Origin: Prevotella sp.
Lineage (GTDB): Bacteria; Bacteroidota; Bacteroidia; Bacteroidales; Bacteroidaceae
DNA length: 51,708 nucleotides
Reading direction: 5' to 3'
NCBI GenBank assembly: GCA_017478085.1
Contig: JAFVEE010000129.1
Span: 1-51,708 of the forward strand
Numbering within the stretch: the stretch's first letter is position 1; each line of letters begins with the position of its first letter. A program made the position numbers and the translations under genes. Shown here in pieces: positions 1-51,708 of this stretch. The notes beneath the pieces were generated by a model, which had not been told where the DNA came from, ran no database searches, and was given only the letters and a program-made list of their open reading frames with translations.

Positions 1-2
1 AC

Positions 3-1130
3 AAGGTGAAGTTCTTCAACACCGGCATGGAGTATGATGCCGACGAGGTGGGCGTGCTCAAGATGGACATGATTCCCCGCCGTGAGCTGGGCACTGGCGA
101 GGTGGGCTACATCATCAGCGGCATCAAGGATGCCAAGGAGGTGAAGGAGGGCGACACCATCACCCACGTAGACCGCCCCTGCGATGCCGCCATTGCGGGG
201 TTCCAGGAGGTGAAGCCTATGGTCTTCGCCGGTGTCTATCCCATCGACCCCACCGACTATGAGAACCTGCGTGCCTCACTCGAGAAGCTGCAGCTGAACG
301 ATGCCTCGCTCACCTTCACGCCCGAGACCTCGGTGGCCCTGGGCTTCGGCTTCCGTTGTGGCTTCCTGGGCTTGCTGCACATGGAGATTGTTCAGGAGCG
401 ACTGGACCGCGAGTTCAATATGGACGTCATCACCACCGTGCCCAACGTCACCTATATGTGCTACACCAAGCAGGGCGAGGTGAAGGAGGTGCACAACCCC
501 AGCGGACTGCCCGACCAGGTGATGATAGACCACATTGAGGAACCCTACATACGCTCCTCAATCATCACAACGGCCGACTTCATCGGTCCCATTATGACGC
601 TTTGCCTCGACAAGCGTGGTGAACTGCTTGACCAGCAGTATATTAGCGGCAACCGTGTGGAGCTTCACTTTATGCTTCCTTTAGGCGAAATCGTCATCGA
701 TTTCTATGACAAGCTGAAGAGCATATCGAAGGGCTATGCCTCGTTCGACTACCACGTCGACTCGTTCCGGCCCTCCAAGCTCATCAAGCTCGACATCCTG
801 CTCAACGGCGAGCCCGTCGATGCCCTCTCGACGCTGACCCACCAGGACAATGCCGTGACCTTAGGTCGCCGTATGTGCGAGAAGCTGAAGGAACTCATTC
901 CCCGCCAGCAGTTCGACATTGCCATCCAGGCCGCCATCGGTGCCAAGATCATTGCCCGCGAAACGGTGAAGCAGGTGCGCAAGGACGTGCTGGCCAAGTG
1001 CTACGGCGGCGACGTGAGTCGCAAGCGCAAGCTACTCGAAAAGCAGAAGCGAGGCAAGAAGCGCATGAAGCAGATAGGCAATGTGGAGGTGCCACAGAAA
1101 GCCTTCCTCGCTGTGCTGAAGCTCGATTAA
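3..1130 (+). CDS. lepA: Elongation factor 4 (LepA), C-terminal part, 5' end outside window
   Basis: This is the C-terminal ~375 residues of the ribosome back-translocating GTPase LepA/EF4, which acts on stalled 70S ribosomes in the cytoplasm. The reading frame is already open at base 3, so the G domain (the full family is about 595 residues) lies before the window. What is visible is the end of domain II, the EF-G-like domains III and V ([16 protein letters not shown], then the stretch around [11 protein letters not shown]) and the LepA-specific basic C-terminal domain ([27 protein letters not shown]). The frame is intact to TAA. A Crp/Fnr-type gene follows after 36 bp on the same strand. The identification is secure; the apparent truncation is only the window edge. 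Confidence 0.97.
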
Positions 1131-1166
1131 TTATAGTACATCATCATCATAAAATCCTTTCAACCG

Positions 1167-1766
1167 ATGCCGACCCTAAGTTTAACGAAACGCGACGTGG
1201 CCCGCGAACTGGCCCGACGATACAGCACAATGACCCACGACGAGCTCGACATGCTCGAGGGTGTGCTGGTGCCTATGAAATTTGCGAAGGGTGAGAGAAT
1301 CCTGAACGAGGGCGACACCTGCCGCAACATCTACTGGATTGTGAAGGGACTGGTGCGCCAGTTCTACTACAAGAACAACAAGGAGCTCACCGAGTATATG
1401 GCGGTCGAGAACTCCATTATGATGAGCATCGAGAGCCTGTTCAAGGAGAAGCCCTCGCAGCAGATCATACAGGCGCTTGAGCCCACGCTTATCTACGCGC
1501 TGCCCAAGGCCGAGCTGGAGGCCGTGGCCATGCGCAGCGTGAACATTCAGATACTCTACCGCAAGATTCTGGAAGAGTCGCTCATCATCAGTCAGCAGCG
1601 GGCCGATATGCTGCGCTTCGAGAGTGCGCAGGATCGCTACCAGAAGCTGGTGAAGAGTGCGCCCCAACTGGTGCTGCGCGCCCCGCTCGTCTACATTGCC
1701 AGCTACCTGCAGATGACGCCCGAGACGCTCAGCCGCGTGCGCACCGCCGTGCTGCTGAACAGCTGA
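1167..1766 (+). CDS. Crp/Fnr-family transcriptional regulator
   Basis: A 199-residue cytoplasmic regulator. Residues ~20-125 look like a cyclic-nucleotide-binding-type beta-barrel (AKGERILNEGDTCRNIYWIVKGLVR is split here by family motif: EGDTCRNIYWIVKG). A long dimerisation helix follows (ILEESLIISQQRADMLRF), and then a short winged-helix end with the recognition helix in LQMTPETLSRVR. The very short C-terminal HTH with no extended wing is typical of Bacteroidetes members of this family. The effector is unknown: I see no Fnr-type cysteine cluster and cannot confirm cAMP-binding residues. It sits between lepA and an amino-acid symporter with gaps of 36 and 55 bp, so co-transcription is possible. 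The start ATG at 1167 gives the expected family length. Confidence 0.85.
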   Translation: MPTLSLTKRDVARELARRYSTMTHDELDMLEGVLVPMKFAKGERILNEGDTCRNIYWIVKGLVRQFYYKNNKELTEYMAVENSIMMSIESLFKEKPSQQIIQALEPTLIYALPKAELEAVAMRSVNIQILYRKILEESLIISQQRADMLRFESAQDRYQKLVKSAPQLVLRAPLVYIASYLQMTPETLSRVRTAVLLNS

Positions 1767-1821
1767 CCTCTTTCCACCTTCCATCCCTCCACCTTCCACC
1801 CTCTCACCTTTCCACCCGGAA

Positions 1822-3171
1822 ATGAACGGACTTAACGACTTCCTGACCCTGTTTAGCTCATTCCTTTGGGGATGGCCTATGATTATCCTGTTGCTGGGAA
1901 CGCACCTCTACCTCACGGTGGTGTTGCGCTTTCCGCAACGCTGGATTTTTACGGCCATCAGGCTCTCCGTGCGGCGCGACCCCGATGCCCGGGGCGACGT
2001 GTCGCAGTTTGCCTCCCTGGCCACCGCCCTGGCCGCCACCATCGGCACGGGCAATATTATCGGTGTGGCTACGGCCATTGCCCTGGGTGGCCCTGGTGCC
2101 GTGCTGTGGTGCTGGCTCACGGGTGTGTTTGGCATCTCCACCAAGTATGCCGAGGGCCTGCTGGCCATCAAGTACCGGGTGAAGACTCCCGAGGGCAAGA
2201 TGTTGGGCGGCCCGATGTATGCCCTGGAGCGGGGACTGGGGTGGAAGTGGCTGGCCGTGCTCTTTGCCGTGTTCACCGCCATTGCCTCCTTCGGCATCGG
2301 CAACACCGTGCAGGCCAACGCCATTGCCACGCTGGCCAGCGAGACCTACGACATAGCCCCGTGGCTCACGGGTGCCTTCGTCTGTCTGCTCACGGGTGCC
2401 GTGGTGCTGGGTGGTGTCAAGAGCATAGCCCGCGTGTGCAGTCTGCTCGTACCTTTTATGGCCTTCTTCTACGTGCTGGGCTGCCTCTATATCCTCTGTG
2501 TCAATGTCGATTATCTCTGGCCTGCCCTCCAGCTCATCGTCCACTCGGCCTTCTCGCCGCAGGCGGCTGGTGGCGGCTTTGTGGGCACCACGGTGATGAT
2601 GGCCGCCCGCTACGGCATAGCCCGTGGCCTGTTCAGCAACGAGTCAGGCATGGGCTCGGCCCCCATCGTGGCCGCTGCCGCCCAGACCCGCAACCCCGTG
2701 CGCCAGGCGCTCGTTTCGAGCAGCGGCACCTTCTGGGACACAGTGGTCATCTGCGCCCTTACTGGCCTCGTCATCGTCAGCAGTGTGCTGGCCTATCCCG
2801 ACATTACCTTCGACAACGGTGCCGTGCTCACCAAGATGGCCTTCGCCAAGATTCCCGTCGTGGGCACGCCCCTGCTTACGTTCGGTCTGCTCACCTTTGC
2901 CTTCAGCACAATTCTGGGGTGGTGCTACTACGGCGAGCGTGCCGTGGAGTATCTGCGTGGCCGCCGCTGGGTGCTGGCCTACCGCGTGCTCTATATCGTG
3001 GCCGTGTTTGTGGGCAGCATAGCCAACCTGACCATCGTGTGGAACCTGGCCGACTGCATGAACGCCCTGATGGCCATACCCAACCTCGTCTCGCTGCTCG
3101 CGCTGAGCGGCATCCTTGTCCACGAAACGCGCAAGTACCTTTGGCGCGGTCGGCTCGACAGGGAAATGTAG
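1822..3171 (+). CDS. Alanine/glycine:cation symporter family (AGCS) protein
   Basis: A 449-residue inner-membrane secondary transporter predicted to import alanine, glycine or a related small amino acid with Na+. About eleven hydrophobic segments run through the protein. Family signatures include the glycine-rich stretch ATIGTGNIIGVATAIALGGP (residues ~72-91), GGPMYALERGL and FSNESGMGSAPI (~275-285). The length matches the family. It follows the Crp-type regulator after 55 bp of C-rich low-complexity sequence (repeats of CCACCTTCCA) and precedes the pectate lyase gene by 34 bp. The substrate cannot be read from sequence, and the link to the neighbouring pectate lyase may be only positional. 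Confidence 0.93.
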   Translation: MNGLNDFLTLFSSFLWGWPMIILLLGTHLYLTVVLRFPQRWIFTAIRLSVRRDPDARGDVSQFASLATALAATIGTGNIIGVATAIALGGPGAVLWCWLTGVFGISTKYAEGLLAIKYRVKTPEGKMLGGPMYALERGLGWKWLAVLFAVFTAIASFGIGNTVQANAIATLASETYDIAPWLTGAFVCLLTGAVVLGGVKSIARVCSLLVPFMAFFYVLGCLYILCVNVDYLWPALQLIVHSAFSPQAAGGGFVGTTVMMAARYGIARGLFSNESGMGSAPIVAAAAQTRNPVRQALVSSSGTFWDTVVICALTGLVIVSSVLAYPDITFDNGAVLTKMAFAKIPVVGTPLLTFGLLTFAFSTILGWCYYGERAVEYLRGRRWVLAYRVLYIVAVFVGSIANLTIVWNLADCMNALMAIPNLVSLLALSGILVHETRKYLWRGRLDREM

Positions 3172-3205
3172 AAAACACTCTTGCAACAACAAATACTTAG
3201 AGAAT

Positions 3206-6200
3206 ATGAAAGCTACTAAACTACTATTCGCCATGGCCCTGCTTATGGGCAGTGCCTCTCTTTGCGCTCAGCAGCTGGCCTTCCCCGAGGCCCAGGGCTG
3301 GGGACGCTTTGCCACCGGCGGCCGCACGGGCAAGGTGTACCACGTGACCAATCTGAACGACTCTGGCACCGGCTCGCTGCGCGATGCCGTGAGCCAGCCT
3401 AACCGCATCGTGGTGTTCGATGTGAGCGGTGTCATCCGCATCAACTCGCGCATCGTCTTCTCCAAGAACCTCTACGTGGCCGGACAGACGGCTCCCGGCG
3501 AGGGCATTACCGTGTATGGCGACGGCGTGAGCTTCTCGTCTGCCGACAACATCATCGTGCGCTACATGCGTTTCCGCATGGGTGCCGTGGGCACCAAGGA
3601 CAAGGATGCCGCAGGCATTGCCAACGGTCAGAACATGATCTTTGACCACTGCTCCTTCTCCTGGGGACAGGACGAGAACTTCTCCATTAACTGGGACAAC
3701 AAGGGCACGGCCCCCCAGAACATCACGCTTATGAACAGCATCGTGGGCCAGGGCCTGATGACCCACTCGGCCGGCGGACTGATGCAGGCCGACAACATCA
3801 CCCTCTACCGCATTCTGCTGGTCGACAACTCCACCCGTAACTTCAAGGTGAAGGGTGTCAACCAGTACGTGAACAACCTGGTGTATAACTGGAAGAATGC
3901 CGCCTACAATATGGGTGGCGACTCGCAGGGCACCTCCTACGTGAACATCGAGAACAACCTCTTCATCAACGGCCCCGCCGTGGGTGGCAACGGCCTGACG
4001 GGTGGCAACAGCGACTTCCACTTCTATGGCAACGACAACTGGCAGGACAGCAACCGCGACGGCCAGTACAACCCCTCGCTCTTCACTGGCGATGGCGGCG
4101 GCGACCGTCAGGCCACGCCCTACGCCTACCCCGAACTGGAGAAGTGGGCCGGCAACGCGCTCATAGAGAAGCTGTTGCCCGACGTGGGAGCCTCGCTGCC
4201 CTACCGCGACCTGGCCGACTGCTATATGGTCGACGAGGTGCTATCCTTCGGCAAGAAGGGCAAGCTCATCACCAACGAGAACGAGCTGCCCATCGGCGTG
4301 CCCACCACCTGGAGCTGGTTCAAGGGCGAGAAACTGAAGGACACCGATGGCGACGGCATGCCCGATGAGTGGGAGATTGACAACGCTACCGACCCACAGA
4401 AAGACGATGCCATGGTGTTGCGCGACAATGGCTATACTAACATTGAGAACTACATCAACAGCATCACCCGCGACGACCGCCAGTTCTTCCTGCGCGCCCC
4501 GCTGCTGCCTGAGCTGGCAAGCGCCACACCCAGCAGCCTGACGCTGTCGTGGTATGACTTCACCGACAACGAGGAAGGCTTCATCATTGAGATGCAGAAG
4601 AACGGCCAGTTCGTCGAGGTGGGCCGCACTAAGGGCAACCAGTTCACCATAGAGGACGAGACGCTGAAGCCTGCCACGGCCTATCAGGTGCGCATCTGCT
4701 CCTACTTAGGCGACAAGCGGTCGGACTATACTCCCGAGATCACCGTGAAGACCCGTCCCGAGCAGACCGACATCATCGATGCTGAGACCTTCCAGGGCAC
4801 GGGCGACGGCGAGTGGCTCATCGCTCCTGCCGAGGACGAGACCATCACGCTCACCGAGGCCACGCCCAAGACGGCTGTGGTGGTGCACTCTGATGCCAAC
4901 GTCACCATAGGCGGCACGGGCTACATCAGCGGCACGGCCTCGCTCAACAAGACGGGCCAGGGCACGCTGACCATTGCCAGCGACCAGCAGTATGAGGGAG
5001 CCACCGTGCTGCACAAGGGTATCTACGAGTTCTCGACGCTGAAGAACGGCGGTGTAGCCAGCGGCTTGGGCAAGAGCCAGGAGTTCGCCCAGAACTGGGT
5101 GATGGACGGCGGCGTGTACAAGTACACTGGTGCCTCGACCACCACTGACCGCTCGGCCACACTCTACGATAATACCGAGTTCAACATCGCCAACAGCGCT
5201 GCCGTCGTCACGATGAACGGTGGCATTGAGGGCTCGGGCAACCTCGAGATTGGAGGTCAGGGCCAGGTCACCGTGAACACGCCCAACTTCTTCCGCTTCG
5301 ACGGCAACCTCGTGATGAAGGGTGGCACGCTGAAGCTGAACTCCAAGGACGTCTCCGATGCCGGCATCGGCAAAGCCTCGAAGCTCGTGATGCAGGGTGG
5401 CACGCTGACCACCGTGGGCAAGAACGAGTCGAGCGTCACCTACAACTTCCCCATCGAGGCCACTGAGGGCACTACCTCGGCCGTGAACTTCGACCTCTGG
5501 AACACCAACAAGTGTACCGTCACTGGGCAGGGTACCCTGGAGTGGGGCGTCACCTACCTGCGCGAGTATATCGAGGGCAACTGGGATGGCTTCACCGGCC
5601 ACCTGGTGGTGAAGCCTTTCGGCAACAACGGCACCAACCGCCAGTTTGCCATTCGCAACGGCGTGGGCGTGAAGAACGCCACTATCGAGCTGAAGAGCGG
5701 CACCGCCATCAATGGTGCCAAGAACGAGTCGACCTACTACCTGGGTGGCCTTTCCGGCGAGTCGGGTTCCTATCTGGCTGGCTTCAACGTGAAGGCCAAG
5801 GGCAGCGGCACCTGGATTGTGGGCGGTGCCAATACCGACGAGACCTTCCGTGGCGTAATCAACAACAACGACCAGGCCGGCTCTCACCCCGGCACCACCA
5901 CCATCGAGAAGCAAGGCTCGGGCGATTGGCGACTGACGGGCAACAACGTATATAGCGGCACCACCACCGTGACCAAGGGTCGCCTCATTGTGAACGGCAC
6001 CCACTCGGGCACCGGAGCCGTGACTGTGCGCACCGGTGCCACGCTGGCTGGAACAGGCACGCTGGCCGCTGCCACCACCATCAACACGGGCGGCACGCTG
6101 CAGGCCGGCGATACACTGGTGAACGGTCGCGGACTGACCTTCAACAGCACGCTGAAGCTGAACGGCACGGCCACGCTCAATGTGCTGGCTGACCGCACCA

Positions 6201-7162
6201 AGAGCAACACCATCACCCTGAAGGGCGTCACCACCCTGGGCAGCGAGACCGTGCTGCAGCTGAACGAGGGTGAACTCTTCAGCGAGGCACCCTACGACAA
6301 GACCGAATACAAGATCTTCAACCTCTCAGGCGGCACCATCGCCGGTACGTTCAGCGAGATTCAGCCCGCCACGCCCGGCGAGGGCCAGACGTGGGATGCC
6401 AGCGAGCTCTACAGCAAGGGCATCCTGAAGGTGGTGGGCGGCGAGGCCAAGCCCAATGACGACAACCCTGAGCCCGGCCCCGACCCTGTGGGCGATACGA
6501 AGACGGCCCTGCTGGCCTGGGGCAACATGGTGGCCAAGAGCTATGACGGCAGTGGCGTGAACAATATGATGGAAGGTGCGGCCAACGACGAGGCACAGGG
6601 CTTCCGTCTTGTGTGCACCGGCAACCTGACCAAGGCCTACAGCTCGGCTGGCACGCCCAAGCTGAAGATTCCCTACAAGGACGAGCTGCTGGAGCGCACG
6701 GCCATCAAGCTGTCGAACGGCGCGCAGAACACCGTGTTCATGCCCGAGGGCGCCAAGGCCACCAAGGTGACCCTCTACAGCATTACCGGCACCAACAGCA
6801 GCAACCGCACCAGCTACTGGAAGGAGGTGGCTGGCCAGGCCTACACCGAGACCACGACCACGGTGCTCGACCTCGACGCCCCGCGCGACAATCCCAACGC
6901 CGTGTCGTTCACGCTGAAGAGTGTGCCCGACAACTTCACCTTCACCAACACCGGCGAGCAGCAGTGCGTCATCATTTACATTGAGTACTACATCGGCAGC
7001 GACCCTTCGGGCATCAGCACCATGGGCCAGGGCGGTAGCTCCGTGCGCATCGACTACTTCACGGCATCGGGCGAGCGCGTCGCCACCCCCGGCCGTGGCC
7101 TCTACATCGTGCGCACCACCGCTGCCAATGGCCACACCCAGAGCCGCAAGGTGGTGTTCTAA
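3206..7162 (+). CDS. Modular secreted pectate lyase (PL1-like) with Fn3, beta-helix repeats and T9SS-type tail
   Basis: A 1318-residue exported protein predicted to cleave pectate/homogalacturonan by beta-elimination. The start at 3206 is chosen because MKATKLLFAMALLMGSASLC is a clear signal peptide; an upstream in-frame ATG at 3116 lies inside the symporter gene. Order: Sec signal (1-20); PL1-type right-handed beta-helix (~22-370, with WGRFATGGRTGKVYHVTNL and FDHCSFSWGQDENFS); an Asp-rich thrombospondin-3-like calcium motif (~378, DTDGDGMPDEWE); one fibronectin type III domain (~435-520); a long Gly/Thr-rich region of autotransporter-type beta-helix repeats (~550-1075, e.g. GNNVYSGTTTVTKGRLIVNG); a C-terminal beta domain; and a final ~40 residues resembling a type IX secretion sorting domain (YFTASGERV...GLYIVRTT...SRKVVF). 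It is likely cell-surface or secreted. The exact polysaccharide is inferred from family only. Confidence 0.85.
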   Translation: MKATKLLFAMALLMGSASLCAQQLAFPEAQGWGRFATGGRTGKVYHVTNLNDSGTGSLRDAVSQPNRIVVFDVSGVIRINSRIVFSKNLYVAGQTAPGEGITVYGDGVSFSSADNIIVRYMRFRMGAVGTKDKDAAGIANGQNMIFDHCSFSWGQDENFSINWDNKGTAPQNITLMNSIVGQGLMTHSAGGLMQADNITLYRILLVDNSTRNFKVKGVNQYVNNLVYNWKNAAYNMGGDSQGTSYVNIENNLFINGPAVGGNGLTGGNSDFHFYGNDNWQDSNRDGQYNPSLFTGDGGGDRQATPYAYPELEKWAGNALIEKLLPDVGASLPYRDLADCYMVDEVLSFGKKGKLITNENELPIGVPTTWSWFKGEKLKDTDGDGMPDEWEIDNATDPQKDDAMVLRDNGYTNIENYINSITRDDRQFFLRAPLLPELASATPSSLTLSWYDFTDNEEGFIIEMQKNGQFVEVGRTKGNQFTIEDETLKPATAYQVRICSYLGDKRSDYTPEITVKTRPEQTDIIDAETFQGTGDGEWLIAPAEDETITLTEATPKTAVVVHSDANVTIGGTGYISGTASLNKTGQGTLTIASDQQYEGATVLHKGIYEFSTLKNGGVASGLGKSQEFAQNWVMDGGVYKYTGASTTTDRSATLYDNTEFNIANSAAVVTMNGGIEGSGNLEIGGQGQVTVNTPNFFRFDGNLVMKGGTLKLNSKDVSDAGIGKASKLVMQGGTLTTVGKNESSVTYNFPIEATEGTTSAVNFDLWNTNKCTVTGQGTLEWGVTYLREYIEGNWDGFTGHLVVKPFGNNGTNRQFAIRNGVGVKNATIELKSGTAINGAKNESTYYLGGLSGESGSYLAGFNVKAKGSGTWIVGGANTDETFRGVINNNDQAGSHPGTTTIEKQGSGDWRLTGNNVYSGTTTVTKGRLIVNGTHSGTGAVTVRTGATLAGTGTLAAATTINTGGTLQAGDTLVNGRGLTFNSTLKLNGTATLNVLADRTKSNTITLKGVTTLGSETVLQLNEGELFSEAPYDKTEYKIFNLSGGTIAGTFSEIQPATPGEGQTWDASELYSKGILKVVGGEAKPNDDNPEPGPDPVGDTKTALLAWGNMVAKSYDGSGVNNMMEGAANDEAQGFRLVCTGNLTKAYSSAGTPKLKIPYKDELLERTAIKLSNGAQNTVFMPEGAKATKVTLYSITGTNSSNRTSYWKEVAGQAYTETTTTVLDLDAPRDNPNAVSFTLKSVPDNFTFTNTGEQQCVIIYIEYYIGSDPSGISTMGQGGSSVRIDYFTASGERVATPGRGLYIVRTTAANGHTQSRKVVF

Positions 7163-7179
7163 AACTGAAGCATAAAACC

Positions 7180-7216
7180 AATAAAGGCCTCCTTTCGATG
7201 GAAGGGAGGCTTTATT
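7180..7216 (+). terminator. Hairpin terminator after the pectate lyase gene
   Basis: A near-perfect stem lies 18 bp after the stop codon. AATAAAGG-CCTCCTTTC pairs with GAAGGGAGG-CTTTATT around a GATG loop, with one bulged G and one G-T pair. The 3' side ends in TTTATTGTGTG, so the U tract is weak. It separates the pectate lyase unit from ftsK. Confidence 0.7.
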
Positions 7217-7299
7217 GTGTGTACGTTGTTCAAGTCAAAAATACGATGTATTTTACAAAATAAAACATAATTCATAATGCTTATTTCATATTTATTTCC

Positions 7300-7307
7300 T
7301 ACTTTTG
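7300..7307 (+). promoter_or_regulatory. Bacteroidetes -7 element upstream of ftsK
   Basis: TACTTTTG matches the -7 consensus TAnnTTTG and is followed by CAG and a ~28-nt leader to the ftsK ATG at 7336. No good TTTG lies at the usual -33 distance. The surrounding 100 bp are AT-rich, unlike the coding sequence on either side. Confidence 0.6.
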
Positions 7308-7335
7308 CAGAAAGTTTCGATAAAAGAGTGACAGA

Positions 7336-9813
7336 ATGACAAAGAAAAAGAAGAAAAAGACAGAGCCACGGCCCTCGTTTGCCGAGTCGATAGGGCTGAA
7401 CAATATATTCCAGAACGAAAAGCTGAACTTCTTCCTGGGCCTGCTCCTGTTTGCGCTGGCCTTTTACTTTCTGCTCTCGTTCGTATCGTTCTTCACCACA
7501 GGTCAGGCCGACCAGAGCCTCATTGAGAACCTGCGCGAGGGCGAACTGAAGAACGAGGGTGGCAAGTTTGGCAACTACTGCGGTTCGCTGGGTGCGTTCA
7601 CCGCCTACTTTTTCATCAAGCAGTGCTTCGGCCTGCCTGCCTTCCTCATACCCGCCTTCCTGTTCCTGGTGTCGCTGAGGCTGATGCAGGCCTACCGCGT
7701 GAACCTGCTGAAGTGGTTCTTCGGCACGATGGTGCTCATGGTGTGGCTCTCGGTGACCTTTGCCAAGTTCCTCACCCCGCTGTTTATCGACAGCCACTTC
7801 TGTCCGGGCGGCGACCATGGTCTGGCCGCCTGCCAGTGGATCGAGGGCTTCGTGGGCGCTCCGGGTCTCACGGCCATTCTGGCCTTGGTGGCCTTGGCCT
7901 TCCTCACCTACGTGAGCACCGAGACCATCTATATGATACGCAAGATGCTGAACCCCTCGAAGATCTTCGACAAGATTAAGTTTAATGTGGTTGACACCTC
8001 GAAGGAAGAGGTAGACCCCGCCGACAGCTACGAGACGAAGATAGACGCGCAGCTGGATGATCCTACCGTGTTCGATGACCCGCAAACCGAGACCATCGAC
8101 TTCGACCATGAGCCTGCCGACGGGAAGGATGCTGCCGCAGCGGCTGCTGCAATCATCAGCAGTGTCGCCCCCGCCGCCGATAGCGGTAAGAAGAGTCCCG
8201 ATGAGGTGGGCCTCGACGTGGAGGTGGCCACCGAGGAAGAGGCAGCCAAGGGCGGCGACCTGGTGCAGGTGGGCGACAAGGAGCTGGAGCCCTACGACCC
8301 CAAGCGCGACCTGGAGAACTACCACTATCCTACGCTCGACCTGCTGAAGGCCTACGAGACCGACGGCAAGCCCTACATTGACATGGCCGAGCAGACGGCC
8401 AACAAGAATCGCATTGTGGAGGTGCTGCGCAACTTTGGCATCGAAATCACATCGATCAAGGCCACCGTGGGCCCCACCATCACGCTCTACGAGATTACCC
8501 CGGCACAGGGTGTGCGCATCTCGAAAATCCGTACGCTGGAGGATGATATTGCTTTGAGCCTGAAGGCATTAGGCATACGCATTATAGCTCCTATTCCTGG
8601 CAAGGGTACCATTGGTATCGAGGTGCCTAACGCCAAGGCCAACATCGTGTCGATGGAGAGTGTGCTGAACTCGAAGAAGTTCCAGGAAACCAAGATGGAG
8701 CTGCCCTGCGCTATGGGCAAGACCATTACCAACGAGGTGTTTATGTTCGACCTGGCCAAGTCGCCCCACCTGCTGGTGGCCGGTGCTACGGGCCAGGGTA
8801 AGTCGGTGGGCCTGAACGCCATCCTCACCTCTTTATTATATAAGAAGCACCCCGCCGAACTGAAGATTGTGCTGGTCGACCCGAAGATGGTGGAGTTCAG
8901 CATCTACCGCACCATCGACAAGCACTTCCTGGCTGCACTGCCCGAGGAGGCCGACAACCCCATCATTACCGACACCAGCAAGGTCATTCGCACGCTGCAG
9001 AGCCTCTGCGTGGAGATGGATGCCCGCTACGAACTGCTGATGAAGGCCGGCGAGCGCAACATCAAGGACTACAACGCCAAGTTCACCAGTCGCAAGCTAA
9101 ACCCCGAGAACGGCCATAAGTTCATGCCCTACATCGTGGTGGTGATCGACGAGTATGGCGACCTGATTATGACGGCTGGCAAGGAAATTGAGCTGCCCAT
9201 TGCCCGCATAGCCCAGAAGGCCCGCGCCGTGGGCATACACATGATTATTGCCACGCAGCGACCCACCACCAACATCATCACGGGTACCATCAAGGCCCAC
9301 TTCCCTCCCCGCATTGCCTTTAAGGTGAGCCAGGGCATCGACTCGAAGACCATCCTCGACCGTATGGGAGCTCAGCAGCTCATAGGCCGTGGCGATATGC
9401 TCTATTTGCAGGGCAACGACCCCATCCGCGTGCAGTGTGCCTTTGTGGACACACCAGAGGTGGTCGACATCAACAACTACATTGCAGCCCAGCAGGGCTA
9501 TCTGGAGCCCTTCGAACTGCCCGAGCCTATCATCGAGGGCGAAGGTGGCGGCGGCAGCGGGGCCGACGATGTAGACCTGAGCCACCTGGACCCGATGTTC
9601 GAGGATGCCGCACGTCTCATCGTGGCCAAGCAGTCGGGCAGCACCAGCCTTATTCAGCGCCAGTTCTCGATTGGCTACAACCGTGCAGGCCGACTGATGG
9701 ACATGATGGAGAAGGCAGGCGTGGTGGGCCAGGCCCACGGCTCGAAGCCCCGCGAGGTGCTTATACAGGATGAACTTAGTCTGGAACAACTATTAAGTAC
9801 ACTGAGAAAATGA
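7336..9813 (+). CDS. ftsK: DNA translocase FtsK/SpoIIIE
   Basis: An 825-residue septal DNA pump that segregates chromosome termini at division. The N-terminus is basic (KKKKKKTEPRP), followed by about four membrane segments (residues ~30-190), an acidic Ala-rich linker (~200-320), then the alpha/beta motor domains with Walker A GATGQGKS at ~483-490 and Walker B-like VVVIDEYGDLI near 600. The C-terminal gamma winged helix (~745-825, FSIGYNRAGRLMDMMEKAG) is present, which is the part that reads orienting sequences and activates XerD in model species. Full length for Bacteroidetes. The stop overlaps the lolA start by 4 bp (ATGA), so the two are translationally coupled. Confidence 0.97.
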   Translation: MTKKKKKKTEPRPSFAESIGLNNIFQNEKLNFFLGLLLFALAFYFLLSFVSFFTTGQADQSLIENLREGELKNEGGKFGNYCGSLGAFTAYFFIKQCFGLPAFLIPAFLFLVSLRLMQAYRVNLLKWFFGTMVLMVWLSVTFAKFLTPLFIDSHFCPGGDHGLAACQWIEGFVGAPGLTAILALVALAFLTYVSTETIYMIRKMLNPSKIFDKIKFNVVDTSKEEVDPADSYETKIDAQLDDPTVFDDPQTETIDFDHEPADGKDAAAAAAAIISSVAPAADSGKKSPDEVGLDVEVATEEEAAKGGDLVQVGDKELEPYDPKRDLENYHYPTLDLLKAYETDGKPYIDMAEQTANKNRIVEVLRNFGIEITSIKATVGPTITLYEITPAQGVRISKIRTLEDDIALSLKALGIRIIAPIPGKGTIGIEVPNAKANIVSMESVLNSKKFQETKMELPCAMGKTITNEVFMFDLAKSPHLLVAGATGQGKSVGLNAILTSLLYKKHPAELKIVLVDPKMVEFSIYRTIDKHFLAALPEEADNPIITDTSKVIRTLQSLCVEMDARYELLMKAGERNIKDYNAKFTSRKLNPENGHKFMPYIVVVIDEYGDLIMTAGKEIELPIARIAQKARAVGIHMIIATQRPTTNIITGTIKAHFPPRIAFKVSQGIDSKTILDRMGAQQLIGRGDMLYLQGNDPIRVQCAFVDTPEVVDINNYIAAQQGYLEPFELPEPIIEGEGGGGSGADDVDLSHLDPMFEDAARLIVAKQSGSTSLIQRQFSIGYNRAGRLMDMMEKAGVVGQAHGSKPREVLIQDELSLEQLLSTLRK

Positions 9814-10415
9814 AGAAAGTATATTTGCTATTGACAGTCATGCTGCTTGCCCTGTCAGGCAGCGCCAGTGCTCAGACAGCAAAGGAGGTACTCGACAAGT
9901 GTGCCGCCGTGGTGAGCGACAAGAATGGCGTCACGGCATCGTTCTCGATGCAGAGCGCCCAGTACAAGAGCGTAAGCGGTACCATTGCCGTGAAGGGGCA
10001 GAAGTTCCGTGCACATACCGATATGGCCACGATGTGGTTCGACGGCAAGACGCAGTGGACCTACCTGAAGAAGAACGACGAGGTGAGCGTGACTAACCCC
10101 ACCGAGGCCCAGCTGCAGGCTCTGAATCCCTACAACTTTATTAATATGTACAAGAAGGGGTTCAAGTACACCATGACCACCACGACGGGCGGCTACAAGG
10201 TGCACCTCACGGCCACCGACCCTAAGCGCAAGGTGCAGGAAATGTTCATCAACGTAAGCAAGGGCAGCTACGTACCCACCGAGGTGAAGCTGCTGCAGGA
10301 CTCGAAGTGGACCACCTTTACCATCAGCAACCTGAAGAAGGCCGCACTGGCCGATGCTGAGTTCAAGTTTAACTCGAAAGACTTCCCCTCGGCCGAAGTC
10401 ATTGACCTGCGATAG
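9810..10415 (+). CDS. lolA: LolA-like outer-membrane lipoprotein carrier protein
   Basis: A 201-residue periplasmic chaperone predicted to ferry lipoproteins from the inner to the outer membrane. A signal peptide (MKKVYLLLTVMLLALSGSAS) is followed by the LolA half-barrel: AKEVLDKCAAVVSDKNGV, FDGKTQWTYLKKNDEVSVTNPT and a C-terminal lipid-binding strand set. The ftsK-lolA arrangement with overlapping ATGA recurs in Bacteroidetes and supports the call. As in most of the phylum, no LolB-like gene is adjacent. The abundant lipoproteins encoded in this window (SusD, TamL-like, others) would be its clients. Confidence 0.92.
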   Translation: MKKVYLLLTVMLLALSGSASAQTAKEVLDKCAAVVSDKNGVTASFSMQSAQYKSVSGTIAVKGQKFRAHTDMATMWFDGKTQWTYLKKNDEVSVTNPTEAQLQALNPYNFINMYKKGFKYTMTTTTGGYKVHLTATDPKRKVQEMFINVSKGSYVPTEVKLLQDSKWTTFTISNLKKAALADAEFKFNSKDFPSAEVIDLR

Positions 10416-10417
10416 CC

Positions 10418-11914
10418 ATGCTGAGCCGACTGCAACTATTCCGTATCATCCGCCGCAACAACAAGCTGGGCTACCGCCGTTCGCCTGCCTTCGAGCAGAG
10501 CATGGTGGCCAAGGTGCTTATGGTGCTGGGTGCCGTGTTCTTCGTGTTCTACCTGATAGGCTACGGCGTGATGTTTGCCTCGATAGCCACAGGCGAGGAC
10601 GAGCCTACCATGATCTACGGGCTGATGCCCCTGATGCTGGTCATAGACTTCGGACTGCGCTTTATGGTGCAGCAGACACCCGCTATGCTCATGAAGCCCT
10701 ATATGCTGCTGCCTCTGCCGCGCAACAGCGTCATCGACCACTTCCTTGTGTCGTCGGTCATCAGCACCTACAACTGGCTGTGGCTGGCCTTCTTCCTGCC
10801 CTACATCGTGATTGTGCTGGCTGGCGGCTGCGGCTGGTGGCTGGCCCTGTCGCTGCTGGTGTGCGGCATGCTGCTCATCATGATCAATAGTCAGTTCTAC
10901 CTGATGGTGCGCACGCTCGTGGCCCGCAATGTGCTGTGGTGGGCGCTGCCCATCGTGGTCTATGGCGGCTACTGGGCTCTGCTGCTGGTCGACAAGAAGG
11001 GCAAGGCCTTCGAGGCTGCCGCCGATGGTCTGACCGACTTTGGCGTCACGCCCTGGCTGCCCCTGGTCTGCGTGGGCTTGATGGCAATTCTCTTCTGGGC
11101 CAACCGCAAGATGCAGTTTGCCTTTGTCTATGAGGAGATTTCGAAGCAGGAGAAGAAGGAGGCCAACCTGAAGAGCGTGTGGCAGTTCAGGTTCCTGGAG
11201 CGCTTCGGCGAGGTGGGCGAGTACCTGAAGCTGGAACTGAAGAGCATCCTGCGCAACAAAGCCATCCGCTCAAGGGTCATTATGAGTCTCTCGCTCATCG
11301 TCGTACTCTCGTCCCTCATTGCCTATACACCCATCTACGACGGGGCTATGATGCTCAGCTTCTGGTGCTACTACTGCTTCGGCCTCTATGGCATGACCAC
11401 GCTGGTCAAGGTGATGGGGCCCGAGGGCAACTATATCGACCTGCTGATGGTGCACCGCGAGAATATCCTGTCGCTGCTGCGCGCCAAGTACTACTTCCAT
11501 TGCGTCATACTCGTGGTGCCCTTCCTGGTCATGCTGCCCGCCGTGGCCGAGGGCAAGTTCTCTATGCTTATGATGGTGGCCTACATGCTGCTGTGCTCGG
11601 GGCTGCTGTACTTCCTGCTCTTCCAGCTGGCCGTCTACAACAAGCAGACGCTGCCCCTGAACCAGAAAATAACGGGAAAGAACAACGTGGAGAACGGTCT
11701 GCAGCTGGCACTGGAGCTGGTGGGCATGCTGGCCCCCATTGCCCTGGTGGCCATACTGATGCTCATCTTTGGCGAGACCGTGGCCTACGTCATCGTGGCC
11801 TGCGTGGGCCTGGTGTTCACACTGCTGCACCCCCTGTGGCTGCGCAATGTCTATCAGCGAATGATGGCCCGCAAATACGAGAACCTGGAGGGCTTCCACT
11901 CTACCAGGGAATAA
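10418..11914 (+). CDS. DUF5687-family multi-span membrane protein (ABC permease-like)
   Basis: A 498-residue polytopic inner-membrane protein with about twelve hydrophobic segments and a cytoplasmic basic loop around residues 230-290 (EEISKQEKKEANLKSVWQF...LKSILRNKAIRSRV). The pattern matches the Bacteroidetes DUF5687 family, which is usually considered the permease half of an ABC exporter. Families of this type normally sit beside an ATP-binding subunit; none is present here, so a partner must be elsewhere or the protein works alone. It starts 2 bp after lolA and so is probably part of the ftsK-lolA unit. The function is not known. Confidence 0.8.
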   Translation: MLSRLQLFRIIRRNNKLGYRRSPAFEQSMVAKVLMVLGAVFFVFYLIGYGVMFASIATGEDEPTMIYGLMPLMLVIDFGLRFMVQQTPAMLMKPYMLLPLPRNSVIDHFLVSSVISTYNWLWLAFFLPYIVIVLAGGCGWWLALSLLVCGMLLIMINSQFYLMVRTLVARNVLWWALPIVVYGGYWALLLVDKKGKAFEAAADGLTDFGVTPWLPLVCVGLMAILFWANRKMQFAFVYEEISKQEKKEANLKSVWQFRFLERFGEVGEYLKLELKSILRNKAIRSRVIMSLSLIVVLSSLIAYTPIYDGAMMLSFWCYYCFGLYGMTTLVKVMGPEGNYIDLLMVHRENILSLLRAKYYFHCVILVVPFLVMLPAVAEGKFSMLMMVAYMLLCSGLLYFLLFQLAVYNKQTLPLNQKITGKNNVENGLQLALELVGMLAPIALVAILMLIFGETVAYVIVACVGLVFTLLHPLWLRNVYQRMMARKYENLEGFHSTRE

Positions 11915-11941
11915 GAAGAAATTACACTACACACGCACAAT

Positions 11942-14131
11942 ATGAAGAACAAACTACTACTGCTTGCCGTGACGACACTGGCCGCCGTGTTTGCGGCTGG
12001 CGCACAGGTGCCTTTTGTAAAAGGTAAGGTCATCGACAAGACGCTCACCGAGATGAGCCTGCAGGGCGACAGCGTCAGCATGGCGTTCTCGGCAGAACAG
12101 CATGAGAGGGCCGCCAAGGCCGATGTGCTCGTGGCCTTCGGCCAGACGAAAGTGCTGGAGAGCAAGGGATGGCTCGAGTCGGCCTACGCCAAGTTTTCCC
12201 TCTACCCCGGTGCCTCGGGCTATAACGTCTACGTGAAGGGCGGCAGCCATACCGACTATACGAAGATTGACGCCCAGCTGGTGCGCAACTACGGCAGCTA
12301 TGGCCGGGCCGACGTGCTGGGACTGTCTGCCGGGGCTGATTACCAGCTGAAGATTGTTCCCACCGATGCCGAGGGCACCGAGATAGCTTCGGCAGCTGTT
12401 GTGACTGAGAAAATGAACGTAAGTGCCTACGATCGTCAGGGCTTTGCCCACTTTAATTATAATAGTGGTGTGGGCGCCTACAACAACGACGGCACGCTGA
12501 AGCAGGGGGCTGTGGTGGTCTATGTGACCGCCCAGACGGCCAAGACCGTGACGGCCCGGCTGTCGAGCGGCGAGTTCACCGGTCTGCAGGCCATCCTGTC
12601 GGCCTACGAGAAGGGCAACGTCACCACGCCGCTGGCCGTGCGCATCGTGGGCTGTGTGTCGGCTGCCGATATGGATGCCCTGGGCAGTTCGGCCGAGGGC
12701 ATACAGGTGAAGGGCAAGAACAACAGCACGCCGCTGAACATCACCATCGAGGGTGTGGGCGACGATGCCACGGTGAAGAATATGGGCTTCCTGGTTCGCA
12801 ACGCCCAGAGCGTGGAAGTGCGCAACCTGGGCATCCTCTACTGCATGGACGATGGCCTGTCGTTCGACACCGACAACCTGCACTGCTGGGCCCACCACAT
12901 CGACTTCTTCTATGGCCGCAACAAGGGTGGCGACCAGGCCAAGGGCGACGGCTCGCTCGACGTGAAGAGCGACTCGAAGTACATGACCTTTGCCTACAAT
13001 CACTTCTGGGATAGCGGCAAGACCTCGCTCTGCGGCATGAAGAGCGAGTCGGGCCCCAACTACATTACCTACCACCACAACTGGTTCGACCACAGCGACT
13101 CGCGCCATCCACGTGTCAGGACGATGACCGTCCACGTGTTCAACAACTACTACGACGGCGTGGCCAAGTATGGCGCCGGAGCCACCACGGGCAGCAGTGT
13201 GTTTATGGATCGCAACTACTTCCGCAATACCAACAAGCCCATGATGATCTCTCTGCAGGGCACCGACACCAAGATGGGCACCGACCTGAAGGATGCACCC
13301 ACCTTCTCGGGCGAGGACGGCGGTATGATTAAGAGCTACGGCAATGTCTTTGCCGAGAAATCGTCGAACTTCCGCTATGCCACCTATCAGGACAATGCCG
13401 TGGAGTTCGATGCCTACGAGGTGACCGATCCCGCCACGCCGGTGCCTGCTGAGGTGAAGTCGAAGGCCGGGGCCAACAGCTACAACAACTTCGACACCGA
13501 CCCTCAGCTGATGTACAGCTACCAGGCCGACGATGCCGCCCAGGTGCCCGCCATTGTGACGGGGTGGCTGGGAGCCGGGCGTATGGGCCACGGCGACTTC
13601 CAGTGGTCGTTCAGCAACGCCACCGAGGATGCCAACTATGCTGTGATAGCCGCCCTGAGCACCGCCGTGCAGAACTACCAGTCGTCGCTGGTGGGCATCT
13701 TCGGTCAGGAGAGTGCCCAGCAGGGTGGGGGCGGTGAGCCTGCCGACACGACCACCACAAAGCCCGATACGCCTGTGGTCGAGGGTACCATCCTGTGCAC
13801 CTTCGACAAGAGCGGCACGCCCAGTAGCTCGTTCTTCACCGTGAGTGGCAATGGCTCGAACACGAAGGGCACTGCCACCGTCGATGGCCAGACCTACGAC
13901 ACCTGCCTGAAGATGGAGTCTTCGACCAGCGTCAAGTTCACCCTTGCCCAGTCTATGCGCATGACGCTCTATTTTGGTGACACTGAGACGGCCAGCATCA
14001 AGATAGACGGCGAGAAGATTACGGGCACCTCAAGCACCTATGCCACCACGCTGGCAGCCGGGGCTCACGAGCTGACCAAGGACAAGTCGGTAAACCTCTT
14101 TGCCATCAAGCTGGAGCCCGTGGAGCAGTGA
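11942..14131 (+). CDS. Secreted pectate lyase family 1 protein
   Basis: A 729-residue exported PL1-type lyase. Signal peptide MKNKLLLLAVTTLAAVFAAG; an N-terminal beta-sandwich-like region (~35-150); then the parallel beta-helix (~155-560) with the hallmark calcium and catalytic segments: DGSLDVK (~336-342), NHFWDSGKTSLCGMK, YHHNWFDHSDSRHPRVR (~375-392, containing the catalytic-type Arg) and VFNNYYDG. A Thr/Pro linker (~595-615) leads to a C-terminal beta domain (~616-729) that may bind carbohydrate or anchor the protein. Unlike the other lyase in this window it has no recognisable T9SS tail. It begins 27 bp after the DUF5687 gene, so it may be read from that unit. Substrate: pectate, from family membership. 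Confidence 0.9.
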   Translation: MKNKLLLLAVTTLAAVFAAGAQVPFVKGKVIDKTLTEMSLQGDSVSMAFSAEQHERAAKADVLVAFGQTKVLESKGWLESAYAKFSLYPGASGYNVYVKGGSHTDYTKIDAQLVRNYGSYGRADVLGLSAGADYQLKIVPTDAEGTEIASAAVVTEKMNVSAYDRQGFAHFNYNSGVGAYNNDGTLKQGAVVVYVTAQTAKTVTARLSSGEFTGLQAILSAYEKGNVTTPLAVRIVGCVSAADMDALGSSAEGIQVKGKNNSTPLNITIEGVGDDATVKNMGFLVRNAQSVEVRNLGILYCMDDGLSFDTDNLHCWAHHIDFFYGRNKGGDQAKGDGSLDVKSDSKYMTFAYNHFWDSGKTSLCGMKSESGPNYITYHHNWFDHSDSRHPRVRTMTVHVFNNYYDGVAKYGAGATTGSSVFMDRNYFRNTNKPMMISLQGTDTKMGTDLKDAPTFSGEDGGMIKSYGNVFAEKSSNFRYATYQDNAVEFDAYEVTDPATPVPAEVKSKAGANSYNNFDTDPQLMYSYQADDAAQVPAIVTGWLGAGRMGHGDFQWSFSNATEDANYAVIAALSTAVQNYQSSLVGIFGQESAQQGGGGEPADTTTTKPDTPVVEGTILCTFDKSGTPSSSFFTVSGNGSNTKGTATVDGQTYDTCLKMESSTSVKFTLAQSMRMTLYFGDTETASIKIDGEKITGTSSTYATTLAAGAHELTKDKSVNLFAIKLEPVEQ

Positions 14132-14178
14132 CCACTCTTTTTCCCCTCATGTGTAACCCATCATCATCGTATCAACGT

Positions 14179-14268
14179 ATGGACAATTGGCTCGACATAG
14201 CAGCAGTCGTAATTCTGGTCATCGCCGGTGTGCTTATCTACCGCAGCAAGGCCAAGAGTGGCAAGTAG
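14179..14268 (+). CDS. 29-residue single-span membrane peptide
   Basis: A short ORF begins 47 bp after the pectate lyase stop and encodes MDNWLDIAAVVI... then a hydrophobic helix (VVILVIAGVLIYR) and a basic tail ending KAKSGK. One transmembrane helix of about 17 residues with a positive C-terminus predicts an N-out or tail-anchored inner-membrane peptide. There is no strong Shine-Dalgarno sequence, which is common in this phylum. It has ordinary codon use and lies just before the promoter of the oxidoreductase operon. I do not recognise a family; it could be a chance ORF. Confidence 0.45.
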   Translation: MDNWLDIAAVVILVIAGVLIYRSKAKSGK

Positions 14269-14290
14269 GCTAACATTTTTGCCGTTTTGT

Positions 14291-14321
14291 TTTGCCAATT
14301 CGGCAATAATTGCTAACTTTG
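14291..14321 (+). promoter_or_regulatory. Promoter of the 2-oxoacid:ferredoxin oxidoreductase operon with overlapping palindrome
   Basis: TTTG at 14291-14294, a 19-bp spacer and TAACTTTG at 14314-14321 fit the Bacteroidetes -33/-7 consensus very well. The spacer contains the inverted repeat TTGCC-AATTC-GGCAA (14292-14306), placed where a repressor or redox regulator could block sigma-factor binding. Start codon of the first gene is 40 bp downstream. Confidence 0.75.
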
Positions 14322-14361
14322 CCCTCCAATAAAGGAATCTTATACAAAACAAACAAATACT

Positions 14362-14592
14362 ATGGCAAAAATGAAAGGCGCCATCGTCATCGACACCACC
14401 CGCTGCAAGGGATGCGTGCTCTGCGTGCAGGCTTGTCCGCAGAACGTCATCGAGCTGGCGGGGAAGGTCAATGTGCATGGCTATCCCTATGTTGAGGCCG
14501 TGCGGCAGGAAGCCTGCATCGGCTGTGCGTCGTGCGGCATCGTCTGCCCCGACGGGTGTATAACGGTTTATCGTAAACGAGTGGAGGCATAA
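14362..14592 (+). CDS. 4Fe-4S ferredoxin-type subunit of 2-oxoacid:ferredoxin oxidoreductase (KorD-like)
   Basis: A 76-residue cytoplasmic ferredoxin-like protein with two CxxCxxCxxxC clusters (CKGCVLCVQACP at ~14-25 and CIGCASCGIVCP at ~52-63). It would pass electrons from the TPP subunit to free ferredoxin. It is the first gene of the operon and ends 3 bp before the vorB start. The start ATG at 14362 is preferred over an out-of-frame upstream ORF because it follows the strong promoter at a normal distance and gives the usual length. Confidence 0.9.
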   Translation: MAKMKGAIVIDTTRCKGCVLCVQACPQNVIELAGKVNVHGYPYVEAVRQEACIGCASCGIVCPDGCITVYRKRVEA

Positions 14593-14595
14593 GCT

Positions 14596-15720
14596 ATGGC
14601 AGAAGAGAAAGAGGTTGTATTGATGAAAGGCAACGAGGCGATAGCCCGTGCTGCCATTCGTTGCGGCGTCGACGGGTACTTTGGATACCCCATCACCCCG
14701 CAGAGTGAAGTAATTGAGACACTGGCCGAGCTGAAGCCCTGGGAGACCACGGGCATGCAGGTGGTGCAGGCCGAGAGCGAGCTGGCCTCGGTGTATATGC
14801 TCTATGGAGCCGCCGGTGCCGGCAAGAAGGCCATGACCTCGTCGTCGAGTCCCGGCGTGGCGCTGATGCAGGAGGGCATCACCTACCTGGCTGGTGCCGA
14901 GCTGCCTGCACTCATCGTCAACGTGCAGCGTGGCGGCCCCGGCCTGGGCACCATTCAGCCCTCGCAGGGCGACTATTTCCAGGCTACCCGTGGCGGTGGC
15001 AATGGCGACTACAACGTGATTGTGCTGGCCCCTGCCTCGGTGCAGGAGATGGCCGACTTCGTAGACCTGGCTTTCGAGCTGGCCTTCAAGTACCGCAACC
15101 CCGCCATGATTCTCTCTGACGGCGTGATTGGCCAGATGATGGAGAAGGTGGTGCTGCCGCCGTTCAAGCGCCGCCGCACCGACGAGGAGGTGATCGCCCA
15201 GTGCCCCTGGGCCTCGACGGGCAAGACGAAGAACCGTGAGCGCAACGTCATCACCTCGCTCGAGCTGAAGCCCGAGATCATGGAGCAGCGCAACCTGCAC
15301 CTGCAGGAGAAGTATCGCCAGATTCGCGAGAACGAGGTGCGCTACGAGATGCAGCACTGCGACGATGCCGAGTATGTGATCGTGGCCTTCGGCTCTGCCG
15401 CCCGCATCGCCGAGAAGAGCGTCGAGATAGCCCGTGCCGAGGGCATCAAGGTGGGCCTCTTCCGTCCCATCACCCTGTGGCCCTTCCCCACGAAGGAGAT
15501 TGCCCGGGTGGCCCAGGGGAAGAAGGGTGTGCTCGTGGCCGAGATCAACGCCGGCCAGATGGTGCAGGACGTGCGCCTCAGCATCAACGGTGCCGTGCCC
15601 GTAGAGCAGTTCGGCCGCCTGGGTGGCATCGTGCCCGACCCGGAGGAAATCGTGGAAGCATTGAAGAGACTACAAAGCCCCACCCCCGACCCCTCCCGCG
15701 GTGGGGAGGGGAGTAAATAG
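14596..15720 (+). CDS. vorB: 2-oxoacid:ferredoxin oxidoreductase alpha subunit (VorB-like), C-terminus altered by an element
   Basis: A 374-residue subunit of the enzyme that converts a branched-chain or other 2-oxoacid plus CoA to acyl-CoA and reduced ferredoxin. The pyrimidine-binding fold is seen in GVDGYFGYPITPQSEVIE and AGAGKKAMTSSSSPGVALM, followed by VQRGGPGLGT and a C-terminal swivelling domain (VEIARAEGIKVGLFRPITLWPFP). The native protein should end near VEALKRLQ. The last 14 residues (SPTPDPSRGGEGSK) and the stop codon come from the left inverted repeat of the DUF559 element. That tail lies outside the catalytic core, so activity may be kept. The substrate (valine-derived oxoacid or 2-oxoglutarate) cannot be settled by eye. 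Confidence 0.88.
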   Translation: MAEEKEVVLMKGNEAIARAAIRCGVDGYFGYPITPQSEVIETLAELKPWETTGMQVVQAESELASVYMLYGAAGAGKKAMTSSSSPGVALMQEGITYLAGAELPALIVNVQRGGPGLGTIQPSQGDYFQATRGGGNGDYNVIVLAPASVQEMADFVDLAFELAFKYRNPAMILSDGVIGQMMEKVVLPPFKRRRTDEEVIAQCPWASTGKTKNRERNVITSLELKPEIMEQRNLHLQEKYRQIRENEVRYEMQHCDDAEYVIVAFGSAARIAEKSVEIARAEGIKVGLFRPITLWPFPTKEIARVAQGKKGVLVAEINAGQMVQDVRLSINGAVPVEQFGRLGGIVPDPEEIVEALKRLQSPTPDPSRGGEGSK

Positions 15721-16210
15721 TTTTTTCCCTTGTGACTGAAGCGCTTCATTATTTATGGAACGGAGGCATGAGACAGCTGCACCTGATAGGTATGACTTGC
15801 TGAAAGCCTATGCAAGGCATAACAGACACGAGATGACCGAGAGCGAACAGACCCTTTGGGCAGCCTTACGAAAAGAGTTCGGGGGTATAAAGTTTCGCAG
15901 GCAGCACCCAATTGGTGACTATATTGCTGACTTTCTTTGCCTGACGAGGAAACTTGTTATCGAGGTTGATGGCGGTTATCATAACGACCCACAGCAGCGG
16001 ATTGAAGATGTGTGGCGCACAGAGTTCCTGGAAAGCAAAAACTACAGGGTGCTTCGTTTCACGAATGAAGAAGTAAACACCGACACGAGAGGCGTGATAA
16101 GCAGAATTAAAGAAGAACTAATAAAAATCGAAGATAGTTATGAACAATAATCAAACAGCACAAGTATCTACCCCCCTCCCCCCCGCGGGAGGGGCCGGGG
16201 GTGGGGCTTT
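15674..16210. mobile_element. DUF559 element, intact copy, with 38-bp terminal inverted repeats
   Basis: A 537-bp insert lies between the alpha and TPP subunit genes. Left end 15674-15711 begins AAAGCCCCACCCCCGACCCC; the reverse complement of right end 16173-16210 begins AAAGCCCCACCCCCGGCCCC, and the two 38-mers differ at only about two positions. Each end also contains its own internal palindrome. The interior is AT-rich relative to the host genes and carries one ORF, the DUF559 endonuclease. The right end includes an ATG (16140) that starts the downstream host gene. I see no clear target-site duplication. No transposase is present, so the nuclease or a trans-acting factor would have to mobilise it. 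The boundaries are inferred from the repeats and from the second copy at 16953-17187. Confidence 0.8.
15755..16150 (+). CDS. DUF559 endonuclease-domain protein
   Basis: A 131-residue protein of the DUF559 family, which has the Vsr/very-short-patch-like restriction endonuclease fold. Visible features are the N-terminal helix MTESEQTLWAALRKEFGG, the conserved FRRQHPIGDYIADF (acidic residue of the active site) and VIEVDGGYH (E-x-D catalytic motif), then WRTEFLESKNYRVLRFTNEEV. It is probably a metal-dependent DNA nuclease. It sits inside an oxidoreductase operon, flanked by inverted repeats, with AT-richer codons than its neighbours. Its stop codon overlaps the next gene's start as ATGAACAATAA, so ribosomes finishing it could reinitiate on the host TPP subunit gene. 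Its role in moving the element is inference. Confidence 0.85.
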   Translation: MERRHETAAPDRYDLLKAYARHNRHEMTESEQTLWAALRKEFGGIKFRRQHPIGDYIADFLCLTRKLVIEVDGGYHNDPQQRIEDVWRTEFLESKNYRVLRFTNEEVNTDTRGVISRIKEELIKIEDSYEQ

Positions 16211-16997
16211 TGAGGGCTACACCTGTGTTTACAAGAAGCCCTCTTTGCTCAACGACAACAATATGCACTATTGCCCGGGCTGCTCGCACGGCGTGGTGCA
16301 CAAGCTCATTGCCGAGGTGATCGAGGAGATGGGCCTGGAGGAGAAGGCCGTGGGCGTGAGCCCCGTGGGTTGCGCCGTCTTCGCCTACAATTATATAGAC
16401 ATTGACTGGCAGGAGGCTGCCCACGGTCGTGCCCCCGCACTGGCCACGGGCATCAAGCGCTGCTGGCCCGACCGCCTGGTGTTCACCTATCAGGGCGACG
16501 GCGACCTGGCCTGCATAGGCACCTGCGAGACCATACACGCGCTGAACCGTGGCGAGAACATCGTCATCATCTTCGTGAACAATGCCATCTACGGCATGAC
16601 GGGCGGCCAGATGGCTCCCACCACCCTCATTGGCCAGAAGACGGCCACCTGCCCCTATGGCCGCGACCCCAAGCTGCACGGCTACCCGCTGAAGATGGCC
16701 GACATAGCCGCCGGGCTGGAGGGCACGTGCTATGTGACCCGCCAGTCGGTAGAGTCGGTGGCCTCGATCCTGAAGGCCAAGAAGGCACTGAAGAAGGCAT
16801 TCCAGGCCTCGATGGACGGCAAGGGCTCGAGCCTGGTGGAGTTTGTAAGCACCTGTAACAGTGGCTGGAAGCTCTCGCCGGTGAAAGCAAATGAGTGGAT
16901 GAAGGAGAATATGTTCCCCTTCTATCCCAAGGGTGACTTGAAGGATACCATCAGCCCCACCCCCAGCCCCTCCCGCAGTGGGGAGGGGAGTAAATAG
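16140..16997 (+). CDS. 2-oxoacid:ferredoxin oxidoreductase TPP-binding (beta) subunit, both ends altered by elements
   Basis: A 285-residue subunit holding thiamine diphosphate. The family core is clear: VYKKPSLLNDN, MHYCPGCSHGVVHKLIAEV, the TPP motif GDGDLACIG...NN (~120-150), YGMTGGQMAPTT and VEFVSTCNSGWKLSP. The first 23 residues (MNNNQTAQVSTPLPPAGG plus AGGGA) are encoded by the right end of the upstream element, and the last ~14 (SPTPSPSRSGEGSK) by the left end of the second element. I prefer ATG 16140 over internal ATG 16263 because the latter would remove VYKKPSLL, which belongs to the family. The two cysteines of CPGC are kept. It follows DUF559 with an 11-bp overlap. Confidence 0.88.
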   Translation: MNNNQTAQVSTPLPPAGGAGGGAFEGYTCVYKKPSLLNDNNMHYCPGCSHGVVHKLIAEVIEEMGLEEKAVGVSPVGCAVFAYNYIDIDWQEAAHGRAPALATGIKRCWPDRLVFTYQGDGDLACIGTCETIHALNRGENIVIIFVNNAIYGMTGGQMAPTTLIGQKTATCPYGRDPKLHGYPLKMADIAAGLEGTCYVTRQSVESVASILKAKKALKKAFQASMDGKGSSLVEFVSTCNSGWKLSPVKANEWMKENMFPFYPKGDLKDTISPTPSPSRSGEGSK

Positions 16998-17187
16998 TTC
17001 TCCTCCCATGGAACGCAGGCAAAGGGCGTGCGTTTCAGCCATGAAGAAGTAAACACTGGCACGAGCGGTGTGATATATAAATGTCAAAGAAGAACTGATA
17101 ATAATTGAAGATAGTTATGAACAATAATCAAACAGCACAAGTATCTACTCCCCTCCCCCCCGCGGGAGTGGCCGGGGGTGGGGCTTT
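16953..17187. mobile_element. Second, internally deleted copy of the DUF559 element
   Basis: A 235-bp derivative lies between the TPP and gamma subunit genes. Left repeat 16953-16988 and right repeat 17150-17187 match the ends of the intact copy with few changes. The right-hand 40 bp before the repeat (from GAAGATAGTTATGAACAATA on) are identical to the intact copy. The interior keeps only the first ~15 bases and the last ~105 bases of the nuclease gene. As a short non-autonomous element with long inverted repeats it resembles a MITE. Confidence 0.8.
17008..17127 (+). pseudogene. Remnant of a DUF559 gene
   Basis: It starts ATGGAACGCAGGCA, matching the intact gene's ATGGAACGGAGGCA. It then jumps to sequence matching the 3' part (GTTTCAGCCATGAAGAAGTA versus GTTTCACGAATGAAGAAGTA) and ends with the same stop context. 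About 276 bp are missing and the frame hits a stop after 14 codons, so no nuclease is made. The conserved stretch at its end carries the start codon of the next host gene. Confidence 0.85.
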
Positions 17188-17728
17188 GAAGAAGGAAATC
17201 ATTATAGCAGGATTTGGTGGTCAGGGCGTGCTCTCGATGGGTAAGATTCTGGCCTACTCAGGACTGATGGAAGACAAGGAAGTGACGTGGATGCCCGCCT
17301 ACGGCCCCGAGCAGCGCGGCGGCACGGCCAACGTCACCGTGATCGTGAGCGACGAGCGCATCTCGTCGCCCATCCTCTCGAAGTACGACATCGCCATTGT
17401 GCTCAACCAGCCATCGCTCGAGAAGTTCGAGCCGAAGCTGAAGCCCGGCGGCATCCTCATCTACGACAGCTACGGCATCATCAACCCGCCTACGCGCCAG
17501 GACATCACCGTCTACAAGATTGATGCCATGGACAAGGCCGCCGAGATGAAGAACGGCAAGATCTTCAACATGATCGTGCTGGGCGGCCTGCTCAAGGTGG
17601 CTCCCGTGGTGGGCACCGGCGGCGTGGAGAAAGCCCTGAAGAAGACCCTTCCCGAGCGTCATCACGACCTGATACCCCTGAACATGCAGGCACTCGAGGA
17701 GGGTGGAAAGATTATAGAGAAGTGCTAA
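17117..17728 (+). CDS. 2-oxoacid:ferredoxin oxidoreductase gamma subunit, N-terminus donated by an element
   Basis: A 203-residue subunit of the same complex, recognised by IIIAGFGGQGVLSMGKILAY, MPAYGPEQRGGTANVTVI and the C-terminal KTLPERHHDLIPLNM. In relatives the protein is expected to begin directly at MKKEIIIAGFGGQG. Here residues 1-23 come from the right end of the deleted element (MNNNQTAQVSTPLPPAGV plus AGGGA) and LKKEIII follows in frame. I use ATG 17117, homologous to the start of the TPP subunit, rather than the upstream TTG at 17105. Its stop overlaps the stop region of the convergent methyltransferase gene by 4 bp. Confidence 0.88.
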   Translation: MNNNQTAQVSTPLPPAGVAGGGALKKEIIIAGFGGQGVLSMGKILAYSGLMEDKEVTWMPAYGPEQRGGTANVTVIVSDERISSPILSKYDIAIVLNQPSLEKFEPKLKPGGILIYDSYGIINPPTRQDITVYKIDAMDKAAEMKNGKIFNMIVLGGLLKVAPVVGTGGVEKALKKTLPERHHDLIPLNMQALEEGGKIIEKC

Positions 17729-18456
17729 GACCGCTCCCTTCTGCGGAACTCTGAGCAAGTGATGGCAGTGGCAATGGCCACGTTCAGGCTCTCGGCCGAG
17801 TCGCCCTGGCGAAAGGCAGGTATGAGCAGCCTGTGCGTGACGAGCTCCCTGACAGGGGCTGAAATGCCATTGCCTTCATTTCCCATGACGATGATGCCCT
17901 TGGCGGGCAGCTCATGGCGGTAGATGTCGTCGCCATCGAGCAGCGTGCCAAACACGGGCAGCGCCACTTCGGCGAGCAGCGACGGCAGGTCGGTATAGAC
18001 CACGCCGACGCGGGCTATGCTGCCCATCGTGGCCTGCACCACCTTCGGGTTCCACACGTCGGCCGTGTCGGGCGAGCAGAAGATGGTGTCGATGCCGAAC
18101 CAGTCGGCAATGCGCACGATGGTGCCCAGGTTGCCGGGGTCTTGCACCCCGTCGAGTGCCAGGTAGAGCTTCTTCGTCGTGGGCAGTGCCGTGGCAGGGT
18201 GGGGGATGGGAAACACGGCCAGCACCTGCTGCGGGTGCTGCAGGAAGCTCAGCTTGCGCAGCTCCTCGTCGGTCACCAGGATGGTGCCGTCACAGCCGCT
18301 CCAGCCCTCGGTGGCATAGACGGTCTTCGGCATGAGCCCGCACTTCAGCAGGTCGCCCACCACTTTGGGGCCTTCGGCCACGAATAGTCCTTCGCGCTGG
18401 CGATGCTTCTTCATCTCCAGCTGTTTCACGAGTTTTATTTGGTTTTTGCCTATCAT
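17725..18456 (-). CDS. TrmH/SpoU-family RNA 2'-O-methyltransferase
   Basis: A 243-residue SAM-dependent methyltransferase of the SPOUT class acting on rRNA or tRNA ribose. An N-terminal substrate-binding domain (NQIKLVKQLEMKKHRQREGLFVAEG, split at EG) leads to the knotted domain with the three SpoU motifs: LDGVQDPGNLGTIVRIADWF (~105-124), IVMGNEGNGIS (~195-205) and IPAFRQGDSAESLNVAIATAI (~218-238). The target nucleotide cannot be told by eye. It is divergent from the TamL-like gene, sharing a 66-bp intergenic region, an arrangement often kept in Bacteroidetes. Confidence 0.93.
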   Translation of the reverse strand: MIGKNQIKLVKQLEMKKHRQREGLFVAEGPKVVGDLLKCGLMPKTVYATEGWSGCDGTILVTDEELRKLSFLQHPQQVLAVFPIPHPATALPTTKKLYLALDGVQDPGNLGTIVRIADWFGIDTIFCSPDTADVWNPKVVQATMGSIARVGVVYTDLPSLLAEVALPVFGTLLDGDDIYRHELPAKGIIVMGNEGNGISAPVRELVTHRLLIPAFRQGDSAESLNVAIATAITCSEFRRRERS

Positions 18457-18505
18457 AACTTAAAAAAAAGTACGTAATTGTGGCACAAAGATAGAAATAA
18501 ATATT

Positions 18506-18513
18506 TATCTTTG
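18506..18513 (+). promoter_or_regulatory. -7 element for the TamL-like gene
   Basis: TATCTTTG followed by CAAC fits TAnnTTTG and lies 10 bp before the ATG at 18523, leaving only a very short leader. No well-placed -33 TTTG is seen in the short AT-rich gap shared with the divergent methyltransferase gene. Confidence 0.55.
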
Positions 18514-18522
18514 CAACAAATT

Positions 18523-20748
18523 ATGCGAAAAGAATTGTTTTTACGCGCACTTCTCGTTGGCATGACGGCCCTGCTGGCATCATGCTCGACCACCCGATAC
18601 GTGCCCGACGGGCAGTACCTGCTGAACAATGTGCGCGTGAAAGCCGACGGCAAATACCCCGACATCAACACCAGCCAGCTGCGCAGCTACGTGCGCCAGT
18701 CGGCCAACGCCCGCTGGTTCTCGCTCTACCGGCTGCCGCTGGCCACCTACTCGCTCTCGGGGCGCGACACCACCAAGTGGCTGAACCGCACGCTGCGCTC
18801 CATGGGCGAGCCCCCCGTGCTCTACGACAGCGTGCAGGCCCTGCGCTCGTGTGCCGACCTGCAGCAGCAGTTGCAGAACGAGGGCTACCTCAGGGCGCAG
18901 GTAGCGCTCAAGGTCAGGAAGCACGGCAAGAAGGCCGACGTGACCTACCTGCTGCATCCAGCCGACTACTACTTCATACACCACCTGCGCTACGAGATTG
19001 CCGACTCGCAGATCGTGAAGCTGCTCGAGGCCACGGGCGACAGCACCCGCCGCCTGCTGCGCGAGGGCATGAAGTTCGATGCCGGGCGGCTCGATGCCGA
19101 GCGCAAGCGCCTGGCCTCGGTGCTCGCCGACCATGGCTACTTCAGGTTCCACAAGGAGTTCATCACCTACGTGGCCGATACCCTGGCGGGCTCGCGGCTC
19201 ATCGACATGACGCTGCGCCTCTCGCAGAACCGTCGCGACGAGCTGCCCGACACGCTGCACCAGCAGTTCGGCATACGCCGCATAGCCTACCAGGGCACGG
19301 GCGACGACGGGCAGATACACCTGCGCCGCCACGTGCTCGAGGAGTGCACCCACCTGAAGGAGGGCGCCCCCTATTCGGCCACCGCCCTGCAGCAGACCTA
19401 CAACCACTTCGGGCGCATGCAGGCCGTGAAGTACACCAACATCTCCCTTCGCCAGGTGCCCGACACCACCCTGCTCGACTGCAACATACAGCTGCAGACC
19501 AACAAGCCCTCGACGCTGAGCTTCCAGCCCGAGGGCACCAACACCGCGGGCGACCTGGGTGCCGCCGCCTCGCTCACCTACCAGAACCGCAACCTGTTTC
19601 GCGGCAGCGAGGTGCTCAGCCTGGAGCTGCGCGGTGCCTACGAGGCCATACGCGGCCTAGAGGGCTATTCCAACCAGGACTTCTTGGAGTATTCGGCCGA
19701 GGCGCGGCTGTCGTTTCCCCGCTTCATCACCCCCTTCGTGGGGCGCAGCGTGCGGCGCACGGTGAGTGCCACCAGCCAGGTGTCGCTGCTCTACGATGCC
19801 CAGCGGCGGCCCGAGTTCCAGCGCCGGGTGCTCTCGGCCTCGTGGCGCTACAAGTGGAGCTTCGCCCATCGCCACGACCGCTACCAGCTCGACGTGCTCG
19901 ACCTGAACTACGTGTTCATGCCCTGGATCTCAGAGACCTTCCGTCGCGACTATCTGGGCGACGACAGCTCGCGGGGTGCCATTCTGCGCTATAACTACGA
20001 AGACCTTTTCATCACCAAGACCGGCTTCGGCTATTCCTACAGCCATAAGAACGTGGCCGTGAAGACCAACGTAGAGACCTCGGGCAACGTGCTGGCCCTG
20101 GGGGCCCGCCTCTTCCATGCCGCCCAGGACGATCGCGGCCAGTACCGGCTGTTCAACATTGCCTTTGCCCAGTATGTGAAGTTCGACGTCGACCTGACGC
20201 GCTCGCTGCCCATCGACCTGGGCAACCAGCTGGTGCTGCATGCCGGGCTGGGCATAGCCTACCCCTACGGCAACAGCCGCGTGCTGCCCTTCGAGAAGCG
20301 CTACTTCTCGGGCGGTGCCAACAGCGTGCGTGGGTGGAGTGTGCGCTCCCTGGGCCCTGGCCGCTATATGGAGCGCGACGGGCGCATCAACTTCATCAAC
20401 CAGACGGGCGACATGAAGCTCGACCTGAATGCCGAGTACCGCACCCACCTGTTCTGGAAACTGGGCGGCGCCCTCTTCGTCGATGCGGGCAATGTGTGGA
20501 CGCTTCGCGACTACAGCGACGTGCAGCCCGGGGGCCAGTTCCGCTTCGACGAGTTCTGGGAGCAGCTGGCCGTGAGCTACGGCGCGGGCATCCGCTTCAA
20601 CTTCGACTACTTCATCCTGCGCTTCGACCTGGGCATGAAGGCCGTCAACCCCGCCTACCGCGAAGAGGAGGAAGACCACTTCCCCCTCCTGCACCCCCGC
20701 TTCAGCCGCGACTATGCCTTCCACTTCGCCGTGGGCCTGCCCTTCTGA
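18523..20748 (+). CDS. tamL: TamL-like BamA/Omp85-family outer-membrane lipoprotein
   Basis: A 741-residue Omp85-superfamily protein. It starts with a lipoprotein signal (LVGMTALLASC, lipidated Cys21), then STTRYVPDGQYLLNNVRVK and POTRA-like repeats (~35-330), and a 16-strand-type barrel (~370-741) with the family motif YFSGGANSVRGWSVRSLGPG and a terminal aromatic strand HFAVGLPF. A lipidated BamA paralogue is the Bacteroidetes TamL, thought to work with an inner-membrane TamB in outer-membrane biogenesis. No tamB is adjacent here. ATG 18523 is chosen over an upstream TTG because the signal peptide starts there and a -7 element sits just before it. The divergent TrmH gene supports the assignment. 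Confidence 0.85.
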   Translation: MRKELFLRALLVGMTALLASCSTTRYVPDGQYLLNNVRVKADGKYPDINTSQLRSYVRQSANARWFSLYRLPLATYSLSGRDTTKWLNRTLRSMGEPPVLYDSVQALRSCADLQQQLQNEGYLRAQVALKVRKHGKKADVTYLLHPADYYFIHHLRYEIADSQIVKLLEATGDSTRRLLREGMKFDAGRLDAERKRLASVLADHGYFRFHKEFITYVADTLAGSRLIDMTLRLSQNRRDELPDTLHQQFGIRRIAYQGTGDDGQIHLRRHVLEECTHLKEGAPYSATALQQTYNHFGRMQAVKYTNISLRQVPDTTLLDCNIQLQTNKPSTLSFQPEGTNTAGDLGAAASLTYQNRNLFRGSEVLSLELRGAYEAIRGLEGYSNQDFLEYSAEARLSFPRFITPFVGRSVRRTVSATSQVSLLYDAQRRPEFQRRVLSASWRYKWSFAHRHDRYQLDVLDLNYVFMPWISETFRRDYLGDDSSRGAILRYNYEDLFITKTGFGYSYSHKNVAVKTNVETSGNVLALGARLFHAAQDDRGQYRLFNIAFAQYVKFDVDLTRSLPIDLGNQLVLHAGLGIAYPYGNSRVLPFEKRYFSGGANSVRGWSVRSLGPGRYMERDGRINFINQTGDMKLDLNAEYRTHLFWKLGGALFVDAGNVWTLRDYSDVQPGGQFRFDEFWEQLAVSYGAGIRFNFDYFILRFDLGMKAVNPAYREEEEDHFPLLHPRFSRDYAFHFAVGLPF

Positions 20749-20766
20749 GCCGTGGCCCCTATGGTG

Positions 20767-22935
20767 CTATAGCCGCTTGTATTTCAGTTCTATCTTGCTG
20801 TACCGGCGATTGCCGTCGCAGTGCTCGAAGAGCCCCAGCGGCTCTGTGAGCGCCTTGCCCTGCTGCCTGTAGACGGTACCGCTGGGCGTGTGGGGTATCG
20901 ATGCCGCCTCGCGCAGGTATTCGTCGCAGTAGTTCAGGCTGCCGAACTCCGGCCACTCGGCTATGATGATGTCCATGGCCACGGCATCGCAGGCCACCCC
21001 GTCCTGGCTGGCAATGAGCGAGCAGGCCCAGTCGCCCAGGAAGGGCTCCTTCATCCACTTGGGGTTGGGCGCGCCGTTCACGTCGCGCGAGCCGTAGGTG
21101 CCGTCAATGAGGAAGAGCAGCGTCTTCTGCCCCAAGTCCTTGTGGGCCATCCAGTCTACGAACGTCTTATACTGCGGCTTGCCGCTTCGCTTGTCCTGAG
21201 AGATGTTGTTATGGGCGTTCTGCCGCCAGAGCAGGCTGATGTCGGTGGCCCCATACCAGTTTTTCGCGGTGAGCGTGACGCCGGGCCCGTTGTGGGTCTT
21301 GAGCAGGGCGGTGTTGATGAGGTAGTCGGCATCGACGATGCACCTGGCCAGTCCGCGTGCCATTTTGCCGTTGTCGGCTGAGTAGTCGATCTGTTCCGGG
21401 TAGTACTCGCACTTCTCGCACCCGTCGCCGCCCGTGTTGTCGACGAAGCGCACCAGCGGGAACTCGCGGTGCACCTTATTATAAATGCTGTCGGTAATGG
21501 CGCGGCTGGGCTCGCACAGCACGATGTCCTGCTGCCGCACGCCGCCGCTGCCCACGAGCGAGCGCACCAGAGCCAGCGTGGTGAAGGGCGACGAGTTCAG
21601 CTCGATCGTGTCGTGGTGGGTCAGCGCGTTGTTCATGTTCAGCTTCACGGCAATCGTCTCGCCCCGCCGGTAGCCACGGCCGCCGCGGCCATGGGTCTTG
21701 TTGAAGTGGCCGAACAGGGCCCGCCAGGCCCGCCTGGCGCTGGGCTCGCCCGTCAGCTGGCAGATGGCCTCGCTCACCATCAGGTCGGCCTTCTGCTGGT
21801 CGTTCCAGCGGTCTTCCACCCAGAGGCCGCTCTTGCCGTCCCACTGGGCCACGCCCGGAGCGTGCACCCAGGCCACGCGGCCCGGATGAATGCCCCTGCC
21901 CTGGCCTATGGGCTGGCCCGGGCTTGCGCACAGCCGTGGCCGTGGCTGCCTACCATAGTGGCCGAAGAACAGGCGGTCGCGGTCTGTGGCCTCGCTGAGC
22001 AGCTGTATGGTGGTCGACGGGCCCAGGTCGGGGTTCCTCCACGCCCTGAGCTGCCACACCACCCGTCCGTCCTTGTCGACCTCGATGGCCTGGGGCGGGG
22101 CGTTCAGCGTGTCCATGGGCGTCTTGCTCCACTCGTTGTACCAGTTGTTGATGATGTGGCCGCCGTCTTTCAGCCTCACCGTCTTCTGTGGCTGCGTGAT
22201 GCCATAGTCGGTCGCGTTCAGCTGCCACACGGTGTGGCCCTGGCGGTCTATCTCCTGAATGAGGCCCTTGCGTCCGGTGATGAGCAGGTGGCCCGTCTTG
22301 GGCAGCTCCTGCACCGACCAGGGCAGCACGCCCTGCCAGCGGTCTACCTCCCTGCCGTCGCTGGTGTACTCGTGAATGCAGCCCAGCCCCATGTTGGCCA
22401 CCAGCAGCGTGCCCCGCGAGGTGAGCCGGGCGTTGCGGAACTGCCCGTGTACCGACCCCTTCTGGCCCGCCGTGGGCAGCAGGAACTCGCCCACGGTCTT
22501 CGCTGCCGGTATCTCCATCACCACCACCTTGGCCGGATGTCCGTTCTGCACGAACACCACGTGGTGCCGGCCTATGGGCTGCACGGTGTGAATCTCGGTG
22601 CCCTCAGGGGCCTCGTAGTGCCAGAGCGTGCGTCCGTTCTCGTCGGTCTCGGCCACGCCATACTGGTGTGCCACGAGTATGTGGCCGTCGGTCATCAGTA
22701 TGGCGTCGCTTATCTCGCCTCGCTTCAGCTGGTCGTCATAGCTCCAGCTCAGCTGTCCGTCTTTTACGATGAACATGCGTCGCTGCTTGCTCTGCCCTGC
22801 ATAGAAGAAGTCGTGACGTGCCAGGCTGGTGCTCACGCTGTCGGCGGCACCAGCGGCGGCGGTGGCGGGCTGGGCGGCTGCCGCGGCGGGCAGTAGCAGC
22901 AGTGCGCCCCATAGTTGTAGCCATGTCTTGTTCAT
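20767..22935 (-). CDS. Secreted beta-propeller/DUF362 fusion protein
   Basis: A 722-residue exported protein. MNKTWLQLWGALLLLPAAAA is a signal peptide, which sets the start at 22935. Residues ~35-310 form repeated PQQ-propeller-like blades (ILMTDGHILVAHQYGVAETD, NGRTLWHYEAPEGTEIH, IDRQGHTVWQLNATDYG). Residues ~325-722 match DUF362: PGRVAWVHAPGVAQWDG, HFNKTHGRGGRGYRRGE, LLKTHNGPGVTLTAKNWYGA, LFLIDGTYGSRDVNG. DUF362 members are usually separate proteins of unknown function, sometimes fused to ferredoxin domains, which are absent here. The gene is convergent with the TamL-like gene (18-bp gap) and lies downstream of the SusD gene on the same strand with its own promoter. I cannot assign a substrate. 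Confidence 0.75.
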   Translation of the reverse strand: MNKTWLQLWGALLLLPAAAAAQPATAAAGAADSVSTSLARHDFFYAGQSKQRRMFIVKDGQLSWSYDDQLKRGEISDAILMTDGHILVAHQYGVAETDENGRTLWHYEAPEGTEIHTVQPIGRHHVVFVQNGHPAKVVVMEIPAAKTVGEFLLPTAGQKGSVHGQFRNARLTSRGTLLVANMGLGCIHEYTSDGREVDRWQGVLPWSVQELPKTGHLLITGRKGLIQEIDRQGHTVWQLNATDYGITQPQKTVRLKDGGHIINNWYNEWSKTPMDTLNAPPQAIEVDKDGRVVWQLRAWRNPDLGPSTTIQLLSEATDRDRLFFGHYGRQPRPRLCASPGQPIGQGRGIHPGRVAWVHAPGVAQWDGKSGLWVEDRWNDQQKADLMVSEAICQLTGEPSARRAWRALFGHFNKTHGRGGRGYRRGETIAVKLNMNNALTHHDTIELNSSPFTTLALVRSLVGSGGVRQQDIVLCEPSRAITDSIYNKVHREFPLVRFVDNTGGDGCEKCEYYPEQIDYSADNGKMARGLARCIVDADYLINTALLKTHNGPGVTLTAKNWYGATDISLLWRQNAHNNISQDKRSGKPQYKTFVDWMAHKDLGQKTLLFLIDGTYGSRDVNGAPNPKWMKEPFLGDWACSLIASQDGVACDAVAMDIIIAEWPEFGSLNYCDEYLREAASIPHTPSGTVYRQQGKALTEPLGLFEHCDGNRRYSKIELKYKRL

Positions 22936-22986
22936 AACGTTATGTGTGTAGCGATAAAATTTAGTTGTTGTTGCCTCTTTCGGGTG

Positions 22987-22994
22987 CAAAGTTA
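22987..22994 (-). promoter_or_regulatory. -7 element for the propeller/DUF362 gene
   Basis: On the minus strand TAACTTTG followed by CACCCG fits the consensus and lies 52 bp before the start at 22935. No TTTG is at the ideal -33 distance. The 180-bp gap to the SusD gene is AT-rich and otherwise featureless. Confidence 0.6.
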
Positions 22995-23115
22995 TCAAAA
23001 AAATTCTCTAAAGTGTTACCTGAAAACAATCTTTTTTACCCCATCAAGACTACTGCTATTGTTGCTATGAAAAGCTAACTACCAAAATAACTATATACTA
23101 ACAATACTAACTTAA

Positions 23116-25212
23116 TTAATATCCTTCGTTCTGCCAGGCTTTCTTCTGCTCGTCGGTCAGGTCGCTGCCATCGTCGTTCTTCAGGCCGTCGATAAACGCC
23201 TGCGGGATGGGGCGGTACAGATGACGGGCCTGCACAGCCTGTGCCTCGGTGTTGAAGGCCTTGGCACGCTGCACGAGGGTCTTGGTGCGCGAGAGGGTCT
23301 CCCAGCGCTGCCACTCGCCTATGAGCTCGCGGGTGCGCTCGTTGAGGATGAACTGCAGCGCGCGCTCCTTCTGCCCTGTGACGCCCAGGCGGTTCAGTAT
23401 GGCCTCGTCTTCGGCTGGCAGGTTGTCCCACGTCCAGTTGGTCAGGTTGCTGGCAGCGGTGGTTACGGGCTGCGTGGGGTTCGACAGGTAGTAGGTGTTC
23501 ATCCAGAGGTTCGAGTTCTTGTACATCGTGGCGGCGTTGCCCGTGTTCAGGCCGTTACCCTCGAAAGCCTTCGAGCCGTCGACGTAGTACGAGCGGTTCT
23601 CGCCCTCCTTCCACTGAGCGCGGGCGCGAATCACGTCGATGTCTTTCTTGGCGGCGGCATAGTCGCCCAGGCGGGCATAGCACTCGGCGCGCAGCAGGTA
23701 GGTCTCGCCCAGTCGGGCCATCGTCACGTCGCGGAACGAGTCGCCCTTTTCGGCCTGGCGGGTGCCGTCGACGGTCTTGTTGATGCCTGCGAAGAAGTTG
23801 CTGTACTTATAGCCGGGGGTCATGAAGCCCGGAGCCACATATTGGCCGTTCTGGTAGAGCACCGATGCATTGGGCACCCATTGTCCCGGCGTGGCGGTCA
23901 GGTCGCCGCTGGTGGGCGTCTGGCGCTTGCCGTCGTGCCATTCGGGCAGTCGGCCAGCATCGTCCTTGAAGGTGGGGCCCTGCTTGTTGGCACCGAAGGT
24001 GTAGCCATCGTAGGTATGGTCGTCCTTGGTGTTCAGGATCATCACGATGCCGGGGTCGCCCAGTGCCACGCCCTTGCTGGCATCGGCCATGTTGTTGATG
24101 CCGTAGACGGTCTTGAACGTCTTCCAGAGGCGGGCATCGTTCACGTGGTCGTATGCAGCATAGGTGTACTCAGTGGGTCGGCAGCGCTGGAAGTCCATGT
24201 CGCCTATCCACACGCCGCGCTTCACCCATCCGTTGCTGAAGTTCGAGAACTGCGGGCAGAAGTAGTTGTAGGTGCGGTTGCCGTAGCGGCCAATGGTCGA
24301 GCTGCTGTTGTTGAAGCCTGCAGCCATGAGTATCTCGTCGAGCTGCTCAGTGGGGCAGTCCACGCCCGTCCAGTTGGCATAGAGGTCGCTGTAGTTGGGG
24401 GCCAGCGAGCGTGCGCCGATGGCATAGTTGCAGCACTCTATAGCCTCCCTCAGGTCGGCCTCCTTGGTATCGGCATTGAAGGCATCGCAACGCTCCGATG
24501 CGCGGAACAGCAGGGCCTTGGCCAGGAAGTGGGCCGCCGTGGCCTTGGTCCAGGTGATGCCCTTGCCGTAGGTAAACTCCTCGCCCTTGAACAGCTGGTA
24601 GGCCTGCCGCAGGTCGCTGATGACCTGTGCCCAGCACTCCTGCTCGGTAGAGCGGGTGAAGTTTCGCACCACGTCGTTCACGGGCACGAGCTGCAGCACC
24701 ACGCCGCCATACTGGGCCGTGAGGCGGTAGTAGTTGTAGCCGCGCAGGAAGTAGGCCTGGGCCAGGCAGCGGTTGCGGGTGGCCTCGTCGCTGATGACGT
24801 CGGCCTTGGCAATAACGGTGTTGCACGATGCTATGCCGTAGTACAGTTCGTTCCACAGGTCGGCAGGCTGCGGGCAGTTGCGGTTGGTGCCCTGAATGGA
24901 GGGGCCGAAGCGGGTGTCGTACTCGTTCCAGGCGTCCGACGTGAGGTCGTTGCCGCTGGTAAACTCGTCGGTGCCATAGAGTGTGATGCCGTAGGCCCAC
25001 TCGTAGCCGAAGTGCCAGCGAATATTGCCGTAGAGCGATACGGCCAGGGCCTCAACGCCCTCAGGGGTGTTGAAATAGTCGGTTGAAAACTTCGTGGTCT
25101 GTTCCTCGTCAAGGAAGTCGCTCGAGCACGAGGAGAGGAGTCCTCCTCCCACTCCCCCCAGGGGGAGGGCTGCAGCCGCGTAAACGATATATGACAGAAT
25201 ATGCTTTTTCAT
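23116..25212 (-). CDS. SusD/RagB-family nutrient-binding outer-membrane lipoprotein
   Basis: A 698-residue surface lipoprotein that forms the lid of the TonB-dependent SusC pore and binds oligosaccharide. SusD hallmarks: SSDFLDEEQTTKFSTDYF at the mature N-terminus, TPR-like repeats with AQAYFLRGYNYYRLTAQYGG (~175-195), GETYLLRAECYARLGDYAAA, and the C-terminal LQFILNERTRELIGEWQRW and DNLPAEDEAILNRLG. It is longer than many SusD proteins. The signal peptide is odd: between MKKHILSYIVYAAA and the lipobox LLSSC (Cys29) lies ALPLGGVGGG, encoded by a GC-rich palindrome related to the ends of the DUF559 element. It is directly downstream of susC and should be co-transcribed with it. The substrate is unknown. 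Confidence 0.92.
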   Translation of the reverse strand: MKKHILSYIVYAAAALPLGGVGGGLLSSCSSDFLDEEQTTKFSTDYFNTPEGVEALAVSLYGNIRWHFGYEWAYGITLYGTDEFTSGNDLTSDAWNEYDTRFGPSIQGTNRNCPQPADLWNELYYGIASCNTVIAKADVISDEATRNRCLAQAYFLRGYNYYRLTAQYGGVVLQLVPVNDVVRNFTRSTEQECWAQVISDLRQAYQLFKGEEFTYGKGITWTKATAAHFLAKALLFRASERCDAFNADTKEADLREAIECCNYAIGARSLAPNYSDLYANWTGVDCPTEQLDEILMAAGFNNSSSTIGRYGNRTYNYFCPQFSNFSNGWVKRGVWIGDMDFQRCRPTEYTYAAYDHVNDARLWKTFKTVYGINNMADASKGVALGDPGIVMILNTKDDHTYDGYTFGANKQGPTFKDDAGRLPEWHDGKRQTPTSGDLTATPGQWVPNASVLYQNGQYVAPGFMTPGYKYSNFFAGINKTVDGTRQAEKGDSFRDVTMARLGETYLLRAECYARLGDYAAAKKDIDVIRARAQWKEGENRSYYVDGSKAFEGNGLNTGNAATMYKNSNLWMNTYYLSNPTQPVTTAASNLTNWTWDNLPAEDEAILNRLGVTGQKERALQFILNERTRELIGEWQRWETLSRTKTLVQRAKAFNTEAQAVQARHLYRPIPQAFIDGLKNDDGSDLTDEQKKAWQNEGY
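25136..25171 (-). repeat. GC-rich palindrome inserted in frame in the SusD signal peptide
   Basis: The minus strand reads CTCCCCCTGGGGGGAG followed by TGGGAGGAGGACTCC. This resembles the right half of the DUF559 element ends (CTCCCCCCCGCGGGAGTGG then CCGGGGGTGGGG) and is read in the same type of frame (PLGGVGGG here, PLPPAGVAGGG there). It adds about 12 residues between the hydrophobic core and the lipobox. Confidence 0.6.
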
Positions 25213-25265
25213 ATCTCTTCTTTATTTTATTATGATGAATGAAAGTGGTGTCGGTGTATTTTATA

Positions 25266-28200
25266 TTAGAACCCTATCTCCAGTCCGAACACGAAGCTGC
25301 GGTTGTAGTAGGTGCGGCCGGTGTCCAGGTCGAAGCCATCGATGCTCTGCTTCAGGCTGAAGGGATTCTGAATCTGGGCATAGACCTTGGCGTGCTGGAG
25401 CGAGGCGTGCCTCAGCAGCTGCTTGGGCAGGGTGTAGCCCAGCGAAATGTTGCGCACCTTGATGAACGAAGCCTTCTTGATGCCCAGTGCGCCGGAGAAG
25501 AGGTCTTGCGAGCCCGAGGTGGCCTGGGCCAGGATGGGCTTCTGATATTCGGCGCCGGTGTTGTCGGGTGTCCAGTAGTCTATCTCGCGCTGGTTGTTGT
25601 GAGCCGTCTCGGCCTCGCCGCCTGTGTTGAACATATAGCCCATGCGGCCAAACATCTGGATGCCCAGCTCAATGCCCTTCCACGAGAAGCGGTTGGTCCA
25701 GCCCATCGTGGTGGTGGGGTTGCGGCGGCCCAGAATCACGCGGTCGTCGTTGGCCTTCATCTCGTAGTCGCCGTTCTGGTCAACAGGCTTCACCATGCCC
25801 GGGCTGAACTTGGTGCCCTTCTCGGCCCACTTGGCCATCTCGGCCTGGTCCTCAGGGGTGTCTTGCCACAGGCCGTCGGTATCATAGCCGTAGAACACGG
25901 CGATGCTCTCGCCGATGAACCAGCCGTTGTCCACCATATCGTTCTTGCCGTAGGCCAGCTCTACGATCTCGTCCTTCTGGTAGGCAATGTTGAAGTCGGT
26001 CTCCCACTCGAAGTCGTTCACCTGCACGGGAATGGCGTTCAGCGTGAACTCTATGCCGTGGTTCTTCGTCTTGCCGATGTTAGACAGCGTGCTGGGGAAG
26101 CCCGTCAGCGTGGGAATGGTGGTCGACATGATCAGGTCGTTGGTGCGCGACCAGTACAGGTCGATGCTACCGAAGATGCGGCTGTTCAGGAAGCCGTAGT
26201 CCAGGCCAATGTTCCACTGCGTGGTCTTCTCCCATCCCAGGTTCGGGTTGGCCATCGTCAGCTGCGTGCCCGAGTAGTAGGGCTCGTTGGTGGTGTAGCC
26301 CTGCACGTTCCATAGCTTGCCGTCGGCAGCGTTGAAGGGCAGGTATATGCCCGTGATGTCGCCCTTGGTGTTATAGGGATCCACGGCGCTGTTGCCGGTG
26401 ACGCCCACGCCGAGGCGCAGCTTCAGGTTGCTCACCCAGTCGAGCGGTTTCATAAACTCCTCCTCGCCTATGCGCCAGGCCAGTGCAGCCGAGGGGAAGA
26501 AGTCCCACTTATGGCCGTCGGCCAGCTGCGATGCGCCGTCCCATCGTCCGCTCACGGTGAGCAAGTAGCGCTCAAGGAAACCATAGTTCAGTCGAATCAT
26601 GTACGACTCCAGCTGGCGGTCTTCCAGCCCCGATCCTATGCGCACCTTCTTCGTGGCGTCGGTCACGTCGAGCGTGCCCATGGCGTTCCAGAGATACGAG
26701 TCGTTCTCCAGTGCCTCGCCCTGCAGGCTCGAGTTCTCCACGTTCCACTTCGAGGCCGTCTGCAGCAGCGTCACGCCCACCTTGTGCTTCTGGGCGAAGG
26801 TGCGGTCGAACATGATCATATTGTCGATGGTCCACGAGAAGTCGCGGCGGTTCTGCAGGCGCGAGAAGTTCACGCCCTCGTTGCCCTTCTGGTCGATCTT
26901 GTGCGACGAGAATCCGTCGATGTAGACGCCCTCGCGCCAGTGGCGGAAGTCGGGGCCGAAGTTCAGCTTATAGCGCAGGCCCTCTACGGGCTTGAAGATT
27001 TCGCCGAAGTCCACCGTGGCCGAGAAGTTGCCCAGCGCGCGGAAGGTCTGCGACTTTTGCTGCGTGTGGTTCCATTCGTCCATAATAGAGTAGACGGTGG
27101 TCTCGCCGCCCGGGTGGGTCACCACGCTGCCGTCCTCGTCGTAGGGCACGGCAAAGTTATAGATGGTCTTGGCCGTGCCGTAGATGGCATCGGGCACCGA
27201 GCCCGAACGGCCTCCCAGGGTCGACATGCCATAGTCGCGCTCGGCCCACGTGCCGTTGATGCTGGCCTGCACCGAGAACCACTTCGTGGGCTTGATGTTC
27301 ACGCTCACCTTGCCCGTGTAGCGGTCGTACCACTGGCCCTTCTGCGTGCCCTTGTTGCTCAGGTAGCCGAACGAGGCGTAGGCGTTCATGTCCTCGCTGC
27401 CGCCGCTCACGGCCAGCGTGTGCTCATGCGAGAGGGCCGTCTGCGTCACGAAGTCCGTCCAGTCGGTATTGGTCACCTGCGAGGGATCCCACGTGCCGCT
27501 GGCCCAGCCCTGTTTAATGTTGTTCCACGAGGTGTGGTTGTCTTCAGAGGTGTCGAACAGCTTCTCGTCGTTGGCCATCGTAGGCGAGTTGGGATGGGCA
27601 AACTGTTCGGGATCCTGGTTGTAGGCAGCCCAGCGGCGGAACTGCACCATGTCGGCGGCGCTCATTGAGGGCGAGCGGTCAACGATGTTCGACACCGTGA
27701 GCGTGCCCGTATAGTCAATGCTCATTCGGCCCTTCTTGCCCTGCTTGGTGGTTACGAGCACCACGCCATTGGCACCGCGCGAGCCATAGATGGCCGTGGC
27801 CGATGCGTCCTTCAGAATGTCTATGCTCTCAATGTCGCGAGGGTTCAGCGTCTCGATGGCCGAGGCCGACATCAGGGGCACGCCGTCAACTACATATAGA
27901 GGTGCGCTGCTGGCGGTGATGGAGCGCTGGCCGCGAATCATGATGCTGCCCAGCTCGCCCGGTCGCTCGTTGGTGGTAATGTCTACACCGGCGGCGCGGC
28001 CCTGCATGGCCTCCAGGGCGTTGCTCACGGGGCGGCTGTTCAGCTCGTCGCCGCTCACGCTGGCCATAGAGCCCGTTACGTCGCTCTTCTTCTGAACGCC
28101 GTAGCCCACGACCACCACCTCGTCGAGCTGCTGGCGGTCTTCCTGCATCGTGATGCTCAGTATGTTATTGCCTGCCACGGGTACCGTCTGCGACGTGTAG

Positions 28201-28466
28201 CCCAGGTAGGAGATGACCAGACTGGCCTTCTGCTGCACGCTGGGCAGGGTGAAGTTGCCGTCGAGGTCGGTCACGGTGCCGGTCGATGTGCCTTTCACCA
28301 CAACGCTGGCACCTATAATAGGTTCGCCTGTGGCGTCGACAACCTTACCCGACACTTTGCTTTGGGCCAGTGCACCCACCGAGCACACTGCCATCAGGGC
28401 CAAAAACAGAAGCCGCCGCCACGCTTCGTGGCTGCTCTTCAAAATGGTCGTTTTTCCTTTTTTCAT
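25266..28466 (-). CDS. SusC/RagA-family TonB-dependent outer-membrane transporter
   Basis: A 1066-residue TonB-dependent importer of oligosaccharides or similar nutrients. Signal sequence (LLFLALMAVCSVGALAQ), a carboxypeptidase-D-regulatory-like domain (~35-115, VSGKVVDATGEPIIGASVVV, GNFTLPSV), TonB box-like DEVVVVGYG (~130), plug domain (~135-250, ALEAMQGRAAGVDI, IMIRGQRSI, YVVDGVPL, ATAIYGSRGANGVVLVTTK) and a 22-strand barrel ending SFVFGLEIGF. No N-terminal STN domain, so anti-sigma signalling is unlikely; regulation by the divergent hybrid sensor is the usual pattern. It forms a functional pair with the SusD gene 53 bp downstream. No glycoside hydrolase or lyase gene is adjacent. Confidence 0.95.
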   Translation of the reverse strand: MKKGKTTILKSSHEAWRRLLFLALMAVCSVGALAQSKVSGKVVDATGEPIIGASVVVKGTSTGTVTDLDGNFTLPSVQQKASLVISYLGYTSQTVPVAGNNILSITMQEDRQQLDEVVVVGYGVQKKSDVTGSMASVSGDELNSRPVSNALEAMQGRAAGVDITTNERPGELGSIMIRGQRSITASSAPLYVVDGVPLMSASAIETLNPRDIESIDILKDASATAIYGSRGANGVVLVTTKQGKKGRMSIDYTGTLTVSNIVDRSPSMSAADMVQFRRWAAYNQDPEQFAHPNSPTMANDEKLFDTSEDNHTSWNNIKQGWASGTWDPSQVTNTDWTDFVTQTALSHEHTLAVSGGSEDMNAYASFGYLSNKGTQKGQWYDRYTGKVSVNIKPTKWFSVQASINGTWAERDYGMSTLGGRSGSVPDAIYGTAKTIYNFAVPYDEDGSVVTHPGGETTVYSIMDEWNHTQQKSQTFRALGNFSATVDFGEIFKPVEGLRYKLNFGPDFRHWREGVYIDGFSSHKIDQKGNEGVNFSRLQNRRDFSWTIDNMIMFDRTFAQKHKVGVTLLQTASKWNVENSSLQGEALENDSYLWNAMGTLDVTDATKKVRIGSGLEDRQLESYMIRLNYGFLERYLLTVSGRWDGASQLADGHKWDFFPSAALAWRIGEEEFMKPLDWVSNLKLRLGVGVTGNSAVDPYNTKGDITGIYLPFNAADGKLWNVQGYTTNEPYYSGTQLTMANPNLGWEKTTQWNIGLDYGFLNSRIFGSIDLYWSRTNDLIMSTTIPTLTGFPSTLSNIGKTKNHGIEFTLNAIPVQVNDFEWETDFNIAYQKDEIVELAYGKNDMVDNGWFIGESIAVFYGYDTDGLWQDTPEDQAEMAKWAEKGTKFSPGMVKPVDQNGDYEMKANDDRVILGRRNPTTTMGWTNRFSWKGIELGIQMFGRMGYMFNTGGEAETAHNNQREIDYWTPDNTGAEYQKPILAQATSGSQDLFSGALGIKKASFIKVRNISLGYTLPKQLLRHASLQHAKVYAQIQNPFSLKQSIDGFDLDTGRTYYNRSFVFGLEIGF

Positions 28467-28851
28467 GTTGTTTTAGATTTAGTTAATTGTATAGGAAGTA
28501 GAATTTCATGATGCAAAATTAGCACTTTTCGTCGAATAGGTACATACGTTTTTCTGCCAATTATCGTACGGTTCTTCGTCAATGCGGCGCAAGCAGGGTT
28601 AGTACGGAGCCCTCGTACTGCCAGTACGGAGCCTTCGTTCTGTTTGTACGGAGCCTTCGTACTGATTGAATGGAGGCTCCGTTCCGCTGTGACCGTAGCT
28701 CCCTGGGTACACGAAATGGTCAAAAAGGGCGCACTTTCTCGTCAAAAGCGAGAGATTTTGCCGAAAAAGTGCCCGTTTCTCATCTTTTATTATTACATTT
28801 GCAGCAGCAAGACAACCTAAAGACAAACAAATCTTTTCACGCTTTTTGTCT
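28467..28851. promoter_or_regulatory. Divergent regulatory region between susC and the hybrid sensor gene
   Basis: This 385-bp gap contains a minus-strand -7 element TAATTTTG (28514-28521) 48 bp before susC and a plus-strand -7 element TACATTTG (28794-28801) 51 bp before the sensor ATG at 28852. Between them is an array of 22-bp repeats. The direct binding site of the sensor's AraC domain is expected here but I cannot point to it. No ORF of coding character is seen. Confidence 0.6.
28601..28688. repeat. Array of four 22-bp tandem repeats
   Basis: Units begin at 28601, 28623, 28645 and 28667. The core is TACGGAGCCTTCGTACTG; units 1-3 differ at few positions and unit 4 is diverged (GAATGGAGGCTCCGTTC). 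Each unit has arms TACG/CGTA around GAGCCTT, so each can fold as a small hairpin. A degenerate unit may precede at ~28566. Same period and core as the array at 50338. Confidence 0.85.
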
Positions 28852-31800
28852 ATGAAGAACATCATAGGAACATTTCTTGTTCTGCTACTGCTGCTGCCGT
28901 CACGCCCCATGGCCGCCCGCCCCGTGGCCGCCATACGCCATATAGGCCAGGCCGACGGGCTGACTAATGACTTCGTGCTGTCGATGGCCCTCGACGGGCA
29001 GGGCAACGTGTGGGTGGGCACCGAGGCGGGACTGAACCGCATAGCCGGGCGCACGGTGAGCGTGTACTACCGCGAGCAGCTGGGCAGCAGCAACGACAAG
29101 ATTCTGTCGCTCTGCTACAACCGCTACGCCGACCAGATGCTCATAGGCACCGAGCGGGGGCTGCTCGCCTACAACCCGCGCACGGGGTCGTTCGCCCCCG
29201 GCACCCGGGGCGAGCCCCTGCTGGAGCAGAGCCTCACCTGTCTGGCCGACGACCACGACGGGGGCACGTGGCTGGCCTACGCCAATGGCACCGTGCAGCA
29301 CCTGGACGGCAAGAGCGGCGAGGTGACCACACTGACCACGCAGCTGCCCGGCATACGCTCGGCCATGGACGATGGGCAGGGCCACCTCTACATAGGCCAT
29401 GGCAAGGAGGGACTGAGCATCGTGAGCGTGAGGCATCCCGCCAGCGTGAGGCACTACCGGCACGAGGCGGGGCGGCCCGGCAGTCTGCCTGGCAACAACG
29501 TGCGCTGCATCGTGAAAGATCGCGAGGGGCGCATCTGGGTGGGCACCGACCACGGCGTGGCCCTGTTCGATGCGCTCACCGAAGCTTTCCGTGCACCCCC
29601 CATAGCCGCCTTCAGCTCCCCCCTATATTATAATAATGTGTACGACCTGCTGCAGCTGGCCGGCGGCCACCTGTGGGTGGCCACCGACGTGGGCGGCCTG
29701 CTGACCAGCACGGGCGAGCAGGTAGGGGTGTCGTCGATGAACACCCGCTGCCTGCTGCAAGACGACTACCACAACATCTGGATAGGCAACCACAGCACGG
29801 GCATTGACTTCATACCTGGCAGGAAGCCGCTGCTCAGCGTGGTAGACTATCAGGATGCCAGCCACCGGCCAAGGCGCATCTACGGCGTGACCAGCGACGG
29901 GCAGGGCCGCATCTGGATGAGCACCGAAGACGAGCTGAGCCTATGGACCACACGTGACGGTACGCTGCGCTGCGACGGCCAGTGGCCCATCACGGGCATG
30001 AAGCACCGCGCCCACAGCTTTGCGCGCTGCCTTATGGCCGACGGGCAGGGCCACGTGTGGCTGGGAATGGAAGACGAGGGCGTGGTGCGCTTCGACCTGC
30101 GCACCCACCGCTTCGAGACCATCGACACGGGCTACGACGTGAGCGACGTGCACTCCTTCTTCGAAGATGCCGACGGCAGCGTGTGGATAGGCACCGAGTA
30201 TGGCATCTGCCACTACAGTCAGGGCCGCATGGGCCACGCCACGCTGCTGGACAGCGCGACCAGGCGTGCCCCCGTGACCAGCTTCGTGCGTACGGCCACG
30301 GGGCGGCTGCTGCTCACCACGCAGGGCGGCGGCGTGGTGCTGGCCGACACGCGGACGATGCAGGCAAGGAGGCTGACCAAGGCCGACGGCCTGCCCTCCG
30401 ACAACATATCGCAAGCCCTGGCCGACGGCCAGCGAGGCGTATGGCTGGCCACCAGCGAGGGACTGGTCAGGATGGCCGATGCCGACCGGCCTGACAGCTT
30501 CATGGTGTTCGGCGCGGGCGAGGGACTGGCCGACCACCAGGTGCGCGCCGTGAGGCAAGACGGCCAGGGGCGCATCTGGGTGAGCACCTTCAGCGGCATA
30601 GCCTGCTTCGACCCCGCGGGCCGCCGCTTTCACAACTACACCCAGCAGGCAGGGCTCAGGATAGGCGGCTTCACCGAGGGGGCCGTGGGTACGGCTGCTG
30701 ACGGCAGCCTCGTGTTCGGCTCGCCGGGCGGCGCGTTCTGCCTGCAGCCTTCAGAGACCGAGGCCCACCCCAGCGTGTCGCCCGTGCGCATCACGCTGTG
30801 CGAGGCCTTCAGCCCTGCCGACGAAGGCAACATCGTGAAGTATTGCTACCCCGACAGCAGCGGCCTCATCACGCTGAGCCACCAGCAGAACACGCTGCGC
30901 ATAGCCTACGCCGTGGCCGACTATGCGCAGGTGGACGAGGTGGAATACTCATACCTGATGACGGGCCTGAGCAGCAAGTGGTACTACAACGGCACCGACC
31001 CCGACGTGATGTTTCGCAGTCTGCCGCCGGGCACCTACACCTTCACCCTGAGGGCCAGGCTGAAGAGCCAGGACTGGGGCGCGGCCACCACCACGCGGCT
31101 GCGGCTGCGCATAGAGCCGCCCCTCTGGCTTTCGTGGTGGGCGCGCTGCCTCTACGCCTTGCTCGTAGCGGCGCTGCTCTGGGGCGTGTTCAGGCAGTAC
31201 AAGCGCCGCCTGGCCATGCAGACCTCGCTCGAGATGGCCCGGCGCGAGAGCCAGCAGAAGCAGGCGCTGAACGAGGAGCGCCTGCGCTTCTTCACCAACA
31301 TTGCCCACGAGCTGCGCACCCCGCTCACGCTCATCATAGGCCCGCTTGAGGATTTGCTGCACGACGTGGAGAGCGGAACGGCTGCTCCACGCACTTCGCT
31401 GAACACGCTGAGGCTCATCCATCAGAATGCGGAGCGGCTGCGCAGCCTCATAGGACAGATTATGGAGTTCCGCAAGACCGAGACGCAGAACCGCCGGCTG
31501 ACCGTGGCACGGGGCGACCTGGGGCAGTTCGTCAGGGAGATGGTGCTGAACTACGACGGGCTGAACCGCAACCCGCACGTGGCCATCAGGGCCGACATCG
31601 CTGCCGGGCTTCCGGCGGTGTACTTCGATTCGGAGGTGGTGACCACCGTGGTGACCAACCTGCTCTCGAATGCCGTGAAATATACCGAGCAGGGAAGCAT
31701 TACCGTATCTGTGGGTACCACCGACGGCCAGTGGATCGACATCAGCGTGGCCGACACGGGCTATGGCATTGCTGCCGATGCCCTGCCTCATATCTTCGAG

Positions 31801-32808
31801 CGCTACTATCAGGCCAAGGGCAGCCATCAGGCTTCGGGCACCGGCATAGGGCTGGCACTGGTGAAGTCGCTGGCCGACCTGCACGAAGGCCGCGTGGGCG
31901 TGGAGAGCACACTGGGCAAGGGCAGCCGGTTCACCTTCTCGCTGGGCGTGGCCAACGACTACCCGGATGCCTTGCACAAGGAAGACACGGTGCCGGGCAC
32001 GCCGCCCCCCTCGCACGACGGGCACGACGAGCGGCGGCCTGTGCTGCTCGTCGTAGAGGACAATGGCGACATTCGCCAGTACATAGCCGACTCGCTGGGC
32101 TACGACTACACCATTCTGCAGGCTGCCAATGGCGAAGAGGGCTGCAGCACGGCCTTGGAGCAGATGCCCGACATCATTGTGAGCGACATCATGATGCCCA
32201 GGATGGACGGAATAGAGATGACCCGCAGGCTGAAGAACGACATACGCACCAGCCACATACCCATTGTGCTGCTCACGGCCAAGGATGCCGATCACGACAA
32301 GGAGCAGGGCTACGAGAGCGGTGCCGACTCGTATCTGACCAAGCCCTTCACGGCCCGCCTGCTGGCCAGCCGCATCAGAAACCTGCTGGTGGCCCGCCGC
32401 AGGCTGGCCGAACAGCTTGGACTGGGCGAGGCGGTGGCCACCCTGCCGGGGAAAGACGCCCCCACGGAGCCGGAGCTTGGCAGGCTTGACCGTGAGTTTA
32501 TGGAGCGGCTGAACAAGGTGATCAAGGAGAACATTATGCTGACGGACATCGATATGGCCTTCCTGACTGACAAAATGGCCATGAGCCACAGCACTTTCTA
32601 CAGAAAGGTGAAAGCGCTGACAGGGCTCACGGCCAAGGAGTATGTGCGGAAGATGCGGCTGCGCCACTGCTACACGCTGCTGGAGAGCGGTGACTATAAC
32701 GTGACTGAGGCGGCCATGATGACGGGCTTCAACCAGATGGCCCACTTCCGCGAAACGTTCAAGAAAGAGTTCGGCATCTTGCCATCGGAAGTGCGTCGTC
32801 AGCGGTGA
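28852..32808 (+). CDS. Hybrid two-component system sensor/regulator (HTCS)
   Basis: A 1318-residue membrane protein combining sensor kinase and transcription factor, the typical regulator of polysaccharide utilisation loci. Signal/anchor (FLVLLLLLPSRPMAA); ~14 Reg_prop blades forming two periplasmic propellers (~25-650, repeated GxIWVGT/GHVWLGM motifs); Y_Y_Y domain (~680-750); one TM helix (~757-778); HisKA with FFTNIAHELRTPLTLIIG (phospho-His819); HATPase (DTGYGIA, GTGIGLALVKSLADLH); receiver domain with VVEDNGD and VSDIMMPRMDG (phospho-Asp1112); C-terminal AraC HTH (~1225-1318, MSHSTFYRKVKALTGLTAKE). All key residues are present. ATG 28852 is preferred over TTG 28846. Divergent from susC, which it probably controls. 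Confidence 0.96.
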   Translation: MKNIIGTFLVLLLLLPSRPMAARPVAAIRHIGQADGLTNDFVLSMALDGQGNVWVGTEAGLNRIAGRTVSVYYREQLGSSNDKILSLCYNRYADQMLIGTERGLLAYNPRTGSFAPGTRGEPLLEQSLTCLADDHDGGTWLAYANGTVQHLDGKSGEVTTLTTQLPGIRSAMDDGQGHLYIGHGKEGLSIVSVRHPASVRHYRHEAGRPGSLPGNNVRCIVKDREGRIWVGTDHGVALFDALTEAFRAPPIAAFSSPLYYNNVYDLLQLAGGHLWVATDVGGLLTSTGEQVGVSSMNTRCLLQDDYHNIWIGNHSTGIDFIPGRKPLLSVVDYQDASHRPRRIYGVTSDGQGRIWMSTEDELSLWTTRDGTLRCDGQWPITGMKHRAHSFARCLMADGQGHVWLGMEDEGVVRFDLRTHRFETIDTGYDVSDVHSFFEDADGSVWIGTEYGICHYSQGRMGHATLLDSATRRAPVTSFVRTATGRLLLTTQGGGVVLADTRTMQARRLTKADGLPSDNISQALADGQRGVWLATSEGLVRMADADRPDSFMVFGAGEGLADHQVRAVRQDGQGRIWVSTFSGIACFDPAGRRFHNYTQQAGLRIGGFTEGAVGTAADGSLVFGSPGGAFCLQPSETEAHPSVSPVRITLCEAFSPADEGNIVKYCYPDSSGLITLSHQQNTLRIAYAVADYAQVDEVEYSYLMTGLSSKWYYNGTDPDVMFRSLPPGTYTFTLRARLKSQDWGAATTTRLRLRIEPPLWLSWWARCLYALLVAALLWGVFRQYKRRLAMQTSLEMARRESQQKQALNEERLRFFTNIAHELRTPLTLIIGPLEDLLHDVESGTAAPRTSLNTLRLIHQNAERLRSLIGQIMEFRKTETQNRRLTVARGDLGQFVREMVLNYDGLNRNPHVAIRADIAAGLPAVYFDSEVVTTVVTNLLSNAVKYTEQGSITVSVGTTDGQWIDISVADTGYGIAADALPHIFERYYQAKGSHQASGTGIGLALVKSLADLHEGRVGVESTLGKGSRFTFSLGVANDYPDALHKEDTVPGTPPPSHDGHDERRPVLLVVEDNGDIRQYIADSLGYDYTILQAANGEEGCSTALEQMPDIIVSDIMMPRMDGIEMTRRLKNDIRTSHIPIVLLTAKDADHDKEQGYESGADSYLTKPFTARLLASRIRNLLVARRRLAEQLGLGEAVATLPGKDAPTEPELGRLDREFMERLNKVIKENIMLTDIDMAFLTDKMAMSHSTFYRKVKALTGLTAKEYVRKMRLRHCYTLLESGDYNVTEAAMMTGFNQMAHFRETFKKEFGILPSEVRRQR

Positions 32809-32834
32809 TGCCCACCCCCGCCTGGCAGCTGTCA

Positions 32835-33275
32835 TTACTGCGGCCGCGGCAGGCCCTGCAGGCTGACCAGCCAGCGGGCGTCGCGCCTGACCAGCGTGAG
32901 CGTGAGGCGGGCCTGTCCGGCCACGCGGGCGCTGTGCCCCAGGCTGTCTAAGAGCAGGCAGCCGCTGACGGACAGGCTGGCCCGCGCCGTGGTGTCGCTG
33001 AGCATCGTGAGGCCCTCGGCCTGGGCGGTGGCGGCCTGGGGCTGGGCGTTGTAGACATCGAGGTCGGCCTGCGTGAGGTTCGATGCCAGGAAGCTCATCC
33101 ACCAGCGGCTCTCGGGGGTGCACAGGCTGCTGGCGCGGTGCAGGTCGAGCTGCACGTAGGCCTCGGCAAACTGCCGGGCCACGTCGGCGGCCTGGGCCTC
33201 GCCGTCTTGCTGGCTGCCGCCCAGGCACGCCGCGAGGGCGCTGGCAAGGGCTGTGAGGCAGAGAATCTTTTTCAT
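32835..33275 (-). CDS. Small lipoprotein with NTF2-like length, function unknown
   Basis: A 146-residue lipoprotein. MKKILCLTALASALAAC gives a lipobox with Cys17, which sets the start at 33275; an upstream ATG at 33308 would lie before the promoter-derived leader. After a Gly/Gln-rich spacer, VARQFAEAYVQLDLHRASSL, PESRWWMSFLAS and repeated beta segments (ARASLSVSGCLLL, ARLTLTLVRRDARWLVSLQG) suggest a cone-shaped alpha+beta fold as in DUF4878 or NTF2-like lipoproteins, but this is only an impression. It is convergent with the hybrid sensor gene (26-bp gap). Confidence 0.75.
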   Translation of the reverse strand: MKKILCLTALASALAACLGGSQQDGEAQAADVARQFAEAYVQLDLHRASSLCTPESRWWMSFLASNLTQADLDVYNAQPQAATAQAEGLTMLSDTTARASLSVSGCLLLDSLGHSARVAGQARLTLTLVRRDARWLVSLQGLPRPQ

Positions 33276-33305
33276 CGGAATCATTAATGTTTCAAAAAAT
33301 ATGCG

Positions 33306-33313
33306 CAAAGGTA
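33306..33313 (-). promoter_or_regulatory. -7 element for the small lipoprotein gene
   Basis: Minus-strand TACCTTTG followed by CGC lies 31 bp before the start codon at 33275. It is arranged back to back with the promoter of the divergent MBL hydrolase gene. Confidence 0.6.
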
Positions 33314-33357
33314 GAAAATAATTATGAATTACGAACGATGAATTATGAATAATTTAC

Positions 33358-33365
33358 TACCTTTG
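33358..33365 (+). promoter_or_regulatory. -7 element that fixes the start of the MBL hydrolase gene
   Basis: TACCTTTG followed by CACG lies 22 bp before ATG 33387. The alternative upstream ATG at 33345 lies before this element and would not be in the transcript, so it is rejected. Confidence 0.65.
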
Positions 33366-33386
33366 CACGAAAATTCAGAAAAAGCA

Positions 33387-34190
33387 ATGCTCAGATTCAT
33401 ATCGTTTGGCAGCGGAAGCAGCGGAAACTGCTACTTCCTGTACACCGACACCGACGGCATGCTGATAGACGTGGGCGTAGGCATACGCACCCTGAAGAAG
33501 CACTTCAAGGACTACGGGCTGAGCCTGCAGCAGGTGCGCAGGGTGCTCATCACCCACGACCATGCCGACCACATCAAGTCGGTGGGCAGCATCAGCCATG
33601 AGTACGGGCTGCCCGTCTATGCCACCGCCGAGGTGCACAAGGGCATAGACCGCAACTACTGCGTGCAGCGCAAGGTGGTGGCCGAGCGCCGCCACAGGGT
33701 GGAGCCCGGGCAGGCCGTGCGGCTGGGCGACTTCGTGGTGACCCCCTTCGCCGTGCCCCACGACAGCAGCGACAACGTGGGCTACTTCATAGAGGCCGGG
33801 GGCGCCGCCTTCTGCATCATCACCGACGCGGGCTGCGTGACCGACGAGATGGCCCGCTACATAGGCCGGGCCCAGTACCTGGTGATCGAGGCCAACCACG
33901 ACCGCGAGATGCTGCAGCAGGGGCCCTACCCCCAGCACCTGAAGGTGCGCATACAGAGCCGCACGGGCCACCTGAGCAACGCCGACTGCGGCGAGGCCGT
34001 TGCCCGCAACATGGGCGAGCAGCTGAGGCACGTGTGGCTGTGCCACCTGTCGGAGGAGAACAACCACCCGGAGCTGGCCCGCAAGACGGTGGAGGCCGTG
34101 CTGCGCTCCTACGGCGTGGTGGCGGGCAAGGACTTCGCGCTCGACGTGCTGAAGCGCACCATGCCCTCGGGGGTCTATGAGTGCGTGTGA
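33387..34190 (+). CDS. MBL-fold metallo-hydrolase, YycJ/WalJ-like
   Basis: A 267-residue cytoplasmic metallo-beta-lactamase-fold hydrolase with the dinuclear metal motif HDHADH (His57, His59, Asp61, His62), the N-terminal strand MLRFISFGSGSSGNCYFLY and downstream ligands in FAVPHDSSDNVGY and CHLSEENNHPELA. These match the YycJ/WalJ group, related to a 5'-3' exonuclease implicated in DNA repair in Firmicutes and present widely in Bacteroidetes. The family length is about 265, matching the chosen start. It is followed after 86 bp by the rubrerythrin gene. Confidence 0.9.
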   Translation: MLRFISFGSGSSGNCYFLYTDTDGMLIDVGVGIRTLKKHFKDYGLSLQQVRRVLITHDHADHIKSVGSISHEYGLPVYATAEVHKGIDRNYCVQRKVVAERRHRVEPGQAVRLGDFVVTPFAVPHDSSDNVGYFIEAGGAAFCIITDAGCVTDEMARYIGRAQYLVIEANHDREMLQQGPYPQHLKVRIQSRTGHLSNADCGEAVARNMGEQLRHVWLCHLSEENNHPELARKTVEAVLRSYGVVAGKDFALDVLKRTMPSGVYECV

Positions 34191-34276
34191 GGCCCCCCCT
34201 GGCGGCAGATCAGGACAATCGTCTGTATATATTTTTTATCAACCCTATTATTAACAAAAACTAAAGTAAGTATTTT

Positions 34277-34828
34277 ATGAAGAAAAAGTTTATCTGCGCC
34301 GTTTGTGGATATATCTACGAAGGCGATGCTGCCCCCGAGAAGTGCCCCATCTGCAAGGCTCCTGCCTCGAAGTTCTCGCGCCTGAAGGAAGAGATGGCCT
34401 ACGCCACCGAGCATAAGATTGGCGACGGCAAGCCCGAGGGCGTGAGCGATGAGATGATCGAAGACCTGCGCTGCCACTTCAACGGAGAGTGTGGCGAGGT
34501 GGGCATGTATCTGGCCATGGCCCGCCAGGCCGACCGCGAGGGCTATCCCGAGATTGCCGAGGCCTTCAGGCGCTATGCCTTCGAGGAGGCCGACCACGCC
34601 AGCCGCTTTGCCGAGCTGCTGGGCGAGTGCGTGTGGGACACGAAGACCAACCTGGAGAAGCGTGCCGCCGCCGAGGCCGGTGCCTGCGAGGATAAGTTCC
34701 GCATAGCCAAGAACGCCAAGGCCGCAGGCTTCGACGCCATTCACGACACCGTGCACGAGATGGCCAAGGACGAGGCCCGCCACGGTGCTGGCTTCGCCGG
34801 GCTGCTGAAGCGCTACTTCGGCAAGTAA
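34277..34828 (+). CDS. Reverse rubrerythrin (N-terminal rubredoxin, C-terminal diiron ferritin-like domain)
   Basis: A 183-residue cytosolic peroxide-reducing protein. The rubredoxin site comes first (CAVCGY, Cys7/Cys10; CPIC, Cys23/Cys26), then a four-helix diiron domain with [32 protein letters not shown] and [18 protein letters not shown] supplying the Glu and His ligands. Domain order is the reverse of classical rubrerythrin, as in clostridial and Bacteroides oxygen-tolerance proteins, so NADH-dependent H2O2/O2 scavenging is the likely role. No promoter matching TAnnTTTG is obvious upstream. It ends 52 bp before the beta-helix lipoprotein gene. Confidence 0.93.
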
Positions 34829-34880
34829 TATGGCTGGTGCTGAATACAATAAATACAGGAAAAGTCCGTTTTGTCTATAT

Positions 34881-36233
34881 ATGATGAAACGGATTTTCCT
34901 TTTTCTGCTCATGGCTGCGGCCATCGCCGCCTGTAGCGATAACGACTCGTTCACCACCAGTACCTCGGCACGCCTCACCTTCTCGGCCGACACGGTGAAG
35001 ATGGACACCGTGTTCTCGACCATCGGCTCGTCGACCTACACCTTCTGGGTGTACAACCAGGGCGACGATGGCATCAGGCTGCAAAGCGTGAGGCTGGGCC
35101 AGGGCAACCAGACGGGCTTCAGGGTGAACGTGGACGGCTCTTACCTGGACAACAGCACGGGGGCCGTGGCCGTAGGCCTGGAGGTGCGCGGCGGCGACAG
35201 CCTGCGGGTGTTCGTGGAGCTGACGGCCCCCGAGAACATGCAGCAGGAGGCACAGCTGGTGGAAGACGACCTGCTGTTCCAGCTGGAGAGCGGCGTGGTG
35301 CAGAGGGTGCACCTCGAGGCCTGTGCCTGGGATGCCATTCAGTGGACGGGCAAGGTGCTGCGCCGCGACACGGTCATAGAGAGCAGCAAGCCCATCATCG
35401 TCTATGGCGGGCTGCGCATCGACAGCGCCGCCACCGTCACCATTCGCCACACCACGCTCTACTTCCACGACCAGGCGGGCATCGATGTCTATGGCACGCT
35501 GCTCACCGACAGCGTGCTGATGCGAGGCGACCGGCTGGACCACATGTTCGACTATCTGCCCTACGACCGCGTGAGCGGGCAGTGGCGGGGCGTCACCATT
35601 CATTCATCGTCTTTCCACAACGAGCTGGTAGCCACCGAGATACGAAATGCTGAGAACGCCCTGGTGTGCGATTCGGCTGCCCTCAGCGCCGACCGCCAGC
35701 GGCTCTATATGGAGCGGTGCGTCATTCACAATAGTAAGGGGGCGGGGCTCGAGGTCAACAGCTCGTATGTGGGGCTGCTCGACTGCCAGTTCAGCAACAC
35801 GCTGGGCGACTGCCTGGCCGTCTATGGCGGCATCGTCGTGATGCAGGGATGCACGCTGGCCCAGTTCTATCCCTTCTCGGCCGACAGGGGGGTGGCGCTG
35901 CGCCTTTGCAACTACAAGGGCGAGGCGCCTTGCGCGCTGGAGTACTTCAAGTGCTCGAACAGCATCGTCACGGGCTATGCCGACGATGTGGTGATGGGCG
36001 GCACGCTGCAGGGTGACAGCATAACGCCCTTCGTCTTCCTGTTCGAGAACTCGCTGCTGCGCACGCCGGTGGTAGAAGACGATACCGTGAGCTACGTCAG
36101 GATCCTGTGGGAGTCGCCCAGTGACTCCATCCAGGGCAAGAAGCACTTCGTGCTCGTCGACGAGCAGAACCTGAAGTACGACTTCCACCTCGATTCGCTC
36201 TCCACGGCACAGGGGCTGGGCTGCTACCGCTAA
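34881..36233 (+). CDS. Right-handed beta-helix lipoprotein, possibly 3'-truncated
   Basis: A 450-residue lipoprotein. Two Met codons start at 34881; IFLFLLMAAAIAACSD gives lipidated Cys18. The upstream ATG at 34830 adds a charged tail before the signal and is rejected. After an Ig-like region (~25-140, FSADTVKMDTVFSTIGSSTY), residues ~170-400 show parallel beta-helix turns (PIIVYGGLRIDSAATVTIRH, GIDVYGTLLTDSVLMRG, GVTIHSSSFHNEL). It is conserved in type in Bacteroidales but has no known function. The end, STAQGLGCYR, seems abrupt for this family. The next 250 bp are a structured repeat region, so loss of the last ~20 residues by an insertion is possible but unproven. Confidence 0.8.
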   Translation: MMKRIFLFLLMAAAIAACSDNDSFTTSTSARLTFSADTVKMDTVFSTIGSSTYTFWVYNQGDDGIRLQSVRLGQGNQTGFRVNVDGSYLDNSTGAVAVGLEVRGGDSLRVFVELTAPENMQQEAQLVEDDLLFQLESGVVQRVHLEACAWDAIQWTGKVLRRDTVIESSKPIIVYGGLRIDSAATVTIRHTTLYFHDQAGIDVYGTLLTDSVLMRGDRLDHMFDYLPYDRVSGQWRGVTIHSSSFHNELVATEIRNAENALVCDSAALSADRQRLYMERCVIHNSKGAGLEVNSSYVGLLDCQFSNTLGDCLAVYGGIVVMQGCTLAQFYPFSADRGVALRLCNYKGEAPCALEYFKCSNSIVTGYADDVVMGGTLQGDSITPFVFLFENSLLRTPVVEDDTVSYVRILWESPSDSIQGKKHFVLVDEQNLKYDFHLDSLSTAQGLGCYR

Positions 36234-36283
36234 GGAGCTGGGTGGAATCAAGTTGTTCTAAGGATTTTAGGATTTAAGGATTG

Positions 36284-36485
36284 TGGCACTGCGTGCCATT
36301 GTACACGAGCAGGAGGGCAAAGCCCCCCATCCTTGTCAGCCGATGCCGTAGGCATCAGATAGTGGTAGCCAGCCATACAGCCGTGCCGTAGGTACGGCGA
36401 AATGGCTGGTAAATAGGCGGCGGTAGCCTGCGTGCCTTTAGGTACGCGACTGAAGCAGAGGGTTATCGCGTACCTAAAGGCACGC
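36284..36485. repeat. Structured intergenic repeat region with four hairpins
   Basis: This fills most of the 269-bp gap between the beta-helix lipoprotein and cytidine deaminase genes. Hairpins: TGGCAC-TGC-GTGCCA (36284-36298); GATGCC-GTA-GGCATC (36342-36356); a nested stem CCAGCCAT...ATGGCTGG (36369-36409) enclosing GCCGTGCC-GTA-GGTACGGC; and a perfect 19-bp inverted repeat, GCGTGCCTTTAGGTACGCG (36430-36448) with its complement at 36467-36485. No ORF is visible. The last stem could terminate transcription in either direction. Confidence 0.8.
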
Positions 36486-36502
36486 TTCCCTATCCCCCAG
36501 GA

Positions 36503-36979
36503 TCAGAACTCCGTAAACGAGAGGGGCATGAGCTGCTTGATGCCCTCGACTACGTAGATGCTTTTGCGGCCATACAGCAGGATGCGTATGGGACGGCCAA
36601 AGCGCGTCTCGGTCTCGATCATCACCTGCCTGCAGGTGCCGCAGGGCGACACGGGCTCCTCCGTCAGCTGGCCGTCGGTGCCCCGGGCGGCAATGGCCAG
36701 GGCGACGACGGGCTGGTCGGGGTACTGGGCACCGGCAGCGAAGATGGCAGAACGCTCGGCACACAGGCCAGCGGGAAAGGCTGCGTTCTCCTGGTTGCAA
36801 CCAGGCAGCACCACGCCGCTGGCCAGCCTAACGGCAGCACCCACACTGAAATGGGAATAAGGAGAGTAGGAGTTGCGGGTCGAGCTGATGGCCAGCTCTA
36901 CAATCTGGCGGTCGCTGGCCTCCAGTTCGTCCATCTGGCACACCTTGATTACTGATTGAATGCGAAGTTCTTCCATCAT
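36503..36979 (-). CDS. cdd: Cytidine deaminase
   Basis: A 158-residue homotetrameric-type zinc enzyme converting cytidine to uridine in pyrimidine salvage. Zinc and catalytic motifs: GLCAERSAIFAAG (Cys ligand and catalytic Glu) and SPCGTCRQVM (two Cys ligands). The substrate-binding start is SSTRNSYSPYSHFSVGAAV. The start is at 36979 or 36976 (two adjacent Met codons); a long upstream in-frame extension is rejected because it runs through the terminator and the tRNA gene. A -7 element lies 19 bp upstream. Confidence 0.95.
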   Translation of the reverse strand: MMEELRIQSVIKVCQMDELEASDRQIVELAISSTRNSYSPYSHFSVGAAVRLASGVVLPGCNQENAAFPAGLCAERSAIFAAGAQYPDQPVVALAIAARGTDGQLTEEPVSPCGTCRQVMIETETRFGRPIRILLYGRKSIYVVEGIKQLMPLSFTEF

Positions 36980-36997
36980 ATTTATAGTTTTACGTTG

Positions 36998-37005
36998 CAA
37001 AGATA
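36998..37005 (-). promoter_or_regulatory. -7 element for cdd
   Basis: Minus-strand TATCTTTG followed by CAAC fits the Bacteroidetes consensus and gives a leader of about 15 nt. It confirms that cdd is transcribed independently of tRNA-Cys. Confidence 0.6.
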
Positions 37006-37056
37006 ATGAAAATATTCGACAACGAGTAGCTTTTCCACGGAATTTTCGTATGAAAA

Positions 37057-37096
37057 GGAAAATCGGGGGCTTCCACCTATGGGGAAGCTCCCGATT
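37057..37096 (-). terminator. Rho-independent terminator after tRNA-Cys
   Basis: On the minus strand AATCGGGAGCTTCC pairs with GGAAGCCCCCGATT (one mismatch), followed by TTCC. It lies 15 bp after the 3' end of tRNA-Cys. Confidence 0.75.
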
Positions 37097-37110
37097 CTCT
37101 CTTCTTGCGA

Positions 37111-37181
37111 GGTGCCTAGCAGATTCGAACTGCTGTAGACGGTTTTGCAGACCGTTGACTAAGCCACTCATCCAAGGCACC
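37111..37181 (-). tRNA. tRNA-Cys (GCA)
   Basis: A 71-nt cloverleaf on the minus strand. Acceptor stem GGTGCCT/AGGCACC, anticodon loop CTGCAAA with anticodon GCA (37146-37148), T-arm AGCAG-TTCGAAT-CTGCT. CCA is not encoded. It has its own promoter and terminator. Confidence 0.95.
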
Positions 37182-37198
37182 TTGTCGTTTTGCGTGTG

Positions 37199-37230
37199 CA
37201 AAGGTAATATGTTTTTTCTGTTCTGCCAAA
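37199..37230 (-). promoter_or_regulatory. Promoter of tRNA-Cys
   Basis: On the minus strand TTTG (37227-37230), 20-bp spacer and TACCTTTG (37199-37206) form a consensus Bacteroidetes promoter about 18 bp upstream of the mature tRNA 5' end. Confidence 0.75.
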
Positions 37231-37238
37231 TTTTTTTG

Positions 37239-37406
37239 CTACTTTTTCTCCCTGCACTGGCTTTTTTCCTTGATTTTCCCCTTCAGGGCGCATCCAGCGC
37301 AACCGGCACAGGGGTCATTGGCACGATGGAAAGCCTGGTAGATGCGCCAGCAGGCATAGCCGGCGCTCAGGGCAATGAGCAGGAGAACGAGGAGTTGCTG
37401 CACCAT
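37239..37406 (-). CDS. Small membrane protein with CxxCxxC motif, FeoB-associated type
   Basis: A 55-residue protein, MVQQLLVLLLIALSAGYACW at its start (one membrane helix), followed by RIYQAF, the motif DPCAGCAGCALK (Cys33, Cys36, Cys39) and a basic tail. This architecture matches the short Cys-rich membrane proteins often encoded beside FeoB in Bacteroidetes. No feoB is nearby. A strong Shine-Dalgarno stretch (GGAGGGAGGAG) lies 5 bases before the ATG, and the start is 15 bp after the Nudix stop, so it is the third gene of a lipid kinase-Nudix operon. Role in iron or metal handling is inference. Confidence 0.75.
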   Translation of the reverse strand: MVQQLLVLLLIALSAGYACWRIYQAFHRANDPCAGCAGCALKGKIKEKSQCREKK

Positions 37407-37420
37407 TTTTCTCCTCCCTC

Positions 37421-37921
37421 CTAACCGAAGAACTGAAGGTATTCCTGCTCGAAGTTGGGCGTGAGCACCCCCTTGCCTATGGCATCGAGCAACTCCTGCC
37501 GCGACCAGAAGCGGCCGCCGTCGAGCTCCTCGGCACTGGGGCGCACGGGGCCGTCGTAAGTGGTGCTGTTCACGTAGACCAGCTCACGCTCACGCTGGCT
37601 GTCGAACACATAGCTGCCCAGTGGGGTAGGGGTGTAGTCGGTGATGCCCAGCTCTTCTTCAACCTCGCGCCGAAGGGCCTCTTCGGGCGTCTCGCCGTAG
37701 GCCACGTGGCCCCCGCAGGCAGTGTCCCACCGGCCTGGCTGGATGTCTTTCCACAGGGGGCGGCGCTGCAGGTAGAGCTGGCCACGGCTATTGAACAGGT
37801 GCAGATGGACTACGGGGTGCAGCACACGCGAGCCGCTATGGGCCTCGCCACGGGTAATGGAGCCGAGCGTGCGGCCCTCGGCATCGACGATGGGGAATAG
37901 TTCTTGAGCGTTGTCGGTCAT
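37421..37921 (-). CDS. Nudix hydrolase
   Basis: A 166-residue Nudix enzyme. The Nudix box runs from Gly71 to Ile93 (GHVAYGETPEEAL, REVEEELGI), with all conserved Glu residues. LHPVVHLHLFNSRGQLYLQR and WDTACGGHV place it in the YfcD/IPP-isomerase-like group, acting on an unknown nucleoside or prenyl diphosphate. Its ATG overlaps the lipid kinase stop by 4 bp, so the pair is translationally coupled. Confidence 0.92.
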   Translation of the reverse strand: MTDNAQELFPIVDAEGRTLGSITRGEAHSGSRVLHPVVHLHLFNSRGQLYLQRRPLWKDIQPGRWDTACGGHVAYGETPEEALRREVEEELGITDYTPTPLGSYVFDSQRERELVYVNSTTYDGPVRPSAEELDGGRFWSRQELLDAIGKGVLTPNFEQEYLQFFG

Positions 37922-38961
37922 AGCTTCGAAAGTTTCTTGAGCATCAGCTTGTTGAGTGCCTGTATGCGACGATGACGGCGGGCAATGTCCTCGCGTACAT
38001 TATTTATATTATTAAAGAAGTCGCTGAAGGCGTTCAGCATGGGGTTGGGCTGCGAGTTGTCCTCAATGGCGTCAGGGTTCACCACGATGCGAATGCCTGA
38101 GGGCTGCATCACCACGTCGATGTCGGCATCGGTCATGATGGGGTCGCCGTCGTAGTGAATGGCTCCCGGTTCGGAGCGGTGCACGTGGATGCTCTTGGCA
38201 CGGAAGGTCTTGATCTTCGAGTTCTGGGTGAGGGTCTTCGAGAACAGGTCGAGGGCGATGGTGGGGGCATCGAGCACGTCGAAGGGCTCCATGATGATCA
38301 CGTCCATCACGCCGTCCTTCATCGAGGCCCCCGGTGCTATGTAGGCATTGTTGCCATACTGGGCAGCATTGGCACAGGCTATGAGGAAGGCCTTGTAGCG
38401 GTGGGTGCCCGTCTCGTCCTCTACCAGGTAGGTCTCGGGCTTGTACTTCAGCCCTTCCTTCAGCACGTTCTCCACGTAGGTGATGGGGCCGCGCTTGCCA
38501 GCCTCGGCAAACTTCAGCGAGATGAAGGCGTCGAACCCCATACCGCAGGTGCAGAAGAAGGGCAGGCCGTTGATGATGCCATAGTCGAAATCCTCTATCT
38601 GCGCATGGTTGATGATGTCGATGGCCTTCTTCGAGTCCATAGGCAGACAGAGGTGGCGGGCCAGGCCGTTGCCGCTGCCACAGGGCACGATGCCCAGGGC
38701 CGTCTGCGTGTGAACCAGCGAGCGGGCCACCTCGTTCACCGTGCCGTCGCCTCCCACGGCCACGCAAATATCGGCACCCTGCTCGGCACAGGTGCGGGCA
38801 ATCTCGGCAGCATGGCCTGCATATTCAGTAAACACAATGTCGTACTCGAACCGCTCCTTGTCCAGGCCCGAAGCTATCAGTGCGGGTATTTCATCCTTGC
38901 TGTGAGTGCCCGAGATGGGGTTCACAACAAACGTGATACTTGCTTTTTGGGTTGTCATCAT
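37918..38961 (-). CDS. Diacylglycerol-kinase-family lipid kinase (YegS-like)
   Basis: A 347-residue lipid kinase with FVVNPISGTHSKDEIP near the N-terminus, the nucleotide motif AVGGDGTVNEVARSL (~67-81), PCGSGNGLARHL (~95-106) and the C-terminal VHRSEPGAIHYDGDP. The last ~40 residues form a basic helix. The substrate could be diacylglycerol, a sphingoid base or undecaprenol; divergence from a serine palmitoyltransferase gene makes a sphingolipid plausible but unproven. Two Met codons lie at 38961 and 38958, immediately after the -7 element, so the transcript may be leaderless. Confidence 0.9.
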   Translation of the reverse strand: MMTTQKASITFVVNPISGTHSKDEIPALIASGLDKERFEYDIVFTEYAGHAAEIARTCAEQGADICVAVGGDGTVNEVARSLVHTQTALGIVPCGSGNGLARHLCLPMDSKKAIDIINHAQIEDFDYGIINGLPFFCTCGMGFDAFISLKFAEAGKRGPITYVENVLKEGLKYKPETYLVEDETGTHRYKAFLIACANAAQYGNNAYIAPGASMKDGVMDVIIMEPFDVLDAPTIALDLFSKTLTQNSKIKTFRAKSIHVHRSEPGAIHYDGDPIMTDADIDVVMQPSGIRIVVNPDAIEDNSQPNPMLNAFSDFFNNINNVREDIARRHRRIQALNKLMLKKLSKL

Positions 38962-38965
38962 GATG

Positions 38966-38973
38966 CAAAATTA
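38966..38973 (-). promoter_or_regulatory. -7 element abutting the lipid kinase start codon
   Basis: Minus-strand TAATTTTG is followed by CATC and then ATGATG. With a usual 4-7 nt distance to the start site, transcription would begin at or within 2 nt of the first ATG. Confidence 0.6.
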
Positions 38974-39066
38974 CGATAAATGTGCGAATTTTGGCAGAAA
39001 AGATAGCTAAAATTGCCTAAAACATACATTTATTAAAAAAAAACGCACGGTTTGAAGATTTTTGTG

Positions 39067-39074
39067 TAACTTTG
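39067..39074 (+). promoter_or_regulatory. -7 element for the serine palmitoyltransferase gene
   Basis: TAACTTTG followed by CAGCC fits the consensus and lies 36 bp before ATG 39111. The 110-bp AT-rich gap is shared with the divergent lipid kinase gene. Confidence 0.65.
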
Positions 39075-39110
39075 CAGCCTGTAAGAAAAGAAACACCTAT
39101 AAACTCTTAT

Positions 39111-40301
39111 ATGGGACAGTTACAAGAAAGATACCAGCAGTATCGCTTGCCGCAGAAGTTTATGGAGGCAGGAGTATATCCTTATTTCCGTGCCATCTCG
39201 GGCAAGCAGGGTACTGAAGTCGACATGGGAGGCCAGAAGGTGCTGATGTTCGGTTCGAATGCCTATACGGGGCTGACGGGCGACCAGCGCATTATCGACA
39301 AAGCCAAGGCGGCACTCGACAAGTATGGCTCAGGATGTGCGGGAAGCCGCTTCCTCAACGGAACGCTCGACCTGCACGTACAGTTAGAAAAAGAAATCTC
39401 ACAATTCATTGGCAAAGACGATTGCCTTTGCTTCTCCACGGGATTTAGTGTTAATCAAGGTGTGCTGGCCATGGTGGTGGGCAAGGATGACTACATCATC
39501 TGCGACGACCGCGACCATGCTTCCATCGTAGATGGGCGCCGGCTCTCCTTCGCCAAGCAGCTGCACTACAAGCACAACGATATGGACGACCTGGAGCGCG
39601 TGCTGCAGAAGTTGCCCCATGAGGCCGTGAAGCTGATCGTGGTCGACGGCGTGTTCTCGATGGAGGGCGACCTGGCCAAGCTGCCCGAGATTATCGAGCT
39701 GAAGCACAAGTACAACTGCTCGGTGATGGTCGACGAGGCCCACGGCATTGGTGTCTTTGGCCGTCAGGGACGTGGCGTCTGCGACCACTTCGGGCTGACC
39801 GACGAGGTCGACCTGATCATGGGCACCTTCTCGAAGTCGCTGGCCAGCATTGGTGGCTTTATTGCTTCTGATGCCGATACCATTAACTTCCTGCGTCACA
39901 CCTGCCGTACCTATATCTTCTCGGCATCCAACACCCCCGCCGCCACCGCTGCTGCCATGGAGGCCCTGCACATCATTCAGCAGGAGCCCGAGCGCATAGA
40001 AGCCCTGTGGAAGGTGACGCGCTACGCCCTGAAGCGCTTCCGCGAGGAGGGCTTCGAGATAGGCGAGACCGAGAGCCCCATCATTCCGCTCTATGTGCGC
40101 GACACCGACAAGACATTCCTCGTCACGGCATTGGCATTCCGTTCGGGTGTGTTCATCAACCCCGTCATCCCGCCTGCCTGTGCACCGCAAGATACGCTGG
40201 TGCGCTTTGCACTGATGGCCACCCATACCGAGGAGCAGGTAGAGCGTGCCGTGCTGGCATTGAAGAAAATCTTCGTTGAGCAAGGAATCATAAAGGGTTA
40301 A
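39111..40301 (+). CDS. spt: Serine palmitoyltransferase (alpha-oxoamine synthase family)
   Basis: A 396-residue PLP enzyme that condenses serine with a fatty acyl-CoA to make the first sphingoid intermediate; Bacteroidetes use it to build dihydrosphingolipids. Start MGQLQERYQQYRLP; LMFGSNAYTGLTGDQRI; GSGCAGSRFLNGTLDLHVQL (glycine-rich substrate region); VDEAHGIGVFGRQGRG (PLP-ring Asp/His); TFSKSLASIGGF with the Schiff-base Lys242. These features separate it only partly from AKB ligase and BioF, but the motif set and lack of biotin or threonine genes nearby favour SPT. A hairpin with a T run follows the stop. Confidence 0.88.
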   Translation: MGQLQERYQQYRLPQKFMEAGVYPYFRAISGKQGTEVDMGGQKVLMFGSNAYTGLTGDQRIIDKAKAALDKYGSGCAGSRFLNGTLDLHVQLEKEISQFIGKDDCLCFSTGFSVNQGVLAMVVGKDDYIICDDRDHASIVDGRRLSFAKQLHYKHNDMDDLERVLQKLPHEAVKLIVVDGVFSMEGDLAKLPEIIELKHKYNCSVMVDEAHGIGVFGRQGRGVCDHFGLTDEVDLIMGTFSKSLASIGGFIASDADTINFLRHTCRTYIFSASNTPAATAAAMEALHIIQQEPERIEALWKVTRYALKRFREEGFEIGETESPIIPLYVRDTDKTFLVTALAFRSGVFINPVIPPACAPQDTLVRFALMATHTEEQVERAVLALKKIFVEQGIIKG

Positions 40302-40309
40302 GAAGGTAG

Positions 40310-40384
40310 AAGTTAGGAGTTAAAAATAATTAAGGAGAAAGAAATATCTCCCCACTCCTAACTTCTAACTCCTAACTTTTTTGT
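40310..40384 (+). terminator. Terminator between spt and tRNA-Pro
   Basis: AAGTTAGGAGTTA (40310-40322) pairs with TAACTCCTAACTT (40366-40378), with an inner GGAGA/TCTCC pairing, and ends in TTTTTT. It overlaps the start of the tRNA-Pro promoter. Confidence 0.75.
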
Positions 40385-40391
40385 ACCTTTG
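40384..40391 (+). promoter_or_regulatory. -7 element for tRNA-Pro
   Basis: TACCTTTG followed by CACCC lies 13 bp before the mature tRNA 5' end. Confidence 0.65.
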
Positions 40392-40404
40392 CACCCGCAT
40401 TTTT

Positions 40405-40477
40405 CGAGGTGTAGCGCAGTTGGTAGCGTTCCTGGTTTGGGACCAGGATGTCGCAGGTTCGAGTCCTGTCACCTCGA
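40405..40477 (+). tRNA. tRNA-Pro (TGG)
   Basis: A 73-nt cloverleaf. Acceptor CGAGGTG/CACCTCG plus A; anticodon stem CCTGG/CCAGG with loop TTTGGGA, anticodon TGG; T-arm CAGG-TTCGAGT-CCTG. CCA is not encoded. Confidence 0.95.
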
Positions 40478-40488
40478 CCTCATACGAA

Positions 40489-40526
40489 AGAGACCGCCGG
40501 TTCTTCAAGAACGAGCGGTCTTTTTT
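40489..40526 (+). terminator. Rho-independent terminator after tRNA-Pro
   Basis: AGACCGC and GTTCTT pair with AAGAAC and GCGGTCT, followed by TTTTTT. A strong intrinsic terminator starting 12 bp after the tRNA. Confidence 0.85.
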
Positions 40527-40583
40527 ATGCCACCACCAGGCTTGGTAGAAATCTTCTTAGTTTGCTAAAGTTTGCAGAGTACC

Positions 40584-40677
40584 TAAAAATGCAAAAGCGA
40601 CGGGCTTCACAGCCAATCGCTTCTATCTTCAATAGGTATTAGTTCTTTTAAGGTAAAAAGATTGTTTTCAGGATAAC
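40584..40677 (-). ncRNA. Candidate small RNA (about 94 nt)
   Basis: Within the 478-bp gap after tRNA-Pro, the minus strand has a consensus promoter (TTTG at 40710-40713, 20-bp spacer, TACCTTTG at 40682-40689). About 60 nt downstream lies a hairpin, AGCGA-TTGGCT-GTGA-AGCC-CG-TCGCT (40596-40621), followed by TTTTGCATTTTT. The predicted transcript has no ATG-started ORF. Promoter plus terminator at this spacing indicates an independent sRNA; I cannot assign it to a known family. Confidence 0.6.
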
Positions 40678-40681
40678 GCTG

Positions 40682-40713
40682 CAAAGGTAGTGAAAAAAAT
40701 TGAACTGCCCAAA
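40682..40713 (-). promoter_or_regulatory. Promoter of the candidate small RNA
   Basis: Minus-strand TTTG-N20-TACCTTTG, as good a match as the tRNA-Cys and rpoD promoters in this window, but reading into a region with no gene. Confidence 0.7.
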
Positions 40714-40719
40714 CATTTC

Positions 40720-40955
40720 TTCGAATTTTTTTAATAATTTTTTTTGTGCAGGGGCACAAATTCTTGACATAAGTCGTTTTCGTCGATAATTATCGATATT
40801 TTACCCTTGGTTGTTAAATCATGGAGTTCGAGCCGTTTTGTTGTAGCCGTTTTCTAATAGTAACTGCACGCTGGTTCAATTTGCAAGTTTTCGTAATAAA
40901 ATTTGGTGGTCTGTGATTTTTTGTATAATTTTGCAGCATTAACACTCAAGTTCCT
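40720..40955 (+). promoter_or_regulatory. AT-rich control region of the propeller/AraC regulator gene
   Basis: It holds a hairpin TTTGTGC-AGGG-GCACAAA (40743-40760), a perfect 14-bp palindrome TCGATAATTATCGA (40783-40796) and a consensus promoter TTTG (40902-40905)-N20-TAATTTTG (40926-40933) 23 bp before the ATG. The palindrome is a candidate operator. No ORF is visible. Confidence 0.65.
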
Positions 40956-43403
40956 ATGATACCAAGACCAAGAACCATACTTCTTATTGCTTACCTCCTA
41001 CTTTCTGCCGTCAGCCTGAGTGCCGCCGTAGTAGAGCGCGAGTTCCGTGTGCTGAATGCCGCCAACGACCTGGCCGACAACAGCGCACAGGTGGTGACTT
41101 GCACCAAGACGGGGCGCATTATCATTGCCACGATTGGCAACCTGAACTTTTACGATGGCTCCTCCTTCTCGCACATCGACACCCATCAGGAATACCAGTA
41201 CCAGCTGCCCTATTACCGTGGCAATTACCACTTGTATTTTGACCATAGTCACCATCTTTGGCTGAAGAACACCCACTCGGTGACCTGCGTTGATATGACG
41301 ATGGAGCGCTTCATTCCCGATGTAGAAGACGTGATCCGGCAGATGGGCTGCAATGATGCCGTGCTCGACCTGTTCGTCGACGGGGCAGGGCAGGTGTGGC
41401 TCCTTACCGAAGACGGTCTCTACGGTACCGACCAAAAGCAAAAGTACCAAGTGCTGCGCGACCGAAACCTGCAAGACCTGGAAGTGATGGACAGCCTGTT
41501 GCTGGCCTTCTACGACAATGGCGAGGAGATGGGCATCGACCTGGCCACGGGCCGTGTGGAGCACCGCACGAAGGCCTACGACTGGGTGGACGCGCAGAAG
41601 TACGTGAGCTCGTCGACCATGATTCGTTACGGCAAGAGCTTCTACCAGATCAGGAATGGCGACCAGGGGTCGGTGCTGATGCGCTTCGACGTGCCCACCC
41701 ACCGCTGGACGAAGCTCATGGAGATGACCTACCACCTGAACAACCTGGCCATTGAGAAGGGCAAGCTATACATTGCCTCGGAATACGGCTACTGGGTCTA
41801 TGACCTAAAGAGCGGCGAGCAGACTCACGTGAGCTCGCTGAAGATCATTGGCAGCGACCAGCCGCTGAACACAGACTGCAACACGCTGGCCTTCGACAAG
41901 CAGGGGGGCATGTGGATAGGCACCGAGCGGCGAGGACTGCTCTACGCCAGGCCCTATGTGTCGCCCTTCAAGGTGTACTCGTGGGAAGACAAGGAGGCCC
42001 AGGAGTACGGTCGCATGATGGACAACCTGGTGCAGAACATCTATGAGTACGACGGTAAGCAGGCCAACTGCGTCTACATAGACAGCCGCAACTGGACGTG
42101 GTACGGAACCACGACGGGCCTCTATCTGATGCGCTCGCCCAAGGAGGCGCCCGTGCTCTTCGACAAGAAGTCGGGACTGCTGAACAACGTGGTGCACTCG
42201 GTGATCGAGGACAAGCGCCACAACATCTGGGTGAGCACTTCGTGTGGCATCTCGTGCCTCTTGTTCGAGGGCGACAAGGTGGCCTTCATCAATAGTTTCA
42301 ACGAGCAAGACAACGTGCCCAACGAGTCGTTCATCAACTGCAAGGCGCTCTGCCTGGCCGATGGCACCATCGTGATGCAGGCACTTGACCATGTGGTGGC
42401 CTTCCAGCCCAAGGACCTGGATGTGGTGAACGACCGCAAGCCTTTCCTGTTCTATCCCAAGCTGGTGCGCATGCTGGTGAACGGTAACTTTGTGGAGCCA
42501 GGCCAGGCGCTCGACGGCAATGTGGTCATAGACCGGGCCATTACCCGGGCGAAGGACATCAGCCTGAATGCCGATCAGAACTCGGTGTCGCTCACTTTCT
42601 CCGGTCTGAACTACTTTCGCCCCTTGCAGACCTACTACCGCGTGAGGCTGCCGGGGCTCGACGATGACTATCACGTTTATTCCTACTTCAACGGCAGTGG
42701 TTACGTTGACGAACAGGGCAAGCTGCATCTGCCGCTCATAGGCCTGAAGCCGGGCTCGTTCGACATTGAGGTGCAGGCCTCGATGTTTCCCGATGTGTGG
42801 CCGGGCGAGCCTTACGTCTGGACGGTGCACGTGAACCAGCCCTGGTGGCAGTCAACGGGCTCTTACATTCTCCTGGCGCTCATCGTGCTGGCCTTGCTGG
42901 GCGTGAATTTCTTCCTCTACAATCGCAACACCCGAATGCGCACCCGTCGCAACAGCGAGGAGGGCGACATTGTGCGCAAGATCTGCTCGTTTGTCGACCG
43001 CTGCGAGGCGCTGGGCAAGACGCCCCTCTCGCCTGCTACCGATGCTGCCAGCCATGCAAACGCCGATGACAGGCTCGACCCAGACTTCGTGCAGCTGATG
43101 CTGAAGCTCATTCCCTACGTGCAGGACAGCAAAGGCGAGGAACTCACGATGCACAAGCTGAGCCAGGCAGGCGGCATCGACGTGGTGAAGCTATACGAGA
43201 TCTCGACCCCCAATCTTTACAAGAGTCCCACCGGCCTGGTGAAGCTGTCGCGCTTGGAGAAGGCTGCCCATTTGCTGAGCAGCACGGAAAAGCCGGTAGA
43301 GCAGATTGCCGCCGAGTGTGGCTTCTACACGCCCAACTACTTCATAGGCAGTTTCTTCCATCAGTACAAGCTCACACCCAGGGAGTACAGGGCTAAGGCC
43401 TGA
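40956..43403 (+). CDS. Membrane-bound propeller-Y_Y_Y-AraC regulator lacking kinase and receiver domains
   Basis: An 815-residue protein. Signal/anchor (TILLIAYLLLSAVSLSAA), a periplasmic sensor of Reg_prop-type blades (~25-520, e.g. GGMWIGTERRGLLYARPYV, HNIWVSTSCGISCL), Y_Y_Y-like domain (~535-625, LTFSGLNYFRP to LKPGSFDIEVQASM), one TM helix (~635-655), a short cytoplasmic linker and an AraC HTH (~735-815, VEQIAAECGFYTPNYFIGSF). It resembles a hybrid two-component sensor with HisKA, HATPase and receiver domains absent, so the signal must reach the HTH directly through the membrane. No polysaccharide-utilisation genes are adjacent, so its targets are unknown. The stop overlaps the convergent T9SS plug-family gene by 11 bp. 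Confidence 0.85.
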   Translation: MIPRPRTILLIAYLLLSAVSLSAAVVEREFRVLNAANDLADNSAQVVTCTKTGRIIIATIGNLNFYDGSSFSHIDTHQEYQYQLPYYRGNYHLYFDHSHHLWLKNTHSVTCVDMTMERFIPDVEDVIRQMGCNDAVLDLFVDGAGQVWLLTEDGLYGTDQKQKYQVLRDRNLQDLEVMDSLLLAFYDNGEEMGIDLATGRVEHRTKAYDWVDAQKYVSSSTMIRYGKSFYQIRNGDQGSVLMRFDVPTHRWTKLMEMTYHLNNLAIEKGKLYIASEYGYWVYDLKSGEQTHVSSLKIIGSDQPLNTDCNTLAFDKQGGMWIGTERRGLLYARPYVSPFKVYSWEDKEAQEYGRMMDNLVQNIYEYDGKQANCVYIDSRNWTWYGTTTGLYLMRSPKEAPVLFDKKSGLLNNVVHSVIEDKRHNIWVSTSCGISCLLFEGDKVAFINSFNEQDNVPNESFINCKALCLADGTIVMQALDHVVAFQPKDLDVVNDRKPFLFYPKLVRMLVNGNFVEPGQALDGNVVIDRAITRAKDISLNADQNSVSLTFSGLNYFRPLQTYYRVRLPGLDDDYHVYSYFNGSGYVDEQGKLHLPLIGLKPGSFDIEVQASMFPDVWPGEPYVWTVHVNQPWWQSTGSYILLALIVLALLGVNFFLYNRNTRMRTRRNSEEGDIVRKICSFVDRCEALGKTPLSPATDAASHANADDRLDPDFVQLMLKLIPYVQDSKGEELTMHKLSQAGGIDVVKLYEISTPNLYKSPTGLVKLSRLEKAAHLLSSTEKPVEQIAAECGFYTPNYFIGSFFHQYKLTPREYRAKA

Positions 43404-44637
43404 ATGAGGTGTCGTGATAGGCTACCAGCCTCCACGTGCGCTCGCCCGTACCTTTATAATATACAAGCGCTTGGTAGCTGTTCTCCGTCTGGAAGAACAG
43501 CCCTTCCTCTGGCACGCGGTGTGTCAGGCCGTCGGGCGTGAGCATGAGCAGCTGGTAGTTGTAGTAGCCCATCTTCTGCAGGATGGTGGCGTTGTACGAG
43601 TGGTCTCGTTCGTCATATTCCATCACATAGGTGTTCTGCGGCTCGTTCGTCCATTTTCCTTCAATAATTATTTTCGAATCGTCGTAGTGGCGGGCTGGCA
43701 TAAGCTTGTAGTGCACGAACACGTAGTCGCTTGTGCGGTCAATTTCAATGTTTTCGCTGTTGCGCACCAGGAAGGCACCGTCGGCATCCTCCTCATACAG
43801 GTAGTTGGGTCGTGGCTCGCAGACTAATGGCTGGGCGTGAAAGCGGTCGGCCTCCTCGTCCCACCACACGCGTTCCAGGCCCATCGTGGTGTGGGTGGGG
43901 TCGAGCACCTCGAACTTATGATACTCGTTGCCTGCCTCGAATATCAGTCCCCGGTTGTGTTCCCACTTCAGGCCGTTCTGGTTCACGTAGTTGGGGCGCA
44001 CGCCGGTCTTCATATTGTCTTCGCGACCGTTCTGCAGGACAAACGTGCGCAGCTGCTCGTCTTCGTTGGTCACGCGCAGGGCGTTGTAGCTCACGGCCAA
44101 GCCCACCTGTTGGTAGCGCGTGTTCAGTCCCGCATCGGTGTTGGTGGTTACGTTCAGATTGATGCTGGCCAGTGGCTCCACCACTCTGAACTCAGCCCTG
44201 AGCACCTCGGTGCGGTCGTCATCCTCGTCGATGATGCGCAGTCGGTAGTTGCCGCTCATCTTCAGCCGGCAGTGCTCGTTGGGAATCTGCATTTCGTAGT
44301 GCGTGAAGAGCACGGTGGTGTTCAGCGAGTTCTCGTAGTCCTCTATCGGCAGGTCGTTGAACCCCTCCAGCCAGTCGGTCTCAAACAGGCTCTCGGTGGT
44401 GCTCCAGTCGGGCTCGCAATGCTCCAGATGGGCCACCATACGGTGGTAGTTGTGCGACAGCTCGTCGAACCCCACGCGCAGCACGTCGCGGCTGTTCAGT
44501 TGCATAACGGGCAGGGCCGCCTGCCAGTCGTCGTTGACCACGACTTGCAGCGACTTCACGTTGGGTACCAGGATCTGGTGGCGGGCCTGGGCCATCAAGG
44601 GGGCCGTCAGCATCATTAGGAGTAGCAGTTTTTTCAT
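43393..44637 (-). CDS. DUF5103-family protein (type IX secretion plug-like)
   Basis: A 414-residue exported protein with signal peptide MKKLLLLMMLTAPLMAQA and an all-beta body: LVPNVKSLQVVVNDDW, SHNYHRMVAHLEHCEPDW, FNDLPIEDYENSLNTTVLFT, LKMSGNYRLRIIDEDD, GKWTNEPQNTYVMEYDERDH. These match DUF5103, a family described as the plug that closes the outer-membrane SprA translocon of the type IX secretion system. It agrees with the T9SS-like tail on the large pectate lyase. Other T9SS genes are not in the window. It is divergent from map. Confidence 0.88.
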   Translation of the reverse strand: MKKLLLLMMLTAPLMAQARHQILVPNVKSLQVVVNDDWQAALPVMQLNSRDVLRVGFDELSHNYHRMVAHLEHCEPDWSTTESLFETDWLEGFNDLPIEDYENSLNTTVLFTHYEMQIPNEHCRLKMSGNYRLRIIDEDDDRTEVLRAEFRVVEPLASINLNVTTNTDAGLNTRYQQVGLAVSYNALRVTNEDEQLRTFVLQNGREDNMKTGVRPNYVNQNGLKWEHNRGLIFEAGNEYHKFEVLDPTHTTMGLERVWWDEEADRFHAQPLVCEPRPNYLYEEDADGAFLVRNSENIEIDRTSDYVFVHYKLMPARHYDDSKIIIEGKWTNEPQNTYVMEYDERDHSYNATILQKMGYYNYQLLMLTPDGLTHRVPEEGLFFQTENSYQALVYYKGTGERTWRLVAYHDTSFRP

Positions 44638-44700
44638 AAGCCGTTTTCTTATTTAAACGAAATAATTGCCATTTTAGTGCGATTATCCGAAAAAATGCCG

Positions 44701-44708
44701 TACCTTTG
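44701..44708 (+). promoter_or_regulatory. -7 element for map
   Basis: TACCTTTG followed by CACC lies 28 bp before the map ATG at 44737. The -33 region shows only TTTA at a suitable distance. Confidence 0.6.
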
Positions 44709-44736
44709 CACCTGTTTTTAAAACATTATTGAAATC

Positions 44737-45615
44737 ATGCAAGCAAAGAAGCGCAGATGGCACTGCCTGAGAGGGCAGGAACCAACAGAGTTCGACAAGA
44801 AGATTATGTACTGGGAGAACAAGGGAAAGCTTGTGCCCACGAGAGAGCTGATCAAGACCCCCGAGCAGATTGAGGGCATACGCCGTGCGGGCGTGGTCAA
44901 TACGGGGGTGCTCGACGCCGTGGCCGCTGCCATTCACGAGGGCATGAACACGCTTGAGATAGACCAGATATGCCGTCGCTACTGCGAGGAGCACAATGCC
45001 ATTCCCGCCTGCCTGAACTATGGCGGTGACGAGGATATGCCGCCCTTCCCCATGAGTGTGTGCACCAGCATCAACGAGGTGGTGTGCCACGGCATTCCCA
45101 AGGAGGAAGACGTGCTCGAGGAGGGCGACATCATCAACGTAGACTTCACCACCATTCTCGATGGCTATTATGCCGATGCTTCGCGCATGTTCATCATTGG
45201 CAAGACCTCGCCCGAGAAGGAGCAGCTGGTGCGTGTGGCCAAGGAGTGTCTGGAGATAGGCATGGAGGCCGCCAAGCCCTGGGGCTTCGTGGGCGACATA
45301 GGCCACGCCATCAAGAAGCATTGCAAGAAGTATGGCTACGGCATAGTGACCGACCTGGCTGGCCACGGCGTGGGCCTGGCCTTCCACGAGGAGCCCGACG
45401 TAGACCACGATGCCCATCGCGGCACGGGCATGCTGCTGGTGCCCGGTATGGTGTTCACCATCGAGCCAATGATCAATATGGGAACCAAGCGTGTGTTCGT
45501 TGATGCCGACGACCCCTATGGCTGGGAGGTCATTACCGAAGACGAGAAGCCCAGTGCCCAGTGGGAGCACACCCTGCTCATGACCGAGCATGGCGTAGAA
45601 GTACTAACCTATTAG
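44737..45615 (+). CDS. map: Methionine aminopeptidase, type I
   Basis: A 292-residue dinuclear metalloenzyme that removes the initiator Met in the cytosol. The N-terminal extension (MQAKKRRWHCLRGQEPTEFD) precedes the pita-bread fold: metal ligands in GDIINVDFTTILDGYYADAS (two Asp), DLAGHGVGLAFHEEP (His) and FTIEPM, and a final Glu in QWEHTLLM. All five ligands are present. The tsaD start follows 14 bp after the stop. Confidence 0.96.
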   Translation: MQAKKRRWHCLRGQEPTEFDKKIMYWENKGKLVPTRELIKTPEQIEGIRRAGVVNTGVLDAVAAAIHEGMNTLEIDQICRRYCEEHNAIPACLNYGGDEDMPPFPMSVCTSINEVVCHGIPKEEDVLEEGDIINVDFTTILDGYYADASRMFIIGKTSPEKEQLVRVAKECLEIGMEAAKPWGFVGDIGHAIKKHCKKYGYGIVTDLAGHGVGLAFHEEPDVDHDAHRGTGMLLVPGMVFTIEPMINMGTKRVFVDADDPYGWEVITEDEKPSAQWEHTLLMTEHGVEVLTY

Positions 45616-45684
45616 TTCCTGTAAGCCTTATGAGTCCTATTAGTCCTATGGGTCCTATGGGCCCTATAAGCCCTATTAGTTCTA
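45607..45684 (+). repeat. 9-bp tandem repeat spanning the map stop and tsaD start
   Basis: Degenerate copies of AGTCCTATG/AGTCCTATT run through the map-tsaD junction, for example AGTCCTATT, AGTCCTATG, GGTCCTATG, GGCCCTATA, AGCCCTATT. The period is a multiple of three, and the part after ATG 45630 is translated as SPI/MGP tripeptides. Confidence 0.8.
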
Positions 45685-46724
45685 AAAGCCCCACCTACAT
45701 TCTTGGCATTGAGTCGAGCTGCGACGATACCTCGGCAGCCGTGCTCTGCGACGGGGTGCTGCTGTCAAACGTCACCGCCTCGCAGGCCGTCCATGAGGCC
45801 TATGGCGGCGTAGTGCCCGAACTGGCCAGCCGAGCCCACCAGCAGAACGTGGTGCCAGTGGTCGACCAGGCCATCAAGCGGGCAGGAATCACCAAAGAAC
45901 AGCTGTCGGCCGTGGCCTTCACCCGTGGTCCGGGCCTGATGGGCTCGCTGCTCGTGGGTGTCAACTTTGCCAAGGGCTTTGCCCGCTCGCTGGGCATTCC
46001 CCTCATCGACGTGAACCATCTGCAAGGTCATGTGATGGCTCACTTTATCCGGGAGGCCCCCCTTTCGCCAACCGAAGCAGACGCATCCATTCCCCCACTT
46101 CCCTTCCTCTGCCTCCTCGTTTCCGGCGGCAACTCCCAGATTGTGCTGGTGCGTGCCTACAACGATATGGAGGTGCTGGGCCAGACCATCGATGATGCCG
46201 CTGGCGAGGCCATAGACAAATGCTCGAAGGTGATGGGCCTGGGCTATCCCGGTGGTCCCATCATCGACCGTCTGGCGCGGCAGGGCAATCCCAGGGCCTA
46301 CCAGTTTGCCGAGCCCCACATTCCGGGGCTGGACTATAGCTTCTCAGGCCTGAAGACCTCGTTCCTCTACTCCCTGCGCAAGTGGATAGAGGACGATCCC
46401 GACTTCATAGAGCATCATAAGGAAGACCTGGCAGCCTCGTTGGAGTGGACCATCGTAGACATCCTGATGAAGAAGCTGCGCCTGGCCGTGAAGCAGACGG
46501 GCATCAAGCACGTGGCCGTGGCCGGGGGCGTGAGTGCCAACAACGGCTTGCGCAACGCCTTCCACGACCACGCCCGCCGCTATGGCTGGAAGGTCTACAT
46601 ACCCAAGTTCAGCTACACCACCGACAATGCCGCCATGATAGGCAGTGTGGGCTATTACAAATACCTGAATGGCGAGTTCTGTCCTATCGACGCCCCCGCC
46701 TTCTCGAAAGTAACGTTTCAGTAA
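45630..46724 (+). CDS. tsaD: tRNA N6-adenosine threonylcarbamoyltransferase
   Basis: A 364-residue enzyme that transfers threonylcarbamoyl to A37 of ANN-decoding tRNAs. The core begins at YILGIESSCDDTSAAVL; metal-binding NHLQGHVMAHF (His pair), LLVSGGNSQIVLV, YPGGPIIDRLA and GGVSANNGLR follow. The start at 45630 puts a repeat-encoded N-terminal tail (MSPISPMGPMGPISPI) before the conserved strand. Later ATGs within the repeat (45645, 45654 in frame) are also possible starts. A further ATG at 45561 lies inside map and is rejected. Downstream gap of 18 bp to the CinA-type gene. Confidence 0.95.
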   Translation: MSPISPMGPMGPISPISSKSPTYILGIESSCDDTSAAVLCDGVLLSNVTASQAVHEAYGGVVPELASRAHQQNVVPVVDQAIKRAGITKEQLSAVAFTRGPGLMGSLLVGVNFAKGFARSLGIPLIDVNHLQGHVMAHFIREAPLSPTEADASIPPLPFLCLLVSGGNSQIVLVRAYNDMEVLGQTIDDAAGEAIDKCSKVMGLGYPGGPIIDRLARQGNPRAYQFAEPHIPGLDYSFSGLKTSFLYSLRKWIEDDPDFIEHHKEDLAASLEWTIVDILMKKLRLAVKQTGIKHVAVAGGVSANNGLRNAFHDHARRYGWKVYIPKFSYTTDNAAMIGSVGYYKYLNGEFCPIDAPAFSKVTFQ

Positions 46725-46742
46725 AAAATACTCGTAAGAAAA

Positions 46743-47261
46743 ATGGATTTTGAAAGTAAGATCATAAGCAGGGAGATCAGCGAACTGCTGTGGGAGAAAG
46801 AGAAGACCGTGAGCACAGCCGAGAGCTGTACGGGCGGCCGCATAGCCGAGGCGATCATTGCCGTGCCCGGAGCGTCGAAGTACTTCAAGGGTGGCATCAT
46901 TTGCTACGTGAACGAGGTGAAGGAGAACCTGCTCGGGGTGAGCCACCAGCTGCTCGAGGAGAAGACCGCCGTGTGCGAAGAGGTGGCCATCGAGATGGTG
47001 AAGGGGGCCTGCCAGGCGCTGGGCACCGACTATGCCATTGCCGCCACCGGGCTGGCCGGGCCTGGCGGTGGCTCGAAGGAGATACCCGTGGGCACCATCT
47101 GGCTGGCCTGCGGCACGCCCGGGCACGTAGAGACCTGCAAGGTAGAGGAAGACCATGGCCGCGACATCAACCTGGCCATTGCCACCAATCGCGCCATACA
47201 GATGTTTCGCGACTACCTGAAGGCCGAAGACGTAGAGCCTGCCGAAGAAGTGGCAGACTAA
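46743..47261 (+). CDS. CinA-family nicotinamide-nucleotide amidohydrolase domain protein
   Basis: A 172-residue stand-alone CinA C-terminal domain (PncC type), deamidating nicotinamide mononucleotide to nicotinate mononucleotide for NAD recycling. Motifs: TVSTAESCTGGRIAEAI (~20-36, catalytic Ser/Lys region), GASKYFKGGIICYVNEVKE, and ATGLAGPGGGSKEIPVGTIW. The N-terminal COG1058 domain of full CinA is absent, as in E. coli PncC. It is the last gene of a map-tsaD-cinA-type plus-strand set and converges on the PqqD-like gene. Confidence 0.9.
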   Translation: MDFESKIISREISELLWEKEKTVSTAESCTGGRIAEAIIAVPGASKYFKGGIICYVNEVKENLLGVSHQLLEEKTAVCEEVAIEMVKGACQALGTDYAIAATGLAGPGGGSKEIPVGTIWLACGTPGHVETCKVEEDHGRDINLAIATNRAIQMFRDYLKAEDVEPAEEVAD

Positions 47262-47314
47262 CCACCCTCGGCGGCAGCAGCAGGGGGCTGGCCCTTCCCC
47301 ACAGAGAGAGGGGG

Positions 47315-47587
47315 TCAGCCCTTTTCAATGATTCCAGCCTCGAGCCACTTGGCCACGAGGTCTGCTACGTCGCGACGGGCGGTGGCAGCGTCTACCTCAT
47401 ATTCGTCGGTCAGATAGTGGGTCAGGTCTTCCTCGGTGAAGACCTGGCCCTCTGTTTTTTGCCAGAGGTAGGCCGATGTTTCGTTCATACTGATAATGCG
47501 GCTGAAGTCTATGTTGGCAATACCTTCAGCCACGATGATGTGTTCGCCGCACACGGTGCGCAGGCGAAATCCGGTCTTGTGCTTCAT
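47315..47587 (-). CDS. PqqD-family protein
   Basis: A 90-residue protein with the PqqD fold: GFRLRTVCGEHIIVAEG, ISMNETSAYLWQKTEG and DVADLVAKWLEAGII. PqqD-like proteins bind precursor peptides and present them to RiPP-modifying enzymes. Its start overlaps the upstream S24/S26 peptidase stop (ATGA). No radical-SAM enzyme or obvious precursor peptide is adjacent. It is the last gene of the sigma-factor operon. Confidence 0.9.
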   Translation of the reverse strand: MKHKTGFRLRTVCGEHIIVAEGIANIDFSRIISMNETSAYLWQKTEGQVFTEEDLTHYLTDEYEVDAATARRDVADLVAKWLEAGIIEKG

Positions 47588-48066
47588 TCTGTAGAGTTTT
47601 TTCTTTTGGTAAGGAAATGGGGAATGTGCGGGTGGAGGGCGAAGAGCAGGTAGCGCCGCAGGGGGAAGAGGCGCATCCATAGCCAGGAGTAGGCCCGCCA
47701 CTTCAGTCCGCTGGTGCTGTCGGGCCTGGTGCGGCCCTTGCGGTAGAAGCCCAGGGCCACGGCGCGAATGTCGCCCCTCTGGCAGTGCTCGTCGTGCAGG
47801 TTGCCGTCGCCGCGCAGGGTGATGCCCCCAGGGCCAATGCCTACGATGCGGTGCAGCACGTAGTGGCCAGGGCTCACCTCGGCCAGCACGGCATCGCCCA
47901 CGCGCTCGTTGCCCCGTGGCAGTGCCAGCAGGGCCTTGTCGCGCCCGTCTTCCAGGAAGGGCCGCATGCTGCGGCCGCGCAGGGGCAGGGTGCCCGTGGC
48001 GTTCTTGTGGAGCAGGTCTATGAAGACGGGCAGCAGCTCCTCGTTGGGCAGATAGAGACTCTTCAT
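47584..48066 (-). CDS. S24/S26-family serine peptidase
   Basis: A 160-residue signal-peptidase-like protein. GRSMRPFLEDG gives the nucleophile Ser33 and VLHRIVGIG gives His72; an expected Lys in S26A enzymes is not evident, so a Ser/His pair as in S26B types is likely. There is no N-terminal signal anchor, but the C-terminus is hydrophobic and basic (YSWLWMRLFPLRRYLLF) and could attach to the membrane. The start is fixed at 48066 by the ATGA overlap with the HprK-like gene. It is part of a PqqD/peptidase/HprK trio. Confidence 0.82.
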   Translation of the reverse strand: MKSLYLPNEELLPVFIDLLHKNATGTLPLRGRSMRPFLEDGRDKALLALPRGNERVGDAVLAEVSPGHYVLHRIVGIGPGGITLRGDGNLHDEHCQRGDIRAVALGFYRKGRTRPDSTSGLKWRAYSWLWMRLFPLRRYLLFALHPHIPHFLTKRKNSTE

Positions 48067-48953
48067 TGGGCGGCGATGGCTTGGTGGCTGAGGCGTGCGG
48101 CTGCCTCGTCGGGCAGGCAGTGCAGGGTGAAGACGGGGGTCGTCTCGACAATGCGGGTGATGGTCTGGCACAGGTTGTCGTAGATGCGCTCGTCCCACTT
48201 CATCGACGAGCAGGCGGGCAGCAGCGAGGCAAAGGCCGCCACGGGCCCCAGGCGCTCAATGCTGTTGGCCGGGGCGCGCTCTATGCGGGTCACGGCCCCC
48301 AGGGGGGCACTCTGGTTGCGGTAGCACGGGGTCTTGCCGCTCCAGGGCGAACCGTAGACGCGGGGCTGGCCGTCGGCCCCGATGCGAACCACGGGGTTGT
48401 CGTCGTTCAGCAGCTGGGCCCCCTCTATGTGCTTCAGCCAGAGGGCGGTGTGGGTGCTCTTGCCCGTGCCGCTGGCGGCTATGAAGGGATAGGCCCGCTG
48501 GCCGCACACGACGCACGAGGCGTGTACGAGCAGCGTCTGCCGGAACGATCCCGCGAAGGCGTAGGCCAGCATCAGCGCGTCGTTCAGCCCGAAGGAGCGC
48601 ATGGTCCAGTCGCCATTGAGGGCGCACCGGCACTGGCTGAAGTCGGCATTGGTGATGAGCAGGCAGCAGTCGCGGTCGTGCGTGTCGCGAATGATGTACT
48701 GGTAGCCGCCGTCGGGCAGCTGGTAGACGAGGGTGTCGCCATTGCCGGTGTCGAACTTGCGCACCAGCTTTCGGTCCCGTGCGGGGCGCAGGTCAGGGTC
48801 TACGGTGAGCCTGAGCAGCAGCCCCTCCTCGCCGCCCTCCTCGCTTCGGAATGCGCCGAACGAGGGCAGCAAGTGCATGCCGTCACCTTGGGTGGCGTCG
48901 GCAAAGCTGATGCCTATGCGGTGGCCGCCAATGCAGAAGTAGTGGCTATTCAT
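48063..48953 (-). CDS. HPr-kinase-like P-loop protein
   Basis: A 296-residue protein with an HprK/PEPCK-type P-loop: SGTGKST (161-167) preceded by LLVHASCVVCGQRAYPFIAA, then LLNDDNPVV (181-189) and YGSPWSGKT (200-208), the pattern of HprK-related kinases found beside PqqD genes. The N-terminal ~120 residues are a separate alpha/beta domain. It may phosphorylate a Ser in a peptide or small-molecule substrate. The start at 48953 overlaps the upstream gene by 8 bp. Confidence 0.82.
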   Translation of the reverse strand: MNSHYFCIGGHRIGISFADATQGDGMHLLPSFGAFRSEEGGEEGLLLRLTVDPDLRPARDRKLVRKFDTGNGDTLVYQLPDGGYQYIIRDTHDRDCCLLITNADFSQCRCALNGDWTMRSFGLNDALMLAYAFAGSFRQTLLVHASCVVCGQRAYPFIAASGTGKSTHTALWLKHIEGAQLLNDDNPVVRIGADGQPRVYGSPWSGKTPCYRNQSAPLGAVTRIERAPANSIERLGPVAAFASLLPACSSMKWDERIYDNLCQTITRIVETTPVFTLHCLPDEAAARLSHQAIAAQ

Positions 48954-49389
48954 CGTCGGCAGCAAGGTTGGCCGACTTGAAGCGGAAGGCGGCATCGTCA
49001 ATGTAGCGCACCTCGAAGTGCGCCTGCCCGTTCTTGCCCTGGGTGTAGAGCCGCTTCATCTTGAGGAACTGCTTCTCGAGCTTGGCACGGTTGGTGTTGT
49101 AGAACACCACGCACGTGCGCCCCGGCATCTGCTGGCCAGCCAGGTGCGCGCGCAGCTGGTGCGAGTAGGTGTCGCGGGCCAGCAGGAAGTGGTTCCTGGT
49201 CTCTACCCACACGGTGTCCAGCTCCTGAACGCCCGTGAAGTGTACGATGGTGTCGGTGAAGGCGGCGGCAAAGCCGAACATATACATCTTGGGTGCCTGC
49301 ACCTTCTTGGCTTGCAGTGAGCTCGGGGCGAGCAGGCCGCCCAGCAGCATGGTTGCGACTATGAGAAGTCTATGGTATGAATGTTTCAT
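48946..49389 (-). CDS. Small exported protein of unknown function
   Basis: A 147-residue protein with signal peptide [20 protein letters not shown], then [20 protein letters not shown], a Trp/Thr beta segment ([20 protein letters not shown]), [16 protein letters not shown] and a basic helix [13 protein letters not shown]. No known domain comes to mind. It overlaps rpoD by 4 bp (ATGA) and the HprK-like gene by 8 bp. Confidence 0.75.
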
Positions 49390-50249
49390 TGTCCTAAATA
49401 GGTCTTGAGCAGTTTGTTGTTCGTGTTCTCGCGCAGGTGCCTGATGGCTTTCTCCTTGATCTGGCGCACGCGTTCGCGCGTCAGGCCGTGGCGGGCGCCT
49501 ATCTCGTCGAGCGTCAGCTCTGGCTGGTTAATGCCGAAGTAGGCCTCAACGATGCTTCGCTCGCGCTCCTTCAGCGTCTTCAGCGCGGTGTTGATCTCGG
49601 CGCGCAGCGACTCCAGCACCAGCTCGCGGTCGGTGGCGGGGGCGTTGTCGTTCACGAGGATGTCGAGCAGCGAGTTGTCTTCGCCCTCGGCAAAGGGTGC
49701 GTCGACCGACACGTGGCGCCCGCTCACGTTGATGGCCTCGTCTATTTTTTCCTGAGGCATGTCGAGGTGTTCCGAGATCTCCTCTACCGACGGTCGCCGC
49801 TCGTGCTCCTGCTCGAACTTGCTGAGCACGCGGTTGATCTTGTTGACCGAACTGACCTGGTTGAGCGGCAGCCTCACTATGCGGCTCTGCTCGGCGAGCG
49901 CCTGCAGTATGCTCTGGCGAATCCACCACACGGCGTACGATATGAACTTGAACCCGCGGGTCTCGTCGAAGCGCTCAGCGGCCTTGAGCAGGCCCAGGTT
50001 GCCCTCGTTGATGAGGTCGGGCAGGCTGAGGCCCTGGTTCTGGTATTGCTTGGCCACCGACACCACGAATCGCAGGTTGGCCCTGGTCAGCCGTTCTATG
50101 GCCTTGCGGTCGCCTTTGCGTATGCGTTGTGCCAGCTCCACCTCTTCCTCCACGCTGATCATTTCCTCCTTGCCTATCTCCTGCAAGTATTTGTCGAGCG
50201 ACTCGCTCTCGCGGTTGGTGATCGATTTCGTGATCTTCAGTTGCCTCAT
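49386..50249 (-). CDS. rpoD: Primary sigma factor RpoD/SigA (Bacteroidetes short type)
   Basis: A 287-residue group 1 sigma factor that recognises the TTTG/TAnnTTTG promoters seen across this window. Regions: 1.2 ([20 protein letters not shown]), 2 ([55 protein letters not shown]), 3 ([20 protein letters not shown]) and 4 ([33 protein letters not shown]). Region 1.1 is absent, as usual in this phylum. The promoter is canonical. Four genes follow on the same strand with overlapping stops and starts, so they are probably expressed with the sigma factor unless an internal promoter or processing site separates them. Confidence 0.97.
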
Positions 50250-50274
50250 AGTCAGTACATATTAAAGCCTACTG

Positions 50275-50306
50275 CAAAGTTAAGACTTTTATTTGGAATG
50301 ACCAAA
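50275..50306 (-). promoter_or_regulatory. Promoter of the rpoD operon
   Basis: Minus-strand TTTG (50303-50306), 20-bp spacer, TAACTTTG (50275-50282), about 26 bp before the ATG. It is a consensus promoter, suggesting autoregulation by the sigma factor it encodes. Confidence 0.8.
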
Positions 50307-50337
50307 AAAAACAGCCTTTTTCTTTCGGCGTGCAATC

Positions 50338-50452
50338 CGTTGAAGTATAACGGGGCCTCCATTGATGGTCAACGGGGCCTTCGTTGATGGTCAACGGAGG
50401 CCTCGTTGATAGACAACGGAGGCTCCATTGAGCGTCAATGGAGCCTCCGTTG
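50338..50452. repeat. Array of five 22-bp tandem repeats upstream of rpoD
   Basis: Units start at 50338, 50360, 50382, 50404 and 50426, with a partial sixth. The common core is CAACGGRGCCTTCGTTG, alternating with a diverged form CAACGGAGGCTCCATTG. Arms CAACG/CGTTG surround the GAGCCTT centre. Period and centre match the array at 28601, while the arms differ. It lies in the 394-bp gap upstream of rpoD. Confidence 0.85.
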
Positions 50453-50643
50453 TAAAGGGGGACTATTTCTATTTCACGCTACCTTGCGCCTTTCAAAACT
50501 TTTGGGCTTCCTGCCAGCCGACAAGATGGGGCTTCAGAAACTTTTGGCCGTCGCGACGCGCCATTAGTCATCGGCTTACCGAGCTTTTCTAAAAAAGCGG
50601 TCAGTTGAAATAAGTATTGGTCAGGAAGTAAGTGCGATTCCAG
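50453..50643. other. Intergenic remainder between the 22-bp array and the small lipoprotein gene
   Basis: Contains two similar segments (AAAACTTTTGGGCTTC near 50494 and CAGAAACTTTTGGCCGTC near 50534) and the out-of-frame 3' end of the lipoprotein gene (50601-50643). No promoter, tRNA or intact ORF is recognised. Confidence 0.4.
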
Positions 50644-50877
50644 TCAACAATCTTCAGCTCCGACGTTAATACACTTGACGGCCAGCGAGTGGTCGTAGTT
50701 GCCATCAGTAATCTTCTTGTTCATTACGTCCTGCTCAGTCTCAGGTTCTGAAGGAAGAGGGTTGTCGTCTTTGCTACTGCATGAAGAAAGCGCCATTGTG
50801 GTGCCGCAAACGAAGGTAGCGGCCATCATACACTTTTTCATCATCTTCTTTCTTGAGAATTCGTATAACACCTTCAT
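50644..50877 (-). CDS. Short lipoprotein gene, possibly frameshifted
   Basis: A 77-codon frame encodes a lipoprotein signal (MMKKCMMAATFVCG, then ALSSC with Cys33) followed by SSKDDNPLPSEPETEQDV and only 27 more residues ending KCINVGAEDC. The next minus-strand frame continues with SVLTSELKIVDWNRTYFLTN and TYFN before a stop at 50601, which looks like real beta-strand protein. A single-base indel near 50670 would join the two. The start overlaps the DUF3089 stop by 4 bp (ATGA); Met12 (50844) is the more typical signal-peptide start. No family is recognised. Confidence 0.55.
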   Translation of the reverse strand: MKVLYEFSRKKMMKKCMMAATFVCGTTMALSSCSSKDDNPLPSEPETEQDVMNKKITDGNYDHSLAVKCINVGAEDC

Positions 50878-51708
50878 TTCACACTACCTTGATAGGCTGC
50901 ACATCTTTCAGCGACATTAGCCTTAATATTGTTATAGTATAAGGAATAATCTGCGTGGTGGAAACTATCCGGCCCAAAACCCATGCCCAGACTGTCATCT
51001 ATAGGCTCTATTACCTTAGTCGTTGTAACGACCACGCCTCTTTCGGCGTCAACCTTTGCGTCGGCCGCCTCTGGAATAATCTCATACTTCCCGGTTGTGG
51101 CGTTCATAATCCGCGCACCGAGATTCTCGGAGGCAGGTGCATAGGTGTCATCCCGTTTCCAGTTAAGCGGGTTGATGCTGATGGCGCCATCCAGAACCAC
51201 GAAGTTCTTCTGGTTCTTATTTCCCGGCCCCTCCGTATTCCAGGAGATGATGACGCCCGTATCATCAGCTCCCTTTGCAAATTTCAGGTGTTTGTTCTTT
51301 GCAAGGAAATCATCAGTTATCGAATAGCCTATCACGTAGGCAGCTATCATGCGCTTGAGGTACTCTGGGTGCTTACCCATGTATTCGCTAAGAATATAGG
51401 TCAGCATCTGCGAACCCTGAGAATGCCCTGCCAATATGAACGGGCGGCCTTCGTTGTAGTTTTCAAAATAGTAATCCAGGGCTGCGTAGAGATCCTGCAG
51501 CGGTGTGCCGCTAAGAATCTTATTTCTTTCTTCTGCGGTTGATTTCACTACTGTTGCAAAATTCATTTGCCTGTAGTAAGGAGCGAAAACATTTGTCGAA
51601 GTTTCATATGCAGTTCCCTGCTCCTCTAAATCAGCTTGTGCACCTGCATGCATACCTTTATGATCTATACTGCCAATTACAGGAGCACCCTCACTGAAAT
51701 CTTCGTAT
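50874..51708 (-). CDS. DUF3089 alpha/beta-hydrolase-like protein, 5' end outside window
   Basis: The C-terminal ~277 residues of a DUF3089 protein, an alpha/beta-hydrolase-fold family. The frame is open to the window edge (before the first Met it reads DFSEGAPVIGSIDHKG), so the true start is beyond 51708. FAPYYRQMNF and the nucleophile elbow FILAGHSQGSQML are typical; a later Asp/His pair is expected around VIISWNTEG and SFHHADYSLYYNN. It is probably exported and may act on esters or lipids. It has lower GC and looser codon use than most neighbours, hinting at a different history. Confidence 0.85.
   Translation of the reverse strand, partial: YEDFSEGAPVIGSIDHKGMHAGAQADLEEQGTAYETSTNVFAPYYRQMNFATVVKSTAEERNKILSGTPLQDLYAALDYYFENYNEGRPFILAGHSQGSQMLTYILSEYMGKHPEYLKRMIAAYVIGYSITDDFLAKNKHLKFAKGADDTGVIISWNTEGPGNKNQKNFVVLDGAISINPLNWKRDDTYAPASENLGARIMNATTGKYEIIPEAADAKVDAERGVVVTTTKVIEPIDDSLGMGFGPDSFHHADYSLYYNNIKANVAERCAAYQGSVK

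Follow-up and report, generated by a model that had tools for sequence, protein, structure and literature searches.

A DUF559 nuclease gene framed by REP-like palindromes at a Prevotella operon junction: a putative mobile element compatible with host translation

Why does a nuclease gene sit between two subunit genes of a 2-oxoacid oxidoreductase operon, and how are the genes on either side read across it? The question is raised by a contig of Prevotella sp. (JAFVEE010000129.1, 51,708 nt, from the 3.13-Mb assembly GCA_017478085.1; the whole contig is called the window below), in which a 537-bp cassette at 15674-16210, consisting of inverted arms around an intact DUF559 gene, lies between vorB and the gene of the TPP subunit. 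REP palindromes are common bacterial repeats. On balance we favour the reading that the cassette belongs to a translation-compatible REP/REPIN-like family with a homing-type DUF559 nuclease, in which it would be the putatively autonomous version that has the nuclease, alongside short satellite copies. The host range of the family is best read as Prevotella, rumen relatives included, and other Bacteroidales.

The initial annotation described an insert of this length with inverted repeats and a DUF559 gene between the two host genes, and the open reading frames, Pfam and an inverted-repeat search show it to be real. The ends are near-matching and inverted as stated, but they exceed the 38 bp first given: the arms measure 49 nt each, are 90% complementary and lie 439 nt apart (Table 1). 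Between these terminal repeats DUF559 is the only gene identified by Pfam. Comparison of loci by eye revealed no consistent target-site duplication. A search at Rfam gathering scores over 14000-18500 returned 0 matches, which rules out the element as an Rfam RNA family, and the single-strand fold of the left arm (z = -0.9) is not significant by itself. The nuclease frame 15755-16150 was passed over by a gene finder that had learned codon usage from the window, suggesting atypical codon usage.

VorB reads EALKRLQ followed by SPTPDPSRGGEGSK and the stop; its last 14 residues and stop codon are therefore encoded by the left repeat, as had been proposed. The proposed start for the downstream gene is also present, an in-frame ATG that overlaps the nuclease stop and reads MNNNQTAQVSTPLPPAGGAGGGA into the TPP subunit. 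This is the sole ATG, GTG or TTG within the element for the open TPP frame. The residues KKPSLLNDNNMHYCPGC that follow the right arm are conserved in relatives, therefore translation should begin upstream of them. We infer that ATG 16140 is the start codon, and peptides MNNNQTAQVSTPLPP.. are the predicted N-terminal product of translation from it.

Table 1. Features of the oxidoreductase operon and its two elements (positions in the window)
Feature	Position	Strand	Basis
4Fe-4S subunit of the 2-oxoacid oxidoreductase operon (context)	14362..14592	+	Pfam Fer4 families
VorB (POR_N/PFOR_II), final 14 residues and stop from the element	14596..15720	+	ORF, Pfam; empty relatives end EALKKVM and stop, or similar
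Left REP arm: tail GCCCCACCCCC, hairpin CCCCTCCC..GGGGAGGGG, inner motif AGTAAATAG holding the VorB stop	15674..15722	+	inverted repeat
DUF559 endonuclease (putative), 131 aa, intact	15755..16150	+	Pfam PF04480, 119 bits
Element-supplied ATG, overlaps nuclease stop TAA 16148-16150; inferred TPP start	16140..16142	+	ORFs
Right REP arm; the TPP frame continues across it (TPLPPAGGAGGGA)	16162..16210	-	ORF, inverted repeat
TPP-binding subunit: N-terminal leader from the element, C-terminus (..SPTPSPSRSGEGSK and stop) from the second element	16140..16997	+	ORF, Pfam TPP_enzyme_C
Second element, bounded by arms at 16953-16999 and 17139-17187; remnant of the nuclease tail from ca. 17031	16953..17187	+	
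Gamma (POR) subunit, same ATG leader MNNNQTAQVSTPLPPAG	17117..17728	+	ORF, Pfam POR

Thirty relative loci were fetched for the vor operon and the 15 on the + strand, this genome included, were read. The VorB–TPP junction is empty in 11 and filled in 4, this genome among them. At empty loci VorB ends for example in EALKKVM and a stop, TPP begins for example with MDRNQIVQPENIVCKKP, and the spacer ranges from a stop/start overlap to roughly 120 nt. Insert-free relatives had been named as the place where a leader of host origin would be found; none of the 11 empty loci carries the leader, and an origin in the element survives this check. All nine distinct filled vor loci examined have an in-frame ATG inside the element. 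The interior peptide GQTAKVITPLPSAGGVGGGA of a REP pair located within a gene (L209) resembles the vor leader NNQTAQVSTPLPPAGGAGGGA, on which grounds the leader is probably element sequence; it could also be a captured native start (MDRNQIVQ in relatives). The TPP proteins of the window copy and of L057 are 99% identical and the nucleases only 77%. Lateral gain of the vor copy was rejected for want of a signal, the element diverging like its flanks or faster.

One junction downstream, between the TPP and gamma genes, is a second element that the initial annotation had missed and whose nuclease is mostly deleted. Its right part matches positions 382-537 of the first element at 88%, and the alignment shows its leader to be identical to that of the first up to the right arm. 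This junction was read in 13 loci, and in 10 of them the gamma subunit begins at MKKEII with nothing in front. That a native start was captured is unlikely for gamma, because relatives have no leader at that site. The second element is best read as an internal-deletion satellite of the nuclease-bearing form. REP pairs are seen at the TPP–gamma junction of two relatives (G059 and G051) too.

The window nuclease matches Pfam PF04480 (DUF559) with E=1e-34, far above the cut-off (119 bits vs 20.6), and retains every residue that is invariant in an alignment of 31 family proteins (D59, E70, D72, G73, H76 and D85), of which D59, E70, D72 and H76 are candidate active-site residues. Its profile matches two solved proteins, 3hrl (E=3e-33) and the mobile intron protein 3r3p (E=9e-7), which we take to be I-Bth0305I, an EDxHD homing endonuclease. 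It is best regarded as a putative PD-(D/E)XK/Vsr-like endonuclease related to the mobile-intron nuclease. Spread on phage or plasmid vehicles was considered and rejected: among 50,697 phage records 3 gave a match, among 72,556 plasmid records 42 did, and every one of these was below 60% identity. This genome has three DUF559 genes, each near REPs. The stop of the second overlaps an ATG (ATGAATAATTC), and the frame opened there crosses the right REP and continues into a gene that by eye is transporter-like. The third (L027/L248, G000 C29:14235-14719) belongs to a distant clade and is framed by outward-facing REPs.

The arms are REP-like palindromes, and the pairs that lack a nuclease are REPIN-like. 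The REP core pattern has 63 + 60 = 123 matches in the assembly against 0 + 1 for its reversed control. Chance or artefact was rejected on this count and because the same architecture is found in the single-contig genome G117 (L302) and in the record of a named strain, Prevotella sp. DNF00663 (L103). Hairpin strength of the single strand shows no excess over shuffled sequences (z from -1.5 to +0.6) and was discarded as an explanation on its own. Of the 123 places 100 were listed, and 40 regions were chosen from these with a preference for pairs. The 36 pairs in this sample comprise 21 that lie in one continuous open frame, 14 at co-directional junctions and one at a convergent junction; 12 of the 14 nuclease-less pairs at co-directional junctions have a downstream in-frame ATG inside the element. 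Some starts within pairs, such as those of SusD-like signal peptides, look native or captured.

Several further features of the REPs were seen in passing. By eye, pairs in L237 (1989-6121) and L246 (10525-10701) lie at apparent SusC–SusD junctions and encode part of a lipoprotein signal peptide, for example APLTWGGVGGGL before the lipobox; the three L237 copies have much of their interior in common. Near-identical in-gene pairs at L210 811-925 and L211 73-187 share the same protein context on two contigs and may reflect a duplicated gene or an assembly duplicate. In G016 (C1:371604-371975) REPs are arrayed in tandem in the same orientation, mostly 44-47 bp apart, whereas pairs elsewhere are inverted.

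A named scan for DUF559 gave 63 loci. The main-clade set used here holds 72 distinct Bacteroidales loci, 4 duplicates having been dropped and 11 distant loci, 6 loci from another Prevotella clade (3 of these with arms) and L186 set aside. With the threshold at a score 10 or more above the highest of 20 shuffles, inverted arms flank 64 of the 72; among the eight calls without arms, L026 of this genome does hold REPs on both sides. Both neighbours are co-directional with the nuclease in 60 of the 62 loci where both were called, and in the two exceptions (L190 and L205) the nuclease is fused to an IspF (YgbB) domain and the next gene was counted. In 35 of 62 loci the upstream gene stops no more than 5 nt from the left arm, and in 20 its stop is inside the element (+6 to +60). 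Downstream, 24 of 62 loci have an in-element, in-frame ATG (9 of them the vor junction), 20 an open frame only, 15 a closed frame and 3 a fusion; the other two frames contain such an ATG in 14 of 124 cases, a control to be read with nine of the 24 coming from one vor junction. The overlap of nuclease stop and start recurs at a transporter-like gene, a GyrB/ParE-like gene and asnS.

These counts bear on what had been proposed about placement. Recurrence at operon junctions with downstream genes left readable holds (60 of 62 loci co-directional, an ATG in 12 of the 14 sampled pairs). Junctions are not the exclusive target, however, as 21 of the 36 sampled REP pairs are in frame inside genes. The portable start codon exists in the 24 loci mentioned but is not universal: asnS and one etfA–acd clade (L073/L075/L081) keep a native start, with the right arm located within the downstream gene (acd in that clade). 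The suggestion that the element is adapted to spare downstream genes finds no support. The 93 REP arms examined are no more open outward than inward (1.00 closed frames against 1.10, shuffles 0.90), which disposes of a ‘translational diode’; frame-keeping may therefore be the outcome of selection after insertion.

Recurrent junctions, identified by Pfam for part and by eye for the rest, include vorB–TPP, etfA–acyl-CoA dehydrogenase (acd), etfB–etfA, lysS–gpsA, yicC–gmk, pseudouridine synthase–asnS, a ketoacyl-synthase cluster, the junction before thrC, and argG–argC. Nuclease clades cluster by junction, with 21 label changes on a quick 90-row tree against a minimum of 15 and 58 when shuffled; this tree leaves 38 of its 83 inner branches without resolution and contains some genomes in two rows, having been fetched twice. 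The etfA–acd junction appears at four places on it, and the well-supported branches force just one origin. In 21 of 30 etfA–acd loci read (L281 among them by a doubtful match) the spacer is 2-3 nt in three, holds a nuclease in one and consists of other DNA in the rest, so the junction looks like an insertion hot spot. In L264-L269, L274, L275, L277, L291 and L293 the other DNA in the spacer amounts to about 170-213 nt, and several of these spacers show by eye a small ORF starting MK. In L273 the in-frame leader of acd comes from a different palindrome (AAGCCCCCCTTAGTCCCCCCGAAGGGGGG).

Both forms also occur within genes. A Pfam domain was found in 9 of 10 scanned proteins with an in-frame REP pair, including LeuRS, MiaB and LpxB. 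Among eight MiaB loci read out of 15, REP-encoded inserts were observed in the same loop in three genomes (L249, L250 and L251), belonging by peptide to at least two REP subfamilies. As to the nuclease, the 120 genomes gave 129 DUF559 matches down to E of about 2e-20; 42 of them are in open frames of at least 250 aa, and 23 of the 25 of these 42 that were scanned hold a second domain. Eight nucleases are internal by sequence: two each in LeuRS, a helicase and DegT, and one each in an ABC-F protein and an epimerase; both helicase inserts are at one site, directly after the Walker motif. Arms are clear in L295, L297, L299 and L302, weak in L296 and do not rise above shuffles around L298, L301 and L305. 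The LeuRS loop DAKEG..GLTVKEAI, read in 27 of 30 loci, has 13 residues in 12 loci, 17-25 in 11 and 46 in one. In this genome, where a REP pair occupies the loop, it has 42 residues; two genomes with another repeat type have 40-42, and G043, which has the nuclease there, has 219. The arms of the LeuRS nuclease are weak (28 vs 20 shuffled) and the G043 repeats differ in sequence from the REP pair of this genome. No splicing (Hint) domain was found in the fused DUF559 proteins scanned with Pfam, and the nuclease insert seems to stay in the protein.

Is DUF559 the enzyme of these REPs, or are they an ordinary REP/REPIN population moved by RAYT or another transposase, with DUF559 a passenger or repair gene bracketed by chance? 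This genome does have a Y1 transposase (C148:11954-12298), and it has at least three REP subfamilies for 3 DUF559 genes only; REPs in genes and stops supplied by REPs are, moreover, on record for the GTAG/CGTC families in an excerpt of PMC3733652. The distribution of REPs over 120 genus-mate genomes, counted with one REP pattern, points the other way. REP count follows DUF559 (p=2.7e-10, kinship ignored): the 63 genomes with a strong DUF559 match have a median of 10 REPs (sum 1303, reversed control 46) and the 57 without have a median of 0 (sum 125, reversed control 8). No association with a Y1/RAYT-type transposase was detected in the same 120 genomes (p=0.11 for any match, 0.72 for strong ones), and the association with DUF559 persists in genomes lacking a Y1 match (20 vs 27, p=1.6e-4), shared ancestry being ignored in these statistics as well. 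There are exceptions, namely 6 genomes with at least 5 REPs and no strong DUF559 and 17 strong-DUF559 genomes with fewer than 2 REPs. Since, in addition, 64 of 72 nuclease loci are REP-bracketed and nuclease and nuclease-less inserts share the LeuRS site, we consider a RAYT-driven population unlikely, while giving it the most weight among the alternatives. Distant DUF559 loci, mostly of other phyla, have clear arms in 4 of 11 cases. The tail pattern RGGNTRGGRTGRGGG is found 181 times against 0 for the reversed control in a Sideroxydans genome, and in ten other distant genomes 24 v 0, 13 v 0, 12 v 0, 5 v 0, 4 v 0, 2 v 1, 1 v 0, 0 v 0, 0 v 1 and 0 v 3; given these uneven counts, the link of REPs to DUF559 is not universal.

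Signals of movement come from alleles and from identity. Empty and filled alleles of one site, as in homing endonuclease elements, exist at vor, etfA–acd and LeuRS. We compared 33 same-junction pairs, all above 80% nuclease DNA identity, counting differing columns with gaps included. In 4 of the 33, from differently named MAGs, similarity of the elements clearly exceeds that of either flank; the others look vertical. In the sharpest case, L089 and L093 have 4 differences in the 578-bp element against 130/700 and 158/900 in the flanks (19% and 18%), the nearest flanking differences being 36 nt upstream and 18 nt downstream. The corresponding figures are 8/534 against 58/700 and 79/900 for L099/L100, and 10/498 against 55/700 and 98/900 for L087/L090. 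L075 and L081 differ at 1 position over the first 420 nt and at 53 over the full 637, with 101/700 and 90/900 in the flanks. To judge from these alignments, the four pairs have the pattern of same-site lateral gain, a homing-like signature. Homing thus has support at some sites; at vor, where the pairs look vertical, it would be only an inferred property of the window copy.

The tract shared by L075 and L081 is the left arm and nuclease; it stops before the right arm, and arms and nuclease therefore need not move together. This would suit pure homing, in which DUF559 homes to junctions or loops and REPs are independent hairpins or terminators gathered later, as would the right arm inside the acd gene in the L073/L075/L081 clade, the internal inserts L298, L301 and L305 with no clear arms, and the profile similarity to 3r3p. 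We nevertheless judge it improbable: the arms match each other, they flank 64 of the 72 main-clade nucleases, and REP load correlates with the nuclease. A host nuclease domesticated for mismatch repair or defence and inherited vertically in operons, with frames kept by purifying selection on essential neighbours, would account for the many vertical-looking pairs (vor included) and for frame preservation, which is expected under selection. A Caulobacter DUF559 protein has indeed been proposed to be Vsr-like, according to an excerpt of PMC12907096. Domestication is hard to reconcile with the many unrelated junctions and in-gene sites, the empty alleles in relatives and the four pairs whose elements are far more alike than core-gene flanks, and we give it very little credence.

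We therefore return to the nuclease-bearing REP/REPIN-like element, which might work as follows. The nuclease would cut the empty junction or loop, and the cassette would be copied into the cut site by repair in a homing-like manner, the REPs serving as its ends. Expression of the nuclease would come from co-transcription with, and translational linkage to, the host genes. Host translation would be spared, and insertions kept, where the upstream gene finds a stop in the left arm or runs through it and where the right arm reads in frame, in many cases starting at an ATG that overlaps the stop of the nuclease. Short palindrome pairs without a nuclease (REPINs, internal-deletion copies) would be satellites of the nuclease-bearing element.

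The wider claim is more tentative, with prospects a little short of even: that this is a new class of mobile element, a fully translatable REP-ended homing-type nuclease that needs no intron or intein, enters between or inside essential genes, supplies stops and starts or becomes an in-frame domain and spawns REPIN satellites able to use the same sites, and that the REP tail and hairpin with a DUF559 partner, seen also in some genomes beyond Bacteroidota, may supply the enzyme of some orphan REP families. The CGTC super-family of REPs is large and said to be without a dedicated transposase (excerpt of PMC3733652); the pairing of nuclease and REPs in 64 of 72 loci and a REP load that tracks the nuclease, not Y1, make DUF559 a candidate enzyme for such an enzyme-less family. 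The element also illustrates how a nuclease gene can be housed in leucyl-tRNA synthetase, or between the subunit genes of an energy enzyme, with no visible splicing domain, and how proteins may acquire new termini, leaders and fused domains. Where annotated proteins end in sequences of the LPSLGEGLGVG or TPLPPAGGAGGGA type, these ends may stem from such an element.

Among known systems the closest likeness is to REPtrons, in which REPs flank the gene of a RAYT tyrosine transposase, and REPINs. Both have a gene between inverted REP palindromes, few copies of the gene and many short gene-less pairs, both are chromosomal and in both REP load follows the presence of the gene; intragenic REPs and REP-supplied stops are reported for GTAG/CGTC REPs too (excerpt of PMC3733652). 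The enzyme differs, being here of the DUF559 PD-(D/E)XK type and not an HUH/Y1 RAYT, the REP tails are neither GTAG nor CGTC, and the enzyme gene sits between core genes or in frame inside them. Rickettsia palindromic elements, also named in that excerpt, are likewise in-frame palindromic inserts tolerated in protein genes. We know of no dedicated enzyme for the Rickettsia elements; the present family has a nuclease form and short forms at one LeuRS site. Inteins and split-gene endonucleases place a nuclease in frame inside essential enzymes, as is seen here for LeuRS, but the Pfam tables of the scanned fusions contain no splicing domain. With EDxHD homing endonucleases such as I-Bth0305I (excerpt of PMC3943268) the element shares the profile relation to 3r3p (E=9e-7), site clustering and some same-site identity peaks; it differs in having no intron or intein, in its REP bracket and short protein, and in a cleavage activity that is putative. 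Judged by title and abstract opening, none of the open-access papers listed joins DUF559 to REPs or inverted repeats. The DUF559 cassette is thus REPtron-like with a different enzyme, and there is a fair chance that it is more than that.
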